A stretch of 64,000 nt of DNA from Halogeometricum sp. S3BR5-2 (GTDB lineage Archaea > Halobacteriota > Halobacteria > Halobacteriales > Haloferacaceae), in NCBI RefSeq assembly GCF_031624635.1, contig NZ_JAMQOQ010000001.1, forward strand, positions 992,001 through 1,056,000, given 5' to 3'. Under the pieces are notes generated by a model. That model searched no databases. It was given only the letters and a program-made list of their open reading frames with translations, and was not told the origin of the DNA. The translations under genes and the position numbers were made by a program. Shown here in pieces: positions 1-64,000 of this stretch. Each line of letters opens with the position of its first letter. Within the stretch, counting starts at the first letter, position 1.

Positions 1-234
1 GGCGCCGCGGCCGCCGGAACTCGCGGCGAAGACGACCCAGTCGGCGTCCGGGAGCGAGGAGAGCGACTCGGGGTCAGTCGCGTCGGCGCGCGCCGGGTCG
101 AGGCCCGCCGATTCGACGGCCGCGAGGCCGTCGTCCGAGCGACGGACGCCCGTCACGTCGTGGCCGTCGCTCGCCAGTTGTCGGCCGAGTTCGAGGCCGA
201 CGTAGCCGCACCCGACGATGACTGCGCGGGCCAT
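1..234 (-). CDS. NAD(P)-binding epimerase/dehydrogenase-like protein (partial)
   Basis: The first 78 residues of a protein that runs off the left edge. It opens MARAVIVGCGYVGLELG, a glycine-rich Rossmann nucleotide-binding loop with a beta strand before it, and a VVFAAS strand follows near residue 66. This matches the atypical SDR / NAD-dependent epimerase (YeeZ-like) group. Substrate unknown. The ATG follows directly on the TAG stop of the upstream gene at 235-237, so the two are probably cotranscribed and translationally coupled. A dehydrogenase of another Rossmann family is possible because the catalytic part lies outside the window. Confidence 0.75.
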   Translation of the reverse strand, partial: MARAVIVGCGYVGLELGRQLASDGHDVTGVRRSDDGLAAVESAGLDPARADATDPESLSSLPDADWVVFAASSGGRGA

Positions 235-666
235 CTACCGGTCGTTCCGCTCGGCGATGTAGCCGTGGATGGCCGCCAACTGTTCGAGCGTCATCGCGTT
301 CCGGCCCTCCAGCGCCTGCTGTATCTCCTGCCCGGAGAGACCGAGGTCGACGTTCGAGGCGATGGTGTCCACGTCGAGGACGCCCGTCGTCATCCCGAGG
401 AGGAGGTGGTCGCGGAGTTCGAGCACGATGGCCTCTTGGTCGGGGTACTCCTCCGAGAGCGCCAACAGCGCGGCCGCGTCCTCGACGCGCATGTCGGGCG
501 CGGGGCCGTCGGCGACGGCGGCGACCTGTTCCTCGTCGACGTCGGCGTCCGCCGCCGCCGCCTCGACGCCGACCGAGTCGACGACGGTCCGAATCTGCGC
601 CTCGTAGGCTTCCCGCAACTCAGCCGGCGAGAGCGACGCCGGGTCGTCGGCCGCGTCGTAGAGCAT
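235..666 (-). CDS. Conserved haloarchaeal protein, 143 aa (possibly DUF5791)
   Basis: An acidic soluble protein, predicted largely helical, with no signal peptide or membrane segment. It starts MLYDAADDPASLSPAEL and ends with a compact helical part (LGLSGQEIQQALEGRNAMTLEQLAAIHGYI) that looks like a small helix bundle. The ATG at 666 is preferred because the frame upstream is low-complexity arginine-rich antisense of the next gene. Its stop abuts the start of the epimerase-like gene, suggesting a two-gene unit. Function not recognised; the DUF5791 label is a guess from memory. Confidence 0.75.
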   Translation of the reverse strand: MLYDAADDPASLSPAELREAYEAQIRTVVDSVGVEAAAADADVDEEQVAAVADGPAPDMRVEDAAALLALSEEYPDQEAIVLELRDHLLLGMTTGVLDVDTIASNVDLGLSGQEIQQALEGRNAMTLEQLAAIHGYIAERNDR

Positions 667-716
667 ACCCCCACTCGCCGCGCCGCGGGCAAAACGGTTT
701 CCGTACTCCTCCGCGC

Positions 717-3700
717 TCACTCCCGCGGACACCGCCCCGTCGGCGTGTCGCACCGCGGTCCCGGCGCCGCGCCGGACCACGCCGGGGACGCCTCGAACGC
801 GTCGCCGTCGACGTCGCCGACGCCGTTGCCGGCGGGCGGGACGACGGCGACGACGACAGTCCGCACCTCGAAGCCGATTCGCCCGTTCGAGCCGACGACC
901 TCCCGACTTCCGTCGCCGTCGACGTCTAACCGGACGACCGACCCGTCGCGGACGTACGTCGTCGGCACGGCGCCGCCGCCCGCTGAGACGGCGAAACGGG
1001 CGTACGCGCCGCGTGCCTCGACGATCCAGAGGTTCGTCGTCGCGACCCACGGGTTCAGCGTCGGCGAGAGCGGAAGCCCCGCCGGAACAGACCCGAGCGT
1101 GCCGTTCAGCGCGCGGTCGGTCAGGCGGTCGGCGCCGCGAGAGGCCGCCTCGGTCGTCAGTTCCGTCGCGAGCGTCCGCGTCCGGGAGGCGGTGTCGTTC
1201 GCGGCCGCTTCCGGGACGCGGACTCCCGGCGCGGTCGTCGCCCCGCGCAACTCGACTCTGAGCGCCGTGGCGAGTCGGTCCCGCGCCGCGCCGTCCTCGA
1301 CGTCGGCCTCGGCGGCGACGGCGGCCGCGAGCGACCCGTTCGACGCGGCGACGGCGCGCCCCCCCGGCCCGTCCCAGCGTGCGAGCGCGACATCCACCGC
1401 CTCGGCGCTCTCTCGACGCGTCAGCGTCGTCTCGCGTCGAACCGCGATTGCCGCTCGGAGTCGAACGGCGGTCAGTGACCGGTCGACCTCCGCCGCGAGT
1501 CGGTCCCGCCGGCCGCGGAGCGTCGCGTCCTCGCGGACGGCGAGCGTCCGGTCGGCGGCGACGAGCGCCCGCCCCGCCGTGCGGAGCGAGACCCCGCCGC
1601 CGCCGAACACCGCGCCGACGACCGAGTCCGCGAGGTCGCCGTACGGCAGGGTGAACAGGTTGGTGTTCCGCGCCGCCAGCGGGGTGTACGTCGCGCCGTC
1701 CGCGACGCCGTCGACCCCCGCGCCGCCGACGCCGGACAGCGAGAGGTACGCCGGGTCGCCGTCGGGGACGAACGCGTCGGGGTCGGCGGGGTTGACGGGG
1801 TCCACAGCATCCGAGTCGTTCTCGGCCGCGCGACTGGCGAGCGCCCTCCTCACCGCGTCCGCGTCCACGTCGCGGGAGGCGAGCGCATCCCGCAGTCGGT
1901 CGTTCCGCCCGCCCGCCGCCGCGGCGCGTTCGTCCAGCGCCGCGAGCACCCGGTCGAGGTACGCCGCGCGCGCCGCGACGCGGGTTCGGTCGGCGACGCC
2001 GTCGTACTCGGCCGGCGCGTCCACCAGTTCCGCGCGTCGGGCGCGGACCGCCGCCGCGAGTTCGGCCGCCGCGTTGGCGTGACCGGTCGCCGCGTCCCGC
2101 GCGGCCACCTCGACGGAGACGTTCCGAACCCGTTCGCGGAGTCCCGCGACGTCCGCGTACACCCACCCGCGGAGGGCTTCGGGACGCTCGCCGAGGTGAC
2201 CCGTCGACGCTCCCGGAACGCCGACGTCGCCGTCGCCGTCTCTCCCGGCGTCGAGGGCCGCCCGACGGGCGACTGCGTCGGCGCCGCCCCGGTCGGCCAG
2301 CGCCTCCCTCGTCGCTCGCGGGACGCCGGCGAGGTTCGGCCCCGAGAGGGCGCCGCCCCGGTCGAACAAGGGGGTCACCGGCCGGTCCGGGCCGGGAAGC
2401 GGGCGGAGCGACGCGACGACGGCGACGCGGACGCGGTAGCTGTCGTGCCAGCGCGCCGTCGTCGCCCGTCTGGTGCCGTTCCGCGCCCACGTCCGCGAGA
2501 CGGTGCGGCGCACCACGACCCGTCGAGCGGTCGTCTCGAAGGCGCGTTCGCCGACGCCGACGGCCGGCGGGGAGGCGGGCGCCTCGGCCGCGCCGACCGA
2601 CACCTCGGCGCTCAGGTCCTCGTCGACGAGCGTCCACTCGCTCGATTCGCCCGACGCGGACGGCGGGTCGGGAGCCGGCTTCCGCCCCTCGTCCGCGTCG
2701 GTCACCGCCGAGACGACGGTCTGGTCCGTAGTGTAGCCGTCGCGGCGGAGCGAATCGAGCGTCGGCGCGCCGTTCCCGCCACCGTCCCCGAGCAACGCCA
2801 GAAAGGCGTCGTCTGCGGTGCCGCCGACGCTCGCGGAGAACGTCTGCGTCGACAGCGGCGGGGGTGACGGATTCGGACGCGGTGCGGCGTCGACGAGTCG
2901 GTCGGTTGCGCGTCCGCCGACGACGGACGGGAGCGCGTCGGAGAGCCCGGTTCGGAGCGTCGCCGCGCGGACTCCCCGGCCGGCGTCGGGGTCGGCTCGG
3001 CCGAAGGAGGCACGCTGCGCCGCGAGGACGCCCGCGTTCGTCGAGAGTTCGACGTGACGGTTGGCGACGACGTTGTCGACGGGCGCGCCGGCGTGCTGGG
3101 CGAGGCCGCGCGCCTCCGCGACGGCGAGCAGTCCGGCCGTCGTCCGGCGCTTCAGTCCCGGCGCGTACACCGGCGAGCGGTTCAGTCGCCGCTGGAAGTC
3201 GGCGGTCCGGTCGTGGAGCGCGAGCACCGGAACCACGACGGTCACGCGGCGCGAGACGGTTCGCTCGGCGACGACGCGCCCGTTTCGCGCGGCGACCAGC
3301 GAGACGTTCCGGACCGTCGCCGTCAGCGACCGGCCGCCGTCGACCGGCGACACGGAGACGTCGTGCAACGCCGGTCGGACTCCCGTCTCCGAAACCGCCG
3401 GGAGCGACGCCCGCGCCACCGCGTCCCCGCGGCGGTGTTCCACCGTCGACAGCGCCTCGCGGGCCGAGAGCGCGATTCTGAGTCGCAGGTAGTCGCGAAA
3501 GGTCCGATTCCCGTCGAGGGCGCGACCGACCGTCGTGTTCGCCGGCGTCGTCACCGGGTCGGCGGCGGCCGCCTCGGCCGCGTCGCGGACCGCCACCCGA
3601 AGCGCGGCGGTCGTCTCGGCGTCGGCGCGGTCCATCGCGACGTCGACCGAGTCGTCCACGACGCCGGCGCCCGGCGAGGCGAGCGACGCCGCGAACGTCG

Positions 3701-3773
3701 AACTCCCGACGAGGAGGAGTACGCCGACGAGGGCGAACGGGACTCGCGCTCGCTCGTCGTCCGCGAGGCGCAT
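717..3773 (-). CDS. Very large pseudopilin-like envelope protein of the Tad-like operon (probably DUF7286)
   Basis: 1018 residues. The N terminus (MRLADDERARVPFALVG, then a hydrophobic stretch to about residue 32) looks like a TadE/TadG or class III pilin-type anchor: charged residues, then a single membrane helix, then a long extracytoplasmic part. The rest is Ala/Arg/Asp-rich with many N-x-S/T sequons and no enzyme motif that I recognise. It is the last gene of the operon and its ATG overlaps the upstream TGA by one base (TGATG at 3775-3771), pointing to coupled translation. Likely a structural or adhesive surface subunit of the secretion machine; the role is inferred from position and topology only. 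Confidence 0.8.
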   Translation of the reverse strand: MRLADDERARVPFALVGVLLLVGSSTFAASLASPGAGVVDDSVDVAMDRADAETTAALRVAVRDAAEAAAADPVTTPANTTVGRALDGNRTFRDYLRLRIALSAREALSTVEHRRGDAVARASLPAVSETGVRPALHDVSVSPVDGGRSLTATVRNVSLVAARNGRVVAERTVSRRVTVVVPVLALHDRTADFQRRLNRSPVYAPGLKRRTTAGLLAVAEARGLAQHAGAPVDNVVANRHVELSTNAGVLAAQRASFGRADPDAGRGVRAATLRTGLSDALPSVVGGRATDRLVDAAPRPNPSPPPLSTQTFSASVGGTADDAFLALLGDGGGNGAPTLDSLRRDGYTTDQTVVSAVTDADEGRKPAPDPPSASGESSEWTLVDEDLSAEVSVGAAEAPASPPAVGVGERAFETTARRVVVRRTVSRTWARNGTRRATTARWHDSYRVRVAVVASLRPLPGPDRPVTPLFDRGGALSGPNLAGVPRATREALADRGGADAVARRAALDAGRDGDGDVGVPGASTGHLGERPEALRGWVYADVAGLRERVRNVSVEVAARDAATGHANAAAELAAAVRARRAELVDAPAEYDGVADRTRVAARAAYLDRVLAALDERAAAAGGRNDRLRDALASRDVDADAVRRALASRAAENDSDAVDPVNPADPDAFVPDGDPAYLSLSGVGGAGVDGVADGATYTPLAARNTNLFTLPYGDLADSVVGAVFGGGGVSLRTAGRALVAADRTLAVREDATLRGRRDRLAAEVDRSLTAVRLRAAIAVRRETTLTRRESAEAVDVALARWDGPGGRAVAASNGSLAAAVAAEADVEDGAARDRLATALRVELRGATTAPGVRVPEAAANDTASRTRTLATELTTEAASRGADRLTDRALNGTLGSVPAGLPLSPTLNPWVATTNLWIVEARGAYARFAVSAGGGAVPTTYVRDGSVVRLDVDGDGSREVVGSNGRIGFEVRTVVVAVVPPAGNGVGDVDGDAFEASPAWSGAAPGPRCDTPTGRCPRE

Positions 3774-4723
3774 CAGCGACCGCCCTCCGCTCGCGAGTCG
3801 GCGGGTTCTCTCGCGCCTCCGCGCCCCCCTCCGTCGGCGTCCCACGCGCGGACGACGATTCGCACCTCGGAGGCCGAGACGGCGGCCGCGGCCGCCTCGG
3901 GGGAGTCGTAGCGCGCCCGCAGGTCTGACTCGACGCGGGGAGCGAGCGCGGACGCGAGGCGGCGGTTCGCCGTCCCCGTGTCCGCGTCGTCGACGTCGTC
4001 GGTCACCGGAGCGTCCAGTTCCGCGGCGAGGCGGGCGTAGCGGTACCGCGCGAACGTCGAGACGGGAGCGTCGTCGCGGAGTGCGAGTCGCATCCGGGTC
4101 GCGGGAACCAGCACCTCGACGGTGCGGTCGGCGACGGCGCCCGACAGCGACGCGAAATCGCGCGTCTCGTCGGGGGAGAGCGGCTTCGCGCCGGTGGGGA
4201 CGGTGAGCGTCGCCGCGTCGACCGCCGCGCCGTCGGGCGGGGCGCCGCCGACGGCGACCCGGCCCTCGACCGGCGCGCCGGGATACGGCCGCCAGAGGGC
4301 GTCGACTCGGAGGCCGACGGTCGAAATCCTCTCCTGGACGGCGCCGTCGACGGCCCTCCGCAGGTCGTCCCGCGCGTGCGTTACGGGAGCACCGTCGAAG
4401 CCGGCCGTCCCGACGGCGGCCCGAGCGAGGAGGCCGCCGAGCGACCCGCGCGTCGTCCGTCGGAACTCCGGGCCGGCCGTGCGCTCGAAGCGGACGCTCC
4501 CGTGTTCGTCCGCGTCCGCTCGCACGTTCGCCCGGCGCGCCCCCGGCGCGAGCGAGTAGTTCACCGTGGCGGTGCTCGTCGCGAGGACGGCGGCGACGGC
4601 GTCCGGTCGGTCGTCCTCGACGACCGCCGAGTCCGCGCGAGCCCCGGCGTCGGCGGCGGTGACGCCGAGGACGGCGGCGCCGAGGAGGAGGAAGAACACC
4701 GCGGCGTCGACGGCGGCGTTCAC
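3773..4723 (-). CDS. Pseudopilin-like anchored protein (probably DUF7285)
   Basis: 316 residues with one N-terminal membrane helix (about residues 5-22, VNAAVDAAVFFLLLGAAVLG) and an extracytoplasmic remainder. GTG at 4723 is chosen because it overlaps the upstream TGA (GTGA, 4723-4720); GTG codons a little upstream are possible but would overlap more. No catalytic motif is visible. Third of four consecutive anchored proteins after the secretion ATPase and platform, so probably a minor pilin or a pilus-assembly factor. The DUF number is from memory of a consecutively numbered haloarchaeal series. Confidence 0.8.
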   Translation of the reverse strand: MNAAVDAAVFFLLLGAAVLGVTAADAGARADSAVVEDDRPDAVAAVLATSTATVNYSLAPGARRANVRADADEHGSVRFERTAGPEFRRTTRGSLGGLLARAAVGTAGFDGAPVTHARDDLRRAVDGAVQERISTVGLRVDALWRPYPGAPVEGRVAVGGAPPDGAAVDAATLTVPTGAKPLSPDETRDFASLSGAVADRTVEVLVPATRMRLALRDDAPVSTFARYRYARLAAELDAPVTDDVDDADTGTANRRLASALAPRVESDLRARYDSPEAAAAAVSASEVRIVVRAWDADGGGRGGAREPADSRAEGGR

Positions 4724-5220
4724 GACCACACCGCCACCGAGAGCCGTCCGGGTTCGACGCAACCGGGGCCGAGTCGAACGCTGACGAGGCGACCGGCGCG
4801 GTCGATGCGGTCCGCGTGGCCCGTCGGCTTCGTGCGGTCCGCGCGACCCGTCGCGGCCGACGCCGCCGGGGGAACGGCGGGGCCGGCGTGCCATACCCGG
4901 TCGTCGGCGACGAGCGTGACGTTGACTCGGCGCCCGGCGGGGCGGTAGTCAGGAGTCCCGGAGAGACGGTCCGGCGCGACCACGCCGCCGTCGCTCGCCG
5001 CGTCCGCGACGCGGTCCAGCGTCGGGTCAGCCGCATCCCGTTCGTCGACGACCGGCACCGCGCCGGCGAGGACGGTCGCGTAGAGGCTCACACCGGCGCA
5101 GACGGCGAAGAGGGCGGCGAGAGCGGCGACGGACGACGCCTGCGCGCGGGCCCCCCGACCGCTCGCGTCGCCTCCCAGCGCTCGCTCCGCCGACGGCTCA
5201 CGCGTCGACGAGGACGACAT
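4720..5220 (-). CDS. Pseudopilin-like anchored protein (probably DUF7284)
   Basis: 166 residues. A polar N terminus ending in GRGARAQASS is followed by one hydrophobic helix (about residues 31-52) and a 110-residue outer domain with two cysteine-poor beta-rich stretches. The short charged leader before a helix resembles type IV pilin or TadE/TadG-like leaders, but the standard haloarchaeal pilin processing motif is not evident. It overlaps the upstream gene by 23 bases and the downstream gene by 4, typical of a tightly coupled operon. Confidence 0.8.
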   Translation of the reverse strand: MSSSSTREPSAERALGGDASGRGARAQASSVAALAALFAVCAGVSLYATVLAGAVPVVDERDAADPTLDRVADAASDGGVVAPDRLSGTPDYRPAGRRVNVTLVADDRVWHAGPAVPPAASAATGRADRTKPTGHADRIDRAGRLVSVRLGPGCVEPGRLSVAVWS

Positions 5221-5677
5221 CGACCCCCTCCCAGGTCGTCGTGCGGACGAGAAGCGTGCGGTCCACCGCGCGCCACGGCGCGTCGCCGGCGCGGGCGCGG
5301 GCGTCGACGACCGCCTGTCGGAACGCCTCCGGGTCGTCGTAGACGTCGGCGGGGTGCGCGCCGTGCACCACGTCGCGGAGCCGCGAGTCGCCCGGCGGTA
5401 CGGGCGTGACCGGGCCGAACGCGAGCGTGGCGTGCGCGGTCCCCGCGTCGTTCCGGAGGGCGAGTCGTCGCGGGCGGAGTCTGACCGCCGTCGCGTCCAA
5501 TGGGTGTTCGGCCGTCGAGGCGTACTCGGCGGCCGCGGCGCGGTCCACCGTCGCGGCCGCCGACTCGGCGTTCGGCGGCGGCGCCGTGGGCAGTCCCGAG
5601 GCGGCGCCGACGAGGGCGACGCCCGCGAGCGAGAGTCCGAGCCACGCGTACCACGCGTCGAGCGGTAGGTCGAGCAT
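5198..5677 (-). CDS. Pseudopilin-like anchored protein (probably DUF7283)
   Basis: 159 residues. One N-terminal membrane helix (about residues 11-31, from WYAWLGLSLAGVALVG) is followed by an outer domain; the N terminus is short, as in signal-anchor proteins. ATG at 5677 is the first start downstream of the TadC-like gene, leaving a 59-base gap that contains an AT-rich tract (tatataaacg on the plus strand near 5699-5708) that could hold an internal promoter. First of four such genes in the operon. Function unknown beyond likely membership of the secretion machine. Confidence 0.8.
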   Translation of the reverse strand: MLDLPLDAWYAWLGLSLAGVALVGAASGLPTAPPPNAESAAATVDRAAAAEYASTAEHPLDATAVRLRPRRLALRNDAGTAHATLAFGPVTPVPPGDSRLRDVVHGAHPADVYDDPEAFRQAVVDARARAGDAPWRAVDRTLLVRTTTWEGVDVVLVDA

Positions 5678-5736
5678 GGACCGTCTGGCCGCGGGTTCGT
5701 ATATAAACGCTCGGCGCGGTGGGTCTCGCCCACGAA

Positions 5737-7467
5737 TCAGAACAGGAGCGACGCGCCGCGGAACGCGGCGAGATAGGCCGCCGTCGCCGAGAGGAGGGCG
5801 ATGCCGACGCGGTAGCCGACGAGGCTCCGGTCGAGACCGCGGTCCAGTCCGGTCGAGAGGACCGTCAGCGCGGCGGCGAGAAAGAGGACGTAGCCGCCGA
5901 CCGCCGCGCCGAGCAGTTCGGGTCCGAGCGTTGCCGCCCCTGCCTCCGCCCCGCGGTCCGCGAGGCCGGCGTCCACCGACCCCATCCGGGCCGACATGGC
6001 GACGGTGGCGCCGCCGACGAGCGGTGCGAACAGGGCCGCGGTGTTCGACAGCGTCCCCGTCACCGCGGCGAGTTCGCGCCGCGCTTCCGACTCGACCCGG
6101 CGGAGGTCCCGCAGGTGGTCGGCGCCGGCGACGAGGGCGTCCCCGGCGGGTCGTCCCTCGTCCGCCGCGACGGACAGGAGGGCCGCGGCCCCGCGCGCCC
6201 GCGGACTCGGGACGTCGGTGAGGGCGCCGTGCCTCCCCAAGAAGGCCTCGCGGACGCCGACGCGGAGGCGGCGCCGGACGCCGGCCGCCTCGGCGAACAC
6301 CTCGCCCGCGGGCGTCGAGAACGCCTCCGCCGCGGCCTCGACGGCGGCCTCCACGGAATCGCCGGCGTCGACGCGGCGGCCGACGAGCGAGAGCGCGTCG
6401 TCGAGACCGGCCTCGACCGCTCGAGTGCGCGCTCGGACCTCCGCCATGGGACGGTAGCGCACGAGCAGTCCGGTTCCGAGACCCGCGCCGGCGGCCGTCA
6501 GCCAGTCGGCCCACGGGGCGACGGCGCCCCCGACGGCCCAGCCCCCGGCGCCGCAGGCGACGGCGGCGCCGACCGCCCGCGCGGGCGAGGAGGGGACGGC
6601 CGGGTGGCTCGAATCGACGCGCGGCGGCGCCAGCGCCACGGGTCGACGGAGCAGTATCCACGCGCTCGCGGCGACGAGCGACAGCGGAAGCAGCAGGTCG
6701 TAGACGGCGACGAACAGCGCCGTCGGCACCGAGACGCCGCCGGCGCGGGCCGCCGGGAGGACGCCGACCAGCGCCAACGGCAGGAGGACGCCGAAGGCGT
6801 AGACGCCCGTCGCCGGGCCGCGGATGTCGCCCGCGAACGAGGCGAGTTCGTCTCGGGTGCCGTCCAAGACGGCGTCGAGCGCGCGGTCCAGCGTCCGCTC
6901 CCGGTCCGCGGGCCGGGCGTCCGCGGCCGTCCGGAGCAGGGAGACGGACCGGGCGAGCGCCGGGAACGTCTCCCCCCACTCGGCGGCGAACGACTCGAAG
7001 CCCGCGTCGGGCGTGCCGCGGGCGCGTCGGACGTGTTCTCCGAGGCTGTCGGCCAGCGGTCCGTCGGCGGCGTGAGCGGCGAACGAACCGGCCCGCTCGG
7101 GGACGGGAGCCAGCCGCATCCGGAGCGTCGCGCGGCCGACCAGCGCCGTCGTCTCACCCAGCGCGCGCGTCCGTCTGAGCCGAGCGGCGGCGGCCGGCAG
7201 CCGGTGGACCGCGTGCGTCCCCGCGAGGCCGACGGCGAGGCCGGCGCAGAGGCGGGCGACGAGCGGCGCGTCGGCGAGCGCCAGCGTCGCCAGGAGAAAC
7301 GCCGCCAGCGAGAGCGGGAGGCAGAGCCCGTACCCCGCGCGGACGACCGTCTCGGCGTCCGCGTCGCTCCCGAGGTACGCGAGCGCCTCTCGAAGGTCGT
7401 CGCTCGGTTCGACCGGCCACGGGTACAGTCGGGCCAGCGCGTCCGCGATTCGCGGGAGGTCGGTCAT
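5737..7467 (-). CDS. TadC/PilC-like type II/IV secretion platform protein (T2SSF domains)
   Basis: 576 residues, a polytopic membrane protein. Hydrophobic segments cluster near residues 46-90, 220-280, 295-340, 470-495, 515-545 and 553-575, separated by soluble helical regions near 100-215 and 345-465. This is the double-T2SSF layout of archaeal pilus/archaellum platform proteins, in which one chain carries two platform domains. It would sit in the cytoplasmic membrane, contact the ATPase and drive subunit extrusion. Its ATG overlaps the TGA of the ATPase gene (7467-7464), so the two are translationally coupled. Confidence 0.88.
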   Translation of the reverse strand: MTDLPRIADALARLYPWPVEPSDDLREALAYLGSDADAETVVRAGYGLCLPLSLAAFLLATLALADAPLVARLCAGLAVGLAGTHAVHRLPAAAARLRRTRALGETTALVGRATLRMRLAPVPERAGSFAAHAADGPLADSLGEHVRRARGTPDAGFESFAAEWGETFPALARSVSLLRTAADARPADRERTLDRALDAVLDGTRDELASFAGDIRGPATGVYAFGVLLPLALVGVLPAARAGGVSVPTALFVAVYDLLLPLSLVAASAWILLRRPVALAPPRVDSSHPAVPSSPARAVGAAVACGAGGWAVGGAVAPWADWLTAAGAGLGTGLLVRYRPMAEVRARTRAVEAGLDDALSLVGRRVDAGDSVEAAVEAAAEAFSTPAGEVFAEAAGVRRRLRVGVREAFLGRHGALTDVPSPRARGAAALLSVAADEGRPAGDALVAGADHLRDLRRVESEARRELAAVTGTLSNTAALFAPLVGGATVAMSARMGSVDAGLADRGAEAGAATLGPELLGAAVGGYVLFLAAALTVLSTGLDRGLDRSLVGYRVGIALLSATAAYLAAFRGASLLF

Positions 7468-9500
7468 CGGGTCGCCTCGGAGTCGCGCTCGTCGCTCGGC
7501 AGGTCCTCGGGCCGCGTCCGGTCGGTCGCGGCGAGACGCGCGAGTCGCTCCTCGCGCCGCCGGAGGACGGCCAGCACGTCGGCGTAGGACTCGTCGTGGC
7601 GGGCGAGCGACGCCACGAGGGCGCTGTCGCCGCGGGCGACGACGCCGGTTCCGGCGGTGCCCCTATCGTCGTCTCCGTCGCCCGCGCTCCGGTCGTACAG
7701 CGTCTCGAACCCGAGCGCGCCTCCGCCGCGAGCGCCGCCCTCCCCGTCCCGGCGGACCTCCGCGACGGCGTCGACCCGCCGCTCCGGGCCGTCGCGGGCG
7801 CAGACGACGACGAGGTCCGTCGCCGCGAACGACGACTCGGGGACCGAGAGGTCGGAGACGACTCGCTCGCGGACCGCGGCGGGCGAATCGCCGTGAATGG
7901 TTCCGAAGACGGCGTGCCCGTGCGCGCCGACGCGCATCGCCTCGTACAGCGCGGCGGCCTCCTCCCCCCGAACCTCGCCGACGACGAGGGCGCCGTCGCC
8001 GAGTCGGAGCGCGGTCCGGACGGCGTCCGTCGGGGAGAACGCCGCGTCGTCCCCGAGTTCGGTCCGGAGCGCCTGCACGTCGCGGCCGCCCTCCCGGAGC
8101 GCGTCGACCGGGAGCTCGGGGGTGTCCTCGACGGCGACGAGGCGCGTCGACGCCGGCAGTTCCCAGAGGAGCGCCGAGAGCAGCGTCGTCTTGCCCGCGC
8201 CGCGCGTCCCGGCGACGAGTCCGGTCGCGCCGCGTTCGGTCGCCAGGGAGAGCAGCGCCGCCGTCTCGGCGGACAGCGTTCCGGCGGCGACGAGGCCGGG
8301 CAGCGTCCACGCGCGGTCGCCGTGCGCGCGGAAGGCGAAGCCGACGCCGTCGCTGGCGGGCGCGGTGACGCCCGCGACGCGGACGCGGCCGTTCGGCCCG
8401 CGGACGGTGGCGTCGAGGGCGGGCGACGCGCGGGAGAACCCGCGTCCGCTGGCGCGTCTGAACCGCGAGGCGAGGGCCGCCGCGCCGTCGGCCGTGAGGC
8501 GGACGTTCGTCGGGAGGCGCTCGCCGTCGAGGGTGACGCGCACGGGGTTCGACTCGACGGGCGCGGAGGCGACGACGTCGGTCACGCGCGGGTCGGCGAA
8601 CAGGTCGTCGAGGACGCCGTTGCCCCGCGTGTGGCGGTCCAGCACGTCCGAGAGCGTCTCCACCGGGTCGCCGTCGCCCGCGACGTGTCGGACGGCCCGG
8701 CCGGGGGCGCGTTCGCCCCCGCCGACGACCCCGCGGGCGAGGCAGTCGCGCGCCGCCGCGAGCGTCGCCGTCGCCGCCGCGCCGAGACCGTGCGAGACGG
8801 GCGTGAGGTGGTACAGCCGGTCGGTATCGGTTCCCCGCCCGTCGGTCCGGTAGAGGCGGACGGTCGCGCCGGTGTCGAGTTCCCGGCGGTCGAGCAGCGT
8901 CGCCCCCGGCGGCGGACGGCGGACGACGCGAGAGCGAGCGACGGACGGGCCGACGGAGCAGCGGAGCAGGTCGGCGTAGTCGTCTTCTCCCTCTGTTCTG
9001 TCCTCTCCATCTCCCCGTCTCCGGTCGACGCGTTCGGCGCCCGCGGCGAGGCCCGTCTCGGCGGCGATTCGCGCCACCGGACCCGCCCGGCCGGTCGCCC
9101 GGTGGGCGGCCCCGACCGGGTCGCGCAGGGCGCGGTCGGCCAGCGACTCGTCGTGGAACCGCGCGCGTTCGACGAACCGGCCGGCCGCGAGGAGAAGTCC
9201 CGCGGCGCCGTCGTCGTAGGCGCGTTGGAGTCCGCCGGCGCGGACGCGGATCGCGTCGGCGTCCCGGTCTGCGAGCGCTGCGACGGCGGCGGCGCGGCAC
9301 GCCGGGGCGCGCGCGAGGTCCCCCTCGCCGGGGCAGTCGTCGGCGTCGACGACGAGTTCGGTCCGGTCCGTACCTCGGCCGACGGGCGTCTCGAAGGAGT
9401 GGCGACACCGGCAGGCGTCGGCGTCCCCGTTCCCGGCGTCGGGTCCGCCGGAGACGACCGCGCTCGCGGCGGCGGCGAGAGCGGCGAAGTCGAGTGACAT
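7464..9500 (-). CDS. Type II/IV secretion ATPase (TadA/PilB/VirB11-like)
   Basis: 678 residues. The ATPase core is plain: Walker A GTRGAGKT at residues 431-438, an Asp box (AVEDTPEL, about 456-463), Walker B GALVVGEVRGEE at 503-514, and a His box GAHGHAVFGTIHGDSP at 525-540. It hydrolyses ATP in a hexameric ring under the membrane to power subunit assembly or export. The N-terminal domain carries C30, C32, H34, C56 and C68, a possible metal site. A low-complexity Asp/Gly segment sits near residues 160-175. ATG at 9500 is used; the gene overlaps the platform gene by four bases. Confidence 0.93.
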   Translation of the reverse strand: MSLDFAALAAAASAVVSGGPDAGNGDADACRCRHSFETPVGRGTDRTELVVDADDCPGEGDLARAPACRAAAVAALADRDADAIRVRAGGLQRAYDDGAAGLLLAAGRFVERARFHDESLADRALRDPVGAAHRATGRAGPVARIAAETGLAAGAERVDRRRGDGEDRTEGEDDYADLLRCSVGPSVARSRVVRRPPPGATLLDRRELDTGATVRLYRTDGRGTDTDRLYHLTPVSHGLGAAATATLAAARDCLARGVVGGGERAPGRAVRHVAGDGDPVETLSDVLDRHTRGNGVLDDLFADPRVTDVVASAPVESNPVRVTLDGERLPTNVRLTADGAAALASRFRRASGRGFSRASPALDATVRGPNGRVRVAGVTAPASDGVGFAFRAHGDRAWTLPGLVAAGTLSAETAALLSLATERGATGLVAGTRGAGKTTLLSALLWELPASTRLVAVEDTPELPVDALREGGRDVQALRTELGDDAAFSPTDAVRTALRLGDGALVVGEVRGEEAAALYEAMRVGAHGHAVFGTIHGDSPAAVRERVVSDLSVPESSFAATDLVVVCARDGPERRVDAVAEVRRDGEGGARGGGALGFETLYDRSAGDGDDDRGTAGTGVVARGDSALVASLARHDESYADVLAVLRRREERLARLAATDRTRPEDLPSDERDSEATR

Positions 9501-9532
9501 GGGTCCGCTGGCCGCGTCCCGGTATAAGAAGC

Positions 9533-10000
9533 TCAGGAGGGGCCCCGTCCGACGACGAGCGCCGGTCCGTCAGCCGTCGTCCGGAGCGACAGCGAGACCG
9601 TCCGCTCCCCGCGCCCGCGGAAGACGACCGGACCGCCCGGTGTCCGCACCGGTACCGGGACAGAGAGCAGTCGCCGCGTCTCGCCGGCGCTCTCGACCGC
9701 GTAGGTCACGACGCTCCGGTTGCCCGGCCCGCCGGGCGACCCGCCGACGGCGACGTAGTCGACGGCCGCGGCGGTCCACGTCGGTCGGGGGAGCGAGAGC
9801 GCGACCGTTCGCGCCGGCGCGACGGCGGGGTCGCTCGGCGCGTCGCTGCCGACGGCGAGCGCCGACCCGGCCGCCGAGAGCCGGGCTATCGAAGAATCGA
9901 GCGCCGTCGCGGTCCGGTCGGTTCGCGCGCCGTCGACCGCCGGCAGCGACGCCCCGAGCACCGCCGTCGCCAGCGCCGCCGCGAGGACGACCCGGAGCAC
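9533..10000 (-). CDS. Small secreted/anchored protein of the Tad-like operon (probably DUF7311)
   Basis: 155 residues. The N terminus (LRVVLAAALATAVLGASLPAV) is a hydrophobic signal or anchor segment covering residues 2-22; the rest is beta-rich with many V/T/S residues. GTG at 10000 starts 1 base after the TGA of the upstream coiled-coil gene. No known enzyme motif. Its place directly before the secretion ATPase suggests a minor pilin or periplasmic-face partner of the machine. Confidence 0.75.
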   Translation of the reverse strand: MLRVVLAAALATAVLGASLPAVDGARTDRTATALDSSIARLSAAGSALAVGSDAPSDPAVAPARTVALSLPRPTWTAAAVDYVAVGGSPGGPGNRSVVTYAVESAGETRRLLSVPVPVRTPGGPVVFRGRGERTVSLSLRTTADGPALVVGRGPS

Positions 10001-10001
10001 G

Positions 10002-10493
10002 TCACAACGCCCCGCGGAGGCGGGCGGCGAGGGAGTCCGAGTCCGCGTTCTCGTCCCCCGTCTCCGCCGCTGCTTCGGCCGCGTCGACCGCCGAGAAGGA
10101 ATCGTCGACGCCGTCGTCCCCGTCCGGCAGACGTTCCGCGACGAGGCCGTCCGACTCCCCTTCGACCGCTCGCTCGTCCGTCAACCGTTCGACCGCCGCG
10201 AGGGCGAGGTCCGCGCGTCGCTCGACGGAGTCGTTCACCGCCTCGACGCCGCCGAGCAGTCCGCGGACGGCGTCGAGTTCGGCGGTCAGTTCCTCCACTC
10301 GTCGTTCGAGTCGGCGGAGGGTCTCGTCCGTGCCGTCGTCCGCGGCGTCCCCGTTGGGGGTCTCGGGAGCGGTCGGAGGCGACTTCTCGCGCGCGGCGCC
10401 CCTCGAACCGGCGCGCTCCCCGTCGGTCAGCGCGCGTTCGACGGCGTCGAGACGGGCGGCGAGCGTGGCTATGTCGGTCCTGTCGTTCGGCAT
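10002..10493 (-). CDS. Coiled-coil protein, first gene of the Tad-like operon (probably DUF7310)
   Basis: 163 residues, soluble, acidic. Two heptad-rich stretches (about residues 8-27 and 57-110, containing LRRLERRVEELTAELDAVRG) predict a coiled coil; the tail is a disordered Asp/Glu/Ala region ending SLAARLRGAL. ATG at 10493. It heads the leftward operon and faces the CetZ gene across a 75-base divergent promoter. Possible roles are scaffolding or control of the ATPase; nothing in the sequence settles this. Confidence 0.78.
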   Translation of the reverse strand: MPNDRTDIATLAARLDAVERALTDGERAGSRGAAREKSPPTAPETPNGDAADDGTDETLRRLERRVEELTAELDAVRGLLGGVEAVNDSVERRADLALAAVERLTDERAVEGESDGLVAERLPDGDDGVDDSFSAVDAAEAAAETGDENADSDSLAARLRGAL

Positions 10494-10515
10494 GGGGCGG
10501 CTGGCTCCGTCATGT

Positions 10516-10524
10516 CATATAAAG
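10516..10524 (+). promoter_or_regulatory. TATA box of the CetZ gene
   Basis: catataaag lies about 50 bases before the ATG at 10569, so transcription would start near 10545 and leave a leader of roughly 24 bases. The same 75-base gap must also hold the promoter of the divergent coiled-coil gene. Confidence 0.5.
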
Positions 10525-10568
10525 AATTGGTGGGGAAAGTTGAAGGTCCGTACACTCCACTCGATGGT

Positions 10569-11654
10569 ATGAAGACCGTCCTGATAGGGGTCGGGCAGGC
10601 CGGGGGGAAACTCACCCGCGCGCTGGTCGACTTCGACGAGCGAATGGAGTTCGGCGCGGTGCTCGGCGCCGTCGGCGTGAACTCCGCGAAGGCAGACCTC
10701 CGAGAGCTGCCCTTCGAGACCGTCCTGATCGGACAGGACCGCGTGAAGGGCCACGGCGTCGGCGGCGACAACGAACTCGGCGCGGCCGTGATGGACGCCG
10801 ACAGGCGGGAGGTGCTGTCCGCCCTCGACGGCAGCGTCACCGCCGAGGCGGACGCCGTCTTCGTCGTCGCCGGCCTCGGCGGCGGGACCGGAAGCGGCGG
10901 CGCGCCGGTCCTCGTGCGGGAACTCAAGCGGATATACGACGTCCCCGTCTACGCGCTCGGCGTCCTCCCCGGGCGGGACGAGGGGGCGATGTACCAGGTG
11001 AACGCGGGCCGCTCTCTGAAGACCGTTGCCCGCGAGGCCGACTCGCTGTTGCTCGTCGACAACGACGCCTTTCGAAGCTCGGGCGAGAGCCTCGAACAGG
11101 GGTTCGACGCCATCAACGACGCCATCGCGCGGCGCGTGGGCCTGCTGTTCGCCTCCGGCGAGGCCGTCGAGGGGGTGGCCGAGAGCGTCGTCGACTCCTC
11201 CGAAGTGATAAACACGCTCCGCTCGGGCGGCATCGCGGCGCTCGGGTACGCCGCCGCCGAATCCGCGGAGACGGCCGAGGGCAACATCAACACCGTGATG
11301 AGCACCACGCGGCGCGCCCTCCTCACGGGGACGAGTCTCCCCGAGGCGTCGAAGTCGGACTCGGCGCTCCTCGTCATCGCCGGCGAACCCGACAAAATCC
11401 CCCGCAAGGGCGTCGAACGTGCCCGCCGGTGGGTCGAAGAGGAGACGGGGAGCCTCCAGGTCCGCGGCGGCGACTTCCCGCTGGACTCGGGTCGCATCGC
11501 CTCGCTCGTCCTCCTCGGCGGCGTCGAGCGCTCCGACCGCCTCGAAGCGTTCATGCAACGGGCGCGCGACGCCGCGACGGAGGCCGACGAGGCCGAGGCC
11601 CGCGAGGACCCCGCGGACGCCTGGAGCAACGACGAACTCGACGACCTCATCTGA
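10569..11654 (+). CDS. CetZ-family tubulin-like protein
   Basis: 361 residues. Starts MKTVLIGVGQAGGK (nucleotide loop 1) and carries the tubulin signature GGGTGSG at residues 104-110, preceded by VFVVAGLG. The N-terminal GTPase domain is followed by a C-terminal domain, giving the usual size of tubulin/FtsZ superfamily members. The wording of the loops is nearer CetZ than FtsZ, and a true FtsZ1 is present at 38.6 kb. CetZ proteins control cell shape and motility structures in haloarchaea. The start at 10569 is preferred to the in-frame ATG at 10512 because the latter falls in the TATA region. Which CetZ paralogue this is cannot be told here. Confidence 0.88.
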   Translation: MKTVLIGVGQAGGKLTRALVDFDERMEFGAVLGAVGVNSAKADLRELPFETVLIGQDRVKGHGVGGDNELGAAVMDADRREVLSALDGSVTAEADAVFVVAGLGGGTGSGGAPVLVRELKRIYDVPVYALGVLPGRDEGAMYQVNAGRSLKTVAREADSLLLVDNDAFRSSGESLEQGFDAINDAIARRVGLLFASGEAVEGVAESVVDSSEVINTLRSGGIAALGYAAAESAETAEGNINTVMSTTRRALLTGTSLPEASKSDSALLVIAGEPDKIPRKGVERARRWVEEETGSLQVRGGDFPLDSGRIASLVLLGGVERSDRLEAFMQRARDAATEADEAEAREDPADAWSNDELDDLI

Positions 11655-11840
11655 GCCGCGTCCGCGAAACGGTCCGAACGGGAAACAGTCTCGAATATAT
11701 TCACTCGAACGTGCGTCTCCAGCCCGGAAGCGAAAACGTACGTCGACTGTCTCGGCGCATATAGTTCTGTTCACGAAGCGTTCTTGTGGGTCGGCTTCGT
11801 ACCTGTGTGATGTGTTACCGACCACCTATGTAGATGGACG

Positions 11841-13028
11841 ATGTCGCCGACGGCCGCTCACCGTTCTGAACACCACGGGACGGCCGTGTCCGTAGACGGG
11901 TCCGGTCCGCTTCGGCGGAGCCTCGAAGTCGAGTACTGGGTCGTCGACGGGGAGGGACGCCTCGTCGAACCCGACGGACTCGTCGGGGCGGCCGAGGGGA
12001 CCGAACGCGAGTTCGTCGAGCCCATCTTGGAGGTGAAGACGTCCCCCTGCGAGACGACGGCGGAACTGCGCGAGGAACTGTACGAACGCCTCGGGGCGGT
12101 CCTCCGACGCGCCGACGAACTCGACAGGGGTCTCGTCCCCCTCGCGACGCCGATGTGCGAAGAGACCGTCGGAGAACTGGACAGCGAGCGGACGCGGATT
12201 CAGAACCGCATCGTCGGGGACGACTTCCGGTACGTGCGACACTGCGCGGGGACGCACATCCACGTCGAACAGCGTCCCGGGCGCGAAATCGACCAGTTGA
12301 ACGCCTTGGTCGCCATCGACCCTGCGCTGGCGCTTGCGAACACCTCGCCGTACTTCGACGGCCGGCGGTTGGCCGCCGGCGCGCGCTCGAAGCTCTACCG
12401 CCGGATGGCGTACGACGACGTGCCGCACCAGGGGTGGCTGTGGCGCTACGCGGGCGACACGCGCGAGTGGTCGCGGCGACTCGAACGCCGCTTCGAGGAG
12501 TTCCTGACGGCCGCCGTCGACGCCGGCGTCGACCGGACGGACGTCGAGTCGAACTTCTCCCCGGAGAGCGCCGTCTGGACGCCGGTCCAACTGCGAGAGC
12601 GCTTCTCGACGGTCGAGTGGCGCTCGCCCGACAACGCGCTTCCGAGCGAGGTGCTCAGGCTGGCGGACGACGTGGCCGGGTTCGTCGAACGCCTCGACGG
12701 CGCCGAACTCCGCATCGACGGCGAGACGGGCTCCGTGAGCGACGAGATGGTCGTCGCCCCCGAGTTCGACGCCGTCTTGAAGTACGTCGACGCCGCCATC
12801 GAGGAGGGACTGGAGTCGGAGGCGGTCCGCTCGTACCTCGACCGGATGGGGTTCGACGTCGACGCCTACTCGCCGGTGACCCACGAGATAGACGGCCGGG
12901 AGACGGTCAGCCCCGAGGAGGCCCGCGAGATTCGGCTCGAACACGCCGAGCGACTCGAACGCGACGTCCGGAGCGGAGGGCGACGGAGCGGCCGCAGCGG
13001 TCAGAGCGCGCGGGAGCGGACCGACTGA
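11841..13028 (+). CDS. gshA: Glutamate-cysteine ligase family protein (GCS2 type)
   Basis: 395 residues. The segment SLEVEYWVVD near residue 27 is the typical opening of the GCS2/YbdK fold (metal-binding glutamate), and RHCAGTHIHVEQ near 133 and the AYSPVTHEIDG stretch near 345 fit the ATP-grasp-like active site. Haloarchaea make gamma-glutamylcysteine as their main thiol, and this is the likely enzyme (L-glutamate + L-cysteine + ATP). The start is uncertain: ATG at 11841 gives a 25-residue tail before the domain, and a GTG near 11886 is possible. The tail is Arg/Asp rich and probably disordered. Confidence 0.85.
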   Translation: MSPTAAHRSEHHGTAVSVDGSGPLRRSLEVEYWVVDGEGRLVEPDGLVGAAEGTEREFVEPILEVKTSPCETTAELREELYERLGAVLRRADELDRGLVPLATPMCEETVGELDSERTRIQNRIVGDDFRYVRHCAGTHIHVEQRPGREIDQLNALVAIDPALALANTSPYFDGRRLAAGARSKLYRRMAYDDVPHQGWLWRYAGDTREWSRRLERRFEEFLTAAVDAGVDRTDVESNFSPESAVWTPVQLRERFSTVEWRSPDNALPSEVLRLADDVAGFVERLDGAELRIDGETGSVSDEMVVAPEFDAVLKYVDAAIEEGLESEAVRSYLDRMGFDVDAYSPVTHEIDGRETVSPEEAREIRLEHAERLERDVRSGGRRSGRSGQSARERTD

Positions 13029-13080
13029 CGGAAGTCGGGAGAGAAGAGCGGGGACGCGGGCGCGTCGGCCGACGCGCCGC

Positions 13081-14430
13081 TTACTGCGTGAGCAGGCTCG
13101 CGCCGTCGAAGTCGGTTCGACTGTAGTCGACCTCCATCAGGTCGAGAATGGTCGGGGCGATGTCGAAGAGGTCCGCGTCCTCGATGGCGGCGTCGGAGTC
13201 GTCGATGAACAGCGAGGCGTTGTCGAAACTGTGCATCCCGTTGCGGGGACCCTGTCCGAACACGTCGGCGTCGCCCTTGAACCCGGACTTCAGGTCGAAG
13301 CCGTGGTTCGGGACGACGACGAGGTCCGGCGCGATGTCGTCGTGGTCGCCGCGGAACGCCTCCTCCTTCTCGACGACGCGGTCCGCGACTTTCCGCCCGT
13401 CGGGGCCTTCGAGGTTCTCGAGCATCTCCTTCAGTTCGTCGCGGCGTTCGTCGTACTCCTCCTCGGGGACGGCGCCGCGCGGTTCGCGGCCCTCGAGGTT
13501 GAGGTAGAAGCGGCCGGGGATGAGCGAGTACGCCAGCGTGTCGTCGGAGATGTCGTCCAGTTGCTCGTGGTCGTCGTCCTCGTAGGAGAGCCACCCCTCC
13601 TCTTCGAGCAGGGCGTTGCAGTGGACCTCGTAGTCCAGCGAGGTGAACCCGTGGTCGGAGGCGACGACGAGCGTCACGTCGTCGGCGAGCGTCTCTCGAA
13701 TCTCGCCGAGGTAGTCGTCCACCTTGCGGTAGAACTCCATGAACTTCTCCTTGTCAGGGGTCTCGTCCTCGTAGTCCTTGAACAGGAAGTGGTTGACCCG
13801 GTCGGTGGTCATGAACACGCCGAAGAAGAGGTCCCAGTCGTCCTGTTCGAGGTAGTGCGTGAACGCCTCGAAGCGCTTGTCGATGGTCTTGTGCGCGTTC
13901 TCGGCGAACTCGGTCTTGTCGTCTTTGTGCCCGAGTTTCGCGTTCGTGTCGATGATGTATCCCATCGAGTCGAGGTAGTCCCGGAAGTCGTCGGGGTAGG
14001 CCGCCTTGTCGACGCTGGGGGAGAGGAAGCCCGAGACCATCCGCTGGACGTTCCGCTGCGGCGGGAACGTCACGGGGACGTTCATCACGGTTGCCTTGCG
14101 CCCGGCGTCGGTCACGCGGTCCCAGAGTCGGGTGGCCTGCACGTCCCGCCCCATGGGGACGTACGTGTCGTAGGAGCCGTTCTCACGGTCCTGAAAGCCG
14201 TACACGCCCGTCTCGCCGGGGTTGACTCCCGTGGTGAGCGAGGGCCAACACGCCGAGGACTCCGGCGGCACGATGCTCTCGATGGCGCCGGCGCTACCGG
14301 CGTCCGCGAGGGCCGCCATGTTGGGGAACTCGTCGGGATTGTCGGCGAGGAGACTAAAGGGAACGCCGTCGATTCCGATGAAGGCGACACGCGGGTCGTC
14401 TTGCCCGCGTAGTCGGTCGAACAAACCCAT
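13081..14430 (-). CDS. Alkaline phosphatase superfamily phosphodiesterase/pyrophosphatase
   Basis: 449 residues, soluble. Metal and nucleophile motifs of the nucleotide pyrophosphatase/phosphodiesterase group are present: FIGIDGVPFSL near residue 14 (first Asp), SSACWPSLTTGVNPGE near 60 (Thr nucleophile in TTG), TDRVNHFLF near 200, VASDHGF near 250, and a late HSFDNASLF His. No signal peptide, so it acts inside the cell on an unknown phosphoester. ATG at 14430 (MGLFDRLRG) is favoured over the start 24 bases upstream because of good fit to family N termini. It ends 52 bases from the convergent GCS2 gene. Confidence 0.85.
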   Translation of the reverse strand: MGLFDRLRGQDDPRVAFIGIDGVPFSLLADNPDEFPNMAALADAGSAGAIESIVPPESSACWPSLTTGVNPGETGVYGFQDRENGSYDTYVPMGRDVQATRLWDRVTDAGRKATVMNVPVTFPPQRNVQRMVSGFLSPSVDKAAYPDDFRDYLDSMGYIIDTNAKLGHKDDKTEFAENAHKTIDKRFEAFTHYLEQDDWDLFFGVFMTTDRVNHFLFKDYEDETPDKEKFMEFYRKVDDYLGEIRETLADDVTLVVASDHGFTSLDYEVHCNALLEEEGWLSYEDDDHEQLDDISDDTLAYSLIPGRFYLNLEGREPRGAVPEEEYDERRDELKEMLENLEGPDGRKVADRVVEKEEAFRGDHDDIAPDLVVVPNHGFDLKSGFKGDADVFGQGPRNGMHSFDNASLFIDDSDAAIEDADLFDIAPTILDLMEVDYSRTDFDGASLLTQ

Positions 14431-14588
14431 ACCACTCCTTCCCGGAGACGCCATATGAAGGTTCTTCTACGTCCGAACGTCTGCCGGTGACTGCGACGCG
14501 ACGAGAACGGGCGCTCGGCGGCCGCCGAGCGCCGGCGTCGGGGGCGAAGGAGCGAAGTGTCGCCCGTTCCTATCGACGGGCGACAACC

Positions 14589-15026
14589 GTGAAGGAGTTC
14601 GAGCGAAAGCAGTTGCTGGAACGGGTCAACCGCGAGGGCGCCACGGTGGGCGTGGACATCCCCGACGCCATCGACGTGCAGGGCGAGGAGGTGGAACTGC
14701 GCGACTTCGTCTTCGAGATAAAGCGACGCGACACGATTCCGGAGGGCGAACGCGAACGGGTCGACCGGGCCAAGAAGAACCTCCGGCGCGAACGCCTCGA
14801 ACGCCTCCAGCGCATCGAAGAGAACGAGGTGAGCTACGAGGAGGGCGAGCGACTGGTCGAGAGCATCGTCGGCATCGACCGGGCGCTGAACGCCCTCGAA
14901 CAACTGCGTCCCGCGAACCTCGAACAGGAGGCGCAGTTGCAGGAGGCACAGGACCAGAAGCGCTGGATGAACTTCCTGAAGCAGGCGCTCGGCCGCGACG
15001 GCGGGTCCGGCCGCGGGGGGCGGTGA
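14589..15026 (+). CDS. Conserved haloarchaeal protein, 145 aa (probably DUF5788)
   Basis: A charged, mainly helical cytosolic protein (VKEFERKQLLERVNREG at the N terminus; long Glu/Arg helices after residue 50; Gly/Arg tail). GTG at 14589 is chosen because the frame upstream is Arg/Ala-rich and unlike the protein. It sits 4 bases ahead of the DNA polymerase X gene, so the two are very likely one operon. Function unknown; a link to DNA metabolism is only a neighbour inference. Confidence 0.8.
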   Translation: MKEFERKQLLERVNREGATVGVDIPDAIDVQGEEVELRDFVFEIKRRDTIPEGERERVDRAKKNLRRERLERLQRIEENEVSYEEGERLVESIVGIDRALNALEQLRPANLEQEAQLQEAQDQKRWMNFLKQALGRDGGSGRGGR

Positions 15027-15030
15027 GCCC

Positions 15031-16779
15031 GTGAGCCGAAACGACGAGGTTGCGTCGCTGTTCGAGGAGTTCGCCGACCTCTTGGAGGCGAAGGACGTCG
15101 AGTACAAGCCGAACACGTACCGCCGCGCCGCCGAAAACATCCGGGCGCACGCCCGCCCCGTCGAGGAACTCGCAGCCGAGGGCGAGGACGCCGTCGGGGA
15201 GATACAGGGCGTCGGAGAGGCCATCTCCGCGAAGGTGGTCGAGTACTTCGAGACCGGCGAGATAGGAGAGCTAGAGGAACTCCGCGAGGAACTCCCCGTC
15301 GACATGGCGGGACTGACGAGCGTCGAGGGCGTCGGCCCGAAGACCGTCGCCTCGCTGTACGAGGCGCTCGGGGTCACCACGCTCGACGAACTCGAAGCCG
15401 CCGCCGAGGAGGGGCGGATACGCGAGGTGTCCGGGTTCGGGCCGAAGACGGAGGAGAACATCCGCGAGAACGTGCCGTTCGCCCGGCGCGCGCAGGAGCG
15501 CGAACGCCTCGGCGACGCCCGACCGCTGGCCGACGACGCGCTTTCGTACCTCCGTGAGGAGGACGCCGTCGAGCGAGCGGACGTCGCGGGGTCCATCCGG
15601 CGCTGGCGCGATACCATCGGGGACGTGGACGTCCTCGTCGCCAGCGCCGAGGCGGGGGCGGTCGTCGACGCGTTCGTCGACTGGCCGGCCGCGAGCGGCG
15701 TCATCGAGGCCGGCGAGTCGAAGGCGAGCGTCCGCTCGAACGGCGTCCGCGTCGACCTGCGCGTCGTCGACCCCGCGGAGTTCGGCGCCGCCCTCCAGTA
15801 CTTCACCGGGAACAGAGAGCACAACCGGCGGGTCCGGAACGTCGCCATCGAACGGGGGCTGAAGATGAACGAGTACGGCGTGTTCGACGTCTCCGAGGTC
15901 GAGGACCCCGACGCCGACCAACGGGCGGGCGAGCGAGTCGCCGGCGAGACGGAGGAGTCGATGTACGACGCCGTCGGCCTGCCCCTCATTCCGCCGGAGA
16001 TCCGCGAGGACGCCGGCGAAATCGAGGCCGCGCGGGAGGGAACGCTCCCGACGCTGGTCGAGCGTTCGGACGTGCGCGGCGACCTGCACACCCACACGGA
16101 CTGGTCCGACGGGCGCTACTCCCTCGGGGAGATGGTCGCCGCCGCCGAGGAGCGAGGTTACGACTACTACGCCGTCACCGACCACGCCACCGGGCCGGGG
16201 ATGGTCGGCGGCGTCGGCCTCTCGGACGACGAACTCCGCGAGCAGGCGGACGCCGTTGAAACGGCGACGGCCGACGCGGACCTCGAACTCCTCCCCGGCG
16301 TCGAGGCGAACGTCGACGCCGAGGGCGGCGTCTCCGTCGGCGACGACCTCCTGGCCGAACTCGATATCGTGGTTGCCTCGCCGCACGCCGCCCTCGGGCA
16401 GGACCGCGAGACCGCGACCGAACGGCTCGTGACCGCCGTCGAGCATCCCTCCGTCGACGTCCTCGGCCACCCGACGGGCCGCCTCATCAACGAGCGACCG
16501 GGCCTCGACGTCGACGTCGAACGGGTCGCGGCGGCCGCCGCCGAGGCGGGGACGGCCCTCGAAATCAACGCCGACCCGGCCCGCCTCGACCTGCGCGGCG
16601 AACTCGCGCGGGTCGCAATCGAGGCGGGAGCGACTGTCGTCACGAACACCGACGCGCACGCCCCCGGCGGCCTCGACTACGTCCGCTACGGCGTCCACAC
16701 CGCCCGCCGCGGGTGGTGCGAGGCCGACGACCTGCTGAACGCGCGGTCGGTCGAGGACCTGCGCTCGTTCCTGCATTGA
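15031..16779 (+). CDS. polX: DNA polymerase X family with PHP exonuclease domain
   Basis: 582 residues from a GTG. The N-terminal domain has helix-hairpin-helix motifs (IQGVGEAISAKV near 55; VEGVGPKTVASLYEAL near 97). The polymerase-beta catalytic carboxylates lie in AGSIRRWRDTIGDVDVLV near 190. The C-terminal PHP domain carries DLHTHTDWSDG near 350, VTDHATG near 380 and HPTG/NTDAHAPGG later, with metal-binding His/Asp ligands that give 3'-5' exonuclease or related repair activities. Length matches the family (about 570-590). It acts in base-excision/gap-filling DNA repair. Its stop overlaps the start of the next gene. Confidence 0.95.
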   Translation: MSRNDEVASLFEEFADLLEAKDVEYKPNTYRRAAENIRAHARPVEELAAEGEDAVGEIQGVGEAISAKVVEYFETGEIGELEELREELPVDMAGLTSVEGVGPKTVASLYEALGVTTLDELEAAAEEGRIREVSGFGPKTEENIRENVPFARRAQERERLGDARPLADDALSYLREEDAVERADVAGSIRRWRDTIGDVDVLVASAEAGAVVDAFVDWPAASGVIEAGESKASVRSNGVRVDLRVVDPAEFGAALQYFTGNREHNRRVRNVAIERGLKMNEYGVFDVSEVEDPDADQRAGERVAGETEESMYDAVGLPLIPPEIREDAGEIEAAREGTLPTLVERSDVRGDLHTHTDWSDGRYSLGEMVAAAEERGYDYYAVTDHATGPGMVGGVGLSDDELREQADAVETATADADLELLPGVEANVDAEGGVSVGDDLLAELDIVVASPHAALGQDRETATERLVTAVEHPSVDVLGHPTGRLINERPGLDVDVERVAAAAAEAGTALEINADPARLDLRGELARVAIEAGATVVTNTDAHAPGGLDYVRYGVHTARRGWCEADDLLNARSVEDLRSFLH

Positions 16780-17267
16780 CGTCCGAATCGGACGCCGGGT
16801 CGACTCCCTCGGACGCCGACCCCCTCCTCCTCGATTCGATGCTCGGGAAACTGGCCACCTATCTGCGGATGTGCGGCTACGACGCCGCCTACGTGCTCGA
16901 CGACGGCCCGGACCCCGGCGACGACGCGGTTCTCGGACGGGCGCGCGAGGAGGGCCGAACGCTGGTCACCCGCGACGAACGCCTCGCCGCCCGGGCGGAC
17001 GGGGGCATCCTACTCGCCTCCAAATCGGTGACCGACCAACTCGCCGAGTTCGCGGCGGCGGGCTACTCTCCGAGCCTCGACGACCGCCCGACGCGGTGCG
17101 GGTCGTGCAACGGGTCGGTCGCTCGCGTCGACGCCGGGGAGTCGGTGCCGGAGTACGCGCCCGACCCCGACGAACGCCCGCTCTGGCGGTGTCGGGACTG
17201 CGGGCAGGTGTTCTGGAAGGGGAGTCACTGGACGGACGTGGCGGCGCGGTTGGACTCGGTCCGGTGA
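16776..17267 (+). CDS. Mut7-C RNase domain protein (DUF82, PIN-like)
   Basis: 163 residues. PLLLDSMLGKLATYLRMCGYD near residues 14-34 is the hallmark N terminus of the Mut7-C PIN-like RNase fold (first catalytic Asp in LLDSML), with LVTRDERLA near 69 as the second acidic motif. A zinc ribbon follows: RCGSCNG near 108 and RCRDCGQVFW near 140. TTG at 16776 is taken as the start because the conserved LLDSM motif lies upstream of the first ATG, and because it overlaps the polX TGA (TTGA). Likely an RNA nuclease; targets unknown. Confidence 0.87.
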   Translation: MTSESDAGSTPSDADPLLLDSMLGKLATYLRMCGYDAAYVLDDGPDPGDDAVLGRAREEGRTLVTRDERLAARADGGILLASKSVTDQLAEFAAAGYSPSLDDRPTRCGSCNGSVARVDAGESVPEYAPDPDERPLWRCRDCGQVFWKGSHWTDVAARLDSVR

Positions 17268-17291
17268 GAAGAGAGAGGGGGCGAGGGCCGA

Positions 17292-18179
17292 CTACTGCTC
17301 GCCGCGGGGCGTCCAGCGGTCGCAGGCCTCCATGTCGTCCATGAGTTCCTCGTGGTAGCCGCAGTACGGCACGATGCCGTCGTCGGTGCGGACGTAGTCG
17401 AAGTGCGCGCAGTTACCGCAGTAGGCGTCGGCCGGGTGCGATGGCTGGGACTGTCGGGACCCGTCGCCGGAGGGTGACTGCGGCCCCTGCGGCCCGTTCG
17501 GACCGCGCGTCTCGTTCGCCCCCCGCGGCGAGGTGATTGGTTCGGGGTCGGTGCCGCCGTCGGAGACGGTTCCGGAGGTGCCCGTCTGCGTCTCCGCCTC
17601 CGAATCGGGCGTGCCGCCGAGGAAGCCGATGCCGCCGAATCCGCGCGAGCGGTCGACCTCCACGTAGCGCGTCTCGCCCTTCTTCGTCACCTGTACCGTG
17701 GCGGTGCCGCCCGGCGCGTTCCGCGTCTTGAAGTTGGCGACGCCGACGAACAGACACCAGAACGTCGTCAGCGCACCGAGGAAGTAGATACCCACCGTCA
17801 GAAGCGTCAAGTCGCCGTAACCGGGGGGACAGCCGGTCGCCCCGGACCACCGGCAGGGGTAGGCGTACCGGAACAGCGCGACGCCCACCAGAGCGATGCC
17901 CGCGCCGACGACGGCCGCCGCCTTCGTGAGTCCGCTCGACGGGGTGACGGTGAAGATGCCGAGGAACACCATCGGCACGCCGACGCCCGCGAGGATACCC
18001 CCGAGTTCGCGGACGCCTCCGAGCGTCATATCGCCGAGGAGCAGGTCCGTCGTGGCGACGACGATACCCGCGACGACGAGGGCGACGCCGAAGAGAAAGA
18101 CCCCCAGTCCGAGCGACAGTCGCCGGAGGCTCGGCCCCGCGCGTTCCCCTGTGTGATAGGCCTCCGAGAGACTGGTCAT
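17292..18179 (-). CDS. Four-helix membrane protein with C-terminal Cys cluster (probably DUF7139)
   Basis: 295 residues. Four hydrophobic helices lie between about residues 18 and 150 (LSLGLGVFLFGVALVVAG first), followed by a Gly/Ser/Pro-rich linker and a short C-terminal cysteine domain (AYCGNCAHFDYVR ... PYCGYHEELMDDMEACDRW) that looks like a small zinc site. ATG at 18179 (MTSLSEAYHTG) rather than the earlier in-frame starts, because TATA-like gagtatatg near 18230-18240 on the minus strand then lies about 55 bases upstream. Role unknown. Confidence 0.82.
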   Translation of the reverse strand: MTSLSEAYHTGERAGPSLRRLSLGLGVFLFGVALVVAGIVVATTDLLLGDMTLGGVRELGGILAGVGVPMVFLGIFTVTPSSGLTKAAAVVGAGIALVGVALFRYAYPCRWSGATGCPPGYGDLTLLTVGIYFLGALTTFWCLFVGVANFKTRNAPGGTATVQVTKKGETRYVEVDRSRGFGGIGFLGGTPDSEAETQTGTSGTVSDGGTDPEPITSPRGANETRGPNGPQGPQSPSGDGSRQSQPSHPADAYCGNCAHFDYVRTDDGIVPYCGYHEELMDDMEACDRWTPRGEQ

Positions 18180-18374
18180 GCGCGTGTGTATAGTCCCCGC
18201 ACACAAAACGATGCGTCAGACGCTCGTACGACACATATACTCACGGTGTAAAATCACAGTATCCGACTAATTCGACGGCGAACGGGGTCCGCGTCAGCGC
18301 GGGACGAGGCGGAGGCGCCGCCGGCGTGCGACCGTGTCGAAGGGATTATTGCCGGCGGTGGCAAAGCGCACGAC

Positions 18375-18671
18375 ATGGCAGACGAGGACGAGAACGAGGA
18401 CGAGGGACCCGTCGTCGAACTCGGCGAGGAGACGCCCGTCGAGGGCCAACCGCTCGCCCGGGTCGCCTCGCGGTTGACGTGGCCGCGCGAGAGATCACGC
18501 CTCCTCGAGAAGGAGGGAGACGCCGTCGTCCGGACGCCGTCGGGGCCGCGGACGCTCTCGGACGTGTTCGAGGACGTCGACGTCTCCTACTTCGAGACCC
18601 GAAAGGAGTTCGTCGACGAGGTGCAGTCCGTCGTCGGGAACGGTCCCGTCGAGACGAAGCAAACGCGATAG
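18375..18671 (+). CDS. DUF5789 family protein
   Basis: 98 residues, very acidic at the N terminus. The core VASRLTWPRERSRLLEKEGD followed by VRTPSGPRTLSDV and YFETRKEFVDEV is the pattern I recall for DUF5789, a small haloarchaeal family of unknown function. Promoter-like ggattattgc lies near 18340-18350, so the mRNA is close to leaderless. The CPBP gene follows 21 bases later and may be cotranscribed. Confidence 0.85.
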   Translation: MADEDENEDEGPVVELGEETPVEGQPLARVASRLTWPRERSRLLEKEGDAVVRTPSGPRTLSDVFEDVDVSYFETRKEFVDEVQSVVGNGPVETKQTR

Positions 18672-18692
18672 GCGGTCGAAGGACGGTTCTCG

Positions 18693-19388
18693 GTGTTCGG
18701 CGTCTCGCTCTCGCGGCTCCGCGATTCGGTGACCGGGCTCTCGTGGCTGCAGAAGTCGCTACTGACGGGGCTGTTCCTCGCGCTCCTGTGGGGGACGTGG
18801 ACCGTCCCGCCGTCGGACCTCACCTACCGGGCGTTCCGGGACGCCGTCGTCTTCATCGTCTTCCCCGCCGCTCTCGCCGTCACGCACGGCCGCAATCTCG
18901 GCTGGCGGGTGAACCGACGCGCCCTCCGAAACACGGTTCTCATCTCGGCGTTCGTCCTCCCGTTCTACGTCGTCGGGTCGTCGCTGCCGAGCGTCAGGGC
19001 GTACTACCCGATGTGGGAGACGAGCACCGCACTCGCGGCGTTCGTCCCGCACGCCCTCCAGCAACTGCTCGTCGTCGTCGCCGCGGAGACGTACTACCGC
19101 GGCCTGCTCTGCGTCGGCGTGAGCGAGGAGTTCGGTTTCAAGAGCGTCTTCATCAGCCCCGTCGTCTACGCGCTTCACCACGTCGGCAAGCCGCCCATCG
19201 AACTCGTGCTCTCGGCGCCGACGGACGTGCTGTTCGGCGCCGTCGACTACGACAGCGACTCCATCCTCCCCTCCATCGTCGCACACGGACTCGGCCTCGT
19301 CCTCCTCGATTGGTTGGTCCTGCACGACCCGCTCATCCCCACGGAGACGGTGCTGGGATGGCTCCGCTGGCTTCCGATTCCGCTCTGA
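18693..19388 (+). CDS. CPBP-family intramembrane protease-like protein
   Basis: 231 residues, GTG start. About six to seven hydrophobic helices. The CPBP (Abi/Rce1) motifs are degenerate: motif 1 reads AETYYRG near residue 130 where EExxxR is usual, motif 2 is in ALHHVGKP near 157, and a late IVAHGLGLVLLD supplies a further His. The first glutamate of motif 1 is replaced by alanine, so it may be an inactive or altered member. Membrane located; substrate unknown. Confidence 0.8.
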   Translation: MFGVSLSRLRDSVTGLSWLQKSLLTGLFLALLWGTWTVPPSDLTYRAFRDAVVFIVFPAALAVTHGRNLGWRVNRRALRNTVLISAFVLPFYVVGSSLPSVRAYYPMWETSTALAAFVPHALQQLLVVVAAETYYRGLLCVGVSEEFGFKSVFISPVVYALHHVGKPPIELVLSAPTDVLFGAVDYDSDSILPSIVAHGLGLVLLDWLVLHDPLIPTETVLGWLRWLPIPL

Positions 19389-19448
19389 GCCGTCGGGCCG
19401 AGGCGACGTTCCCGTAGCTTTTCCCCGACGGCGCCGTAACCCGAGAGG

Positions 19449-19898
19449 ATGACGCTCCCAATCGACCCCGAGGCGCTCTCGGACGGCGACGTCGGCGAGA
19501 AGCGCGCGACGCTCCGGATGGACCACGAGGAGGCGATAGAACACGTTCGCGAGACGTTCGTCGACGCCGGGTTCGGCGTGCCCGTCGAGTTCTCCCCCTC
19601 CGAGTTGCTGAACGAGAAAGTCGACGCGGACCGGGACCCCTACTACGTCCTCGGCGCGTGCAACCCGGCCATCGCCGACCGGGTGCTCGACGCCTCCGAG
19701 AAGCGGATGGGCGGGCTGTTCCCCTGCAACGTCGTCGTCTGGGAGGAGGAGCCGGGCGTCCAGACGGTGTATCACGTGAGCATCATGCGCATCGGCCGCC
19801 TCGTCGGCCTCGCGCCCGACGACGAGGAGATGGAGGACATCATCGCCGAGACGGGACGACTCGCGGACGAGGCGTTCTCGAACCTCGACGCGGCGTAA
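19449..19898 (+). CDS. DUF302 domain protein
   Basis: 149 residues, soluble. The DUF302 hallmarks are clear: a HEEAIEHVRETFVDAGFGV helix after the first strand, GACNPAIADRVLDA near 73, GGLFPCNVVVWEE near 92. The family is a small alpha/beta fold of unknown role, with conserved CNP and PC cysteines often linked to redox or metal stress. After the TAA the frame continues with an acidic AEAEAEAKADPDP stretch, which may be a former C-terminal tail. Confidence 0.88.
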   Translation: MTLPIDPEALSDGDVGEKRATLRMDHEEAIEHVRETFVDAGFGVPVEFSPSELLNEKVDADRDPYYVLGACNPAIADRVLDASEKRMGGLFPCNVVVWEEEPGVQTVYHVSIMRIGRLVGLAPDDEEMEDIIAETGRLADEAFSNLDAA

Positions 19899-19949
19899 GC
19901 GGAGGCAGAGGCGGAGGCGAAAGCGGACCCCGACCCGACGGCGCGGGCC

Positions 19950-20150
19950 TCACTCGTCGGCGGCGCCCGCCCGTTCGTCGAACTCGACGACGACGACGTC
20001 CCAATCGGGAACCTCCGAGGAGGTCCGACACTCCCATCCGCCCTCCACGTCGACGCCGTTGTCGTGTGCGGATTCGATGAGCGCTCGCAGCGCCGCGTTG
20101 AACTCCGACGCGGTGCGGACCGTCGGGTCCGGGGAACTGGGTGGTGACAT
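19950..20150 (-). CDS. Small conserved haloarchaeal protein, 66 aa
   Basis: MSPPSSPDPTVRTASEFNAA then a helix (ALRALIESAHDNGVDVEGG) and a beta pair (WECRTSSEVPDWDVVVVEFD). The WEC...PDWDVVVVE pattern feels like a recurring small haloarchaeal family, but I cannot name it. ATG at 20150. It converges on the DUF302 gene. No motif gives a function. Confidence 0.65.
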   Translation of the reverse strand: MSPPSSPDPTVRTASEFNAALRALIESAHDNGVDVEGGWECRTSSEVPDWDVVVVEFDERAGAADE

Positions 20151-20308
20151 GGTCTCGTTCGTGTGCTCGTCGTCGCTGTGGCGGCGTTTCGACCGTCGAA
20201 CCGTGCTATACGTTGATACGCAGGACGCCGATATATTAACACCTGCGCAACCAGTAGTCCGACTGTGATGTCGCGACCGGCCCGCGGGACGGCGGTCACC
20301 CCCCGCCT

Positions 20309-20322
20309 GCATGGTGTACCAA
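20309..20322. repeat. 14-mer GCATGGTGTRCCAA, copy 1
   Basis: gcatggtgtaccaa lies 51-64 bases before the ATG of the HTH-10 regulator gene. Its centre TGGTGTACCA is an inverted repeat (TGGT/ACCA). A near-identical copy lies at 21443-21456 before the DUF7344 gene, which points to a shared transcription-factor site. Confidence 0.45.
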
Positions 20323-20332
20323 GCCATCGTAT

Positions 20333-20366
20333 CTTGTCGGCATAGGGTGAACTCGCAATCGACAAG
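20333..20366. promoter_or_regulatory. Inverted repeat CTTGTCG-N20-CGACAAG before the HTH-10 gene
   Basis: A 7-base perfect inverted repeat (20333-20339 and 20360-20366) ends 6 bases before the ATG at 20373. The spacing is about two to three helical turns, as for a dimeric regulator. It could be an autoregulatory operator; a chance repeat cannot be excluded. Confidence 0.3.
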
Positions 20367-20372
20367 CCGATC

Positions 20373-21029
20373 ATGAGTGTCATCGTAGAACTCTGTATTC
20401 AGCCCTCCGAGTTCGAGTTGGGGCGGGTTCTCGACCTCGAATGGGGGACGAAGGTCGAACTCGAAACGCTCGTACCGCTGGGTGAAGACGCGGTTCCGTT
20501 CTTTCTCGTCTATGACTGCGACCGCGACCCGGAAGCGCTCGCCGCCTCGATGGAGGCGTCCCCGTCGGTCGAACGCGTGAGCGTCGTCGACGTCTTCCGG
20601 GACCGAGTCCGGTTCGCACTGCGGTGGGACCCCGGAGAGGACGCGCTCTTCTCCGGACTCGCGGCGGCGGGCGCCCACCTGTTCAGCGCGCGCGGCGCCC
20701 TCGACGAGTGGCGACTGGAGATACACTTTCCGACCCACCGCGCGCTCTCGGCGTTTCGCGCCACCTGCGAGGAGAGGGACGTCTCGCTCGACATCGAACG
20801 CGTCTACAGCCCCGACGAGGCGGACGCCGAACCGTGGGACGGGCTGACCGAGGTCCAGCGCGAGACGCTCCTCATCGCCGTCGACAGCGGGTACTACGAC
20901 ATCCCGCGGCGGTGCACGACGGTCGAGTTGGCGGACGAACTCGGCGTCTCGGACCAGGCGGTCACCGAACGGCTCAGACGCGCCATCGTCTCGCTGGTGA
21001 CGACGACGCTCGTCGCCGCCGAGGGCTGA
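20373..21029 (+). CDS. Bat-like HTH-10 transcription regulator
   Basis: 218 residues. The C-terminal HTH_10 (bacterio-opsin activator) domain is plain: LTEVQRETLLIAVDSGYYDIP near residue 150, then ELADELGVSDQAVTERLRRAI near 182, the recognition helix. The N-terminal part is a sensor-like alpha/beta domain without a clear ligand site. A DNA-binding regulator of the common haloarchaeal Bat family; the targets are not evident. A shared 14-mer and an inverted repeat lie in its promoter. Confidence 0.88.
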   Translation: MSVIVELCIQPSEFELGRVLDLEWGTKVELETLVPLGEDAVPFFLVYDCDRDPEALAASMEASPSVERVSVVDVFRDRVRFALRWDPGEDALFSGLAAAGAHLFSARGALDEWRLEIHFPTHRALSAFRATCEERDVSLDIERVYSPDEADAEPWDGLTEVQRETLLIAVDSGYYDIPRRCTTVELADELGVSDQAVTERLRRAIVSLVTTTLVAAEG

Positions 21030-21037
21030 CTCGGCGT

Positions 21038-21406
21038 CTAAGCCTCGGTCGCCGACTCGTCCTCGGCGTCGGACGCGAAGACGGCGTCGAGAACCCGGCG
21101 GGCGTCGGCGTCGACGGCGTCCGCGGCGAGTCCGACGCGTTCCTCCGCGTCCGGGTCGGAGACGCCGTCGCGCGTCAGGAGGCCGGCGTCCGACAGCGCG
21201 GGGAGGTGTGAGCGGCGCAGCGATAGCAGCACTCGTTCGACGTGGCCGTTCTCCACCGTCGACGGGGAGCGCCCGCTCTCGCGCCGCGCGACGGCCGCCG
21301 CGAGTTCCGCCGGCGTCATCGCGGCGCCGTGCTCTCTGAGGACGACCAGCGCGGTGAGACGGCGACTCCGCGACAGCGGCCCCGACGCCGTTGCCCGTTG
21401 ATCCAT
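21038..21406 (-). CDS. DUF7344 winged-helix-like regulator
   Basis: 122 residues. SRRLTALVVLREHGAAMTPAEL then VERVLLSLRRSHLPALSDAGLL matches the winged-helix fold that haloarchaea carry in the DUF7344 family. ATG at 21406. It ends 8 bases from the convergent HTH-10 gene, and both upstream regions share a 14-mer. Probably a small transcription factor; possibly regulated with, or by, its neighbour. Confidence 0.8.
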   Translation of the reverse strand: MDQRATASGPLSRSRRLTALVVLREHGAAMTPAELAAAVARRESGRSPSTVENGHVERVLLSLRRSHLPALSDAGLLTRDGVSDPDAEERVGLAADAVDADARRVLDAVFASDAEDESATEA

Positions 21407-21442
21407 ACGCGAAACCACGTCGGCTCCCCCGATAGGACCGGT

Positions 21443-21456
21443 GCATGGTGTGCCAA
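21443..21456. repeat. 14-mer GCATGGTGTRCCAA, copy 2
   Basis: gcatggtgtgccaa (minus strand ttggcacaccatgc) lies 37-50 bases before the DUF7344 ATG, just downstream of a TATA-like gaataaacg on the minus strand (about 21459-21467), where a repressor would block initiation. One base differs from copy 1. Confidence 0.45.
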
Positions 21457-21491
21457 CCCGTTTATTCGGCCGGAGCCGTCGTCCGCCGGAA

Positions 21492-21686
21492 TCAAACGCG
21501 CTCTTCGAGCCGTTCGAGCGAGTCCGCGATGCGGTTCGTGTCCGCGCGGATCTGATAGAGGAAGTAGGCGGCCGCGAGGAGAGCGCCGACGGGAACGAGT
21601 GCGAACAGGCCGTAGAGGATGAGAGCGAGCAGTGCGCCGGCGCCGCCGGGCACGCCGACCTGAAGTTGAACTGCGAGCGTGAGCAT
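21492..21686 (-). CDS. Small membrane protein with coiled tail, 64 aa
   Basis: One or two hydrophobic helices (about residues 14-43, ALLALILYGLFALVPVGALL) then a short amphipathic helix IRADTNRIADSLERLEERV. The layout is that of a small haloarchaeal membrane protein with a cytoplasmic coiled coil. Nothing identifies a function. It sits in front of the NreA gene on the opposite side of a 37-base gap, same strand. Confidence 0.65.
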   Translation of the reverse strand: MLTLAVQLQVGVPGGAGALLALILYGLFALVPVGALLAAAYFLYQIRADTNRIADSLERLEERV

Positions 21687-21723
21687 ACCGCCGAGAGCGG
21701 CGGGTGGGGGAAAAAGCGTTCGT

Positions 21724-22989
21724 CTACGAGTAGTCGCCGAGGCTCGTCTGAAGTCCCGACGCCATCGTCGACTTCCGCCGCAGGTCGCCCGCGGAGACGG
21801 GGAGATACTCCGTCACCTGCCGGACCGCCGCGGCGAACGTCTCCGCGGTGGCCGACTCGCCCTCGAAGGCGTCTCTGACCGACTCGCGGACCTGCCAGAC
21901 GCCCGCCGGCCCCCAGTAGTCGTCGGAGACGTGTCTGAGGACGAGCACCTTCGCCTGCCTGCCCCGCCGGTCGAGATACTCCAACGCGCCGAGGCGGGAG
22001 GCGTGGTACGCGCCCGCCGTCTCCTCGACGTAGCCCGTCCGGCCCTCGAACCCCTCGCCGTCGGCCGCGAGCCACATCCCCGCCTCGGGGTCGGGGTTCC
22101 AGACGCTGCCCGGCGCCTTCATCTCGACCAACTCGAACTCCCAGTCGCCGGGGGCGAGAATCACCCAGAAGGCGTTGCCGAGGAACTCGTTGCGGTGAAT
22201 CTCCACCGTGTCGACGCTCGGGTTCGTCCGGATTCCGCCTCGTAGAAACTGCCCGACGGTGTCGTCGACGGCCGTGATGGACCACCGCGTGGGGACGAGA
22301 CGGCGGTTCTCCCCCTGTCCCAGCGCCCCCGCCGAGAGGATGGTGTTGATGTCGTACACGTCGAACCCCCGCCGATAGAGGTAGTTCATCGCCCCCTGGG
22401 CGTTCCAGTCGTCGTCCTCCAGCGTCTTCTTCACTGGACGGGGAACGTGCGGGTTCTCGGCCAGGTCGGCCGACCGGGCGCGGGCGCGGGGGCCGGTGGG
22501 CGTGGCGATGTCGTCGCGCCCCACGTCGAAGTCGACGTCCGGGCGGCCGTCGAGGCCGATTTCGACGCTCACCGGCCGGTCGGCGATGGCCACCTCCCGC
22601 TGAACGCCGAGGAAGCCGTCCCACGCGTCGTTCACGTTCTGCACCTCCGTGGGACGATTCGAGTTCAGGAGGCTCGTGCGCCGACGGAACACGTCCTCGA
22701 TGGAGACGCCCTCCTCGTACCACCCGGCGGACGTCTCGTACTTCGCGGCGTCGTCCTCGCGGCCGACGGGCGAGAGGATGCCCGTCGAGACGTTCGGGTA
22801 GTTCGACGCGCCGACGAAGATGGACGGCGAGACGCTCCCGAACAGCGAGTCGCCCTGCACCGTCTCCTCGAAGCGGTGCTGGAAGTCCTCCAGGTGGTCG
22901 AGGATGTCGTAGGACTTCTCCTGGGCGAGGCGGCGCCGCTTCGCGCGTTCGGACTCCGCCGCGAGGTCCATGTACTCGTCGAGGCGCAT
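21724..22989 (-). CDS. nreA: DNA repair protein NreA
   Basis: 421 residues, the usual length of archaeal Nre proteins. Conserved stretches include SPSIFVGASNYPNVSTGIL near 50, FRRRTSLLNSNRP near 103 and RRGFDVYDINTILSAGALGQ near 208. The last eight residues QTSLGDYS fit a PCNA-interacting (PIP) box (QxxLxxY), as reported for this family. Nre proteins act with UvrABC/PCNA in repair of crosslinks. ATG at 22989. Its neighbour upstream on the same strand is the TFB gene. Confidence 0.93.
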   Translation of the reverse strand: MRLDEYMDLAAESERAKRRRLAQEKSYDILDHLEDFQHRFEETVQGDSLFGSVSPSIFVGASNYPNVSTGILSPVGREDDAAKYETSAGWYEEGVSIEDVFRRRTSLLNSNRPTEVQNVNDAWDGFLGVQREVAIADRPVSVEIGLDGRPDVDFDVGRDDIATPTGPRARARSADLAENPHVPRPVKKTLEDDDWNAQGAMNYLYRRGFDVYDINTILSAGALGQGENRRLVPTRWSITAVDDTVGQFLRGGIRTNPSVDTVEIHRNEFLGNAFWVILAPGDWEFELVEMKAPGSVWNPDPEAGMWLAADGEGFEGRTGYVEETAGAYHASRLGALEYLDRRGRQAKVLVLRHVSDDYWGPAGVWQVRESVRDAFEGESATAETFAAAVRQVTEYLPVSAGDLRRKSTMASGLQTSLGDYS

Positions 22990-23157
22990 CTGGTCGATTT
23001 CTCTAGCCGCGCGACCCGCTTGAACCTGTCGCGGGCGGGCGAAACGCGGAGAATCCGGGAGAATCGGGACTTCGAAGAGCGGTTCGTTCGCGGGCGTTCG
23101 CCGCCGTCGAGAACGGCCGGGCGGCGACGCGTGGTCGGGGCGGGACGGGACCGGTCC

Positions 23158-24162
23158 TCAGCCGTGGATGCCCATCGCTTCGATCTGCTCTTGGTACCGG
23201 TTTCGGATGGTGACCTCGGTCACCTGCGCCACGTCGGCGACCTCTCGCTGGGTCTTCTTCTCGTTGCAGAGCAGCGAGGCGGCGTAGATAGCCGCGGCGG
23301 CGTATCCCGTGGGCGATTTACCCGACAGGAGACCCTTCTCGGCCGTCGTCTCGATTATCTCGTTGGCCTTCGACTGCACCTCCTTCGAGAGTTCGAGTTC
23401 CGAGGAGAACCGCGGGACGTACTTCTTCGGGTCGACGGGCTTCATCTCCAGTCCGAGTTCCTGGGAGATGTAGCGGTACGTCCGTCCGATTTCCTTTCGC
23501 TCGACCCGGGAGACGTCGGATATCTCTTCGAGCGAGCGCGGGATGCCCTCCTTTCGACAGGCGGCGTAGAGCGCGGACGTGGCGACGCCCTCGATGGAGC
23601 GTCCCCGAATCAGGTCCTCGTTGAGCGCGCGGCGGTAGATGACCGACGCGACCTCACGGACCGACCGGGGCACGCCAAGCGCGGAGGCCATCCGGTCGAT
23701 TTCCGAGAGCGCGAACTGGAGGTTCCGCTCGCCGGCGTCCTTCGTCCGGATGCGCTCCTGCCACTTGCGGAGCCGGTGCATCTGCGAGCGCTTCCGCGAG
23801 GAGATGGAGCGCCCGTAGGCGTCTTTGTCCTTCCAGTCTATCGTCGTCGTCAGCCCCTTGTCGTGCATCGTCTGCGTCGTCGGCGCGCCGACGCGGGACT
23901 TCGACTGCCGTTCGGAGTGGTTGAACGCCCGCCACTCCGGACCGGGGTCTATCTGTTCCTCCTCGACGACGATACCGGTCGGTTCGTGGATGAGTTCGCC
24001 GTCGCCGGTCCGGACGAGGTCCTCCTCGTCCATGTCCTCGAAGTCGATGTCGTCCTCGTTCTCCTCTTCGGTCTGCTCCTCGGCGGCGTCCTCGTCCCGA
24101 CGCTCGCGGTTCCATCGTACTCGATCACCGTCTCGCTCCCGCTGGCGAGTAGGCCGTGTCAT
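23158..24162 (-). CDS. tfb: Transcription initiation factor TFB without zinc-ribbon cysteines
   Basis: 334 residues. Two cyclin-like repeats (about 125-225 and 230-325) and the B-reader/linker ([20 protein letters not shown] near 115) are well kept, so it should bind TBP and BRE DNA. The N-terminal zinc-ribbon site is lost: where other TFBs have two CxxC pairs, this reads [14 protein letters not shown] and [14 protein letters not shown], with no cysteine before residue 190. Several TFB paralogues usually exist in haloarchaea, so this may be a specialised one. ATG at 24162; BRE/TATA-like gggtttaagtc on the minus strand lies near 24190-24200. Confidence 0.93.
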
Positions 24163-24273
24163 CGCATTTTTATAGTCGGTGTCGCGTCAGACTTAAACCC
24201 TTGGACGAATCGGGAGGCGGAGAGAACGCGCTCGTGAGGGCCTCAACGACGGATTCGGACCGCAAAAATCGCA

Positions 24274-26151
24274 TCACGGGCCGACCACGAGGGCGCCGTC
24301 CTCGTACCGGTAGCCCAGCGCTCGGAACGCCTCCCTCGCCCGTCCGGCATCCACGTCGCCGTCGCTCCCGAGGAAGGGGGTCACCGGGTTGCCGTCGGTC
24401 CACTCGAACGACTCGGGATACCAGCGAGTGTCCCAGAGCGGACCGACCGCCGGCCGCCCGTAGCCGTCGAACACCGCCTCCACGACGTGTTCGGCGTCGA
24501 GGAGTCGCGCGAGCGTTCGGCGGAACGGGGCGTCCGAGAGGTGGGGCCGGCGGGCGTTGTAGCCGACGACGTAGGGGGCGGGCGAGCGCTCGACGAGAAG
24601 TTCCAGGGCGTCCGAGCGGCCGATGCGCGGGACGGCGTCGGCGCCGACGGGCGTCCCCGTGGCGTCCGCCTCGCCGCCGGCGACTGTTTCGACGGCCGTC
24701 ACCCCGGTGCCGACGACCCGGACCGAGAAGCGCTCGAAGGGGACGTCGCCGACCCGCCGCGCCAGCGTCCCGGGGGCGGCCTCGCCGGTCAGGAAGTGGT
24801 CGTCGAAGCGTTCGAGCACCACCTCCTGCCCCGACGTGCTCCCCTCGAACCGGAGGGGACCGCTCCCGACGGGCGGGACGTTGTCGGCCGTCAGCGCCTC
24901 GGTGGTCGGGTCCGCGTCGCCCTCGCGGGAGACCGAGGCGGTCCGCTCTCGCCAGACGTGTTCGGGCAGCACCGGGACGGTGAACGCGTGGGCGGCGACG
25001 CTCGGCGCGCACTCGACGAACCGAAACTCGACCGTCGTCTCGTCCGCGGCGACCACCTCGTCGACGAGCGTGGTCAGTCCGCGGTACCGGGGGGCGGGGA
25101 CCGGGCCGCCGCCGTCGTCCTCGCCCTCACTCCCATCCTCGCCCTCAGTCGCCCCCTCCCCCTCACCGAGCGTCGTGTCCGAGAGCAGTGCGAAGGTGAA
25201 CGCGACGTCCCCGGCGGTGAACGGTTCCCCGTCGTGCCACGTCGTCCCCTCGCGGAGTCGCACGCGGCCGACCGGGGCGTCGTCGTCGGAGAGCGTCCAC
25301 GAGTCGGCGCGCCACGGTTCGACGCCCTCGTCGGTGGCGTACCCGAGGGGGTCGTACAGCAGACCCGTGAGAACGCCGTCGCTCCGGTGTGCGACCGACA
25401 GGGGGTTGAGGTTCGCCGTCCGGCGCTCGTCGGTGGCCGCCAGTCGGAGCGTGTCGTCGCGGCGCTGTCCGCCGGCGCGCGACTCGGCCGCCCCCTCTGT
25501 TCGATTCAGAGAGAGATAGCCGAGCGGCGACCGGAGGTCGACCCCCCGCCACCCCGTGTACGCCGTCCGCCGGGCCGCCCTGACGTCGTCGGGGACGGCG
25601 AGCAGCGTGAACGGCTGGGTCCGGGCGATAGTCGACTGCAACTCCCGAACCAGTCGCATGCGGCGCCGCCCCGACGCCCGTCGCTGCGCGTCGAGTCGGT
25701 CGTCGACGCGGTCGTTCTCGTAGCCGAACGGGTTCTGCCAGCCGGGTCCGTCGACGAACCGCGAGTGCAACAGCGGGTAGAGCGCGTCCGGCCGCCGGAA
25801 CTGCGCGGGGAGGCGCGCCACGAACAGGTCGAACTCCCCGCGGAGCAGCGCGCGACGGTACAGTTCCTCCTCGGCCATCGGGACGACGGTGGCGCCGAGA
25901 CCGGCCGTCCGGAGCCACTCCGCCACCTGACGGGCGATGCGGCGGGCGTACGGGTCGGTGTCGCTCGGCAGGGTCGCGACGCGCACCCGTACCCGCCGGG
26001 GGGAGTCCGAGTCGACGAACCGCCGCACTCGTCCCAGACAGCCGCCGGCGAACGCGGCCGTTCCGCCGGCCGCGGCCAAGAGCGCCCGGCGTCGCACCGT
26101 CGGCGTCGAGGAGTCCGCCATCGACCCGGAGCGTTCAGCTCCCGCGTCCAT
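24274..26151 (-). CDS. Tat-exported oligopeptide-type ABC substrate-binding lipoprotein (SBP_bac_5)
   Basis: 625 residues. A Tat signal (TVRRRALLAAAG) with a lipobox (FAGGC, cysteine at residue 38) predicts an anchored lipoprotein. The mature part follows the family 5 layout; LRLAATDERRTANLNPLS near 230 and VRLREGTTWHDGEPFTAGDVAFTF near 295 are the usual domain I and hinge markers. A low-complexity Glu/Gly/Asp insert sits near 335-355. No permease or ATPase gene is adjacent. ATG at 26151 or 26121; the second would give a shorter, more typical Tat n-region. Confidence 0.85.
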   Translation of the reverse strand: MDAGAERSGSMADSSTPTVRRRALLAAAGGTAAFAGGCLGRVRRFVDSDSPRRVRVRVATLPSDTDPYARRIARQVAEWLRTAGLGATVVPMAEEELYRRALLRGEFDLFVARLPAQFRRPDALYPLLHSRFVDGPGWQNPFGYENDRVDDRLDAQRRASGRRRMRLVRELQSTIARTQPFTLLAVPDDVRAARRTAYTGWRGVDLRSPLGYLSLNRTEGAAESRAGGQRRDDTLRLAATDERRTANLNPLSVAHRSDGVLTGLLYDPLGYATDEGVEPWRADSWTLSDDDAPVGRVRLREGTTWHDGEPFTAGDVAFTFALLSDTTLGEGEGATEGEDGSEGEDDGGGPVPAPRYRGLTTLVDEVVAADETTVEFRFVECAPSVAAHAFTVPVLPEHVWRERTASVSREGDADPTTEALTADNVPPVGSGPLRFEGSTSGQEVVLERFDDHFLTGEAAPGTLARRVGDVPFERFSVRVVGTGVTAVETVAGGEADATGTPVGADAVPRIGRSDALELLVERSPAPYVVGYNARRPHLSDAPFRRTLARLLDAEHVVEAVFDGYGRPAVGPLWDTRWYPESFEWTDGNPVTPFLGSDGDVDAGRAREAFRALGYRYEDGALVVGP

Positions 26152-26199
26152 AGGCGTTGTGACCCCCCGAGCGCCTCGTCGGAATCGCCGTCGGAGTCG

Positions 26200-26745
26200 T
26201 CACCGGAACCACCACCGCGAGAACCGGTCGAACGGGTCGCGGTCGTCGACGGTCAGAGCGCCCGTGCCGGTACTGGCGCCGGCACCGTCGTCGTCGCCCG
26301 CGTCGAGTCGGAGCATGGCGGCCAGACCGACGAGCGTGACGACCACCGCGAACGACCCGGCGACGACGTTGCCGAGCATCCAGTCGTAGTAGAGTCCGTA
26401 GAGCCGAACGGTGAACGGGGCGAACAGGCGGATGCCGCCGGTGAGGTAGTCGGCGACGAGGTGGGAGCCGTAGCCGAGTGCCGCCGCCCGCCAGTGGCCG
26501 ACGCCGCGGGCGGCGCCGACGAACAGCAGGAGGGCGAGGAGAGAGTGGGTGATGCCGCGGTGGGTCCAGAGCGGACCCGAGAGGTAGCCGGCGTAGACGA
26601 ACGGCGTGAACAGGTACTTGTCCAGGTCGGGCACGCTGGCGGCCAGGATGGCGACGAGGTAGGGCTCCGCCCGCCGAGTGCGCAGCACCGAGACGACGAG
26701 CGAAACCGCGAGCAGCACGTGGACGCCGTCGGCCACCACGGTCAC
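26200..26745 (-). CDS. YdjM/metal-dependent hydrolase-like membrane protein
   Basis: 181 residues. Pattern AASVPDLDKYLF near 33, HRGITHSLLALLL near 57 and YGSHLVADYLTGGI near 83, with four membrane helices, fits the LexA-binding inner-membrane-associated hydrolase (YdjM) family, whose His/Asp residues could bind a metal. The GTG at 26745 is favoured because it overlaps the TGA of a 28-codon reading frame that begins at an ATG at 26828 (GTGA), and the family core begins here. GTG at 26748 and 26736 are alternatives; see the finding on a possible one-base loss. Confidence 0.75.
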   Translation of the reverse strand: MTVVADGVHVLLAVSLVVSVLRTRRAEPYLVAILAASVPDLDKYLFTPFVYAGYLSGPLWTHRGITHSLLALLLFVGAARGVGHWRAAALGYGSHLVADYLTGGIRLFAPFTVRLYGLYYDWMLGNVVAGSFAVVVTLVGLAAMLRLDAGDDDGAGASTGTGALTVDDRDPFDRFSRWWFR

Positions 26746-26955
26746 CACCCCCCGGACGTCGTCCGCGGAGGGGTCGCCGGCCGGCGGGACCCGCGCGCGA
26801 GAGCGACGACGGCCGTCTCGTCGGTCATAGTGGGAAACTGTCACGTGTTCACATAATAATTCTGACCGAGTCGACCGCCGACCCCCTCCCGGCGACAGCG
26901 ACATCCGAGCGCCGCGGAACGAACCCGCTTTAGGGGCGCCGCCGAAGGGACGGAT

Positions 26956-27549
26956 ATGCCGACAGCAGACTGCGACCCCGAGGAGGCCCGGCGGCGACTG
27001 GAGGAGGCCGGGGTCGACGTCGAGGAGGGGAACACGGAGTACGAACGCTGGCGCGCCGCCCGCGGCGACGCCAACGCCGTCGCCTACGACGACAAGGTCG
27101 TCGTGCAGGGGGCGCGTCCGACAGACCTGCTCGCCCTCCTCAGGGAGTCCGGCGGCCGGGCGCACGTCTACTTCGACGGCGCGAGTCGGGGCAACCCCGG
27201 TCCCGCGGCGGTCGGGTGGGCAATCGTGAACTCGGAGGGCATCGTCGGCGAGGGCTCCGAGACCATCGGCGAGACGACGAACAACCGCGCGGAGTACGAG
27301 GCGCTCATCCGGGCGCTGGAGGCCGCCGCGGAGTTCGGCTTCGACGAGGTGGACGTGCGCGGCGACTCCGAGTTGATAGTCAAGCAGGTCCGCGGGGAGT
27401 ACGGGACGAACAACCCCGAACTGAAGGAGCGTCGCGTCCGGGTCCGCGAACTGCTCGAACGGTTCGACCGCTGGACGCTCGAACACGTCCCGCGGGAGAT
27501 AAACGACCGCGCCGACTCCCTAGCGAACGAGGCCCTCGACCATGCCTGA
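26956..27549 (+). CDS. rnhA: Ribonuclease HI (archaeal, extended N terminus)
   Basis: 197 residues. The C-terminal RNase H fold has the catalytic acids in YFDGASRGNPGPAAVG (D near residue 74), NNRAEYEALIRAL (E near 116) and RGDSELIVKQV (D near 138). About 65 residues precede it, with an alpha/beta piece (EYERWRAARGDANAVAYDD) that resembles nucleic-acid-binding domains at the start of other RNases H. It removes RNA from RNA-DNA hybrids. Its stop overlaps the next gene by 8 bases. Confidence 0.93.
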   Translation: MPTADCDPEEARRRLEEAGVDVEEGNTEYERWRAARGDANAVAYDDKVVVQGARPTDLLALLRESGGRAHVYFDGASRGNPGPAAVGWAIVNSEGIVGEGSETIGETTNNRAEYEALIRALEAAAEFGFDEVDVRGDSELIVKQVRGEYGTNNPELKERRVRVRELLERFDRWTLEHVPREINDRADSLANEALDHA

Positions 27550-28174
27550 AGAGACAGACCGCGGAGAGGAGAGCAGAGTGGCGGAGGCGGCCGACCGCGG
27601 CGCGCCGGTCGCGGAAGAGGACGAGACGGGCGAACTGCCCGAGGCGGCGGTGGACGCCGCGGAGCGACTGACGCGACTCGCGCGCGACGCCGTCGACGAG
27701 AACGAGGCGGCCGCCTACCGGGAGCGACGCGACGAGGTGCTCGCGGAGCACGGGTTCACGGCGCGCGTCCGCGACGCCGACGAGACGCTGGTGTTGCATC
27801 CGGCCGAGTGGATGGAGGGCGACACCGTTCGGACCGACCGCATCGACGACACCGACCGGGCCTACGAGATACCGCTGACCGGCGCGGACGTCGACGGCGA
27901 CTGGGACGCCGTCGAGGCGCACAACGCCGAGTTGGTCGACGCCGTCGAGGCCGAGGGCGGCGCCGTCCACGCGGCGAACGCCCGCGTCTTCGCGGACTTC
28001 ATGGGCAACCACTACGTGCGCCGGATGGACACCGCCTCGCGCGACGAGGTGGCGGAGTTCCTGAGCGAGTACTATCCGCGCAACGCGTGGCCGTCGCAAA
28101 AACAGGAGTCCGTCGTCCGCGACAGCGTCGAACTCGTGTTCGAGGCCGCCGGAGCGGACGTGCCCGAGTTCTGA
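27542..28174 (+). CDS. RNase H operon protein (probably DUF7108)
   Basis: 210 residues, acidic, soluble. The middle (EVLAEHGFTARVRDADETLVLHPAEW) and the C-terminal helices (NHYVRRMDTASRDEVAEFLSEYYPRNAWPS) are typical of the family found right after rnhA in haloarchaea. ATG at 27542, overlapping rnhA by 8 bases, so the two are translationally coupled. No catalytic motif; function unknown. Confidence 0.83.
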   Translation: MPEETDRGEESRVAEAADRGAPVAEEDETGELPEAAVDAAERLTRLARDAVDENEAAAYRERRDEVLAEHGFTARVRDADETLVLHPAEWMEGDTVRTDRIDDTDRAYEIPLTGADVDGDWDAVEAHNAELVDAVEAEGGAVHAANARVFADFMGNHYVRRMDTASRDEVAEFLSEYYPRNAWPSQKQESVVRDSVELVFEAAGADVPEF

Positions 28175-28200
28175 GGAACTCTTTCCCTTCGTCGTCGCCG

Positions 28201-28557
28201 CTACAGGTTCGCGTCGATGAGTTCGCGCACCTCGTCGGCGCGCGTCTCGTCGGTGACGAACTTGTCGAGCATCCACGCGAAGCGGTCGAGGACCGCGTCA
28301 TGGCCCTTCTCGGTCAGTTCGTACTGGTTCGTCCGCTTGTCCAGTTCGCTCTTTTCGACGAGTCCCATCTCGACTAAGTCGTCGAGGTTCGGGTACAGGC
28401 GCCCGTGGTTGACCTCGGTACCGTAGTAGTCTTCGAGGTTGCGCTTGATCGCGAGTCCGTACATCGGTTCCTCGGCCAGAATGACGAGGATGTTCTGCTG
28501 GAACGCGGTCAGATCGCGAGCCAGCCCGGAGCCGTTGACTGTTTGTGCCTCTGACAT
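28201..28557 (-). CDS. PadR family transcriptional regulator
   Basis: 118 residues. The winged-helix core (AFQQNILVILAEEPMYGLAIKRNLEDYYGTEVNHGRLYPNLDDLVEMGLV) has the YGLAI, GRLYP and L..LVEMGLV markers of PadR proteins, with a C-terminal dimerising helix. ATG at 28557; a TATA box (ttaaata, 28586-28580 on the minus strand) sits about 25 bases upstream, so the mRNA is leaderless. The gene sits alone; it may regulate itself or a distant locus. Confidence 0.9.
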   Translation of the reverse strand: MSEAQTVNGSGLARDLTAFQQNILVILAEEPMYGLAIKRNLEDYYGTEVNHGRLYPNLDDLVEMGLVEKSELDKRTNQYELTEKGHDAVLDRFAWMLDKFVTDETRADEVRELIDANL

Positions 28558-28867
28558 AGTTGCAAAAATGTCACCTAACTATTTAACCCTTCTCAACTGA
28601 CGCTTTGTTTAGTCGATTACATCTGGATGCTTCGAAGGTGAACTCGGGAGTACCGTGCATAGAACTGTACTAAGACGCCCACATACGGAGGCTTACGTTC
28701 CGCCGGTCCGAATAATCGATGCTCTCGGCAGACTCCCAGGAGAATACCGTTCTTGAGTGGGGCGCCGTAGTCGGGCGAAACGGGTCCCGTCGCTCCGCGT
28801 TCGTTCGCTCCTCCGGGGCTTCGAAATGCGAAAGGACTTTTTCGGCCTTGTGCGACGGGAGAGACGC
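28558..28867. other. 310-base intergenic region between padR and ppa
   Basis: A divergent control region. It holds the PadR TATA box at 28580-28586 and, near 28820-28845, an AT-rich stretch (gaaaggactttttcgg) about 30-45 bases before the pyrophosphatase ATG. No open frame with codon bias, RNA fold or repeat of note is seen. Confidence 0.5.
28580..28586 (-). promoter_or_regulatory. TATA box of the PadR gene
   Basis: ttaaata on the minus strand, centred about 26 bases before the ATG at 28557, with a preceding purine-rich agggt as possible BRE. The transcript should begin at or next to the start codon. Confidence 0.55.
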
Positions 28868-29401
28868 ATGACTAACCTCTGGGAAGACATCGAGACCGGT
28901 CCCGACGCGCCCGACGTGATCTACGCCGTCGTGGAGTGCCTGAAGAACGAACGCAACAAGTACGAGTACGACAAGGACATCCCCGGCGTGGTCCTCGACC
29001 GCGTCCTCCACTCGAACGTCCACTACCCCTCGGACTACGGCTTCATGCCCCGGACGTACTACGACGACGAGGACCCGTTCGACGTCCTCGTCCTCGTCGA
29101 GGACCAGACGTTCCCCGGGTGCATCATCGAGGCCCGCCCCGTCGCCCTGATGGGGATGGACGACGACGGCGAGAAGGACGACAAGGTCATCGCCGTCCCC
29201 ACGGAGGACCCCCGCTACGACGACGTGCAGGACCTCGACGACCTCAGCGAACAGCAGAAGCGCGAGATAGCCGAGTTCTTCGAGACGTACAAGAACTTAG
29301 AGAAGGGCAAGGAAGTCGAGACGCTGGGCTGGGAGGACGCCGACGCCGCGAAGGACGCCATCGAACACGCGATGGACCTCTACGAGGAGAACTTCGCGTA
29401 A
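28868..29401 (+). CDS. ppa: Inorganic pyrophosphatase (family I)
   Basis: 177 residues. Soluble pyrophosphatase with NVHYPSDYGFMPRTYYDDEDPFDVLVLVED near 50-80, which has the D-x-DPxD metal site, and KVIAVPTEDPRYDDV near 107. It hydrolyses PPi to drive biosynthesis. ATG at 28868 (MTNLWEDIETG) is the family N terminus; the longer in-frame start has no support. Confidence 0.95.
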   Translation: MTNLWEDIETGPDAPDVIYAVVECLKNERNKYEYDKDIPGVVLDRVLHSNVHYPSDYGFMPRTYYDDEDPFDVLVLVEDQTFPGCIIEARPVALMGMDDDGEKDDKVIAVPTEDPRYDDVQDLDDLSEQQKREIAEFFETYKNLEKGKEVETLGWEDADAAKDAIEHAMDLYEENFA

Positions 29402-29484
29402 CGCCCGACGGAGCCGTCTTTTCTCCTCGCCCGCATGTCCGCGAGTTATCACGGCGCACGCCGGCGATGAATTATGCGCATGGG

Positions 29485-29494
29485 TAATTTTTAG
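29485..29494 (+). promoter_or_regulatory. TATA box before the 46-residue gene
   Basis: taatttttag, 29-38 bases before the ATG at 29523. Its position gives a near-leaderless mRNA and supports the small gene as real. Confidence 0.5.
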
Positions 29495-29522
29495 ACCCTC
29501 ACGGTCGTAGGTGCACGTAGAG

Positions 29523-29663
29523 ATGGCAGCGAAACAACCCACTTTCGGCATCGCGCACGCGACGGTCGTCCCGCGCAACTTCGACCCCGAGACCGCGGAC
29601 GCGGACGACGCGGGCGGCGAGGGGGCCGTCGAGACGCCCGGGGACGAGGACGGGACGCCGTAG
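29523..29663 (+). CDS. Small conserved-looking protein, 46 aa
   Basis: Opens MAAKQPTFGIAHATVVPRNF and continues with an acidic Asp/Ala/Gly tail. The N-terminal IAHATVVPRNFDPE pattern looks like a recurring tiny haloarchaeal family that I cannot name. A good TATA box lies at the right distance, and codon use fits the host. No cysteines or membrane segment. Function unknown. Confidence 0.6.
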   Translation: MAAKQPTFGIAHATVVPRNFDPETADADDAGGEGAVETPGDEDGTP

Positions 29664-29812
29664 CGCTCCCCCGAGTGTTCGGGAACGAATCTCGGGTGGA
29701 CCCGACGCGCTTCTCCGCACCCTATCGGGGGCCCATTTCCGCCGCCCGAACGGGGTTAGTGACCTCCGAACGAGGGGAACCCCTTTTAGCCGCCGCCGAC
29801 TAGCCCCGTGCA

Positions 29813-30736
29813 ATGGCTACGTGCGACGAGTGCGGGAAGCACGAGAACCTCCCGTATCAGTGTCGGCGCTGCGGGCGGACGTTCTGTGCGGAACATCGGT
29901 TGCCGGAGAACCACGACTGCCCGGGCCTCTCGGAGTGGAACGACCCCTCGGGTGTGTTCGACAGCGGCTTCGACGACTCGGTGAACCAGCAGGGCCGCAC
30001 GAAAGGGGCGCTCGACCGCCTCACCGGGACGGGCGGGCCGATGAGCTACTTCCGGGGGAACATGTCCTACGTGTTCCTCGGACTGATGTGGATCACCTTC
30101 GCCTTCCAGTTCTTCGTCTTCCCGCTACTCGGGTTCGGCCCGCGGACCGAACTCTGGCAGACCGTGTTCGTCCTCCGGCCGGGACACATCGGGTACGTCT
30201 GGACGTGGGTCACGTCGATGTTCGCCCACGGCGGCTTCACCCACATCGCGTTCAACAGCATCGCGCTGTACTTCTTCGGCCCGGTGGTCGAACGCTACAT
30301 CAACACCAGGCGGTTCGTCCTCCTGTTCTTCGCCGCGGGCATCCTCGCGGGCCTCGCGCAGGTGGCGAGCACGCTCCTGACCGTCGGGGCCGTCGGCGCG
30401 GGCGTCGTCGGCGCCTCGGGCGCCATCATGGGCGTCCTCGGCGTCCTCACCGTGTTGAACCCCGGACTTAGGGTGTATCTCTACTTCGTCATCCCGATGC
30501 CCCTGTGGGTCCTGACGTTCGGCTTCGCCGCGTTCAGCATCGTCGCCGGGTTCGGCGTCACCGGCGGCGCCGGCGCCCTCGGCGGCAACGTCGCCCACCT
30601 CGCCCACCTCGCGGGACTGGTGGTCGGTCTGCTCTACGGCGCGCACGTCAAGAACAGCGTCAGAACGCCCGAGTCGCTCCAGTTCGGCCGCGGCGGCGGT
30701 GGCGGCGGCGGCATGGGTGGACCGGGGCGGTTCTGA
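29813..30736 (+). CDS. Rhomboid intramembrane serine protease with AN1 zinc finger
   Basis: 307 residues. An AN1-type finger covers residues 4-36: C4, C7, C17, C20, C25, H28, H34, C36 fit the C-x2-C-x9-C-x2-C-x4-C-x2-H-x5-H-x-C spacing. The rhomboid part has about six helices from residue 87; the HxxxN motif (H144, N148), GASG nucleophile at S202 and the catalytic His at about 265 (HLAHLAG) are all present. The tail is Gly-rich. It should cut membrane proteins, and the finger may recruit substrates from the cytosol. ATG at 29813. Confidence 0.93.
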   Translation: MATCDECGKHENLPYQCRRCGRTFCAEHRLPENHDCPGLSEWNDPSGVFDSGFDDSVNQQGRTKGALDRLTGTGGPMSYFRGNMSYVFLGLMWITFAFQFFVFPLLGFGPRTELWQTVFVLRPGHIGYVWTWVTSMFAHGGFTHIAFNSIALYFFGPVVERYINTRRFVLLFFAAGILAGLAQVASTLLTVGAVGAGVVGASGAIMGVLGVLTVLNPGLRVYLYFVIPMPLWVLTFGFAAFSIVAGFGVTGGAGALGGNVAHLAHLAGLVVGLLYGAHVKNSVRTPESLQFGRGGGGGGGMGGPGRF

Positions 30737-30738
30737 CC

Positions 30739-31506
30739 GTGCGCCCGGCCAACCCCGAGTTCCTCCCCGACCCGGCGCTCTCCCGCGAGGAGATGGAGGA
30801 CCTCCAGTTCGAGGTGGCCGACGCCGCCGAGTGGACCGACGCGTTCGAGTTCGACCCCGCCGAGGTCTCCTTGGGCACCGGCGCGTCGCTGACGGGCGAG
30901 CGACCCCTCGTCGCCGGCGTCGACCAGGCGTTCCTCGACGAGGAGGCGGTCAGCGCCATCGTCGTCATGCGCGGCGGCGAGGTAGTCGAACGGGTCCACG
31001 CGGTGACCGACCTCGACATCCCCTACGTTCCGGGCCTGCTGTCGTTCCGCGAGGGTGGCCCCATCGTCGCCGCCTTCGAGGAACTCGACTCCGACCCCGA
31101 CCTCGTCGTCTTCGACGGCAGCGGTCGCATCCACTTCCGGCAGGCGGGCCTCGCCACGCACCTCGGCGTCGTCTTCGACGTGCCGAGCGTCGGCGTGGCG
31201 AAGAACCTGCTGTGCGGGCGCACGACGGAGGAGACGGACGGCCGACCCGAGGGCTGGCGGACCGAGGTGCTGGCGGACGACTCCGTCGAGAACGCCGCGG
31301 CCGGCGACCCCATCGGGCACGCCTACCAGTCCAGACAGTACGACTCCGAACCCATCATCAACCCGCTGTACGTCAGCCCGGGTCACCGCGTGTCGGTGGC
31401 AACGGCGACGGACCTCGTCTCGCGGCTCTGCGGCGGCTACAAGCTCCCCGAACCGACCCGCGAGGCCGACGCCTACGCCGAGGAGGCGAAGGGCGAGTAC
31501 GTGTAG
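30739..31506 (+). CDS. nfi: Endonuclease V
   Basis: 255 residues from a GTG 2 bases after the rhomboid stop. The fold markers are VAGVDQAFLDEEAVSAIVVM near 54 (first catalytic Asp), DGSGRIHFRQAGLATHLGV near 123 and VGVAKNLLCG near 150. It cleaves DNA near deaminated bases (inosine) as a repair enzyme. The GTG is used because the frame upstream is the rhomboid antisense-like region; it lies just after the TGA and may be coupled. Confidence 0.93.
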   Translation: MRPANPEFLPDPALSREEMEDLQFEVADAAEWTDAFEFDPAEVSLGTGASLTGERPLVAGVDQAFLDEEAVSAIVVMRGGEVVERVHAVTDLDIPYVPGLLSFREGGPIVAAFEELDSDPDLVVFDGSGRIHFRQAGLATHLGVVFDVPSVGVAKNLLCGRTTEETDGRPEGWRTEVLADDSVENAAAGDPIGHAYQSRQYDSEPIINPLYVSPGHRVSVATATDLVSRLCGGYKLPEPTREADAYAEEAKGEYV

Positions 31507-31553
31507 GGCGGCGACGCGACTGAAGAACTATTAACTCGACGCGGGGAGAGTGC

Positions 31554-32402
31554 GTGAACGTGCATCCGAAGACGGTTCTCATCACGGGCTGTTCGTCCGG
31601 CATCGGTCGCGCCGCAGCGCTGTCGTTCCTGGAGGAGGACTGGCGCGTCTACGCGACGGCCCGCAACCCAGCCGACATCGAGACGCTGGGGGAGAAGGGC
31701 TGCGAGTTGGCGACGCTCGACGTGACCGAACAGGACGACGTCGACCGCGTGGTCGACCGCATCGTCGAGGAGGAGGGCCACATCACCTGCCTCGTCAACA
31801 ACGCGGGCTACGGCCAGTTCGGGCCGCTCGAAGACGTGCCGACCGAGCAGGTCCACCGCCAGTTCGACGTGAACGTCTACGGCCCCCACCGCCTCACCCG
31901 CGCCGTCTTACCTCACATGCGCCGGCAGGACGAGGGCACCGTCGTCAACGTCTCCAGCGTCGCCGGGCGCATCTCCTTCCCCGGCGGCGGCGTCTACTCG
32001 GGGTCGAAGTTCGCCCTCGGCGCGATGACCGACGCCCTGCGCAACGAAGTCGCCGAGTACGGCGTCGACGCCGTCCTCGTCGAACCCGGCCCGGTGGCGA
32101 CGAACTTCTCCGACCGGGCGGCCGAACAGGTCGAGGGAACCAACGAGATTCCCGGCATCGAACGCTCCGGGGCGTACGAGTCGTGGTACGACATCTTCGA
32201 GGACTCGCAGGTGCTCGGCGGCGCCGGCCCGGCGGCCATCCCGCCCGAACGCGTCGCCGAGGACATCGTCGACGCCGCCTCTTCGACGAAGCCCCGGTCG
32301 CGCTACTTCCCCGGCACGCCGGCCCGCGTCGCCGCCCTCGCGCGGTACTTACCGAACTCGTGGGTCGACACGGCGTACAGCTACCTCAGAAAACTCGCCT
32401 GA
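31554..32402 (+). CDS. Short-chain dehydrogenase/reductase (SDR)
   Basis: 282 residues from a GTG. Rossmann motif TVLITGCSSGIGRAAAL near 7, NNAG near 81, and the catalytic YxxxK as YSGSK near 147, with Ser in NVSSVAG before it. A classical SDR that uses NAD(P)H on an unknown alcohol/ketone. A TATA-like actattaa is near 31528-31535. The final helix is basic and followed directly by the convergent Get3-like gene. Confidence 0.9.
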   Translation: MNVHPKTVLITGCSSGIGRAAALSFLEEDWRVYATARNPADIETLGEKGCELATLDVTEQDDVDRVVDRIVEEEGHITCLVNNAGYGQFGPLEDVPTEQVHRQFDVNVYGPHRLTRAVLPHMRRQDEGTVVNVSSVAGRISFPGGGVYSGSKFALGAMTDALRNEVAEYGVDAVLVEPGPVATNFSDRAAEQVEGTNEIPGIERSGAYESWYDIFEDSQVLGGAGPAAIPPERVAEDIVDAASSTKPRSRYFPGTPARVAALARYLPNSWVDTAYSYLRKLA

Positions 32403-32429
32403 AGCGCCGAGACGCGACCGGCCGGACCT

Positions 32430-33650
32430 TCAGCTCAGACACGCCGCGACGACGCGGAGCGCCTCCTCGCCGCTCACCTCGTCGGCCAAGAGAGGAACGC
32501 GCTTGACGTTGCGGCCGCGGAAGAGGTCCGTCGCGCGCTGGAGGGCGCGCTGTTGGACGGCCCACCGGCGCTGGCAGAACTCGCACTCCTCGAGGTTCGG
32601 CGAGACGACCCACTCGGAGTCGACGGGCGTCGTCGTCACGTCCGCGAGGTTCTCCATGACGCGGTTGACGACGAGCGTCTGCACCGGAATGCCGTAACCG
32701 TCGAGGCGGTCGATGAGGCGCTTCGACTCGACGACGCTCATCTCCTCGGGGATCATCACGACCCGAAAGTCCGTCCGTTCGGGGTCGCGCAGCACCGCGC
32801 GCAGTCGCTCGATGCGCTCTCTCAGTTCGTCCAGGTCGGCCATCCCCTCCTCCGGGTTCCCGCCCCCGAACATCCCCTTCATCTGGTCCATCATCCCGGA
32901 GAACTTCTGGCGCATGCGGGCGATGCGTCCGAGCATCGAGTCCATCAGTTCGGGCAGTTCCAGCAGCCGAAGGGTGTGCCCCGTCGGCGCGGTGTCGACG
33001 ACGACGCGGTCGAACCGCGGGTCGTCGAGGTACGCGAGCAACTGCTGCATCGCCGCCGCCTCGTCCGCGCCGGGCATCGACCCCGGGCCCATCATATCTC
33101 CCAACACGTCCTCCATGCCGCCCATGTCCATCCCGAAGGGATTCTGACCGCCCGCGCCGCCCTGTCCGGGACCGCCCGTCCCGTCGTCCTCGAACGGATT
33201 GTCGTCGGCGTCGAGGTCCGCGGCGTCGAACCCGCCCGCGTCCTCCTCGGACGCGAACGGCCCGTCGATGACCTCGTCGGGGTCTATCTCGGAGGCGTAC
33301 AGGGGCATGTCGTCGCGCACCTGCGCCGGTTCGGCGGGGACGGGAGCGCCGAGCGTGTCGGACAGCGAGTGGGCGGGGTCCGTGGAGACGACGAGCGTCG
33401 ACGTGCCGGCGGCGGCCGAGGCGAGGGCCGTCGCGGCCGCCATCGTCGTCTTCCCGACGCCGCCCTTCCCGCCGTAGAGGACGTACTCCGGCGCGTCGAC
33501 CCTGTCGGGGAGGTCGGCGCCGTCGGTCGTCCGCGTCTCCACGTCGACCGAGAGCTCCGTCGACTCCTCCGCGTCGCCCTCCGCAGCGTGACCGTCGTGC
33601 GCGTCGTCGTCGTCGACGCGGTCGACGGGTTCGACGTCGATGTTCGTCAT
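32430..33650 (-). CDS. ArsA/Get3-like ATPase
   Basis: 406 residues. P-loop GGKGGVGKTTMAAATALAS near 60, STDPAHSLSDTLG near 87, and VVDTAPTGHTLRLLELP near 225. Two Met-rich segments (PFGMDMGGMEDVLGDMM near 170; MRQKFSGMMDQMKGMFGG near 250) and a C-terminal CEFCQRRW (CxxC) match Get3/TRC40 proteins that bind tail-anchored membrane proteins, rather than the arsenite pump. No arsenic genes are nearby. The N-terminal 50 residues are an acidic disordered tail. ATG at 33650. Confidence 0.9.
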   Translation of the reverse strand: MTNIDVEPVDRVDDDDAHDGHAAEGDAEESTELSVDVETRTTDGADLPDRVDAPEYVLYGGKGGVGKTTMAAATALASAAAGTSTLVVSTDPAHSLSDTLGAPVPAEPAQVRDDMPLYASEIDPDEVIDGPFASEEDAGGFDAADLDADDNPFEDDGTGGPGQGGAGGQNPFGMDMGGMEDVLGDMMGPGSMPGADEAAAMQQLLAYLDDPRFDRVVVDTAPTGHTLRLLELPELMDSMLGRIARMRQKFSGMMDQMKGMFGGGNPEEGMADLDELRERIERLRAVLRDPERTDFRVVMIPEEMSVVESKRLIDRLDGYGIPVQTLVVNRVMENLADVTTTPVDSEWVVSPNLEECEFCQRRWAVQQRALQRATDLFRGRNVKRVPLLADEVSGEEALRVVAACLS

Positions 33651-33766
33651 GGCGGGAGCCACGCGGTCGGGGCTTGTGTACTCGTCGGTCCCGTCGTCCC
33701 GCGAGCGACGGGAGGCCGGCGTCGCCGTCGTCACTGCTGTCGCCGCCGTCGGCGTGTCCCCCGCGC

Positions 33767-34891
33767 TCAGGCGAAGTAGTCGTCGAGGCGTTCGGCCGCC
33801 TCGTCGGCCCGCGGCGTGACGAGGGCGAAGCGGATCCAGTCGTCGTACGCCTCGCCGAACGCCTCGCCGGGCATCCCCGCGACACCCGCCTCGTCTATCA
33901 GTTTCTCCACGTTGGCCATCGTTCCCGGGAAGTCGTCGAAGCGCGCCATCACGTAGAACGCCCCCTTCGGCGTCGTGTACGTCGCGCCCGCGGCGTCGAG
34001 AGCGTCGGTGAACGACGCGATGCGCTCGCGGAGCATCTCGCGCGTCTCCTCGTAGTACTCGGTCGGCGTCTCCTCGAGGGCGCGGTGGACGGCCATCTGT
34101 CCGGGGCGCGTGGTGGCGACGTTCACGAGCATGTGGCGCGTCTTCGCGGCCTCCACAAGGTCCTCGGGGAAGACGGCGTACCCGACCCGAAAGCCCGTTA
34201 TCGCCATCGACTTCGAGAAGCCCGTCGTGACGACGACGCGGTCGGAGTCGAGCGTCAGGGCGCTCTCGAACTCCCCGGAGAAGTCGAAGTGGTCGTACAC
34301 CTCGTCGACGAGGAGGAGGGCGTCGTTTTCCTCGGCGATGTCGTGCAGGGCTTCGACCGTCTCGCGGTCGTACACCGCCCCCGTCGGGTTGTTCGGCGTG
34401 TTGACGAGGACGGCGGCCGTCTCCGCGGAGGCCGCCTCGCGCATCGCCGCCACGTCGGGGTCGCCGCTCTCCAGCACCGGCACCTTCGTCGCCGTCCCGC
34501 CGAGCATCGTCGCCTTCCCCGGGTAGTAGGGGTACACCGGGTCGGTGAGGAGGAACTCGCGTCCTGCGTCCCGTTCCATCGCCCCGGCCATCGCGAGATA
34601 GTTCGCCTCTCCCGTCCCGTTCGTCACGACGATTCGGGAGGCGTCGACGTTCCGGCGGGCGGCTATCTCCTCGCGCAGGCGGCGGAGCCCCTCGCTCGCG
34701 GGGTACTGAAACTCCGGGGGGTCGGCGTCGGCGTACTCCCGGAGGCCGTCCCGCAGGGCCGCCGGCGGTTCCCAGTCGGGGTTGCCCGACACCATCCCCA
34801 CCACGTCCCCGTCCGACCGGGCCGCGTACTGCATCACCTGGAAGAACAGGGGCTCGTCGTACTCGTCGTTCGCCGTCTCGTCCGCGCTCAT
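33767..34891 (-). CDS. PLP-dependent aminotransferase (class I)
   Basis: 374 residues. GMVSGNPDWEPP near 32, NGTGEANYLAM near 90, NTPNNPTGAVY near 163, DEVYDHF near 195 and the PLP lysine in TTGFSKSMAITGFRVGY near 222 are the class I aspartate/aromatic-type markers. Amino donor unknown. ATG at 34891 is the only good start. Divergent from the CinA gene across an 83-base gap. Confidence 0.9.
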   Translation of the reverse strand: MSADETANDEYDEPLFFQVMQYAARSDGDVVGMVSGNPDWEPPAALRDGLREYADADPPEFQYPASEGLRRLREEIAARRNVDASRIVVTNGTGEANYLAMAGAMERDAGREFLLTDPVYPYYPGKATMLGGTATKVPVLESGDPDVAAMREAASAETAAVLVNTPNNPTGAVYDRETVEALHDIAEENDALLLVDEVYDHFDFSGEFESALTLDSDRVVVTTGFSKSMAITGFRVGYAVFPEDLVEAAKTRHMLVNVATTRPGQMAVHRALEETPTEYYEETREMLRERIASFTDALDAAGATYTTPKGAFYVMARFDDFPGTMANVEKLIDEAGVAGMPGEAFGEAYDDWIRFALVTPRADEAAERLDDYFA

Positions 34892-34974
34892 CGTCCGTCG
34901 TCTCGGACGCGGGGGAGGTGGCTCTTTCGCCGTCGGCAGGACGACTTTTCACTCCCCCCCTCGTCTCAGCGTCC

Positions 34975-35496
34975 ATGCGCGAGTTCGCGGACGACCCGCC
35001 CGTGGAAGAACGCCTCGGCGACATCCTCCGGGACGCCGACGAGACGCTGGCCGTCGCGGAGTCCTGCACCGGCGGCCTCGTCGGCTCTTTGATAACGGAC
35101 GTGCCGGGGTCGTCGGACTACTTCGACCGCTCGGTCGTCACCTACTCCTACGGGGCGAAGCTGACCGAACTGGCCGTCTCGCGGGAGTCGCTGGACGAAC
35201 ACGGCGCCGTCTCCGACCCCGTCGCCCGCGAGATGGCCGCCGGCGTCCGCGACACCGCCGGCACCGACTGGGGCGTGGCGACGACGGGCGTCGCCGGCCC
35301 GTCCGGCGGCACCGACGAGAAACCCGTCGGGACGGTGTACGTCGGCGTCGCCTACCGCGGCGAGTGGGGCAGCGGCGACTCCTACACCACGGCGGCGAGA
35401 CACGAGTTCGACGGGAATAGATTGCAAGTGAAAGAGCGGTTCGCCCGCGCCGCCCTGAAAACGGTGGAGACGGCCGTCCGGTCGCGGCGCGTCTGA
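34975..35496 (+). CDS. CinA family protein (nicotinamide-nucleotide amidohydrolase-like)
   Basis: 173 residues, the short form that has only the CinA C-terminal domain. TLAVAESCTGGLVGSLITDVPGSSDYF near 25 and GVATTGVAGPSGGTDEKPVGTVYVGV near 100 are the domain's active-site loops. In bacteria this domain deamidates NMN; here the role in NAD salvage is inferred. ATG at 34975 (MREFADDPPVEERL) fits the usual N terminus. Divergent from the aminotransferase gene. Confidence 0.9.
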   Translation: MREFADDPPVEERLGDILRDADETLAVAESCTGGLVGSLITDVPGSSDYFDRSVVTYSYGAKLTELAVSRESLDEHGAVSDPVAREMAAGVRDTAGTDWGVATTGVAGPSGGTDEKPVGTVYVGVAYRGEWGSGDSYTTAARHEFDGNRLQVKERFARAALKTVETAVRSRRV

Positions 35497-35623
35497 GAAG
35501 AAGAGAGAAGAGAAGCGAGAGCAGAACAGCGACGCCGACGGCCGGCCGCCCGCGTCGGACGCCCGTCTGACGATTCGCGGCGTGGCACAACGCTTGTATT
35601 ATTCGGTGCCGGACAGTCACTCG

Positions 35624-36154
35624 ATGAACAAAGACGGCCACGTCCTGAACGGCGCGCTGTTGGCGGTGGGGTTGGGCGTCATCCTCGCCGTGGACCCGAC
35701 GGCCGGCCCACTCGTCGAGGAGACGCCGTCGGCGCTGGCGCTCACGGCGGCGACGCGAGTCGCCGAGTTGTCGCTGCCGATAATCCTCGGCGCCCTGTTC
35801 CCGGACGTGGACACGGCGTTCGGCAGGCACCGCAAGACGCTGCACAACCTCCCCGTACTCGCCCTCTTCGTCGCCTTCCCGTACGTCTTCGGCAACCTCC
35901 AGTTCGTCTGGGTGGGCGTGGCGACGCACTACGTCCTCGACGTCGTCGGCTCCAAGCGCGGTATCGCGCTGTTCTACCCCCTCTCCCCGCGGGAGTACGA
36001 CCTGCCGACGGGCGTCGCCACGTCGAGCAAGTGGGCGACGACGGTGACCGTCGTCGTGACGGCAGTCGAACTCGTCGCCCTCGCCGTCGTCCACTACTAC
36101 GTGTTCGCCTTGGACACGCCGCTCTCGGAGGCGGCGGTGCTGTTGGGGCTGTGA
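35624..36154 (+). CDS. YdjM-like membrane-bound metal-dependent hydrolase
   Basis: 176 residues. The pattern MNKDGHVLNGALLA near the N terminus, ILGALFPDVDTAFGRHRKTLHNLP near 53 and VATHYVLDVVGSKRGIALFYPLSPR near 96 has the conserved Asp/His set of the YdjM/LexA-binding group. Four to five membrane helices. ATG at 35624, since an AT-rich ttgtattattcg (35593-35604) lies about 25 bases before it. A second member of this family is found at 26200. Confidence 0.85.
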   Translation: MNKDGHVLNGALLAVGLGVILAVDPTAGPLVEETPSALALTAATRVAELSLPIILGALFPDVDTAFGRHRKTLHNLPVLALFVAFPYVFGNLQFVWVGVATHYVLDVVGSKRGIALFYPLSPREYDLPTGVATSSKWATTVTVVVTAVELVALAVVHYYVFALDTPLSEAAVLLGL

Positions 36155-36207
36155 GCTGTTGGTAACGAATCGGTACTGACAAATAACGAGAATCCGAACG
36201 CGGGGTC

Positions 36208-36495
36208 GTGTTGACCCTCCTACATTCGTCGGCCGTTCGCGCGCTCGGACCGACGCCGCTGTTCCCGGGGATTCCCGGCGGTCCCGAACTGCTCGTCATC
36301 TTCCTCCTCGGCTTCGTCCTCGGGGTCGCGCCCGCGATATTCGTCCACTACGACGCGGGGAAGAACGACAATCCGCACCGACTGCTCTGGACGGTGGCGA
36401 CGCTCATCGGCGGACTGGCCGGGTCGCTCATCGGCGCCGGTATCGTCATCGTTCTCTATCTGGTCGTCGGCCGCGAGCAGGGGCGGACCGCGTGA
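36208..36495 (+). CDS. Small membrane protein, 95 aa
   Basis: GTG start. Two hydrophobic helices (about residues 26-45 and 60-88, LGGLAGSLIGAGIVIVLYLV) with a short polar loop DAGKNDNPHRLL; it ends in a Gly/Gln/Arg tail. A haloarchaeal small membrane protein of unknown function. Its last 50 bases overlap the 3' end of the convergent PHP gene. Confidence 0.7.
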   Translation: MLTLLHSSAVRALGPTPLFPGIPGGPELLVIFLLGFVLGVAPAIFVHYDAGKNDNPHRLLWTVATLIGGLAGSLIGAGIVIVLYLVVGREQGRTA

Positions 36496-37288
36496 GTCGG
36501 CAGTCGACGGGTCGGTACGCGCGCACGTCGTCGAATTTCCCGCCGTAGGCGACGTGGTCGGGGTGGGTCGGTTCCATCCCGGAGAGGAGCAGTCGGTCCA
36601 GTTTCCCCCACGAGTTCTCGACGCCGAGGTGGGCGAACTCCGCCGCCGAGCGCAGGCGGTGGCCGACGCCCGAACGGTGCAGGACGCGCCGCGGGGCGCC
36701 CTCTCGGAGGGCGGCGACGAGTTCCGCCTCGGAGTCGATATCGCGGTCGAACGCCGTCCACACCTCGCCGACGCTCCCGCGGAGGTGCGCGTACGACGAC
36801 CCGAATCCGGGGACGTCGAACTCGGCGGCGAGTTCGCGGCCGAGGCGGTTCTGCGAGGGGAACAGTTTCCCGTTGTACGTCTCCACGGCGTGAATCTCGT
36901 CCGCGTGCGCGCGCACGTCCTCGCGGCCGAAGCTGACGTTGAGGAAACCGGGGTGGGGAACGAGGACGGCGGCGTCCTGTCGGGCGGCGGCGGCGAAGGC
37001 GGCTTCGAGGGTGATGAAGTCCGGCACCGGGTCGGAGAGACCGACGGCGAGGAGGTGGCGGCGACGCCGCCACGTGCCGGCGAACACCTCCCGGCCGGGG
37101 ACGACCAGGAGTTCGTCGTCGGAGAACGCCTCGGCTCTCGCTCGGATGTCGGGGAGGCGTTTGAAGTGAGGTGCGTACACCAGCACGTCGATTCCGCGGG
37201 CTTTCGCTCGGGACGCGACGCGCTCGTCCAACACCTTCACGTGCATGTCGACGCGGGACGCGCCCGCGGCGGCGGACGGAGCGGTCAC
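36446..37288 (-). CDS. PHP-domain protein
   Basis: 280 residues from a GTG. Opens MTAPSAAAGASRVDMHVKVLD, then ARGIDVLVYAPHFKRLPDI near 32 and ELLVVPGREVFAGTW near 58, a PHP-like fold; LVPHPGFLNVSF near 107 and AVETYNGK near 131 supply further His and Glu ligands. The usual HxH start reads HVK here, and APHF replaces the TDH motif, so metal binding is altered. Likely a phosphoesterase-like or regulatory protein. The stop lies inside the convergent small gene. Confidence 0.8.
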   Translation of the reverse strand: MTAPSAAAGASRVDMHVKVLDERVASRAKARGIDVLVYAPHFKRLPDIRARAEAFSDDELLVVPGREVFAGTWRRRRHLLAVGLSDPVPDFITLEAAFAAAARQDAAVLVPHPGFLNVSFGREDVRAHADEIHAVETYNGKLFPSQNRLGRELAAEFDVPGFGSSYAHLRGSVGEVWTAFDRDIDSEAELVAALREGAPRRVLHRSGVGHRLRSAAEFAHLGVENSWGKLDRLLLSGMEPTHPDHVAYGGKFDDVRAYRPVDCRLTRSAPARGRRPDRER

Positions 37289-37429
37289 GTCTGTCGGTCC
37301 GGCGTCACCCCGGTTAGGGATTACTATCTCCCGACCGACCGCACCGCGCAGTCACCGGACCGCGAACGGGTCGAGGCGGGGGGTCGGGGCTGCGGAACGG
37401 TTTAGTCCCCGGTATCCGTCCGGGTCTGT

Positions 37430-37732
37430 ATGTCCCTGTGGAAGTGCGGCGTCGCCGGGTGCGACGGGCGGTTCGAGACGGCGGCGGACGCGGTCATCCA
37501 CCAGACGGTCGAACACGAGCGTCACGAGTGTCGAATCTGCGGAACCGTCGTCCCCGAGGGCTACTTCGCCATCCGCCACGCCTTCGAGGAGCACTCCCGT
37601 GCCGAGTTCGTCCGCGCCTACGACGCGAACTCCTCGCACGTCCGCGAACGGGAGCGGGTCAAAGACGAAATCGAGTCGGAGATGGACCTCCGGTCGGTCG
37701 TCGAGACGCTCGAAAGTCGGGGCGCGCTGTAA
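37430..37732 (+). CDS. Double C2H2 zinc-finger protein (possibly DUF7565)
   Basis: 100 residues. Two fingers in tandem: C6-x4-C11-x12-H24-x4-H29 and C34-x2-C37-x12-H50-x4-H55. The rest is an acidic helical tail (RERERVKDEIESEMDLRSVV). Such double fingers in small haloarchaeal proteins bind DNA or proteins; target unknown. ATG at 37430. Confidence 0.88.
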   Translation: MSLWKCGVAGCDGRFETAADAVIHQTVEHERHECRICGTVVPEGYFAIRHAFEEHSRAEFVRAYDANSSHVRERERVKDEIESEMDLRSVVETLESRGAL

Positions 37733-37823
37733 GCGGGTGGCGAGCGTCCGCCGGCGACGGCGCTGCGGGCGGACGGTGAGACGGGAGAAGAGTCGAGCGG
37801 TTATCTACTATCCAAGCGAGCGC

Positions 37824-38270
37824 TCAGCGCTCCTCGCTATCCAGCACGCGAATCTGGTCTCCGCGGACCGTGACCGGAATCGGGACCGTCGCCTCGTACA
37901 GTTCGACCGTCACCTGGTCTTTCGTCTCGTCGATGCGCTGGACGCGCGCCTTCTCGCCTTTGAACGGGCCGGCGACGAGTTCGACGATGTCGCCCTCCGC
38001 GATGCCCTCGACGTCGGGCGTCGGCGAGAGGAAGTGCTCGACTTCGGCCATGCTGGAGGTGGCCTGACCGTCGCCGACGAGGCCGCGGGCGTGCGGAATC
38101 TCCTCTAAGACGCGGTTGATGACCGCGTTGTTGTCCGCCTCGACCATCACGTAACTCGTGAGCGAGTCGGGCGCGAGGACGGCGTGAATTTCCGGTTCCT
38201 CGCGGTTGGCGATCATGTCGGCGACGGTTCGCTCCTGTCGCGCGGTCGTCTTTACGGCGAAGATGGGCAC
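37824..38270 (-). CDS. spt5: Transcription elongation factor Spt5
   Basis: 148 residues from a GTG. The NGN domain ([24 protein letters not shown]) spans about 1-85; the KOW domain follows ([23 protein letters not shown], about 90-145). It binds RNA polymerase and raises processivity. The GTG at 38270 is 2 bases after the secE stop, as in other archaeal secE-spt5 pairs. An imperfect hairpin (agcgagcg/cgctcctcgct, about 37814-37837) overlaps its stop and may aid termination. Confidence 0.96.
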
Positions 38271-38272
38271 GC

Positions 38273-38446
38273 CTACGCACCCCCGGGGAGGAAGGTCATC
38301 AGCGCGAAGATAACGAAGCCCATGAAGCCGACGAGGAAGATGCCGGCACCGGCGATGAGACCGATCTGGGAGAACTCCTGCCACGAGGGGGTGCTCGCCA
38401 GTTTCAGCACCCGCACGTAACTGTTCAGGTCGTACTTGACGTCCAT
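38273..38446 (-). CDS. secE: Preprotein translocase subunit SecE (Sec61-gamma)
   Basis: 57 residues: [20 protein letters not shown], then an amphipathic helix (WQEFSQIG) and one membrane helix ([21 protein letters not shown], about residues 29-50). This is the usual archaeal SecE size and topology, a gamma subunit that clamps SecY. Two bases separate its stop from spt5, so both share an mRNA. ATG at 38446. Position between ftsZ1 and spt5 is a common archaeal arrangement. Confidence 0.95.
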
Positions 38447-38598
38447 GTTGCTCGTGGCTTAGACGGCGGGCTTTTTCTATCTATTGATACAACCGGGGTC
38501 TCGAGAGGAGGGGAAGCCGTCGAGTCCGGGCGTTCGGAGCGGGAGAGCGGGCGGCCGACGGGGTTGGGGGAGAGAAGAGAAGCGAAGCGGTGACTCGA

Positions 38599-39765
38599 CT
38601 ACTCGACGAAGTCGATATCCTGTCCCTGCTGGGGCGCCTGCGCCTGCGGTTCTGAGTCCGAACGGGTCTCGGACTCGCCGCCGTCGCTGCGCCCGTAAAT
38701 CTGCGGCGACTCGACGCCGGTGACGACGATCATCGTCCGCATCGTCCCGTCGAGTTCCTCGTCGACGGAGGTGCCCCAGATGATGCGCGCGTCGGGGTCG
38801 ATGCGGTCGTAAATCTCCTCGACGACGCCCTCGGCCTCCTCGATGCTCATGTCGGAGCCGCCGGTGACGTTCACCAGCGCGGAGTTGGCGCCGGAGATGT
38901 CCACGTCGAGCAGCGGCGACCGGAGCGCGCTCTTGACGGAGTCGTGCGCCTTCGAGTCGGAGTCGGACTCGCCGAGACCGATCATGGCGACGCCGCCGCG
39001 TTCCATCACCGTCTTCACGTCGGCGAAGTCGAGGTTGACGAGTCCGGGTTTCGTGATGAGCTCCGTGATTCCCTTCACAGAGCGCATGAGCACCTCGTCG
39101 GACACCTTGAACGCCTGCCGGACGGGGAGTTTGCCCACCGCGTCGAGGAGGCGGTCGTTCGGGACGACGATGACCGTGTCGGCCACGTCGCGGAGGCGTT
39201 CGAGGCCCGCTTCGGCGTTCGTGCGACGAACCTCACCCTCGGCGGTGAACGGCGTGGTGACGATGGCGATGGTCAGGGCGCCGCACTCGCGGGCCGCCTT
39301 GGCGACGACGGGCGCCGAACCCGTCCCCGTGCCGCCGCCGAGGCCGGCGGTGACGAACACCATGTCGGAGCCCTCGATGGCGTCGTAAATCTCCTCTTGG
39401 GACTCCAGGGCGGCCTCCTCGCCGACCTGCGGCAGCGACCCGGCGCCGCGGCCCTGGGTCTTCTGCTCGCCCATGAGAATCTTCGTGTCGGCCTCTATCT
39501 CCACGAGGTGTTGGACGTCGGTGTTGGCGGCGACGAGTTTCGCCCCCTCGATGCCTTCCTCGTGCATCCGGTTGACGGTGTTGCCGCCCGCGCCGCCGCA
39601 ACCGACGACGGTGATGTCCGTCTGTAAGTCCTGTAGAACGTCCTTCAGTTCGTCGTCGGTCATCGTGCCGCTCCGGGGCACCTGGTCGTTGTCGAGCCCG
39701 TCGACGGACCCCCCATCCCCCGTCTCCTCGGCCTCATCAATCGCGTCGTCGACGATAGAGTCCAT
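38599..39765 (-). CDS. ftsZ1: Cell division protein FtsZ1
   Basis: 388 residues. [16 protein letters not shown] near 53, [10 protein letters not shown] near 144 (tubulin signature) and the T7 loop [15 protein letters not shown] near 240 (catalytic Asp) are all intact. The N-terminal extension (about 45 residues) and C-terminal tail (Ser/Gln/Glu-rich) match FtsZ1 of haloarchaea. It polymerises with GTP at mid-cell. ATG at 39765. The secE gene starts 152 bases downstream, so it may be a separate or a shared transcript. Confidence 0.96.
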
Positions 39766-39811
39766 TTATGAGCATCCTTACCGAATGGAGCCTAATTATC
39801 TTTCCCCTCCG

Positions 39812-39831
39812 CGTCCGACATCCGTCGGACG
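39812..39831. repeat. Perfect 8-bp inverted repeat upstream of ftsZ1
   Basis: CGTCCGAC-atcc-GTCGGACG, stem of 8 and loop of 4. It lies 47-66 bases before the ftsZ1 ATG and 35 bases after the dtdA stop. It may be a terminator hairpin for dtdA, although no T-run follows, or an operator for the ftsZ1 promoter (minus-strand AT-rich gataatta, about 39796-39803). Confidence 0.4.
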
Positions 39832-39865
39832 GGGCGGGACGCCGAATTAGTAGCGTATTAACCGA

Positions 39866-41248
39866 TTATATTCTGAAGATTACTTTCTCTTCCGAGAGTA
39901 CTTCGTCGGGCGTCACCTCGCGGTCGTCGAGTTCGACGGAGCGGCCGGCCGAGAGTTTCCCGAACGCCGGCCCCTCGGGGACGCCCAACTCGGCGGCCGC
40001 CGCGGCGTCGAACGACTCGCGGACGGCGACGACGGCCGTCTCCTCGCGGCGCACCTCGTCGTACTTCTCCGCGAGGACCGCGACCAGCGAGTCGACGATA
40101 TCGTCGTAACGCGCCTCGTCGACGAGGGCGGCCCGCCCCGCCGCCTTCGTCCCGCCCTCCCGCGTCTCGAAGGCGACGGCGTTCGCGGAGACGGCCTCGC
40201 GGGCCGCGTCGAGGTCGATGCCGGCCGCCTCGGAGAGCAGGTCGTCCGGGAGCGAGACGACGACGTAGTCGTCGGGCGCCGGGTCGCTCTCGGTAGTCGC
40301 GCCGCCCGCGTCGTCCGCACCGTCCTCCCCGCTCGCGTCGGCGCCGAGTCTGAGGCCGTCCTCGACGGACGAGAGGGTCGCTTCGAGTTCGTCGAGGCGG
40401 GCGAGCGAGACGCCGGCCGTCTCCCGCGTCCACGTCTCGGTGACGACGCGGTAGCCGAGCGACTCGACCGCCTCGACCAGCGCGGGTCGGTCGCCGTCGA
40501 CGACGGCGTACTCGGCGCCGGAGGCCTCGAACGCCCGGCGTATCACCTCGCGGTTGTCCTCGCTCTCGGGGGAACCCATCGCGTCGAGGGGCCAGTCGGC
40601 GCCGACGTGTCCGACCGCCCAGTCCGTCTCGCGGACGATGCGCTCGAACCGCGGCGCGTAGTGGCCGCCGCCGAAGCCGACGAGTTGCCGCTCCCGGTCG
40701 GCGTCGACCCCCGAGAGGTCGAGGACGGACCGGGCGACGGCGCGGGCGCCCTCGGGGTCCGCCCACTCGTCCTCGTCGCTGCCGAGTTCGACGAACATCG
40801 CCGGCGCGCCGACGTCCGTCGGGCCGTGGTGGGTGCACTCGATTCCAACCCCGTACCCCTCGGGCGCGTGACGGTCGAACGCCTCGACGACGGCCTTCCC
40901 CGCGTTCGGGCAGGCGCGGGCGAACGTCCCCTCCTCGCCGCCGTACTCCGCCGGGCCGAAGTTACCGGTGAAGTGGGCGGTGAGGAGCGGCCCCGTCTCG
41001 CCGGAGTGCCGGGAGACGAACGCGACGAACTCGGGGGGTTCCGAGAACGCGGCGGCGACGCCCTCCAGTTCGATGTGCAGGCCGTCGAACTCGCGGAGTT
41101 CGAAGCCCTCCGTCTCGTAGTAGGTTCCGCCGCCCTCGGCGTCGGAGCGCGAATCGTCGGTCCGCTCGTCCCACTCCCCGAGTTCGAGCAGGCGCTCTCC
41201 GACGTGGACCGATGCGCTGTCCGCGCGGCTGACGACGACGGCTATCAC
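39866..41248 (-). CDS. dtdA: D-aminoacyl-tRNA deacylase (archaeal DtdA)
   Basis: 460 residues. IAVVVSRADSASVHVGERL at the start, GIECTHHGPTDVGAPAMFVELGS near 134 and VGFGGGHYAPRF near 190 carry the conserved His residues of archaeal DTD2-type enzymes. It clears D-amino acids from tRNA. The C-terminal half (from about 300) has an acidic Asp/Ala insert typical of haloarchaea. ATG at 41248. Confidence 0.93.
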   Translation of the reverse strand: MIAVVVSRADSASVHVGERLLELGEWDERTDDSRSDAEGGGTYYETEGFELREFDGLHIELEGVAAAFSEPPEFVAFVSRHSGETGPLLTAHFTGNFGPAEYGGEEGTFARACPNAGKAVVEAFDRHAPEGYGVGIECTHHGPTDVGAPAMFVELGSDEDEWADPEGARAVARSVLDLSGVDADRERQLVGFGGGHYAPRFERIVRETDWAVGHVGADWPLDAMGSPESEDNREVIRRAFEASGAEYAVVDGDRPALVEAVESLGYRVVTETWTRETAGVSLARLDELEATLSSVEDGLRLGADASGEDGADDAGGATTESDPAPDDYVVVSLPDDLLSEAAGIDLDAAREAVSANAVAFETREGGTKAAGRAALVDEARYDDIVDSLVAVLAEKYDEVRREETAVVAVRESFDAAAAAELGVPEGPAFGKLSAGRSVELDDREVTPDEVLSEEKVIFRI

Positions 41249-41319
41249 GGGAGGGACTGGCCGGTCGGGACGCTAAAGCGCGTCGAAGGCGGCGAAGCGG
41301 TCGGTCGAGCGACGCGGGT

Positions 41320-41589
41320 TCAGAAGAGGTCGACAGCGGCGCTGAGCGCGAGGCCGACGGCGAGCGCCAGCGTCGAGGAGAGGGCTTGTCGGGCCGTCGC
41401 GCGGAAGACCCCCGAGAGGAGGACTCCCAGCGACGCGCCGAACAGGAAGCCGTGCGCGACCCCGTCGGCGGCGAAGAGCGACGCGGCCGGGACGACGAGT
41501 TCGGCGACGAGGAGGCCGGCGACGCCGACGAGAAACAGGGCGCCGTCGCGCCGGAGGTCCCGCCCTTGTCGTTCGATTCCGAGTTCCAT
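41320..41589 (-). CDS. Small membrane protein, 89 aa
   Basis: Two to three hydrophobic helices (LFLVGVAGLLVAELVVPAA near residue 18; FLFGASLGVLLSGVF near 47; LALAVGLALSAAVDLF at the end) in a short protein with a charged N terminus. No family recognised. ATG at 41589. Between dtdA and the cation exchanger on the same strand. Confidence 0.7.
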   Translation of the reverse strand: MELGIERQGRDLRRDGALFLVGVAGLLVAELVVPAASLFAADGVAHGFLFGASLGVLLSGVFRATARQALSSTLALAVGLALSAAVDLF

Positions 41590-41652
41590 GCGGCCGGAAC
41601 CTCGGCGACCGACGAGAAAAAGCTTCGTCTCCTTGTCAGAACCGGTGGCGGC

Positions 41653-42972
41653 TCAGTCCGCCCGACCGGGTTCGGGCAGCGGTTCGCCGCGGACGTTCCT
41701 CACCGTGAGCGTCCAGAGCCGCCGCAGGTCGTCGCGGCGGCGGACGAGCAGGCCGAGACCGAGGACGACGTAGAGAACGGAGTACCCGAGCAGCAGGTAG
41801 ATGGAGTACCGCTCGGCCATCTGCGCCGGGTAGAGTTCGATGAAGGCGAACTCGATGGCCACCTGCGAGGCGAACAGGACGAGGATGGTCACCGCCTCGC
41901 GCACGTTCATCCGGAAGTTCACGAGGACGGTCAGCGCGAAGAAGCTCTGAGCGGCGGTGAGCCATATCTCGGCCTCCTGCTTCAGGTCGAACGGCAGGGC
42001 GCCGTAGCGGCCGAGCGCGATGCTGTAGACGACGACGAGCGTTCCGACGAGCAGCGTCCACTGGTTCAGTTTCGAGGAGATGAGCGCGTTGAACGCCGCC
42101 GTCGCGCGCGCCTTGTTCACGAGGTAGGCGGTTACGATGAGTTCGGGGCTCTCGGAAGCCAGCGGCGCAATCCACTGAATCATGAAGAACTCCGGGATGC
42201 CGAACTGGAGTCCGAGTCGTTCGAGGCCGTACGCGAACGGTTCGACGGCGGTGAAGATGAGAAAGCCCGCGTAGGCGAACAGGGTGAGGACGGACGCGAC
42301 GCGGAGGTGTTTCGGCCTCGCTTGGAAGTAGGCGGGGACGCCGACCTGCTCTTCTTCTTCGTCGACGTCGCCGCGGACGATGATGGCGATGTAGGCGACG
42401 TAGAGGCCGACGAGGACGAAGAAGTCGACGGCGTCGATGGCGTTCCCCAGCGGAACGAGGAAGGCGTACACCGTGGCGGCGAACAGGAACAGAATCTCGG
42501 TGGAGATGCTGGGGTCGAGAGCGACGGCGTCGCGGAAGCGGCCGTCGCGGCGCACGACGTGGTCGTCGTCGCGGCCGCGGGCGGCTTTGTATATCGAGAA
42601 CAGGGCGATGCCGGACCAGCCGAGACCGATGAGGATGCGGTTGGCGCCGGTCATGTTCGCGACGGCGAGGTTCGCTTTCGCGGGGTCGCTGGCCGCCTGC
42701 CAGGCGTAGAGGGCGTCGACGGCGTACTCGGGGGCGACGGCGAGGACGGCGAGGATTGCGAGGGCGAACGCGCGCGGGACGTCCTTCTCGGCCGTCTCGG
42801 CACCCCACGCGAGGAGGAACGACGCGCCGAGCACCGCCAGACCGCTGACGGCGACGGTGAGGATGTGCGACAGGGAGGAGACCGAATCGGTCGTCCGGAG
42901 GAGGACCCACGGAGCCGTCAACAGCACCGCGAAGCCGACGGCGGTGAGCGGATGGCTGAGGCGTGAACTCAT
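41653..42972 (-). CDS. Sodium/calcium exchanger-family membrane protein
   Basis: 439 residues, about 11 helices. The two alpha-repeat motifs read AVAPEYAVDALYAW near 82 and PLASESPELIVTAYLVNK near 270, with acidic residues placed like those of the NCX/CAX family. It should exchange cations across the membrane; ion specificity is not shown. ATG at 42972. The cytosolic loop between helix groups is polar (VDEEEEQVGVPAYF). Divergent from aroE across 181 bases. Confidence 0.88.
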   Translation of the reverse strand: MSSRLSHPLTAVGFAVLLTAPWVLLRTTDSVSSLSHILTVAVSGLAVLGASFLLAWGAETAEKDVPRAFALAILAVLAVAPEYAVDALYAWQAASDPAKANLAVANMTGANRILIGLGWSGIALFSIYKAARGRDDDHVVRRDGRFRDAVALDPSISTEILFLFAATVYAFLVPLGNAIDAVDFFVLVGLYVAYIAIIVRGDVDEEEEQVGVPAYFQARPKHLRVASVLTLFAYAGFLIFTAVEPFAYGLERLGLQFGIPEFFMIQWIAPLASESPELIVTAYLVNKARATAAFNALISSKLNQWTLLVGTLVVVYSIALGRYGALPFDLKQEAEIWLTAAQSFFALTVLVNFRMNVREAVTILVLFASQVAIEFAFIELYPAQMAERYSIYLLLGYSVLYVVLGLGLLVRRRDDLRRLWTLTVRNVRGEPLPEPGRAD

Positions 42973-43153
42973 CGTGTGAGCTACCACGACCCCGACGCCT
43001 ATCTCTTGCGCTTTCTCCGTCAGGCGGAGGGAGAAACCTCCGAAATACGGGTTCAAAGGACTTCTCTGCACGTTTTCGTTCTTGGGCGACGGGGGGTCGC
43101 AGAGGATGCCGACTCGGCGGCACTTATCCCCCTTCCGTCGAAACGCCACGGCC

Positions 43154-43954
43154 ATGCAGGTGTTCGGACTCCTCGGTAACCCCGTCGGCCACTCGCTGTC
43201 GCCGCCGATGCACGAGGCGGCGTACGATCGCCTCGGCATGGACGCGCGGTACGTCACTTTCGAGCCCGCACCGGAGGACCTCCGGGCCGCCGTCGAGGGC
43301 GCCGACGCCCTCGGAATCAGGGGGCTGAACGTGACGATTCCGTTCAAGCAGGAGATGCTGGAACTGGTCGAACCGGACGAACTCGCCGCCCGTATCGGCG
43401 CGGTGAACACCGTCGATTTCGGGGACGGGACGCCCCGCGGATACAACACCGACGCCGCCGGCGTCCGCCGGTCGTTCGCGCACCACGACGTGCCGTTAGA
43501 GGGTCGGGACGCCGTCGTCGTCGGGGCCGGCGGGGCGGGACGGGCCGCGTCGTTCGCTCTCGCCGACGCCGGCGCGTCGGTCCACGTGGCGAACCGGACG
43601 GCCGAACGGGCGACGGAACTCGCCGCGGACGTGCCGGGCGCCACCGGCGGCGGACTGGACACGCTGGACAGACTGGCGGACGCGGACCTCCTCGTGAACG
43701 CGACCAGCGTCGGGATGGAGTCCGACGAGACGCCGGTCTCAGCCGACCGCCTCCACGACGGACTCGCCGTCCTCGACGCGGTGTACACGCCGGTAGAGAC
43801 GCGCCTGCTCCGGGAGGCGGCCGCCGCCGGCGCGACGACGATAGACGGCGCGTGGATGCTGCTGTTTCAGGGCGTCGAGGCGTTCGAGCGGTGGACCGGC
43901 CGGGACGCGCCCGTCGACGCCATGAACGACGCCCTCAGAGCGAGTCTGGGATGA
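43154..43954 (+). CDS. aroE: Shikimate dehydrogenase
   Basis: 266 residues. [20 protein letters not shown] near 5 (shikimate-binding Ser pair), [10 protein letters not shown] near 62 (catalytic Lys), [12 protein letters not shown] near 100, and the NADP loop [17 protein letters not shown] near 125. It reduces 3-dehydroshikimate to shikimate in the aromatic amino-acid pathway. ATG at 43154; TATA-like cacttatcc at 43117-43125 gives a nearly leaderless mRNA. Confidence 0.94.
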
Positions 43955-43973
43955 GCAGATGGGGAGGTAACGA

Positions 43974-43983
43974 TTTTTAAATA
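43974..43983 (+). promoter_or_regulatory. TATA box of the HhH-repeat protein gene
   Basis: tttttaaata, centred about 29 bases before the ATG at 44007. A strong haloarchaeal-type TATA box giving a near-leaderless mRNA. Confidence 0.6.
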
Positions 43984-44006
43984 AGCGGCGTTCATACGGT
44001 GACACA

Positions 44007-44951
44007 ATGGGTATATTCGACTCGATAAAGTCGTCGCTGCGGTCGCTTCTCGGCCGCGACGAAACGCCTTCTACCGACTCGTCGCGGCGCGAGACGCGCG
44101 TCTCGGTCGAGCGCGACACGCGGAGCGAGGTCGACGCGGAGTCGGAGTCGGCCGTGAAAGAACCCGTCTCCGAGGAGACGCAGGCGTCCGCCTCGACCGA
44201 CACGCTGGTCGACGAGGAGGCGGGCCGCGAACCCGCCGAGGCGGTCGAGGGTGTCGAGAGCGACGAGGACGCCGAGAGCGTCATCGATGAGGCCGAACCC
44301 TCCGAGACCGACGACGCCGACGAGGCGGCCACGGCCGACGCCGACGCCGCGGCGTCGACCGACTCGATGGTCGACGAGCAACGGGACGCCCCCGAGGCCG
44401 CCGAACCCGCGGAAGCCGTCGGCGCCACCACGACCGAGGACGCGGGAGCGGACCTCGGAAGCGACGAGGAGGCCGCCGGAGACGACGGCGGAGCGGACAC
44501 CGACGGCGACGAGTCAGACGGAGCCGAGGAAACGGCCGCCTCGGACGCCGATGCGGCGGCGTCGACGGAGACGCTCCTCGACGACGAGAACGCCGCCGAC
44601 GAACCCGCCGAGGCCGCCGAACCCGCCGAGGCCGTCGGACCGTCCTCCGAGGAGATGGACACGGACATCGAGGCCGACACCGACCCCGGCGAGAGCGTCG
44701 AGGAGGACGTGGACGAACCGGACGCGGCCGGCGACGCCGAACCGGGGGAAGCGATGGCGTCGGACGACGCCGAACCCGTCGACAACGTGAAGGGCATCGG
44801 CCCCGCCTACGCCGAACGCCTCGCCGACGTCGGCGTCGAGACGGTCGAGGACCTCGCGACCGCCGACGCCGCCGACCTCGCCGAGAAGATAGAGGTCTCC
44901 GAGACGCGCGTCCAGCGCTGGATCGACCGCGCGGCCGACCACGACGCGTAA
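44007..44951 (+). CDS. Acidic repeat protein with C-terminal helix-hairpin-helix domain
   Basis: 314 residues. A short helix (MGIFDSIKSSLRSLLGR) is followed by about 230 very acidic residues with three imperfect repeats of the type ASTDTLVDEE...EPAEAV (near residues 62, 115 and 187), each opening AS-T-(D/E)-x-(L/M)-(V/L)-D and ending PAEAV. The end is an HhH domain (VKGIGPAYAERLADVGVETVEDL near 262). The HhH suggests nucleic-acid or DNA-repair protein contact. A good TATA box precedes it. Confidence 0.83.
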   Translation: MGIFDSIKSSLRSLLGRDETPSTDSSRRETRVSVERDTRSEVDAESESAVKEPVSEETQASASTDTLVDEEAGREPAEAVEGVESDEDAESVIDEAEPSETDDADEAATADADAAASTDSMVDEQRDAPEAAEPAEAVGATTTEDAGADLGSDEEAAGDDGGADTDGDESDGAEETAASDADAAASTETLLDDENAADEPAEAAEPAEAVGPSSEEMDTDIEADTDPGESVEEDVDEPDAAGDAEPGEAMASDDAEPVDNVKGIGPAYAERLADVGVETVEDLATADAADLAEKIEVSETRVQRWIDRAADHDA

Positions 44952-44970
44952 CGCCGCCGACGCGGACGCT

Positions 44971-45219
44971 GGTTCTACTCGCCGGTATCACGAACTCGTT
45001 TACCGGCCGGTGTCCTACGCCCGACCGCATGACCGACTGGCCCGCGAACCCGAATCGCTCTCAGACCGGACCGACGGCGGACGACGAGCCGTGACGGGCG
45101 TTCGCCGCCGCGACCGACCGACCGTCGGCGCGCAGTCGCACCCCGAGAGCGTCCGCACCGGCAACCGGAATCGCCTCGCGGCGAGCGTCGCGAACCCGTT
45201 CGGGGGCGCGGATGTCTGA
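44971..45219 (+). pseudogene. Decayed 3' end of a trpG/pabA-type glutamine amidotransferase
   Basis: The frame that ends at the TGA 45217-45219 reads ...TRRYHELVYRPV..., then about 40 residues later VTGVRRRDRPTVGAQSHPES and VRTGNRNRLAASVANPF. This matches the C-terminal part of TrpG/PabA: the RYHSL segment, then GVRHR...P..GVQFHPESVLT with the catalytic His-Pro-Glu (F changed to S here). No N-terminal half with the nucleophile Cys exists upstream (HhH gene ends at 44951). Its stop overlaps the start of the aminotransferase gene at 45212, as expected from a former pabA-pabC operon. Confidence 0.7.
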
Positions 45220-46195
45220 GGACGGCACCGCGGCCGGAAGCGGGGACGAGGACGGAGACGAAGGCGAACTCCTGTTCCACGTGAACGGCGAACTCGTCCC
45301 CGCCTCGGAGGCGACGGTGAGCGTCCGCGACCGGGGGTTCGCCTACGGCGACGCCCTGTTCGAAACCCTCCGGGCCTACGGCGGCGACGTGTTCCGCTGG
45401 GAGGCGCACGCGGACCGCCTCGCCGACGGTGCCGAGATTCTGGAACTCGACCACGGCCTCTCGGACGCGGACCTGAAGCGCCGCGTGGACGAGACGCTCC
45501 GGGCGAACGACCTCTCGGACGCCTACGTCAAACTCTCCGTGACGCGCGGCGTCCAACCGGGGAAACTGACGCCGGACCCCGAGGTGGAACCGACCGTCGT
45601 AGTGCAGGTGAAACCGCTCCCGCGGGGCGGACGGGGCGGCGACCCCGTCTGGGACGGGCCGGCGACGCTCCAGACGGTGAAGACGCGTCGCGTCCCCGAC
45701 GGGGCGATTCCCGCGGGCGCGAAGACGCACAACTACCTGAACGGTATCCTCGCGCGCCTCGAACTCCGCGTCACCGGGGCGGACGAAGCGGTGATGCTGG
45801 ACGGCGAGGGGAATCTGGCCGAGGGCGCGACGAGCAACCTCTTCTTCGTCCGCGACGACGCCCTCTGCACGCCGAGTCTCGACGGTCCCGTCCTCCCCGG
45901 CGTCACCCGCGCCGAGGTGCTCGATATCGCCCGCGAGGAGGGCATCCCCGTCCGCGAGGGAGCGTTCGTCCCCGACGACCTGCGGGACGCGACCGAGGCG
46001 TTCGTCACCAACACGACGTGGGAACTGCGCCCCGTCGAGTCGGTGGACGGCATCGAACTCGGCGGCGTCTCCGAGCCCTCGGGGTCGGAGACACGAGGGA
46101 CTTCGTCCCTCGGAGGGCCGGTGACGACGCTGCTCTCCCGACTGTTCGACGCGCGCGTGGAACGGGCGCACTACGCCGGCAAGAACCGAGACTGA
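45212..46195 (+). CDS. Class IV aminotransferase (PabC/IlvE-like)
   Basis: 327 residues. VSVRDRGFAYGDALFETLRAYGG near 38, KTHNYLNGILARLELR near 172 (PLP lysine), EGNLAEGATSNLFFV near 198 and PGVTRAEVLDIAREEGI near 226 are the family marks. It could be aminodeoxychorismate lyase (PABA synthesis) or a branched-chain/D-amino-acid aminotransferase. An Ala/Gly/Ser/Thr-rich insertion (SEPSGSETRGTSSLGGPV near 285) contains an exact DNA palindrome, see 46094. It follows a decayed pabA-like fragment, so PabC is the first guess. Confidence 0.87.
   Translation: MSEDGTAAGSGDEDGDEGELLFHVNGELVPASEATVSVRDRGFAYGDALFETLRAYGGDVFRWEAHADRLADGAEILELDHGLSDADLKRRVDETLRANDLSDAYVKLSVTRGVQPGKLTPDPEVEPTVVVQVKPLPRGGRGGDPVWDGPATLQTVKTRRVPDGAIPAGAKTHNYLNGILARLELRVTGADEAVMLDGEGNLAEGATSNLFFVRDDALCTPSLDGPVLPGVTRAEVLDIAREEGIPVREGAFVPDDLRDATEAFVTNTTWELRPVESVDGIELGGVSEPSGSETRGTSSLGGPVTTLLSRLFDARVERAHYAGKNRD
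46094..46112. repeat. Palindromic insert (GAGGGAC-TTC-GTCCCTC) inside the aminotransferase gene
   Basis: CGAGGGAC-TTC-GTCCCTCG, an 8-bp perfect stem with 3-base loop, encoding an in-frame TRGTSSL piece in the C-terminal part of the enzyme. CCCTCGG lies on both sides, as if a small palindromic unit had inserted. Short interspersed hairpins of this GGGACTTCGTCCC kind occur in some haloarchaeal genomes (memory, unchecked). Confidence 0.5.
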
Positions 46196-46264
46196 ACTGA
46201 GTCCCAAACGCGACCCGTTCGCACGAACCGCTACTTTTGAACCGCCCAGCCCCGTACGCCGCCC

Positions 46265-46684
46265 ATGAACGACGAGCGTCGAATCATCGCCGCCGACGAC
46301 GTCCCCGCGGACGGCACCGTCCTCTTCACGGTCCGTGCGGGCACGGAGACGACGGAGGCCATCCTGACGAAACTCGGCGACGGAACGGTCGTCGCCTTCG
46401 AGAACTCCTGTCCGCACTGGACGGACGTCCGCCTCGACAAGGGGTCGGGCGCCTACGTCAGGAACGGCGAGTTGGTCTGTCAGAAGCACGGCGCGACGTT
46501 CCAACGCGACTCGGGGTACTGCGACTTCGGTCCCTGCGAGGGGTCCGTCCTCTCGACGTTCGACGTGGCCGTCGAGAACGGCGAAGTGTACCTGACCGAC
46601 GACGCGTTCTCCTTCGAACACCTCGGCGAGTCCGGCGACCACGACCTGTCGTCGGGCGGGCGTATCGACTTCACGGGGAGCTAG
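46265..46684 (+). CDS. Rieske [2Fe-2S] ferredoxin-like protein
   Basis: 139 residues, soluble. The Rieske ligands are ENSCPHWTDVRLDKG near 47 (C-x-H) and LVCQKHGATF near 72 (C-x2-H). A short SGYCDFGPCEG follows. No membrane anchor and no partner oxygenase is adjacent, so it may pass electrons to an unknown enzyme. ATG at 46265; haloarchaeal single-domain Rieske proteins of this size are common. Confidence 0.88.
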   Translation: MNDERRIIAADDVPADGTVLFTVRAGTETTEAILTKLGDGTVVAFENSCPHWTDVRLDKGSGAYVRNGELVCQKHGATFQRDSGYCDFGPCEGSVLSTFDVAVENGEVYLTDDAFSFEHLGESGDHDLSSGGRIDFTGS

Positions 46685-46802
46685 CGGTCTCGGCGCGTTT
46701 TCGAGAGAACGAAGAAGAACGACGGAGAGGAGCTATGGGGCCGAACTCGGCCGTCGCTCGGCGATGAAACGCCTCGCTTGGGGCGCGAGTTCGGCAAAAC
46801 CA

Positions 46803-46877
46803 TAGCGGGAGGTAGATTTGAACTACCGATCTCCGGGTTATGAGCCCGGCGGAATCTCCTGGCTATCCCATCCCGCT
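46803..46877 (-). tRNA. Initiator tRNA-Met (CAT)
   Basis: Minus-strand AGCGGGA...TCCCGCT+A, 75 nt, folds into a standard cloverleaf. Anticodon arm CCGGG-CTCATAA-CCCGG gives CAT; the A1-U72 type acceptor pair and the three G-C pairs in the anticodon stem are initiator features. D-arm and T-arm (GGTAGTTCAAATCTACC) are intact. No CCA is encoded. Confidence 0.97.
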
Positions 46878-46947
46878 ACATCAACCAAACCGCGGGTTAC
46901 GGTTAAGGGTTGTGATTCGACCGCCGTATGTCAATTTCCACCGCTGC

Positions 46948-47397
46948 TCACCCCCCGGCGATGCGCCACGTGAACACGCTCTCCGCGACGTAGTTCAGGA
47001 GCATCGACGCGCCGATGGCGAGCGGAATCGGGAGCAGTTGCCAGACGTCGACGCCGAGGACGACGTAGGAAAAGCCCGCTTCGCGGAACGCCCGAACGAC
47101 GAGGAACTGGACGGCGAGGCCGCCGCTCCTGACGACGTTCGAGGTGAGAAAGCGCCGGAGCGTCGGGAGGAGGCCCGCCTCGCCCGCGTCGGCGAACGTC
47201 CAGTTCTCGTTGATGAGGAACATGACGACGATGGCCACCTCGGCGCCGACGAGTTTGGCGTACTCGTTCAGCACGTCGAAGAGGAAGATGAGCGCGGTGG
47301 TCGTCGTCACGTCGAAGACGGCGCCGACGGCGCCGACGGAGGCGAACTTGCCGAAGCGGACGCCGGAGAGGAGCGCCGACAGGGTGCGCTCGCTCAT
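46948..47397 (-). CDS. GtrA-family membrane protein
   Basis: 149 residues. Four helices with the GtrA pattern: FGKFASVGAVGAVFDVTTTTALIFL at the start, EVAIVVMFLINENWTFAD near 53 (conserved N-W-TF), and a late LNYVAESVFTW. GtrA proteins help move polyprenyl-linked sugars across the membrane. The ATG at 47397 overlaps the glycosyltransferase stop (ATGA), so the two are a pair for lipid-linked glycan work. Confidence 0.9.
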   Translation of the reverse strand: MSERTLSALLSGVRFGKFASVGAVGAVFDVTTTTALIFLFDVLNEYAKLVGAEVAIVVMFLINENWTFADAGEAGLLPTLRRFLTSNVVRSGGLAVQFLVVRAFREAGFSYVVLGVDVWQLLPIPLAIGASMLLNYVAESVFTWRIAGG

Positions 47398-48188
47398 TCG
47401 GAGGTGTCGAGCGTCTCGCCCTGTCGGTCGACCAGCGCGGGTTCGTGCTCGCGCGTCGCTTCGAGGAACGTGTGCAGTCGGTTCTCGCGGATGGTGCGGG
47501 CGCGGTGCCGCGAACTGAGGAGCGCGGCCGCCAGGCTGAGCGAGGTATCCACCGGCGAGACGGTCGACTCGGGGTGGTCCTCCCACCGGACGGGCACCTC
47601 GACGATGCGTTCGCCGAGGGCGCCCGCGACGGCGATGAGTTCGATATCCCACGCGAACCCCGCCTCGTAGAGGTGCGGGCGCACCGAGCGCCACGCCTCC
47701 GCCGAGAGCGCCTTCGCGCCGCACTGGTAGTCGTACAGTCGCTCGTCGAGGAGGCGGCGAGCGATCCAGGCGAACCCGTCGCCGAGGCGGCGGCGGGCGA
47801 ACGTCTGGTGGGACTCGACGACGGCCGCGGGGTGTCGCCGCGACCCGACCGAGAGGTCCGCCTCGCCCGCGCGAACGGGGTCGACGACGGCGGCGAACGA
47901 CTCCGCGGGCGTGCTCCCATCGGCGTCCGCGAACGCCAGCACGTCCACCTCGTCGACGAGGGCCTCGAACCCGGCGGTGATGGCGGCGCCCTTGCCGCGG
48001 CGCCCGTCGACGGCGTGCACCGTCGCCGGCAGGTCGTCGAGGCGGTCGAGGACGCCCGGGCCGGGAGCGTCGAGTTCGACGCGGACGACGGCCGGCGAGA
48101 CGCGCTCTCGGAGGGCGTCGACGTACGCTTCGAGACGCTGGAGGTCCGGCCGGTAGGCGGGAACCACGACCCCCACGGTTCGGTCCAT
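47394..48188 (-). CDS. GT2 glycosyltransferase (polyprenyl-phosphate hexosyltransferase-like)
   Basis: 264 residues. VGVVVPAYRPDLQRLEAYV at the start, GKGAAITAGFEALVDEVDVLAFADADGSTP near 65-95 (DxD metal site), DYQCGAKALSAEAW near 150 and FAWDIELIAVAG near 175 match the GT2 dolichyl-phosphate mannose/glucose synthase type. It transfers sugar from a nucleotide sugar to a lipid carrier at the cytosolic face. Overlaps the GtrA gene downstream. Confidence 0.9.
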   Translation of the reverse strand: MDRTVGVVVPAYRPDLQRLEAYVDALRERVSPAVVRVELDAPGPGVLDRLDDLPATVHAVDGRRGKGAAITAGFEALVDEVDVLAFADADGSTPAESFAAVVDPVRAGEADLSVGSRRHPAAVVESHQTFARRRLGDGFAWIARRLLDERLYDYQCGAKALSAEAWRSVRPHLYEAGFAWDIELIAVAGALGERIVEVPVRWEDHPESTVSPVDTSLSLAAALLSSRHRARTIRENRLHTFLEATREHEPALVDRQGETLDTSE

Positions 48189-48342
48189 TGGGGTGGGTTC
48201 GGTGTGGCGAGGATAAAAAACGAACTGCTCCGGGCATCTATCGAGTTTCGAACCAGTGGAGTCAGTTCGCTCGGGGTGCCGAGACGTTCTCGACGGCCAT
48301 CACAAGACGTATGACGCCCGCCCGCGGTTCGTCCCGTAGAGA

Positions 48343-50802
48343 ATGGAGTACGCGCTCGTCCTTCGCTGGGTGGTCCTCTACGCCGCCCTCTTCGCCGCCG
48401 GAGCACCCCTCGTCGCCCGCCTCCTCCCCGACGCCCGCGGCCGCGGCGTCGGCCTCGCCGTCCCCGCCGCGACGCTCGTCCTCGTGATTCCGGCGTACTG
48501 GGTCGGACAGGTCGCCTTCGGTCTCCCGGCGCTCGCCGCGGGCGTCGTCGTCCTCCTCGCCGCCTCCGCCCTCGCGGCCCTCGACGTCGACGCCCTGCGC
48601 GACGGCCGCGTCGAACTCGCCGTCGACGTGCCGCGCGGCCCGGCGCTGGAGGCCGCCGCCGTCTTCGCCCTCTCGTTCGCCTTCCTCGTCCTCGTGCGGG
48701 CGTACGACCCCGGGGTGTTCGCGGGAGGCGGGGAGAAGTTCCTCGACTACGGCCTCCTGAAGAGCCTCCAGCGGTCGGCCGTGCTCCCGCCGGAGGACAT
48801 GTGGTTCGCCGGCACGCGCGTGAAGTACTACTACGGCGGCCACCTCGTCACCACGCTGTTCGCGTGGCTGACCGGGACGCCGACCCGGTTCGCCTACAAC
48901 CTCGCCTTGGCGGGGTTCTACGCGATGCTCGTCACCGCCGTCTACGAACTCGCCGCGACGGTCGGCGAGGACCACGACATCTCGCGGCGCGTCGCGGGCG
49001 GCATCGGCGCCTTCTTCGTCGGCTTCGCGAGCAACCTCGTCACCGCGGGACGGTTCGGCGTCCTCCTCCTACCGGAGGGCCTGCGGCGCCCGGTCGCGGA
49101 GGCGATAGCCGAGAACAGCGAGTACACCGTGGCGACGCTCCTGGAGGGGTTCGAGTCGTTCTCCTACTGGAGCGCCTCGCGGGTCATCCCCGACACCATC
49201 AACGAGTTCCCCCTGTTCTCGTGGCTGAACGGCGACCTCCACGCGCACATGACGGGCACGTCCTTCCTCGTCCTCGCCGCCGCCGTCGGCTACGCCTACT
49301 ACCGGACGCCCGCGGCGGACCTGCGGCGCCGGCGCCTCCTCTTGACCGCGATTCCGACAATCGCCGGCTGGCAGGCGATTCACAACACGTGGAGTTTCCC
49401 GAGCGTCCTCGCCCTCGGGACGCTGTCGGTCGCGCTCGCCCCCGCCGACCCGCGGACGCTCGTCCCGGGCCTCTCGCGGGCCGGCGACCGATTCGACTTC
49501 GGGTCCCGAACCCGGTCGCGGCTCTCCGCGGAGGCGACGCGCCTCGCCGTCGCCCTCGGCGTCACCGTCCTCGGCGCCGTCGTCGCTGTCGCCGTCGCCG
49601 CCCCGTTCTTCCTCGGCACCGCCGTCAGCGGCAGCGAGCGAACCGTCGACTTCCTCGGCCCGGAGATGCGGAGCAGCCTCGGCGGCCTCCTCCTCGTCCA
49701 CGGCGCCTTCGTCGCCGGGTTCGCCGCCTACCTGCTCTCGCGGCTCCGCGTCCGCCGGCCCGTCTACCTCGTCGGCGGCGTCCTCGCGGCCGCCTACGTC
49801 GGCACCCAAATCGGGCTGGCCGCCCTCGTCGTCTCCCTTCCGCTCGTCGTGTTCGGCTGGGTCGCCCTCCGGTCTGACGCCCCCGTCGGCTACGAGACGG
49901 TGCTCGTCGTCGCCGGCGCGGGCCTCGTCACGCTGGTCGAACTGGTGTACGTGAACGAGCAGGCCGGCCCCGGCCGGATGAACACGGTGTTTAAAACATA
50001 TATGCAGGTGTGGGTGCTGTGGGCGCCGGCGATGGGCGTCGCCCTCGCCGGCCTGATTCGGGGCGTTCCGAGCGCGGCGCGCGTCACCTCGCGCGTGCGC
50101 GACGCCGCCCCCTCCGTCGCGACCGACGGCTCCGGCGGCGGGACGCGGCGACGGGCGGCCGCCGTCGCCTTCGTCTGCCTCCTCGTCGCCGCCACGAGCG
50201 TCTACGGCGTCGCCGCCGTCGGCGCTCACCTCGAAGAGGAACCGCCCGACGGGACGACGCTCGACGCGACGCAGTTCGTCGAGACGTACCACCCCGAACA
50301 GGCCGAGGCCATCGACTGGCTGGACGACCGCGAGGGGTCGCCCGTCCTCGTCGAGGCGCCGGGGACCAGCTACTACCCCGGCGGCGACGACGGCCGCGAG
50401 CGGGTGATGTACAGTTGGAACGCCAACCCGGCGTCGAGCCTCACCGGCGTCCCGTCGGTCGTCGGGTGGGGTCACGAGGTGGGCTACCGCGGCCCCGACG
50501 CCTACTACGAACGGGTCGCCGACGTGGACGACATCTACACCGGCGACGCGGCGACGCGCGCGCGCCTCCTCCGCGAGTACGACGTGACCTACATCTGGGT
50601 GGGTCCGAGCGAGCGCGGCCGCTACGGCGAGATAGCGTTCGACACGCCCGGAATCAGCGTCGCTCACGAGTCGGGGTCGATAACCATATACGAGGTGGAC
50701 CGGAGCGCGTTGCCGACCGCGGCCGGAGACGAGTCGGCGTCGGCTTCGGTGTCAGCGTCAGCGTCAGCGCCGGCGTCGCTCGCGCAGACCGACGCGGCGT
50801 GA
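48343..50802 (+). CDS. DUF2298 (Chlor_Arch_YYY) multi-pass membrane protein
   Basis: 819 residues with about 14 or more helices. YGLLKSLQRSAVLPPEDMWFAG near 131, RVKYYYGGHLVTTL near 155 and TVFKTYMQVWVLWAPAMG near 548 are the conserved pieces of the Chlor_Arch_YYY family, a large membrane family thought to be GT-C-like enzymes using lipid-linked sugars. The C-terminal outer domain includes TSYYPGGDDGRERVMYSWNA. The tail is an Ala/Ser run from a TCAGCG repeat. ATG at 48343. Confidence 0.9.
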   Translation: MEYALVLRWVVLYAALFAAGAPLVARLLPDARGRGVGLAVPAATLVLVIPAYWVGQVAFGLPALAAGVVVLLAASALAALDVDALRDGRVELAVDVPRGPALEAAAVFALSFAFLVLVRAYDPGVFAGGGEKFLDYGLLKSLQRSAVLPPEDMWFAGTRVKYYYGGHLVTTLFAWLTGTPTRFAYNLALAGFYAMLVTAVYELAATVGEDHDISRRVAGGIGAFFVGFASNLVTAGRFGVLLLPEGLRRPVAEAIAENSEYTVATLLEGFESFSYWSASRVIPDTINEFPLFSWLNGDLHAHMTGTSFLVLAAAVGYAYYRTPAADLRRRRLLLTAIPTIAGWQAIHNTWSFPSVLALGTLSVALAPADPRTLVPGLSRAGDRFDFGSRTRSRLSAEATRLAVALGVTVLGAVVAVAVAAPFFLGTAVSGSERTVDFLGPEMRSSLGGLLLVHGAFVAGFAAYLLSRLRVRRPVYLVGGVLAAAYVGTQIGLAALVVSLPLVVFGWVALRSDAPVGYETVLVVAGAGLVTLVELVYVNEQAGPGRMNTVFKTYMQVWVLWAPAMGVALAGLIRGVPSAARVTSRVRDAAPSVATDGSGGGTRRRAAAVAFVCLLVAATSVYGVAAVGAHLEEEPPDGTTLDATQFVETYHPEQAEAIDWLDDREGSPVLVEAPGTSYYPGGDDGRERVMYSWNANPASSLTGVPSVVGWGHEVGYRGPDAYYERVADVDDIYTGDAATRARLLREYDVTYIWVGPSERGRYGEIAFDTPGISVAHESGSITIYEVDRSALPTAAGDESASASVSASASAPASLAQTDAA

Positions 50803-50809
50803 GAACGGC

Positions 50810-51073
50810 CTACGAAGACGAGGGGCGCTTCGAGATGACCGTCAGCGCCTCGGCGTCGACGGCCACCGTGTCGAGGAAGTGCGGGACGAAGTCGCGCTTC
50901 TCGAACGCCTCGCGCTCGTCCTCGGTGCCGACCGTGCACCACAGTTGGGGTCGCTCGGGGCCGTGGTAGTCGCCCTGCCGGTCGATGGAGAAGCAGATGA
51001 CCTCCTCGCCGTCGAGTTCGATGGTCGCGCCGCGTCGGATGCCGGGGTCGCCGCGGATGATGACCTTCTTCAT
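50810..51073 (-). CDS. HAH_0734 family protein
   Basis: 87 residues. MKKVIIRGDPGIRRGATIELDGEEV and GPERPQLWCTVGTEDEREAFEKRDFVPHFLD are the pattern I recall for the small haloarchaeal HAH_0734 family, of unknown function. Soluble, beta-rich. It sits in the 3' end of the DUF2298 gene's convergent gap and is divergent to nothing. ATG at 51073. Confidence 0.85.
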   Translation of the reverse strand: MKKVIIRGDPGIRRGATIELDGEEVICFSIDRQGDYHGPERPQLWCTVGTEDEREAFEKRDFVPHFLDTVAVDAEALTVISKRPSSS

Positions 51074-51140
51074 ACCCCGTGGTTTACGCAGTCGGGGCTT
51101 AACGCCTTCGGAGACGGTCCGGCGAGGCGGGGTCGGTCCA

Positions 51141-52505
51141 TCACTCCCCGGCCGAGCGGACGCGGTACACCGTGCCCGACCCGGCTTCGAACGTCGACGC
51201 CAGCACGTAGAGTTCGTCGTCCTCGTCGCGCCCGAACGAGAGCACCGGACTCCGGAACGGTTCGCCGTCGGTCGTCGTCGCGCGAGCCGTCTCTATCGGC
51301 CACATCTCGTCCTCGCTCTCGGTCGGCGTCGCGACGAACAGCGACCCCAGCACGTCGCCGAACAGATACTTGCCGTCGAGTTCGGGCACGTCCGCGCCGC
51401 GGTAGCGGTAGCCCGCGATGACCGCCGAACCGAACGTCTCGCCGTCGCGGGAGTGAGGATAGCAGACGACGGGGTCGATGAGCGGTTCGCCCATGGGCGT
51501 CGTCGTCGGACACACCGGGTACGTCTGCTCGCCGCCCGTCACTTTCGCGAGCGCGGCCATCGAGAACCGGTTGCTGAAACAGCGCGTCCCCTCCCGGACG
51601 TTCCAGCCGTAGTTGCCGCCGCGCCGCACGAGGTTTATCTCCTCGTACTTGTCCTCGCCCACGTCGCCGACGTACAGGTCGTCGCCGTCGAACGACATCC
51701 GGTAGGGGTTTCGGAAGCCCCACGCGTACTGCTCGTCAAGTCCGTCGCGTCCGACGAGCGGGTTGTCCGACGGCACCGCGTAGGGTTCGTCGCCGCCGGC
51801 GTCGACGTCGATGCGGAGGATGCTGCCGAGGAGGTTGTCGGTCAGGTTCTGCCCGTTTCCGCCGCGGTTGAGCAGGTACCAGTCGTTGGCGTGTCCGGTG
51901 CCGCCGTCGCCGCCGCCGTTGTTCCCGTCGCCGACGGCGACGTAGAGGTAGCCGTCGGGGCCGAACTCGATGGCGCCGGCGTTGTGGTTCCGGCCGTACT
52001 GGGGAATCTCCAGGATGGTCCGCTCGGAGTCGGGGACGGTCCCGAGGAGGTCCTCCGTCGCCGTGAACTCCGAGAGCACGAACGTGTGGTCGTGGTCCGC
52101 GGGCGTCCCCGGGCGCCGCGGCGCGCTGTACCTGACGTAGTAGCGCCGCGTGTTCTCGAAGTCCGGGTGGAGTTCGAGGCCGAGCAGCCCCTGCTCCCAG
52201 GAGACCAACTCCATGAGTCGGTCGCGCGCGTCGAGGAGCGGTTCGTCCCGGAGGCCGTCCCCGTCGTGGACGTAGATTCTCCCGAGTTTGTCGGCGACGT
52301 AGTTCCCCGCCCGTCCCGGAATCGGCTCGAAGGCGACCGGCTGTTCGAGGCCCGTCACGACGGGTTCGAGCGCGACCGTGACTCCCGGGCCGTCGTCGAG
52401 GAGACTCGTCTGCGGCCGTTGGACGCCCCACTCCGTCCGCCAGTTCAACAGTCCGCCGACCACCGCCGACCCGGCGACCCCGCCGAGAAATGTTCTCCGG
52501 TTCAT
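51141..52505 (-). CDS. PQQ-dependent sugar dehydrogenase-like beta-propeller (Tat exported)
   Basis: 454 residues. Tat signal NRRTFLGGVAGSAVVGGL. The GDH propeller is marked by EQGLLGLELHPDF near 105, NHNAGAIEFGPDGYLYVAVGDG near 174, LGSILRIDVDAG near 227, YAWGFRNPYRMSFD near 260 and YGWNVREGTRCF near 298, with catalytic His and Ca/PQQ residues. It should oxidise a sugar outside the cell. ATG at 52505. Divergent from the rpl44e operon across 240 bases. Confidence 0.9.
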   Translation of the reverse strand: MNRRTFLGGVAGSAVVGGLLNWRTEWGVQRPQTSLLDDGPGVTVALEPVVTGLEQPVAFEPIPGRAGNYVADKLGRIYVHDGDGLRDEPLLDARDRLMELVSWEQGLLGLELHPDFENTRRYYVRYSAPRRPGTPADHDHTFVLSEFTATEDLLGTVPDSERTILEIPQYGRNHNAGAIEFGPDGYLYVAVGDGNNGGGDGGTGHANDWYLLNRGGNGQNLTDNLLGSILRIDVDAGGDEPYAVPSDNPLVGRDGLDEQYAWGFRNPYRMSFDGDDLYVGDVGEDKYEEINLVRRGGNYGWNVREGTRCFSNRFSMAALAKVTGGEQTYPVCPTTTPMGEPLIDPVVCYPHSRDGETFGSAVIAGYRYRGADVPELDGKYLFGDVLGSLFVATPTESEDEMWPIETARATTTDGEPFRSPVLSFGRDEDDELYVLASTFEAGSGTVYRVRSAGE

Positions 52506-52704
52506 AGTGAGATGCGTCCCTTGTGAAAGAACTACTCCCCCCCACCGATAACTATCCTCGCACTAACTGTCGTGAAATCGGTCATTTAGTCCGGTTAGGA
52601 ACGACGACACCGGTCTTGGAACGAGGGCTCGCCGCCTCGGCCGGGCCCGTCGTACGCGACGCACCCGCACGCCGCCGTCCCGAGGCGTCCGCGAACCAAA
52701 CGGG

Positions 52705-52710
52705 TTTTAA
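52705..52710 (+). promoter_or_regulatory. TATA box of the rpl44e operon
   Basis: ttttaa within cgggttttaacgg, about 36-41 bases before the ATG at 52746; transcription would start near 52735 and leave a very short leader, as is usual for ribosomal-protein operons in haloarchaea. Confidence 0.5.
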
Positions 52711-52745
52711 CGGCCCACGGCGAAACGTCGGCAAGGTCGATATCT

Positions 52746-53027
52746 ATGCAGATGCCACGCCGATTCAACACGTACTGTCCGAACTGCAACGGACATCACG
52801 AGCACGAGGTCGAGAAAGTCCGGACGGGGCGTCCGACGGGGATGAAGTGGAACGCCCGTCAGACCCGCCGCGGCAAGGCCGTCATCGGGAACGCCGGGAA
52901 GTTCTCGAAGGTGCCCGGTGGCGACAAGCCGACGAAGAAAACCCACCTGAAGTACATCTGCTCGGACTGCGGAAAGGCCCACATGCGCGAGGGCTGGCGC
53001 GCCGGGCGACTGGAGTTCCAGGAGTAA
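52746..53027 (+). CDS. rpl44e: Ribosomal protein eL42 (L44e)
   Basis: 93 residues. [21 protein letters not shown], the first half of the zinc ribbon, and [23 protein letters not shown], the second, with the basic middle [14 protein letters not shown] large-subunit protein near the E site. First gene of the translation operon; rps27e starts 3 bases after its stop. Confidence 0.97.
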
Positions 53028-53030
53028 TCC

Positions 53031-53216
53031 ATGGCGGGTAACTTCTACCGCGTCCAGTGCACCGACTGCGACAACGAACAGGTCGTCTTCGGCAAGGCCT
53101 CCTCGGTCGTCAACTGCGCCGTCTGCGGCACGACGCTCGCGACGCCGACGGGCGGCGACGCCGAGATTCACGGCGAGGTCGTCGAGACGGTCGAACGCCG
53201 GTCCGCCGAGGCGTAA
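53031..53216 (+). CDS. rps27e: Ribosomal protein eS27 (S27e)
   Basis: 61 residues. The zinc ribbon is C-x2-C...C-x2-C in VQCTDCDNEQVVFGKASS and VVNCAVCGTTLATPTGGD. ATG at 53031 is 3 bases after the rpl44e stop. Standard small-subunit ribosomal protein. Confidence 0.96.
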   Translation: MAGNFYRVQCTDCDNEQVVFGKASSVVNCAVCGTTLATPTGGDAEIHGEVVETVERRSAEA

Positions 53217-53240
53217 GCTCCCCTCCGGAGGTATTTACAT

Positions 53241-54041
53241 ATGAAGTACAGCGGTTGGCCCGACAGCGGTGAACTCGTCGTCGGAAAAGTAGACGAGATA
53301 ACCGACTTCGGGGTCTTCGTCGACCTCGAAGAGTACGAAGACAAGCGCGGTCTCTGCCACATCAGCGAGGTCGCCAGCGGCTGGATCAAGAACGTCCGCG
53401 ACCACGTCCGCGAGGGACAGACGGTCGTCGCCAAGGTGCTCGAAGTCGACACCGGCTCCCAGCAGATCGACCTCTCCATCAAGGACGTCAACGAGCACCA
53501 GCGCAAGGAGAAAATCCAGGAGTGGAAGAACGAGCAGAAGGCCGACAAGTGGATGAGCATCGCGTTCGGCGACGACGTCTCCGACGAGGAGTACGGCGCC
53601 ATCGCGAACGCCGTCCTCGTGGAGTACGACACGCTCTACGACGGGTTCGAGCAGGCGGCCATCCACGGGAAGGAGGCGCTCGAAGACACCGACCTCGACG
53701 AGGACGAGGTCGCGGCCATCGTCGAGACGGCCCGGGACAACGTCTCGGTGCCGTACGTCAACGTCACCGGCTACGTCGACCTCCGGTGTCCGACCGGCGA
53801 CGGCGTCGACCACATCAAGGAGGCGCTGAAGGCGGCCGAGGGCGAGGACGCCCAGGAGGGCGAAACCCAACTGGAAGTCACCTACGTCGGCGCGCCCGAG
53901 TACCGCATCAAGGTTCGCGCGCCCGACTACAAGGCGGCCGAGACGGCCCTCGAAGACGCCGCGGGACGCGCCGAGGACTCCATCGTGACGGCCGGCGGAA
54001 CGGCGCTGTTCCACCGCGAGCGCAGCGAAGACGACGAGTAG
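53241..54041 (+). CDS. eif2a: Translation initiation factor aIF2 alpha subunit
   Basis: 266 residues. S1 RNA-binding domain at the start ([22 protein letters not shown]...[21 protein letters not shown]), central helical domain ([24 protein letters not shown]) and C-terminal alpha/beta domain ([23 protein letters not shown]). The subunit of the tRNA-Met initiator complex. ATG at 53241, 24 bases after S27e. Confidence 0.96.
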
Positions 54042-54045
54042 CGCC

Positions 54046-54228
54046 GTGAAGTCCGACATCCGCGTCTGCGGCGAGTGGCGGGATGCTCACGACCGACCCG
54101 TCTACACCCTCGGCGAGACCTGTCCGGACTGCGGCGCCGACGCCGTCAACAGCGCCCCGGCCCCCTACAACCCCGAGGACCCGTACGGGGAGTACCGACG
54201 CGCTCTTAAACGCCGCGTCCGCGAATAG
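54046..54228 (+). CDS. nop10: H/ACA ribonucleoprotein Nop10
   Basis: 60 residues from a GTG. CGEWRDAHDRPVYTLGETCPDCG holds the small zinc-binding motif, and the C-terminal APAPYNPEDPYGEYRRALKRR binds Cbf5. A part of the pseudouridine-guiding H/ACA complex. Starts 4 bases after the eif2a stop. Confidence 0.95.
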   Translation: MKSDIRVCGEWRDAHDRPVYTLGETCPDCGADAVNSAPAPYNPEDPYGEYRRALKRRVRE

Positions 54229-54232
54229 GGGC

Positions 54233-54991
54233 ATGGAAGATATCGAAGTGGAGACGCTGGCAGACCCCGAGCTCCGCGACCCAGTACTGGTCGAGGGGCT
54301 CCCCGGCGTCGGGCACGTCGGGAAACTCGCCGTCGAACACCTTCTCGAAGAACTCGACAGCGAGCCCGTCAGATACGTGTACGCCGACGAGTTCCCGCCG
54401 CAGGTCACCCTCGAGGACAACGTCGCGCAGTTGGCCCGCGCGGAGTTCCACGCGGTCGACGCGGGCGAACGCGACCTGCTCGTCCTCACGGGCGACCACC
54501 AGGCGCAGTCGAACGAGGGCCACTACCACCTCACCGACGCCTTCCTCAACGTGGCCGAGGAGTTCGGCGTCGAGGAGGGGTACGCGCTCGGCGGCGTCCC
54601 GACGGGCGAACTCGTCGACGAACCGAGCGTCCTCGGCGCGGTCACCGACGCCGACGAGGTGGAGCGACTGGAGGACGCCGGCGTGGAGTTCCGCGAGGAC
54701 GAACCCGCGGGCGGCATCGTCGGCGTCAGCGGCCTCCTCCTCGGACTCGGCGAACGCCGCGGGCTCTCTGTCGCCTGCCTGATGGGCGAGACCAGCGGCT
54801 ACCTCGTCGACCCCCAGAGCGCGCAGGAGGTGCTCGAAGTGATGCAGGACGTCATCGGCTTCGAGGTGGGCTTCGAGTCGCTCGAAGAACGCGCCGAGGA
54901 GATGAAGGAAGTCGTCGGGAAGATACAGGAGATGCAGAACCAACAGCAGGGGCAGGCGATGAGCGACGACGACCTGCGCTACATCGGCTGA
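54233..54991 (+). CDS. PAC2-family proteasome-assembly-chaperone-like protein
   Basis: 252 residues. DPVLVEGLPGVGHVGKLAVEHLLEEL near 16, VLTGDHQAQSNEGHYHLTDAFLNVAEE near 80 and GIVGVSGLLLGLGERRGLSVACLMGETSGY near 160 are typical of the archaeal PAC2 group (COG2047). It may assist proteasome or protein folding; in this position it is the last gene of the operon, 4 bases after nop10. C-terminal helix has a Gln-rich stretch. ATG at 54233. Confidence 0.92.
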   Translation: MEDIEVETLADPELRDPVLVEGLPGVGHVGKLAVEHLLEELDSEPVRYVYADEFPPQVTLEDNVAQLARAEFHAVDAGERDLLVLTGDHQAQSNEGHYHLTDAFLNVAEEFGVEEGYALGGVPTGELVDEPSVLGAVTDADEVERLEDAGVEFREDEPAGGIVGVSGLLLGLGERRGLSVACLMGETSGYLVDPQSAQEVLEVMQDVIGFEVGFESLEERAEEMKEVVGKIQEMQNQQQGQAMSDDDLRYIG

Positions 54992-55097
54992 CGGCGGACG
55001 GCGGACGCGGCGGTTTCTCGTTTTGCGACGGACGGTCTTCCGCGCTCGAATCAGCGGCGGACGATAGCAACGAGCGACGACGGACGACGAACGACCC

Positions 55098-56015
55098 TCA
55101 GGCTTCGAGGATGTCGTCGTCCGCCGCGGGCGGAATCGCGAGCGACCCGTCGAACGACGTGACGGCGCGCCCGCCGACCCGCACCTCGTCGCCGACGCGG
55201 ACGCGGACGCGACCCGGTCGGTCGACGAAGTGTCCCTGCTCGAAGACCATCTCCTCGGGCAACTCGCCCTCGAAGGCGTCGACGTGGCGGAGGTAGGCGC
55301 CGCAGGCGCCGCTGGCGGTGCCCGTGACCGGGTCCTCGGGGATGCCGAGGCCGGGGGCGAACATCCGCCCGTGGAGCGTCGAGTCGGCGTCGAGGGCGTC
55401 GAACGTGAACGCGTAGACGCCGGCGGCGTCGTACTCGTCGGCAAGCGCCTCCAGGGCCGCGAAGTCCGGGGCCGCACCGCCGAGGCGTTCGAGGAAGTTC
55501 ACGGGGACGACGAGGTAGGGCAGGCCCGTCGAGGCGACGGCCGCGGGGAGGTCCGCCCCGACGTCCCGGAGGGCCGCGGGGTCGATGCCGAGCGCCTCGC
55601 CCGCGCGGTCGTAGTCGAGGTCGACCGTCTCGACGGTCGGCGCGTCCTGCGTCATCCAGACCGTGCCGTCCTCGGCTATCTCCACGTCGAGGACGCCAAC
55701 GTTCGTCTCGACGGTGTGCGTTCCGGCGTCGACGACGCCGTCCTCGTGGAGGTGCGCGTGCGCGGCCACGGTGGCGTGACCGCAGAGGTCCACCTCGCGC
55801 GTCGGCGTGAAGAATCGGAGGCGCCGGTCGGCGTTCTCGGCGGGCAGGACGAACGCCGTCTCGCTGACGGCGAGTTCGCGGGCGACCGCCCGCATCTGCG
55901 AGTCGTCGAGGTCGGGGTCGGGGTCGGAATCCCTGCCGGGAACGACGCCGGCGGCGTTACCCGAGAGCGGTTCGGTCGCGAAGGCGTCGACGAGGAGCGC
56001 GCGGCGCGTCTGCAT
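55098..56015 (-). CDS. PhzF-family isomerase-like protein
   Basis: 305 residues. LVDAFATEPLSGNAAGVV at the start, AVSETAFVLPAE near 49 (catalytic Glu), LCGHATVAAHAHLHED near 77 and GIPEDPVTGTASGACGAYL near 225 are the classic PhzF diaminopimelate-epimerase-like pattern. Substrate unknown; no phenazine genes here. ATG at 56015. Downstream of the PAC2 gene on the opposite strand. Confidence 0.92.
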   Translation of the reverse strand: MQTRRALLVDAFATEPLSGNAAGVVPGRDSDPDPDLDDSQMRAVARELAVSETAFVLPAENADRRLRFFTPTREVDLCGHATVAAHAHLHEDGVVDAGTHTVETNVGVLDVEIAEDGTVWMTQDAPTVETVDLDYDRAGEALGIDPAALRDVGADLPAAVASTGLPYLVVPVNFLERLGGAAPDFAALEALADEYDAAGVYAFTFDALDADSTLHGRMFAPGLGIPEDPVTGTASGACGAYLRHVDAFEGELPEEMVFEQGHFVDRPGRVRVRVGDEVRVGGRAVTSFDGSLAIPPAADDDILEA

Positions 56016-56072
56016 GCGTCTTCCGACGGCGCTCGCCGGTAAGAATCCCGGCGGTCGCGGACGGCCCGGAGG

Positions 56073-56231
56073 TTACTCGCTGACGGCGTTCGAACGCGAC
56101 GCCGCCGCGCCGTCCATCACCTCGCGCATGTTCATGCACGAGGGGCACCCGAACACCTCGTCGTCGCTGTCGCCGAAGACGCGGACGAAATCGCGGGTCA
56201 CGAACCCGTCGCAGTTGTTGCACGTGTACAT
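56073..56231 (-). CDS. Small zinc-finger protein, 52 aa (probably DUF7563)
   Basis: MYTCNNCDGFVTRDFVRVFG...FGCPSCMNM carries two CxxC pairs (C4, C7, C29, C32), a minimal zinc ribbon, and a basic/polar C-terminal tail. ATG at 56231. A TATA-like agttttatac on the minus strand lies near 56271-56280, so the mRNA leader is short. Likely a DNA- or protein-binding helper. Confidence 0.85.
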   Translation of the reverse strand: MYTCNNCDGFVTRDFVRVFGDSDDEVFGCPSCMNMREVMDGAAASRSNAVSE

Positions 56232-56270
56232 CGAAGCTCACCTTGTTACATGTTGCCATACAGCAAGGAG

Positions 56271-56280
56271 GTATAAAACT
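56271..56280 (-). promoter_or_regulatory. TATA box of the small zinc-finger gene
   Basis: agttttatac on the minus strand, centred about 45 bases before the ATG at 56231, predicting a leader of roughly 20 bases. Downstream of it ccttg...caagg flanks the leader region. Confidence 0.5.
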
Positions 56281-56412
56281 ATGTGCCCGGTATCCGACGC
56301 GTTAGGCGGTTCCGTCCCCGTCCTCGGCGACGGCGCGGCGGGGACGACCGCGCGACGAGACGAACACGTTAAAGGTGTCTACGACCCGTTCACGAAGTGG
56401 TGAACGAAGCCC

Positions 56413-57126
56413 ATGAGCGACCTCCCCGACGAGTTTAACTGCACTATCACGAACTGGGAGTACATCTACGGTCGCTGTCGCGACGTGAGCGACCAGGTGA
56501 AAGCCGCCGAGTTCGACCCGGACGTGGTGGTCGCACTCGCGCGCGGCGGCTGGTTCGCCGGCCGCTGTATCTGCGACTTCCTCGGGCTGGACGACCTGAC
56601 GAGCCTGAAGATGGAACACTACGTCGGGACGGCCCAGAAGTCGAACGAACCCGAGGTGCGCTACCCGATGCCCGAGGGGAGCGTCGAGGGCAAGGACGTG
56701 CTCATCATCGACGACATCGCCGACACCGGCGGCTCCATCGAGCGCGCCTACGAGTACGTGACCGAACGCGACGCCGGCGAGGTACAGACGGCGACGCTGC
56801 AACTCCTCCAGACGAGCGAGTTCGAACCCGACTTCGTCGGCGAACGCCTCGAGGAGTGGACGTGGGTCGTCTACCCGTGGAACTTCATCGAGGACATGAT
56901 AGACCTCACGACGGGGGTCATGGAGAAGGCCGACGAGGAGACGTTCGAGGCGGAGGACCTGCGGCACTACCTCGCGGAGTACCACAGCGTCGACCGCATC
57001 GAGATGGAGATAGCCCAACCAGGCCGGATGCCGGAGGTGCTCTCGGAGATGGAGCGCCGCGGCTACGTCGAGTCCGCCGACGGCGACGCGTGGCGACTAC
57101 TGGAGAACGAAGGCGTCGGGGCGTAG
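56413..57126 (+). CDS. Phosphoribosyltransferase family protein
   Basis: 237 residues. The PRPP loop VLIIDDIADTGGSIERAY near 96, and VVALARGGWFAGRCICDFLG near 38 with EHYVGT following, mark a type I PRTase, possibly of hypoxanthine/xanthine type. A C-terminal helical winged-helix-like segment (LRHYLAEYHSVDRIEMEIAQPGRMPEVL) extends it beyond the minimal fold. ATG at 56413. Base specificity unknown. Confidence 0.9.
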   Translation: MSDLPDEFNCTITNWEYIYGRCRDVSDQVKAAEFDPDVVVALARGGWFAGRCICDFLGLDDLTSLKMEHYVGTAQKSNEPEVRYPMPEGSVEGKDVLIIDDIADTGGSIERAYEYVTERDAGEVQTATLQLLQTSEFEPDFVGERLEEWTWVVYPWNFIEDMIDLTTGVMEKADEETFEAEDLRHYLAEYHSVDRIEMEIAQPGRMPEVLSEMERRGYVESADGDAWRLLENEGVGA

Positions 57127-57332
57127 TCCGGGGAGCGCCGCCGCGCGGGACGGTCGCTTCCGTCCTCGTCATGCTCCTGTTCTTCGACCGGATGGCGCGA
57201 CTGTACGAGGAGTCGGCGTGAGCGCCGCACCGCTCCACACCGCTCGCACCGAGCGTGTATCAGGGTCCTTCACGACGCGGTAAGCCGCGCCGTCTCCGAA
57301 GCCCTTGACCCGGTCGCTCGTGAGACGCGAAC

Positions 57333-58289
57333 GTGCCATCACTGCTGTCTATCTTCGCGACGGCCATCCTCCCCATCCTCGCCGTCGGCGCCGTCGGTTT
57401 CGTCCTCGGCCGGACGAAGGACGTCGACACCGCCCCGCTGAACACCGTCGTCGTCTACGTCCTCGCGCCCGCGCTGGTCTTTCACAGTCTGGCGACGACG
57501 ACGCTGGCGGGGTCGACGCTGCTCGAAGTCGTCGCCGTCGTCACCGCCTACCACCTCGTCATGATACTGGTCGCGGAGGGCGTCGGCCGCGCCCTCGGCG
57601 AACGGGACCCCCTCCTGAGTTCGCTCGTGCTCGTCTCGGCGTTCTCGAACTCCGGCAACTACGGCATCCCCGTCTCGAACTTCGCGTTCGGGGAGACGGG
57701 TCGGGCGACGGCCGTCGTCTTCCTCTCGGTGCAGAGCATCCTCATCTACACGCTCGGCGTCTTCATCGCCTCGCGCGGCGGCGGGTCGGGCGGGCTCTCC
57801 GGTCTGAAGCACGTCTTTCGAATCCCGCTCGTCTACGCCGTCCTCGCCGCCCTCCTCGCCCGCGCCCTCGGCGTCGTTCCCCCCGCGGACTCGACGACGA
57901 TGGAGACGCTCCAACTCGTCGGGGACTCCTCTATCCCCCTCATGCTTCTCATCGTCGGCGTCCAACTCGCCCGAACGGACGTGGGCGCGACGCTCCGCAC
58001 CGTCGGCGTGGTGACGACGCTGAAGATGGCCGTCGCGCCCGTCGTCGGCCTCGCTCTCGTCCTCGTCGTCGGCATCGCCGACCCGACGGTGGCGAAGACC
58101 ATCGTCCTCGAAACCGCGATGCCGGCCGCCGTCACCCCTCTCATCCTCGTCGCGGAGTTCTCCGAGGGGACGGTCCGGGGCGTCTCCGTCGCGGAGTTCG
58201 TCTCCACCGCCGTGTTCGTGACGACGCTGGTCAGCGTCCCGGTGCTCACGGGCGTCATCGCCCTCCTGGAGTCGGGGCTGCTGTTCTGA
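57333..58289 (+). CDS. AEC-family auxin-efflux-like transporter
   Basis: 318 residues from a GTG, about ten helices. LSSLVLVSAFSNSGNYGIPVSNFAFGETG near 90 (conserved N-x-G-x-xG) and METLQLVGDSSIPLMLLIVGVQLA near 190 are the AEC marks. It may export organic acids or a hydrophobic compound. It is followed by mtnP after 42 bases, so the two may be one transcript. Confidence 0.88.
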   Translation: MPSLLSIFATAILPILAVGAVGFVLGRTKDVDTAPLNTVVVYVLAPALVFHSLATTTLAGSTLLEVVAVVTAYHLVMILVAEGVGRALGERDPLLSSLVLVSAFSNSGNYGIPVSNFAFGETGRATAVVFLSVQSILIYTLGVFIASRGGGSGGLSGLKHVFRIPLVYAVLAALLARALGVVPPADSTTMETLQLVGDSSIPLMLLIVGVQLARTDVGATLRTVGVVTTLKMAVAPVVGLALVLVVGIADPTVAKTIVLETAMPAAVTPLILVAEFSEGTVRGVSVAEFVSTAVFVTTLVSVPVLTGVIALLESGLLF

Positions 58290-58331
58290 GAGATAACCAC
58301 GCTTTAGCCCCCGCCCCGCGAGGGAGGACGT

Positions 58332-59192
58332 ATGAAAATCGGCTTCGTCGGCGGAAGCGGCATCTACGACGCCCTGCCCCTGAAGGACACGCGCACCGTC
58401 GAGGTGGAGACGCCGTACGGCGACCCCTCGGCGCCCCTCACCGTCGGCGAGTTCGGCGACACCGGCCGGGAAGTCGTCTTCGTCCCGCGTCACGGGCCGA
58501 AACACCAGCGCTCGCCGACGACGCTGCCGTACCGCGCGAACGTCTACGCGCTGAAAGAACAGGGCGTCACGCACGTCCTCGCCTCGAACGCCGTCGGCAG
58601 TCTCCGCGAGGACCTGCCGCCGCAGACGCTCGTGATTCCCGACCAGATATACGACCGCACGAAGCACCGCGACCTGACGTTCTTCGACGAGGGCGTCGTC
58701 GTCCACCAACCGTTCGCCGACCCCTACTGCGCGGAACTGAACGAGATACTCGCCGACGCCGCCGAGGAGGCCACCGACGCGAAGGTGGTCCGCGGCGGCA
58801 CCTACGTCTGCATCGAGGGGCCGCAGTACTCCACGCGCGCCGAGAGCGAGTTCTACCGCGAACAGGGGTGGGACGTCGTCGGGATGACGACGATTCCGGA
58901 GGCGAAACTCGCCCGCGAGGCGGAGATGGCGTATGCCACCGTCACGGGCGTCACCGACTACGATGTCTGGAAGGAGGACAGCGAGGTGACGCTCCAAGAG
59001 GTGCTGAAGAACGCCGAGAGGAACGAGACGGCCATCAAAGAGACCGTCGAGGCCGCAATCGAGGCCATCCCCGACGACCACGAGTGCCCGTGTCACTCCT
59101 CGCTCGAAGGGACCGTCAACACGCCCGACGACGCCATCCCCGCGGACGTGAAGTCCGACCTCTCTCCGCTCATCGGCGAGTACGTCGAGTAA
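58332..59192 (+). CDS. mtnP: S-methyl-5'-thioadenosine phosphorylase
   Basis: 286 residues. KIGFVGGSGIYDALPL at the start, FVPRHGPKHQRSPTTLPYRANVYALK near 55, CIEGPQYSTRAESEFYRE near 157 and GMTTIPEAKLAREAEMAYATV near 182 match MTAP, which cleaves methylthioadenosine with phosphate for methionine salvage. ATG at 58332. The C terminus bears CPCHSSLEG, an unusual small Cys pair. Confidence 0.95.
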   Translation: MKIGFVGGSGIYDALPLKDTRTVEVETPYGDPSAPLTVGEFGDTGREVVFVPRHGPKHQRSPTTLPYRANVYALKEQGVTHVLASNAVGSLREDLPPQTLVIPDQIYDRTKHRDLTFFDEGVVVHQPFADPYCAELNEILADAAEEATDAKVVRGGTYVCIEGPQYSTRAESEFYREQGWDVVGMTTIPEAKLAREAEMAYATVTGVTDYDVWKEDSEVTLQEVLKNAERNETAIKETVEAAIEAIPDDHECPCHSSLEGTVNTPDDAIPADVKSDLSPLIGEYVE

Positions 59193-59235
59193 ACTCTCGC
59201 ATCCCTCCCGACGAGTCGAAACCGCTTTACGTCTG

Positions 59236-59251
59236 TTTAGGCCTACCTAAA
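59236..59251. promoter_or_regulatory. Iron-box-like operator before the binding lipoprotein gene
   Basis: TTTAGG-CCTA-CCTAAA, an inverted repeat that ends 5 bases before the ATG at 59257. It resembles TTAGG...CCTAA operators for DtxR/Idr-type metal repressors. It sits at the expected initiation point of a near-leaderless mRNA, where a bound repressor would block transcription; a TATA-like ctttac is about 10 bases upstream. Confidence 0.6.
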
Positions 59252-59256
59252 GCAAG

Positions 59257-60501
59257 ATGGCAGACGAACCTACGCGGAGGACGTATCTGAAGCGGACGGG
59301 AGCGCTCGTCGCGGCGGGACTGGTCGCCGGGTGTTCCGGCGACTCGGGCGGCGCGACGGGGACGGAACCGTCGGAGTCGACGGAGGCGACGACCGATTCA
59401 GCGACGGCCGATTCAGCGACGACCGAGGCCGAAGGGACGGAGGCGTCGGCGGAGGGAAGCTACACGGCCGAACTCTCGCCGGTCGGGGAGGTCACGCTCG
59501 AATCGCCGCCGGAGAACGTGTTCACCCACTTCCCCTGGTTCCCCGACATGGCCAGCGCACTCGGGAAGGGCGGAACGGTCAACAGCCTCTGGTGGGACGG
59601 AACCGTCGCGGGGCTGCGATACTTCACCGCCGGGTTCGACGACTTCGAAATCGAGTGGGCGGACGCGGCGACGGACTACGGCTTCGCGAAGGAGCGCCTG
59701 TACGAACTCGACAGCGACCTCCACCTCGTGGACCCGGCGTGGGTGACGACGCAGGACAACTGGACGCGCGACGACATCGACGAAATCGCGAGCAACGTCG
59801 GACCGTGGCTCGGCAACTACTACAGCGGCTACCACGCGACGCCCCCCGAGGGGTGGGCCGACCAGTACGAGTACTACACGCTGTGGGAACTGTTCGACCG
59901 CGTCGCGAGCCTGTACGGCGAGCGAGAGCGGTACGAGGCGCTCGCGTCCGTCCACGACGACCTGCTCGGAACTATCGAAGACGGACTGCCGGCGGAGTCG
60001 GAGCGCCCGAGCGTCGCGTACCTCTCCATCTCCGAGGACCTCTCCTCGATCTATCGGCTCCGGTTGAACGCCCCCGGCTACTGGAACTCTCACACCCGCC
60101 CGCTCGGCGCGACCGACGCCTTCGGCGGCGAGGAGTTCTCGGGGCCGTTCGCCGAAATCGACATGGAGGCACTCGTGGAGGCCGACCCGGACGTCATCCT
60201 CGCCCTGTGGACGGTCACGGAGACGTTCGACTTCGGAACGCTGAAACAGAACCTCCGGGACGACCCCGTCGGGCGGGAGATAGCCGCCGTCGGTAACGGT
60301 CGGGTGTATCCGCAGGGGACGCGCTGGCAGGGGCCGCTGATGAACCTCTTCCAACTGGAGATGACCGCGAAGGAACTCTACCCCGAGCAGTTCGGCCAGT
60401 GGCCCGAGTACGAGAACGGCGACACGTATCCGGAGTTCGGCGCCGAGGAGCAACTGTTCGACCACGGACGGGTCGAGGAGATTCTCGCCGGCGACGTCTG
60501 A
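59257..60501 (+). CDS. Iron-siderophore/cobalamin-type ABC substrate-binding lipoprotein
   Basis: 414 residues. Tat-type signal RRTYLKRTGALVAAGLVAGCSG with a lipobox cysteine near residue 26, then a low-complexity Ser/Thr/Ala/Glu linker. The mature part follows the periplasmic-binding FecB/BtuF fold (VFTHFPWFPDMASALG, AFGGEEFSGPFAEIDMEALVEADPDVILAL, a late GNGRVYPQG). The iron box upstream points to iron. No permease or ATPase gene is in the window next to it. ATG at 59257. Confidence 0.9.
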   Translation: MADEPTRRTYLKRTGALVAAGLVAGCSGDSGGATGTEPSESTEATTDSATADSATTEAEGTEASAEGSYTAELSPVGEVTLESPPENVFTHFPWFPDMASALGKGGTVNSLWWDGTVAGLRYFTAGFDDFEIEWADAATDYGFAKERLYELDSDLHLVDPAWVTTQDNWTRDDIDEIASNVGPWLGNYYSGYHATPPEGWADQYEYYTLWELFDRVASLYGERERYEALASVHDDLLGTIEDGLPAESERPSVAYLSISEDLSSIYRLRLNAPGYWNSHTRPLGATDAFGGEEFSGPFAEIDMEALVEADPDVILALWTVTETFDFGTLKQNLRDDPVGREIAAVGNGRVYPQGTRWQGPLMNLFQLEMTAKELYPEQFGQWPEYENGDTYPEFGAEEQLFDHGRVEEILAGDV

Positions 60502-60541
60502 CCGCGCTCTCGGCCTCGTCGCGGTCAGCGGCGACCCGCAG

Positions 60542-61013
60542 TCAGTTCCGCTCTCGTTCGAGGGCGCGGTCCACCGCCGCGGCCGACGCCGACCCGCCGT
60601 CGCCGCTCTCGACGGCGTGACAGTCCCCGCAGTACCAGTTCTCTCCCTCCTCGACGGTCGTCAGCGGAACGCCCGCGACGACGAACTGCTCCGTAGCGCC
60701 GGCAGACGCCCCCTTCGTCCCCGCCGCCGCAGACCGTACACGACGTGACCTGCGCCGGGAGCGTTTCGACGCTCCGAACGGACCCGAACTCGGTCGGCGA
60801 GTAGGCGACGTAGCCCGCGAGATAGCAGTGCATCCAGAGTATCGGAAAGAACGCGAGCGTGGCGGCGATGGCGGCGACGCCCGTACCGACGGGAACGCCT
60901 ACGGTCACGGAGAGCAGGACGCCCGCGAGGAGGGCGAACAGCGCCGACGTGAGCAGGGAGACGGCGACGGTGACTCTGCGAAGGGTGCCGGAGAGGAGGG
61001 TCCGTGGAGGCAC
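60542..61013 (-). pseudogene. Frameshifted membrane protein with C-terminal zinc ribbon
   Basis: From GTG 61013 two helices (LLTSALFALLAGVLLSVTVG and VAAIAATLAFFPILWMHCYL) lead to QVTSCTVCGG, then the frame breaks at a G4 tract (60719-60722). In the frame one base on, the protein resumes with EQFVVAGVPLTTVEEGENWY and then CGDCHAVES, ending ALERERN. The two CxxC pairs form a zinc ribbon only if the frame is repaired. The 472-base span fits one extra base. Either a real frameshift or a sequence error. Confidence 0.75.
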
Positions 61014-61062
61014 GGACGCGGGTACGACGGCGGCACTGAAAACAGTCGCTCTCTTCGGCGGT

Positions 61063-62013
61063 TCAGTCCGCTATCGCGTCGGGCGCCTCGTCGTCCGCGT
61101 CCCTCTCCGCCTCGGCGTCGCCCTCTCCCTCGTCCTCGACGCTCGCCGGGTCCCGCACCCACAGGTCGCCGAACAGGTCGTCCTGCTGGAGGCGGACGGT
61201 GCCGCGGTGCGAGAGGAACAGAAGCGAGAGGTACGTCGTCACCGGCGTCTCCGCGGCGGTTCGAATCTCCGCGTACAGCACCTCTTCGCGCCCTTTCTCG
61301 TACTGCTCGCGCAGGGCCGACTCGACGGCGGCGATGGAGGACTCGATGTCCTCGGTGTGGGCGGTGCCGGTCACGTCCGCGGCGGTGGGTTCGTCGTCCG
61401 CGCGGAAGTCGTCGGCCGACCGGTAATCGAGCGTCTGCGTCCCGCGACTGTACCCGCGCGGCGAGTCGGAGGTGTCGTACTCGCGGCGGCGCTTCCACCA
61501 CGACTCGCGTTCGGCCTCGCGGAGTTCGCGGACGAGTTCGTCCAGCGTCTCCGGCGACCCGCGGGCCTGCTTTCGCTCCAGCCTCCGATCCATCTCGGCT
61601 TCGAGGGCGTCGACGGGGTCGAACCCGGACTCCGCTCCGGGCGCGCCGTCCTCGCCGCCGGCCATCTCGCCGCCGTTCTCCAGGGCCACCTCCCACGGTT
61701 CGAGTTCGGGTTCGTCGTCCTCGGCGTCGGGTTCGAGGAGGGCGTCGGACTTCATCCGCAGGAGGACGGAGGCGTAGAACAGCGCCCGACCCGAGGTCCG
61801 TAGGTCCGTCGCGTCGAGGCGCGCGAGGAAGGCGTCCGTCACGTCCACCACGTCGATGTCCCACGGGTCTATCTCGCCCTCCTCCGCGAGCTGCACGAGG
61901 AGTTCGACCGGTTCGACCTCGTCGTCGTCCGCGTCCGTCTCCGCGTCGACGTCGACGCCGTCGGGCACGACGGACTCCCGCGGCGGCGCGGCGGGGCCGA
62001 CGTCCTCAGTCAT
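61063..62013 (-). CDS. scpA: Segregation and condensation protein ScpA
   Basis: 316 residues. The kleisin N-terminal domain (PVELLVQLAEEGEIDPWDIDVVDVTDAFLARLDATDLRTSGRALFYASVLLRMKSDAL) is followed by a low-complexity acidic middle and a C-terminal winged-helix (YEKGREEVLYAEIRTAAETPVTTYLSLLFLSHRGTVRLQQDDLFGDL). It links SMC heads. The ATG at 62013 overlaps the smc stop by 8 bases, so both are translated together. Confidence 0.95.
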   Translation of the reverse strand: MTEDVGPAAPPRESVVPDGVDVDAETDADDDEVEPVELLVQLAEEGEIDPWDIDVVDVTDAFLARLDATDLRTSGRALFYASVLLRMKSDALLEPDAEDDEPELEPWEVALENGGEMAGGEDGAPGAESGFDPVDALEAEMDRRLERKQARGSPETLDELVRELREAERESWWKRRREYDTSDSPRGYSRGTQTLDYRSADDFRADDEPTAADVTGTAHTEDIESSIAAVESALREQYEKGREEVLYAEIRTAAETPVTTYLSLLFLSHRGTVRLQQDDLFGDLWVRDPASVEDEGEGDAEAERDADDEAPDAIAD

Positions 62014-64000
62014 CCGCCGGCGCCTCCTGCTCGCCGGCCTCCTCGTCCTCGCCGAGTTGGATGCCCGTCACCGCGCTGACGTTGTCGCCCTGCATGGTGA
62101 CGCCGATGACGCGCTCGGACCGCTCTAAGAGCGCCGAGCGGTGCGAGACGACGACGAACTGCGCCTCGCCCGCCAGGTCGTCGACCATCTCGCCGACGCG
62201 TTCGGCGTTGGCGGCGTCGAGGAAGGCGTCCACCTCGTCGAGGGCGTAGAACGGCGCGGGGTTGTGCCGCTGGATGGCGAAGATGAACGCCAGCGCCGTG
62301 AGCGACTTCTCCCCGCCCGACATCGCGTTCAGCCGCTGGATGGGCTTGTCGCCGGGTTGGGCCTTCATCGTCAGGCCGTCCTCGAAGGGGTCTTCGGGGT
62401 TCTCCAAGAGGAGTTCCCCGGTGCCGTCCGAGAGGCGCTCGAAGATGTCGGTGAAGTTCTCGTTGATGGCGTCGAAGGCGTCCATGAACGTCGCCTTCTT
62501 CTGCGACTCGAACTGCTCGATGCGGTCCTCGATGCCGTCTCGTTCCTCTTCGAGTACGTCCCGGCGCTCCTGCATCTCTTCGAGGCTCTCCTCGACCTCG
62601 TCGTACTCGTCGATGGCGAGCATGTTGACCGGTTCGAGCGCCTCCATCTCCTCGGTGAGTTCCTCGACGGTGGCCTCGACCTCCTCGTGGTCGGGTATCG
62701 CCTCGGGGTCGTACTCGCCCACCTCCGATTCGAGTTCGTCTATCTCCCAGGCGAGACGCTCGACGCTCTCGCGCAGGTTCTCCGCGCGGGACTCCGCGCG
62801 GTCGACCTTGTCTCGCTGCTCGTCGCGTTCGCTCTTGGCCTCGCGCACGTCCTCGCGGAGGTCCGAGCGCTCGGCCTTGAGCTCCTTCAACTCCGCTTCG
62901 AGGTCGGAGACGGCCTCGCGCTTCTCTTCGAGCGTCCCCTCTTTCGCCTCGATTTTCTCCTCGTTCTCGCGGACGGCGTCGCGGGCGTCGGCCTTCCGCT
63001 CCTGCGCGCTCTCGACCGTCTCGTTCAGGTCCGCGACGGCGTCCTCGGCGTACTCCTTCTCCAACTGGAGTTCGTTGAGGCGGCCGTCGAGTTCGTCCAT
63101 CCGCGCCTCCTTCTCGTCGATGTCGGCGCGTATCTCGTCGGCCTTCGCCGTCAGTTCGGGAATCTCGGAGTCTTCGAGTTCGGATTCGAGGCCGTCGATG
63201 TCGGACTCCACGTCCGCGATGTCGGCGTTCAGCGATTCGACCTCGGCGTCGAGCGACTGCATCTCCTCGTCGACGTCCGCTCGCTCCTCGCGGAGTTCCT
63301 CGATGCGGTCCTCCAGGCGCGTTATCTCCGCCTCCTTCTCGTCGACGTCCGACTCGGCGCGTTCGATGTCGTTCTCGACCGAACGCACCCGGTCGGCGGC
63401 ATCGGAGGCCTTCTCGCGGGCGTCGTCCAGTCGGGACTCGACGTCGCGTATCTCCGACTGCAGGTCGCGGCGGTCGTCCTCCAGCGAGGATATCTCGGTG
63501 GCGAGGCGTTCGAGTCGGCCGGACCCGGACTTCGAGAAGGAGTACCGAGAGCCGCCGCCCGACCCGCCGGTCATCGCGCCGGAGCGCTCCACCAGGTCGC
63601 CGTCCAGCGTCACCATGCGGAAATCGCCCATGAACGACCGCGCCGTCTCCATGTCCTCGACGACGAGCGTCGACCCGAGGACGTACGAGAAGATGGGCTC
63701 GTACTTCGAGTCGTACTCGACGATGTTGCGCGCGAAGCCGACGACGCCGGGGTCGTTCGGCTTCGACGGCAGGCCGCGGTCGTCCATCTTCGTGATGGGG
63801 AGGAACGTCGCCCGGCCCGCGTTTCTGGACTTCAAGTAGTCGATGCAGTCGGAGCCGACGCCGTCGTCGTCGACGACGACGTGCGCGAGGCGGCCGCCGG
63901 CGGCCGTCTCGCAGGCGGTGGCGTACTCGCCGGGCACCGAGCCGAGTTGGCCGACGGTGCCGTGGACGCCCGACCGCCCCGCGTTCAGGATGGTCGTCAC
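62006..64000 (-). CDS. smc: Chromosome segregation protein SMC (C-terminal half, partial)
   Basis: The last 664 residues; the gene continues past the right edge. The first part is the hinge (GRLAHVVVDDDG, then ATFLPITKMDDRGLP and GFARNIVEYDSKYEP, near 1-130) with GGSGGGSRY at its end. A long heptad-rich coiled coil follows (about 175-490), then the C-terminal head with the ABC signature NAMSGGEKSLTALAFIFAIQ near 565 and the Walker B DEVDAFLDAAN near 595. An ATP-driven condensin that organises DNA with ScpA. Confidence 0.97.
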   Translation of the reverse strand: MTTILNAGRSGVHGTVGQLGSVPGEYATACETAAGGRLAHVVVDDDGVGSDCIDYLKSRNAGRATFLPITKMDDRGLPSKPNDPGVVGFARNIVEYDSKYEPIFSYVLGSTLVVEDMETARSFMGDFRMVTLDGDLVERSGAMTGGSGGGSRYSFSKSGSGRLERLATEISSLEDDRRDLQSEIRDVESRLDDAREKASDAADRVRSVENDIERAESDVDEKEAEITRLEDRIEELREERADVDEEMQSLDAEVESLNADIADVESDIDGLESELEDSEIPELTAKADEIRADIDEKEARMDELDGRLNELQLEKEYAEDAVADLNETVESAQERKADARDAVRENEEKIEAKEGTLEEKREAVSDLEAELKELKAERSDLREDVREAKSERDEQRDKVDRAESRAENLRESVERLAWEIDELESEVGEYDPEAIPDHEEVEATVEELTEEMEALEPVNMLAIDEYDEVEESLEEMQERRDVLEEERDGIEDRIEQFESQKKATFMDAFDAINENFTDIFERLSDGTGELLLENPEDPFEDGLTMKAQPGDKPIQRLNAMSGGEKSLTALAFIFAIQRHNPAPFYALDEVDAFLDAANAERVGEMVDDLAGEAQFVVVSHRSALLERSERVIGVTMQGDNVSAVTGIQLGEDEEAGEQEAPADD

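Follow-up and report, generated by a model that had tools for sequence, protein, structure and literature searches.

The window, as we call the whole 64,000-nucleotide stretch of DNA analysed here, carries on its minus strand eight genes that form one leftward unit, and this unit probably (at roughly 70%) encodes the Halogeometricum version of a type IV pilus-type assembly machine of haloarchaea, the predicted subclade 4F pilus or pilB2/C2 system beside cetZ2. What appears from sequence comparison to be new here is the loss of the leader of one subunit, DUF7284, in the family of the window (Haloferacaceae), with the spacing of the mature front end kept. The eight genes, in the order in which they would be transcribed, are:

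10002..10493, minus strand: DUF7310 coiled-coil cytoplasmic protein, 163 aa (PF23991, E 1.1e-20)
9533..10000, minus strand: DUF7311, 155 aa (PF23993, E 1.5e-40)
7464..9500, minus strand: VirB11/PilB-type secretion ATPase, 678 aa (T2SSE, E 1.7e-19)
5737..7467, minus strand: TadC/PilC-type membrane platform, 576 aa (assigned by T2SSF, E 0.0014, and gene position)
5198..5677, minus strand: DUF7283, single N-terminal anchor, 159 aa (PF23954, E 4.5e-55)
4720..5220, minus strand: DUF7285, pilin-like, 166 aa (PF23956, E 6.2e-34)
3773..4723, minus strand: DUF7284, pilin-like, start codon GTG at 4723 (or 4729) (PF23955, E 6.5e-82)
717..3773, minus strand: DUF7286, pilin-like with a large ectodomain, 1018 aa (PF23957, E 0, 1118.6 bits)

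All eight proteins match Pfam families, the platform weakly, and the complete set recurs in identical order in 71 of the 80 named loci from haloarchaea, mostly back-to-back with cetZ2. Hence, the unit is far beyond chance, and the single leftward unit reported in the preliminary description is indeed found at that place and on that strand. A search of relatives, which that description had proposed, also recovered the order in 17 of 20 loci outside the named set. Several genes overlap, by 4 nt between ATPase and platform, 23 nt between DUF7283 and DUF7285, 4 nt (GTGA) between DUF7285 and DUF7284, and 1 nt between DUF7284 and DUF7286. DUF7286 occurs in 187 of 242 genomes and DUF7284 in 180, all of them nested within the 187. 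Absence of the anchored genes beside ATPase and platform, which would have spoken against a common machine, is not what most relatives show; the two halves are nevertheless unlinked in some genomes (loci L046, L107 and L114, and methanogens), and no orthologous ATPase was found in genome G049. Conserved order, co-occurrence across genomes and prepilin-type N-termini together bear out the suggestion of a single pilus-type machine that comprises these genes and has the anchored proteins as its likely subunits.

The ATPase aligns with GspE2 of A. fulgidus (2oap, E 1.8e-23) and holds the catalytic motifs GTRGAGKTT at 431, GEVRGEEA at 508 and TIHGDS at 534. In its N-terminal region, four residues are Cys in 97-98% of 99 orthologues and may form a metal site:

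9297..9413, minus strand: ATPase codons from Cys30 through Cys32 and Cys56 to Cys68 (putative metal site)

The platform had been described as a double T2SSF protein. Its length and layout make this plausible, but the profile matches the second half alone and below the gathering score; among 12 relatives, it matches the platforms of three. At the other end of the unit, DUF7310 is the first gene in the 71 complete loci and is likely the counterpart of arCOG07564 of the literature, an equivalence that we draw from the descriptions in the papers. The hydrophobic N-terminal helix of DUF7311 starts 3-4 residues past the start codon, and the distance between start and helix is constant across loci for both DUF7311 and DUF7283.

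The function of the machine had been thought not to be described. However, predicted type IV pili that fit the unit are already catalogued, both in the accessible part of a survey by Makarova, Koonin and Albers (2016, PMC4858521), which defines subclade 4F as halobacterial type IV pili, and by Brown and Duggin (2023, PMC9856176), who described a pilB2/C2 regulon adjoining cetZ2 in Haloferacales and Halobacteriales. By its features, the unit fits a copy of 4F as presented in the accessible part of the survey: a VirB11-family ATPase whose N-terminus carries an extra Cys-rich region, a TadC-like platform, a coiled-coil protein, a large surface-type protein and an FtsZ-family neighbour. That part of the survey differs from our analysis in that it mentions neither leader loss of DUF7284 nor an Asp at +6. 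By synteny, the unit fits the pilB2/C2-cetZ2 regulon, with pilB and pilC genes beside predicted pilins, a nucleotide pyrophosphatase-type gene close by and a divergent cetZ2; in contrast to our data, the account of that regulon gives arCOGs but no N-termini of subunits. The names conflict, since PilB2 was assigned to subclade 4C in PMC6491452. Literature searches found no functional study of the system, and searches by DUF numbers or guessed H. volcanii locus tags found no papers.

The tubulin-like neighbour has its best structure match with CetZ2 (PDB 4B45, 564.5 bits from residue 20) and scores 327.3 bits against CetZ1 (4B46):

10569..11654, plus strand: CetZ2 tubulin-like protein, encoded divergently next to the unit, with its start at Met20 of the listed open reading frame

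A CetZ gene neighbours the unit in 56 of 80 loci. The divergent gap between the DUF7310 and CetZ2 starts is 75 nt in the window, with a median of 85 nt across loci. Judged by adjacency alone, CetZ2 may be a positional partner of the machine, and our results sharpen the question of why a tubulin-like gene adjoins it.

According to our model, PibD, encoded elsewhere in the genome, would trim the leaders of the anchored proteins, the exposed helices would pack as in type IV filaments, and ATPase and platform would lift the subunits out. The anchored proteins are most likely minor or tip pilins, going by their sequences; with less certainty, DUF7283, DUF7284 and DUF7285 may serve as minor pilins or as initiating ones, DUF7286, whose ectodomain is large, may be the adhesin-like tip pilin, and bulk pilin may be supplied by stand-alone PilA-family genes. 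The source genome has one Peptidase_A24 gene and seven Pilin_N matches, none of them inside the operon. In the PilA1-6 adhesion pili of H. volcanii (PilB3/PilC3), the pilins are small and the PilB3 locus is without pilins of its own, whereas the present unit holds pilin-like genes and its anchored proteins carry large unrelated ectodomains. If our model is right, six Pfam families of unknown function would become parts of one machine present in about three quarters of sampled haloarchaea, and the predicted cleavage sites of its subunits would be open to direct checking.

The missing PilA-family gene could also mean that no filament is made, and that the anchored proteins build a short rod or sit in a fixed envelope complex, as in a pseudopilus or envelope exporter, with DUF7286 displayed on the surface or exported. 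The constant presence of the very large DUF7286 and ectodomains unlike known pilins would suit such an exporter. However, the same hallmarks suit minor pilins, and other type IV pilus loci of haloarchaea, too, have no major pilin gene of their own and rely on pilins supplied in trans (PMC4858521). We consider a filament-less machine rather unlikely.

The anchored proteins had been said to lack the usual pilin motif. This does not hold, because class III signals (charged residue at -2, Gly, Ala or Ser at -1, hydrophobic helix next) are present in DUF7285 and DUF7286 of the window, and in DUF7284 of other families:

5143..5148, minus strand: R25-A26 codons (-2, -1) of the predicted prepilin site R25-A26^Q27 of DUF7285
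3747..3752, minus strand: R8-A9 codons (-2, -1) of the predicted prepilin site R8-A9^R10VPFA of DUF7286

Such signals follow the archaeal rule of Gly, Ala or Ser at -1 with a charged -2, and the leader sites of DUF7284 (RA^VS or RG^VS) resemble the published RA^VS of H. volcanii PilA pilins. In about 100 of 109 loci, the R[GA] pair of DUF7285 (R[GA]^Q) precedes the helix by a fixed number of residues. The DUF7286 motif, [R][GA]^RVPFA, was compared in 114 loci, with Arg at -2 in 109 and Gly (57), Ala (56) or Val (1) at -1. For a pilin, the Arg at +1 of DUF7286 is uncommon.

In 57 loci, DUF7284 has a leader in which [RK][GA]^ lies exactly six residues ahead of an Asp; this Asp at +6 is invariant in 53 aligned sequences, including those of methanogens. 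In the others, the start codon lies at -1 (42 loci) or at +1 (11), apart from one locus of another kind. The second residue is Thr whenever translation starts at -1 (42/42) and Asn whenever it starts at +1 (11/11), which places Asp in register at +6 provided that Met is cleaved off ahead of Thr but retained ahead of Asn. In 42/42 and 10/11 loci, the stop codon of the preceding gene overlaps these starts by 4 nt, which backs them. DUF7284 is leaderless in Halogeometricum, where the N-terminus in the window reads M1-N2-A3-A4-V5-D6, followed by the helix. In accordance with our model, DUF7284 of the window's family would be made without a leader and with the invariant Asp kept at +6, so that the start codon itself would set the mature N-terminus. 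Since translation alone would then yield this terminus, the subunit would bypass the prepilin peptidase held necessary for all. We propose only tentatively, at slightly less than even odds, that Haloferacaceae DUF7284 is such a leaderless type IV pilin, with a peptidase-type N-terminus from translation and with Asp at +6 under selection. If true, not all type IV pilin-type subunits would depend on leader removal, and the mature N-terminus and the acidic residue would be what matters. Leader loss with kept spacing makes a clean experimental test possible.

The register of Asp may also originate from a short space between a coupled ATGA or GTGA start and the helix, without any selection on the N-terminus. 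The 53 leaderless loci trace to just two evolutionary events in the DUF7284 tree, one leader loss and one nested start shift, and the 4-nt overlap by itself forces A as the first base of the second codon; both points leave room for such an origin. However, both events hit +6 exactly under the methionine-removal rule, and 2-4 extra residues lie ahead of +1 in those leader-type genes that share the overlap. Spacing without selection is rather unlikely.

Much less probable is a reading of the anchored proteins as common membrane proteins with a signal anchor, in which Arg-Gly or Arg-Ala would be mere positive-inside charge before a helix. High-GC genomes abound in Arg, Ala and Gly, and no [KR][GA] leader pair was seen at the N-termini of DUF7283 and DUF7311. 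However, Gly or Ala occupies -1 in 113 of 114 DUF7286 and in 57 of 57 leader-type DUF7284 proteins at a fixed distance, and low-GC methanogens keep leader sites too (K-A^, H-G^, R-A^). A true Tad/Flp system, as the preliminary description suggested, has next to no chance: ATPase and platform belong to related families and no NCBIfam model matches the ATPase better than the TadA equivalog TIGR03819, but its 126.2 bits are far under the cut-off of 373.15, the Tad platform is split over two single-domain genes, TadB and TadC (PMC6668835), against one gene of 576 aa here, and Pfam finds no TadZ (MinD-like) or Flp pilin gene among the eight. We also rejected an archaellum ATPase (FlaI/ArlI), for which NF058587 gives 83.8 bits against a cut-off of 550.

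Structures were predicted with AF2 for two proteins (pLDDT 90.5 for DUF7284 and 81.8 for DUF7286), and neither predicted ectodomain resembled a pilin or other fold convincingly, with no Foldseek match at E < 0.1. Such an empty fold search proves nothing. The best fold match of the DUF7284 model was a ribosomal protein (Z 5.4, rmsd 11.5, 138 aligned), and its best VIA matches were uS3-type chains with Z of about 5, a level that common arrangements also reach. A profile match of DUF7284 to ribosomal protein uL16 (PDB, E 1.7e-4) is regarded as chance, since uL16 does not appear among the results of the fold searches. For DUF7286, the best match was SecB (Z 5.8, rmsd 3.8, 104 aligned); this likeness, at residues 350-514, is too weak for use. 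DUF7286 has no internal repeat that we could find, and the four anchored families have no detectable mutual homology (hhalign probabilities 0.2 to 22% at most).

Two further elements flank the unit:

235..720, minus strand: DUF5791, co-directional downstream neighbour (PF19104, E 1.5e-48)
10517..10524, minus strand: TATA-like box TTTATATGA, upstream of DUF7310 and some 31 nt from its ATG, seen in the window

DUF5791 is a co-directional neighbour in most loci, at variable distance, and is possibly a ninth gene of the unit. Its GTG at 720 overlaps the DUF7286 stop codon by 4 nt in the window; this overlap is unconserved elsewhere, and translational coupling was rejected. Upstream of the unit, strict TATA-like matches among 27 loci stand solely at -30/-31 (12 loci) or -35 (one locus).

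The eight-gene leftward unit of the preliminary description was recovered in the window, which confirms the observation. Each gene has a Pfam family match, that of the platform being weak (E 0.0014) and covering its second half only. Genes overlap by 1 to 23 nt at four of the seven junctions, and a TATA-like box, TTTATATGA, lies ~31 nt upstream of the DUF7310 ATG.

10493 to 717, minus strand: unit of DUF7310 (coiled coil), DUF7311, T2SSE ATPase, T2SSF platform, DUF7283, DUF7285, DUF7284 and DUF7286
7464–9500, minus strand: the ATPase gene
near 10569, divergent: start of the CetZ gene
235–720, minus strand: DUF5791, a protein of unknown function

A search of genomes for the conserved set, as had been proposed, found all eight genes in identical order in 17/20 whole-genome loci spanning the class and in 71/80 named loci, several of the remaining loci being interrupted by contig ends. 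The nearest named locus is that of H. pallidum, which joins the Halogeometricum window with full support in the TadC tree. DUF7286 is present in 187 and DUF7284 in 180 of the 242 sampled genomes of the class; the difference comes from seven genomes with DUF7286 alone, and every genome with DUF7284 thus also has DUF7286.

In addition to Walker A, Walker B and His-box motifs, the ATPase has four N-terminal cysteines (C30, C32, C56, C68) conserved in 97–98% of 99 orthologues. This CxC...C...C pattern at residues 30–68 is likely a metal site. Subclade 4F archaeal type IV pili, as Makarova and colleagues describe them (PMC4858521), have an additional Cys-rich domain at the ATPase N-terminus, a coiled-coil protein found only in the halobacterial version, a large protein resembling those of S-layers and, in Halobacteria, an FtsZ-family gene close by; a Cys-rich ATPase N-terminus, a likely counterpart of the coiled-coil protein, a large protein and an FtsZ-family neighbour are found here. 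Brown and Duggin describe a pilB2/C2 regulon adjoining cetZ2 (PMC9856176). The system had therefore already been catalogued as a predicted type IV pilus. The 4F label rests on these features rather than on placement in an ATPase tree, and competes with the 4C assignment given for H. volcanii PilB2 (PMC6491452). No functional study of the cetZ2-adjacent regulon was found in the literature searched; three of the five H. volcanii pilBC operons are reported to lack detectable transcription, in a passage that does not name them. Tad identity was rejected: the unit has a single platform gene, genes for TadZ and Flp are missing, and the ATPase reaches 126 bits with the TadA model vs a cut-off of 373. 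The interpretation in the preliminary description is partly supported: neither its Tad label nor its undescribed machine finds support, and what stands is pilin-like anchored proteins as likely subunits of a pilus-type machine.

According to PMC4371748, an archaeal prepilin must have, immediately ahead of its hydrophobic helix, a charged residue (−2) followed by Gly, Ala or Ser (−1). Arg occupies −2 of DUF7286 in 109/114 loci, and 113/114 have Gly (57) or Ala (56) at −1, with RVPFALxGVLLL next; methanogen-type sites read RA^YIPFA, HG^YVPFT and RA^RVPFV. DUF7285 has R[GA] at fixed spacing ahead of its helix in ~100/109 loci. Outside the window's family, DUF7284 has [RKH][GA]^ with an invariant Asp after five further residues; typical sequences are RA^ISTVLD and RG^VSTVVD, which resemble the RA^VS sites of PilA pilins. 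A site of this type was not seen in DUF7283 or DUF7311. The claim that the anchored proteins lack the usual pilin motif is contradicted by these counts, and DUF7285, DUF7286 and, outside the window's family, DUF7284 are predicted to be pilin-like.

N-termini of DUF7284 were counted in 111 loci. A leader is present, with Asp at +6, in 57; the start codon is exactly at −1 in 42, always followed by Thr, and at +1 in 11 including the window, always followed by Asn; the one remaining locus has DDG ahead of +1. Methionine aminopeptidase generally removes Met before Thr and keeps it before Asn, which would place the Asp of the mature protein at +6 in each of the three classes. Support for the assigned starts comes from 42/42 Thr-type and 10/11 Asn-type genes that overlap the stop codon of DUF7285 by 4 nt (ATGA/GTGA). 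A rival explanation is that this gene-overlap constraint alone sets the register; the same overlap occurs in 44/57 leader-type genes, whose leaders often have three to five residues (MRA, MTRA). The TadC tree requires one change of leader state and one nested Thr-to-Asn change, the Asn form occurring only in loci of Halogeometricum, Halobellus and Haloquadratum. Evidence for a fixed register thus consists of two events rather than 53, each of which lands on +6. The new and testable part is a putative leaderless, pilin-like DUF7284 subunit with a conserved register.

The genome has one A24 prepilin peptidase gene and seven Pilin_N matches, none in the operon. Most likely, the peptidase would trim DUF7285 and DUF7286, DUF7284 in the window's family would be made without a leader to remove, and these subunits would be assembled by the ATPase and platform. 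The large DUF7286 may occupy the tip, and stand-alone PilA-family genes may supply the bulk subunit in trans.

The AlphaFold2 model of DUF7284 is confident (pLDDT 90.5), with helix 2–28, a flexible linker and an alpha/beta ectodomain; that of DUF7286 (pLDDT 81.8) has helix 13–31 and a long mixed ectodomain. Comparison with solved structures gave no convincing match for either model. Minor and tip pilins can have modules unrelated to one another, so this result neither favours nor excludes a pilin-type role; the modelled helix-first layout fits one.

The divergent upstream CetZ product scores 564.5 bits against solved CetZ2 (4B45) vs 327.3 against CetZ1 (4B46). Since the 4B45 match begins at residue 20 of the listed ORF, the real start is near 10569, with a divergent gap of 75 nt. 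CetZ2 might conceivably have some role in the machine.

Some genomes, Natrialba-like ones among them, have divergent and mostly complete operon sets that are not beside cetZ (loci L064, L065, L066, L070, L075, L076) and keep the prepilin-type DUF7284 leader; the full set occurs in some Natrialba-like genomes (L064, L065, L070, L075). At L053, L073 and L074 (genome G049), CetZ2 accompanies DUF7285, DUF7284 and DUF7286, and DUF7283, platform and ATPase are absent beside them. No orthologous ATPase was found in G049 (best match 33% identity), which seems to keep the pilin-like set without the motor. Together with anchored sets unlinked from the ATPase (L046 in genome G128, L107, L114), this suggests that the two halves are separable.

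Methanogen genomes, of Methanosarcina type and others, also contain DUF7286 relatives, mostly 1,000 to 1,400 aa long and best shared in the C-terminal part. In two non-haloarchaeal loci (L061, L067) the DUF7285-DUF7284-DUF7286 trio is adjacent without an ATPase, and a same-type ATPase (38–46% identity) lies elsewhere in 3/3 tested genomes of this kind. Small pilin-like genes of RGQ type form a separate cluster directly upstream of the L061 trio (383–4046, minus strand). In Methanosarcina-type loci the DUF7286-like gene is followed by one for a small secreted protein that has a hydrophobic C-terminal stretch (L060:6424–7032, L062:10292–10900); no haloarchaeal counterpart was seen. DUF5791 follows DUF7286 in most loci, even ATPase-less ones, and is a possible ninth member of the unit.
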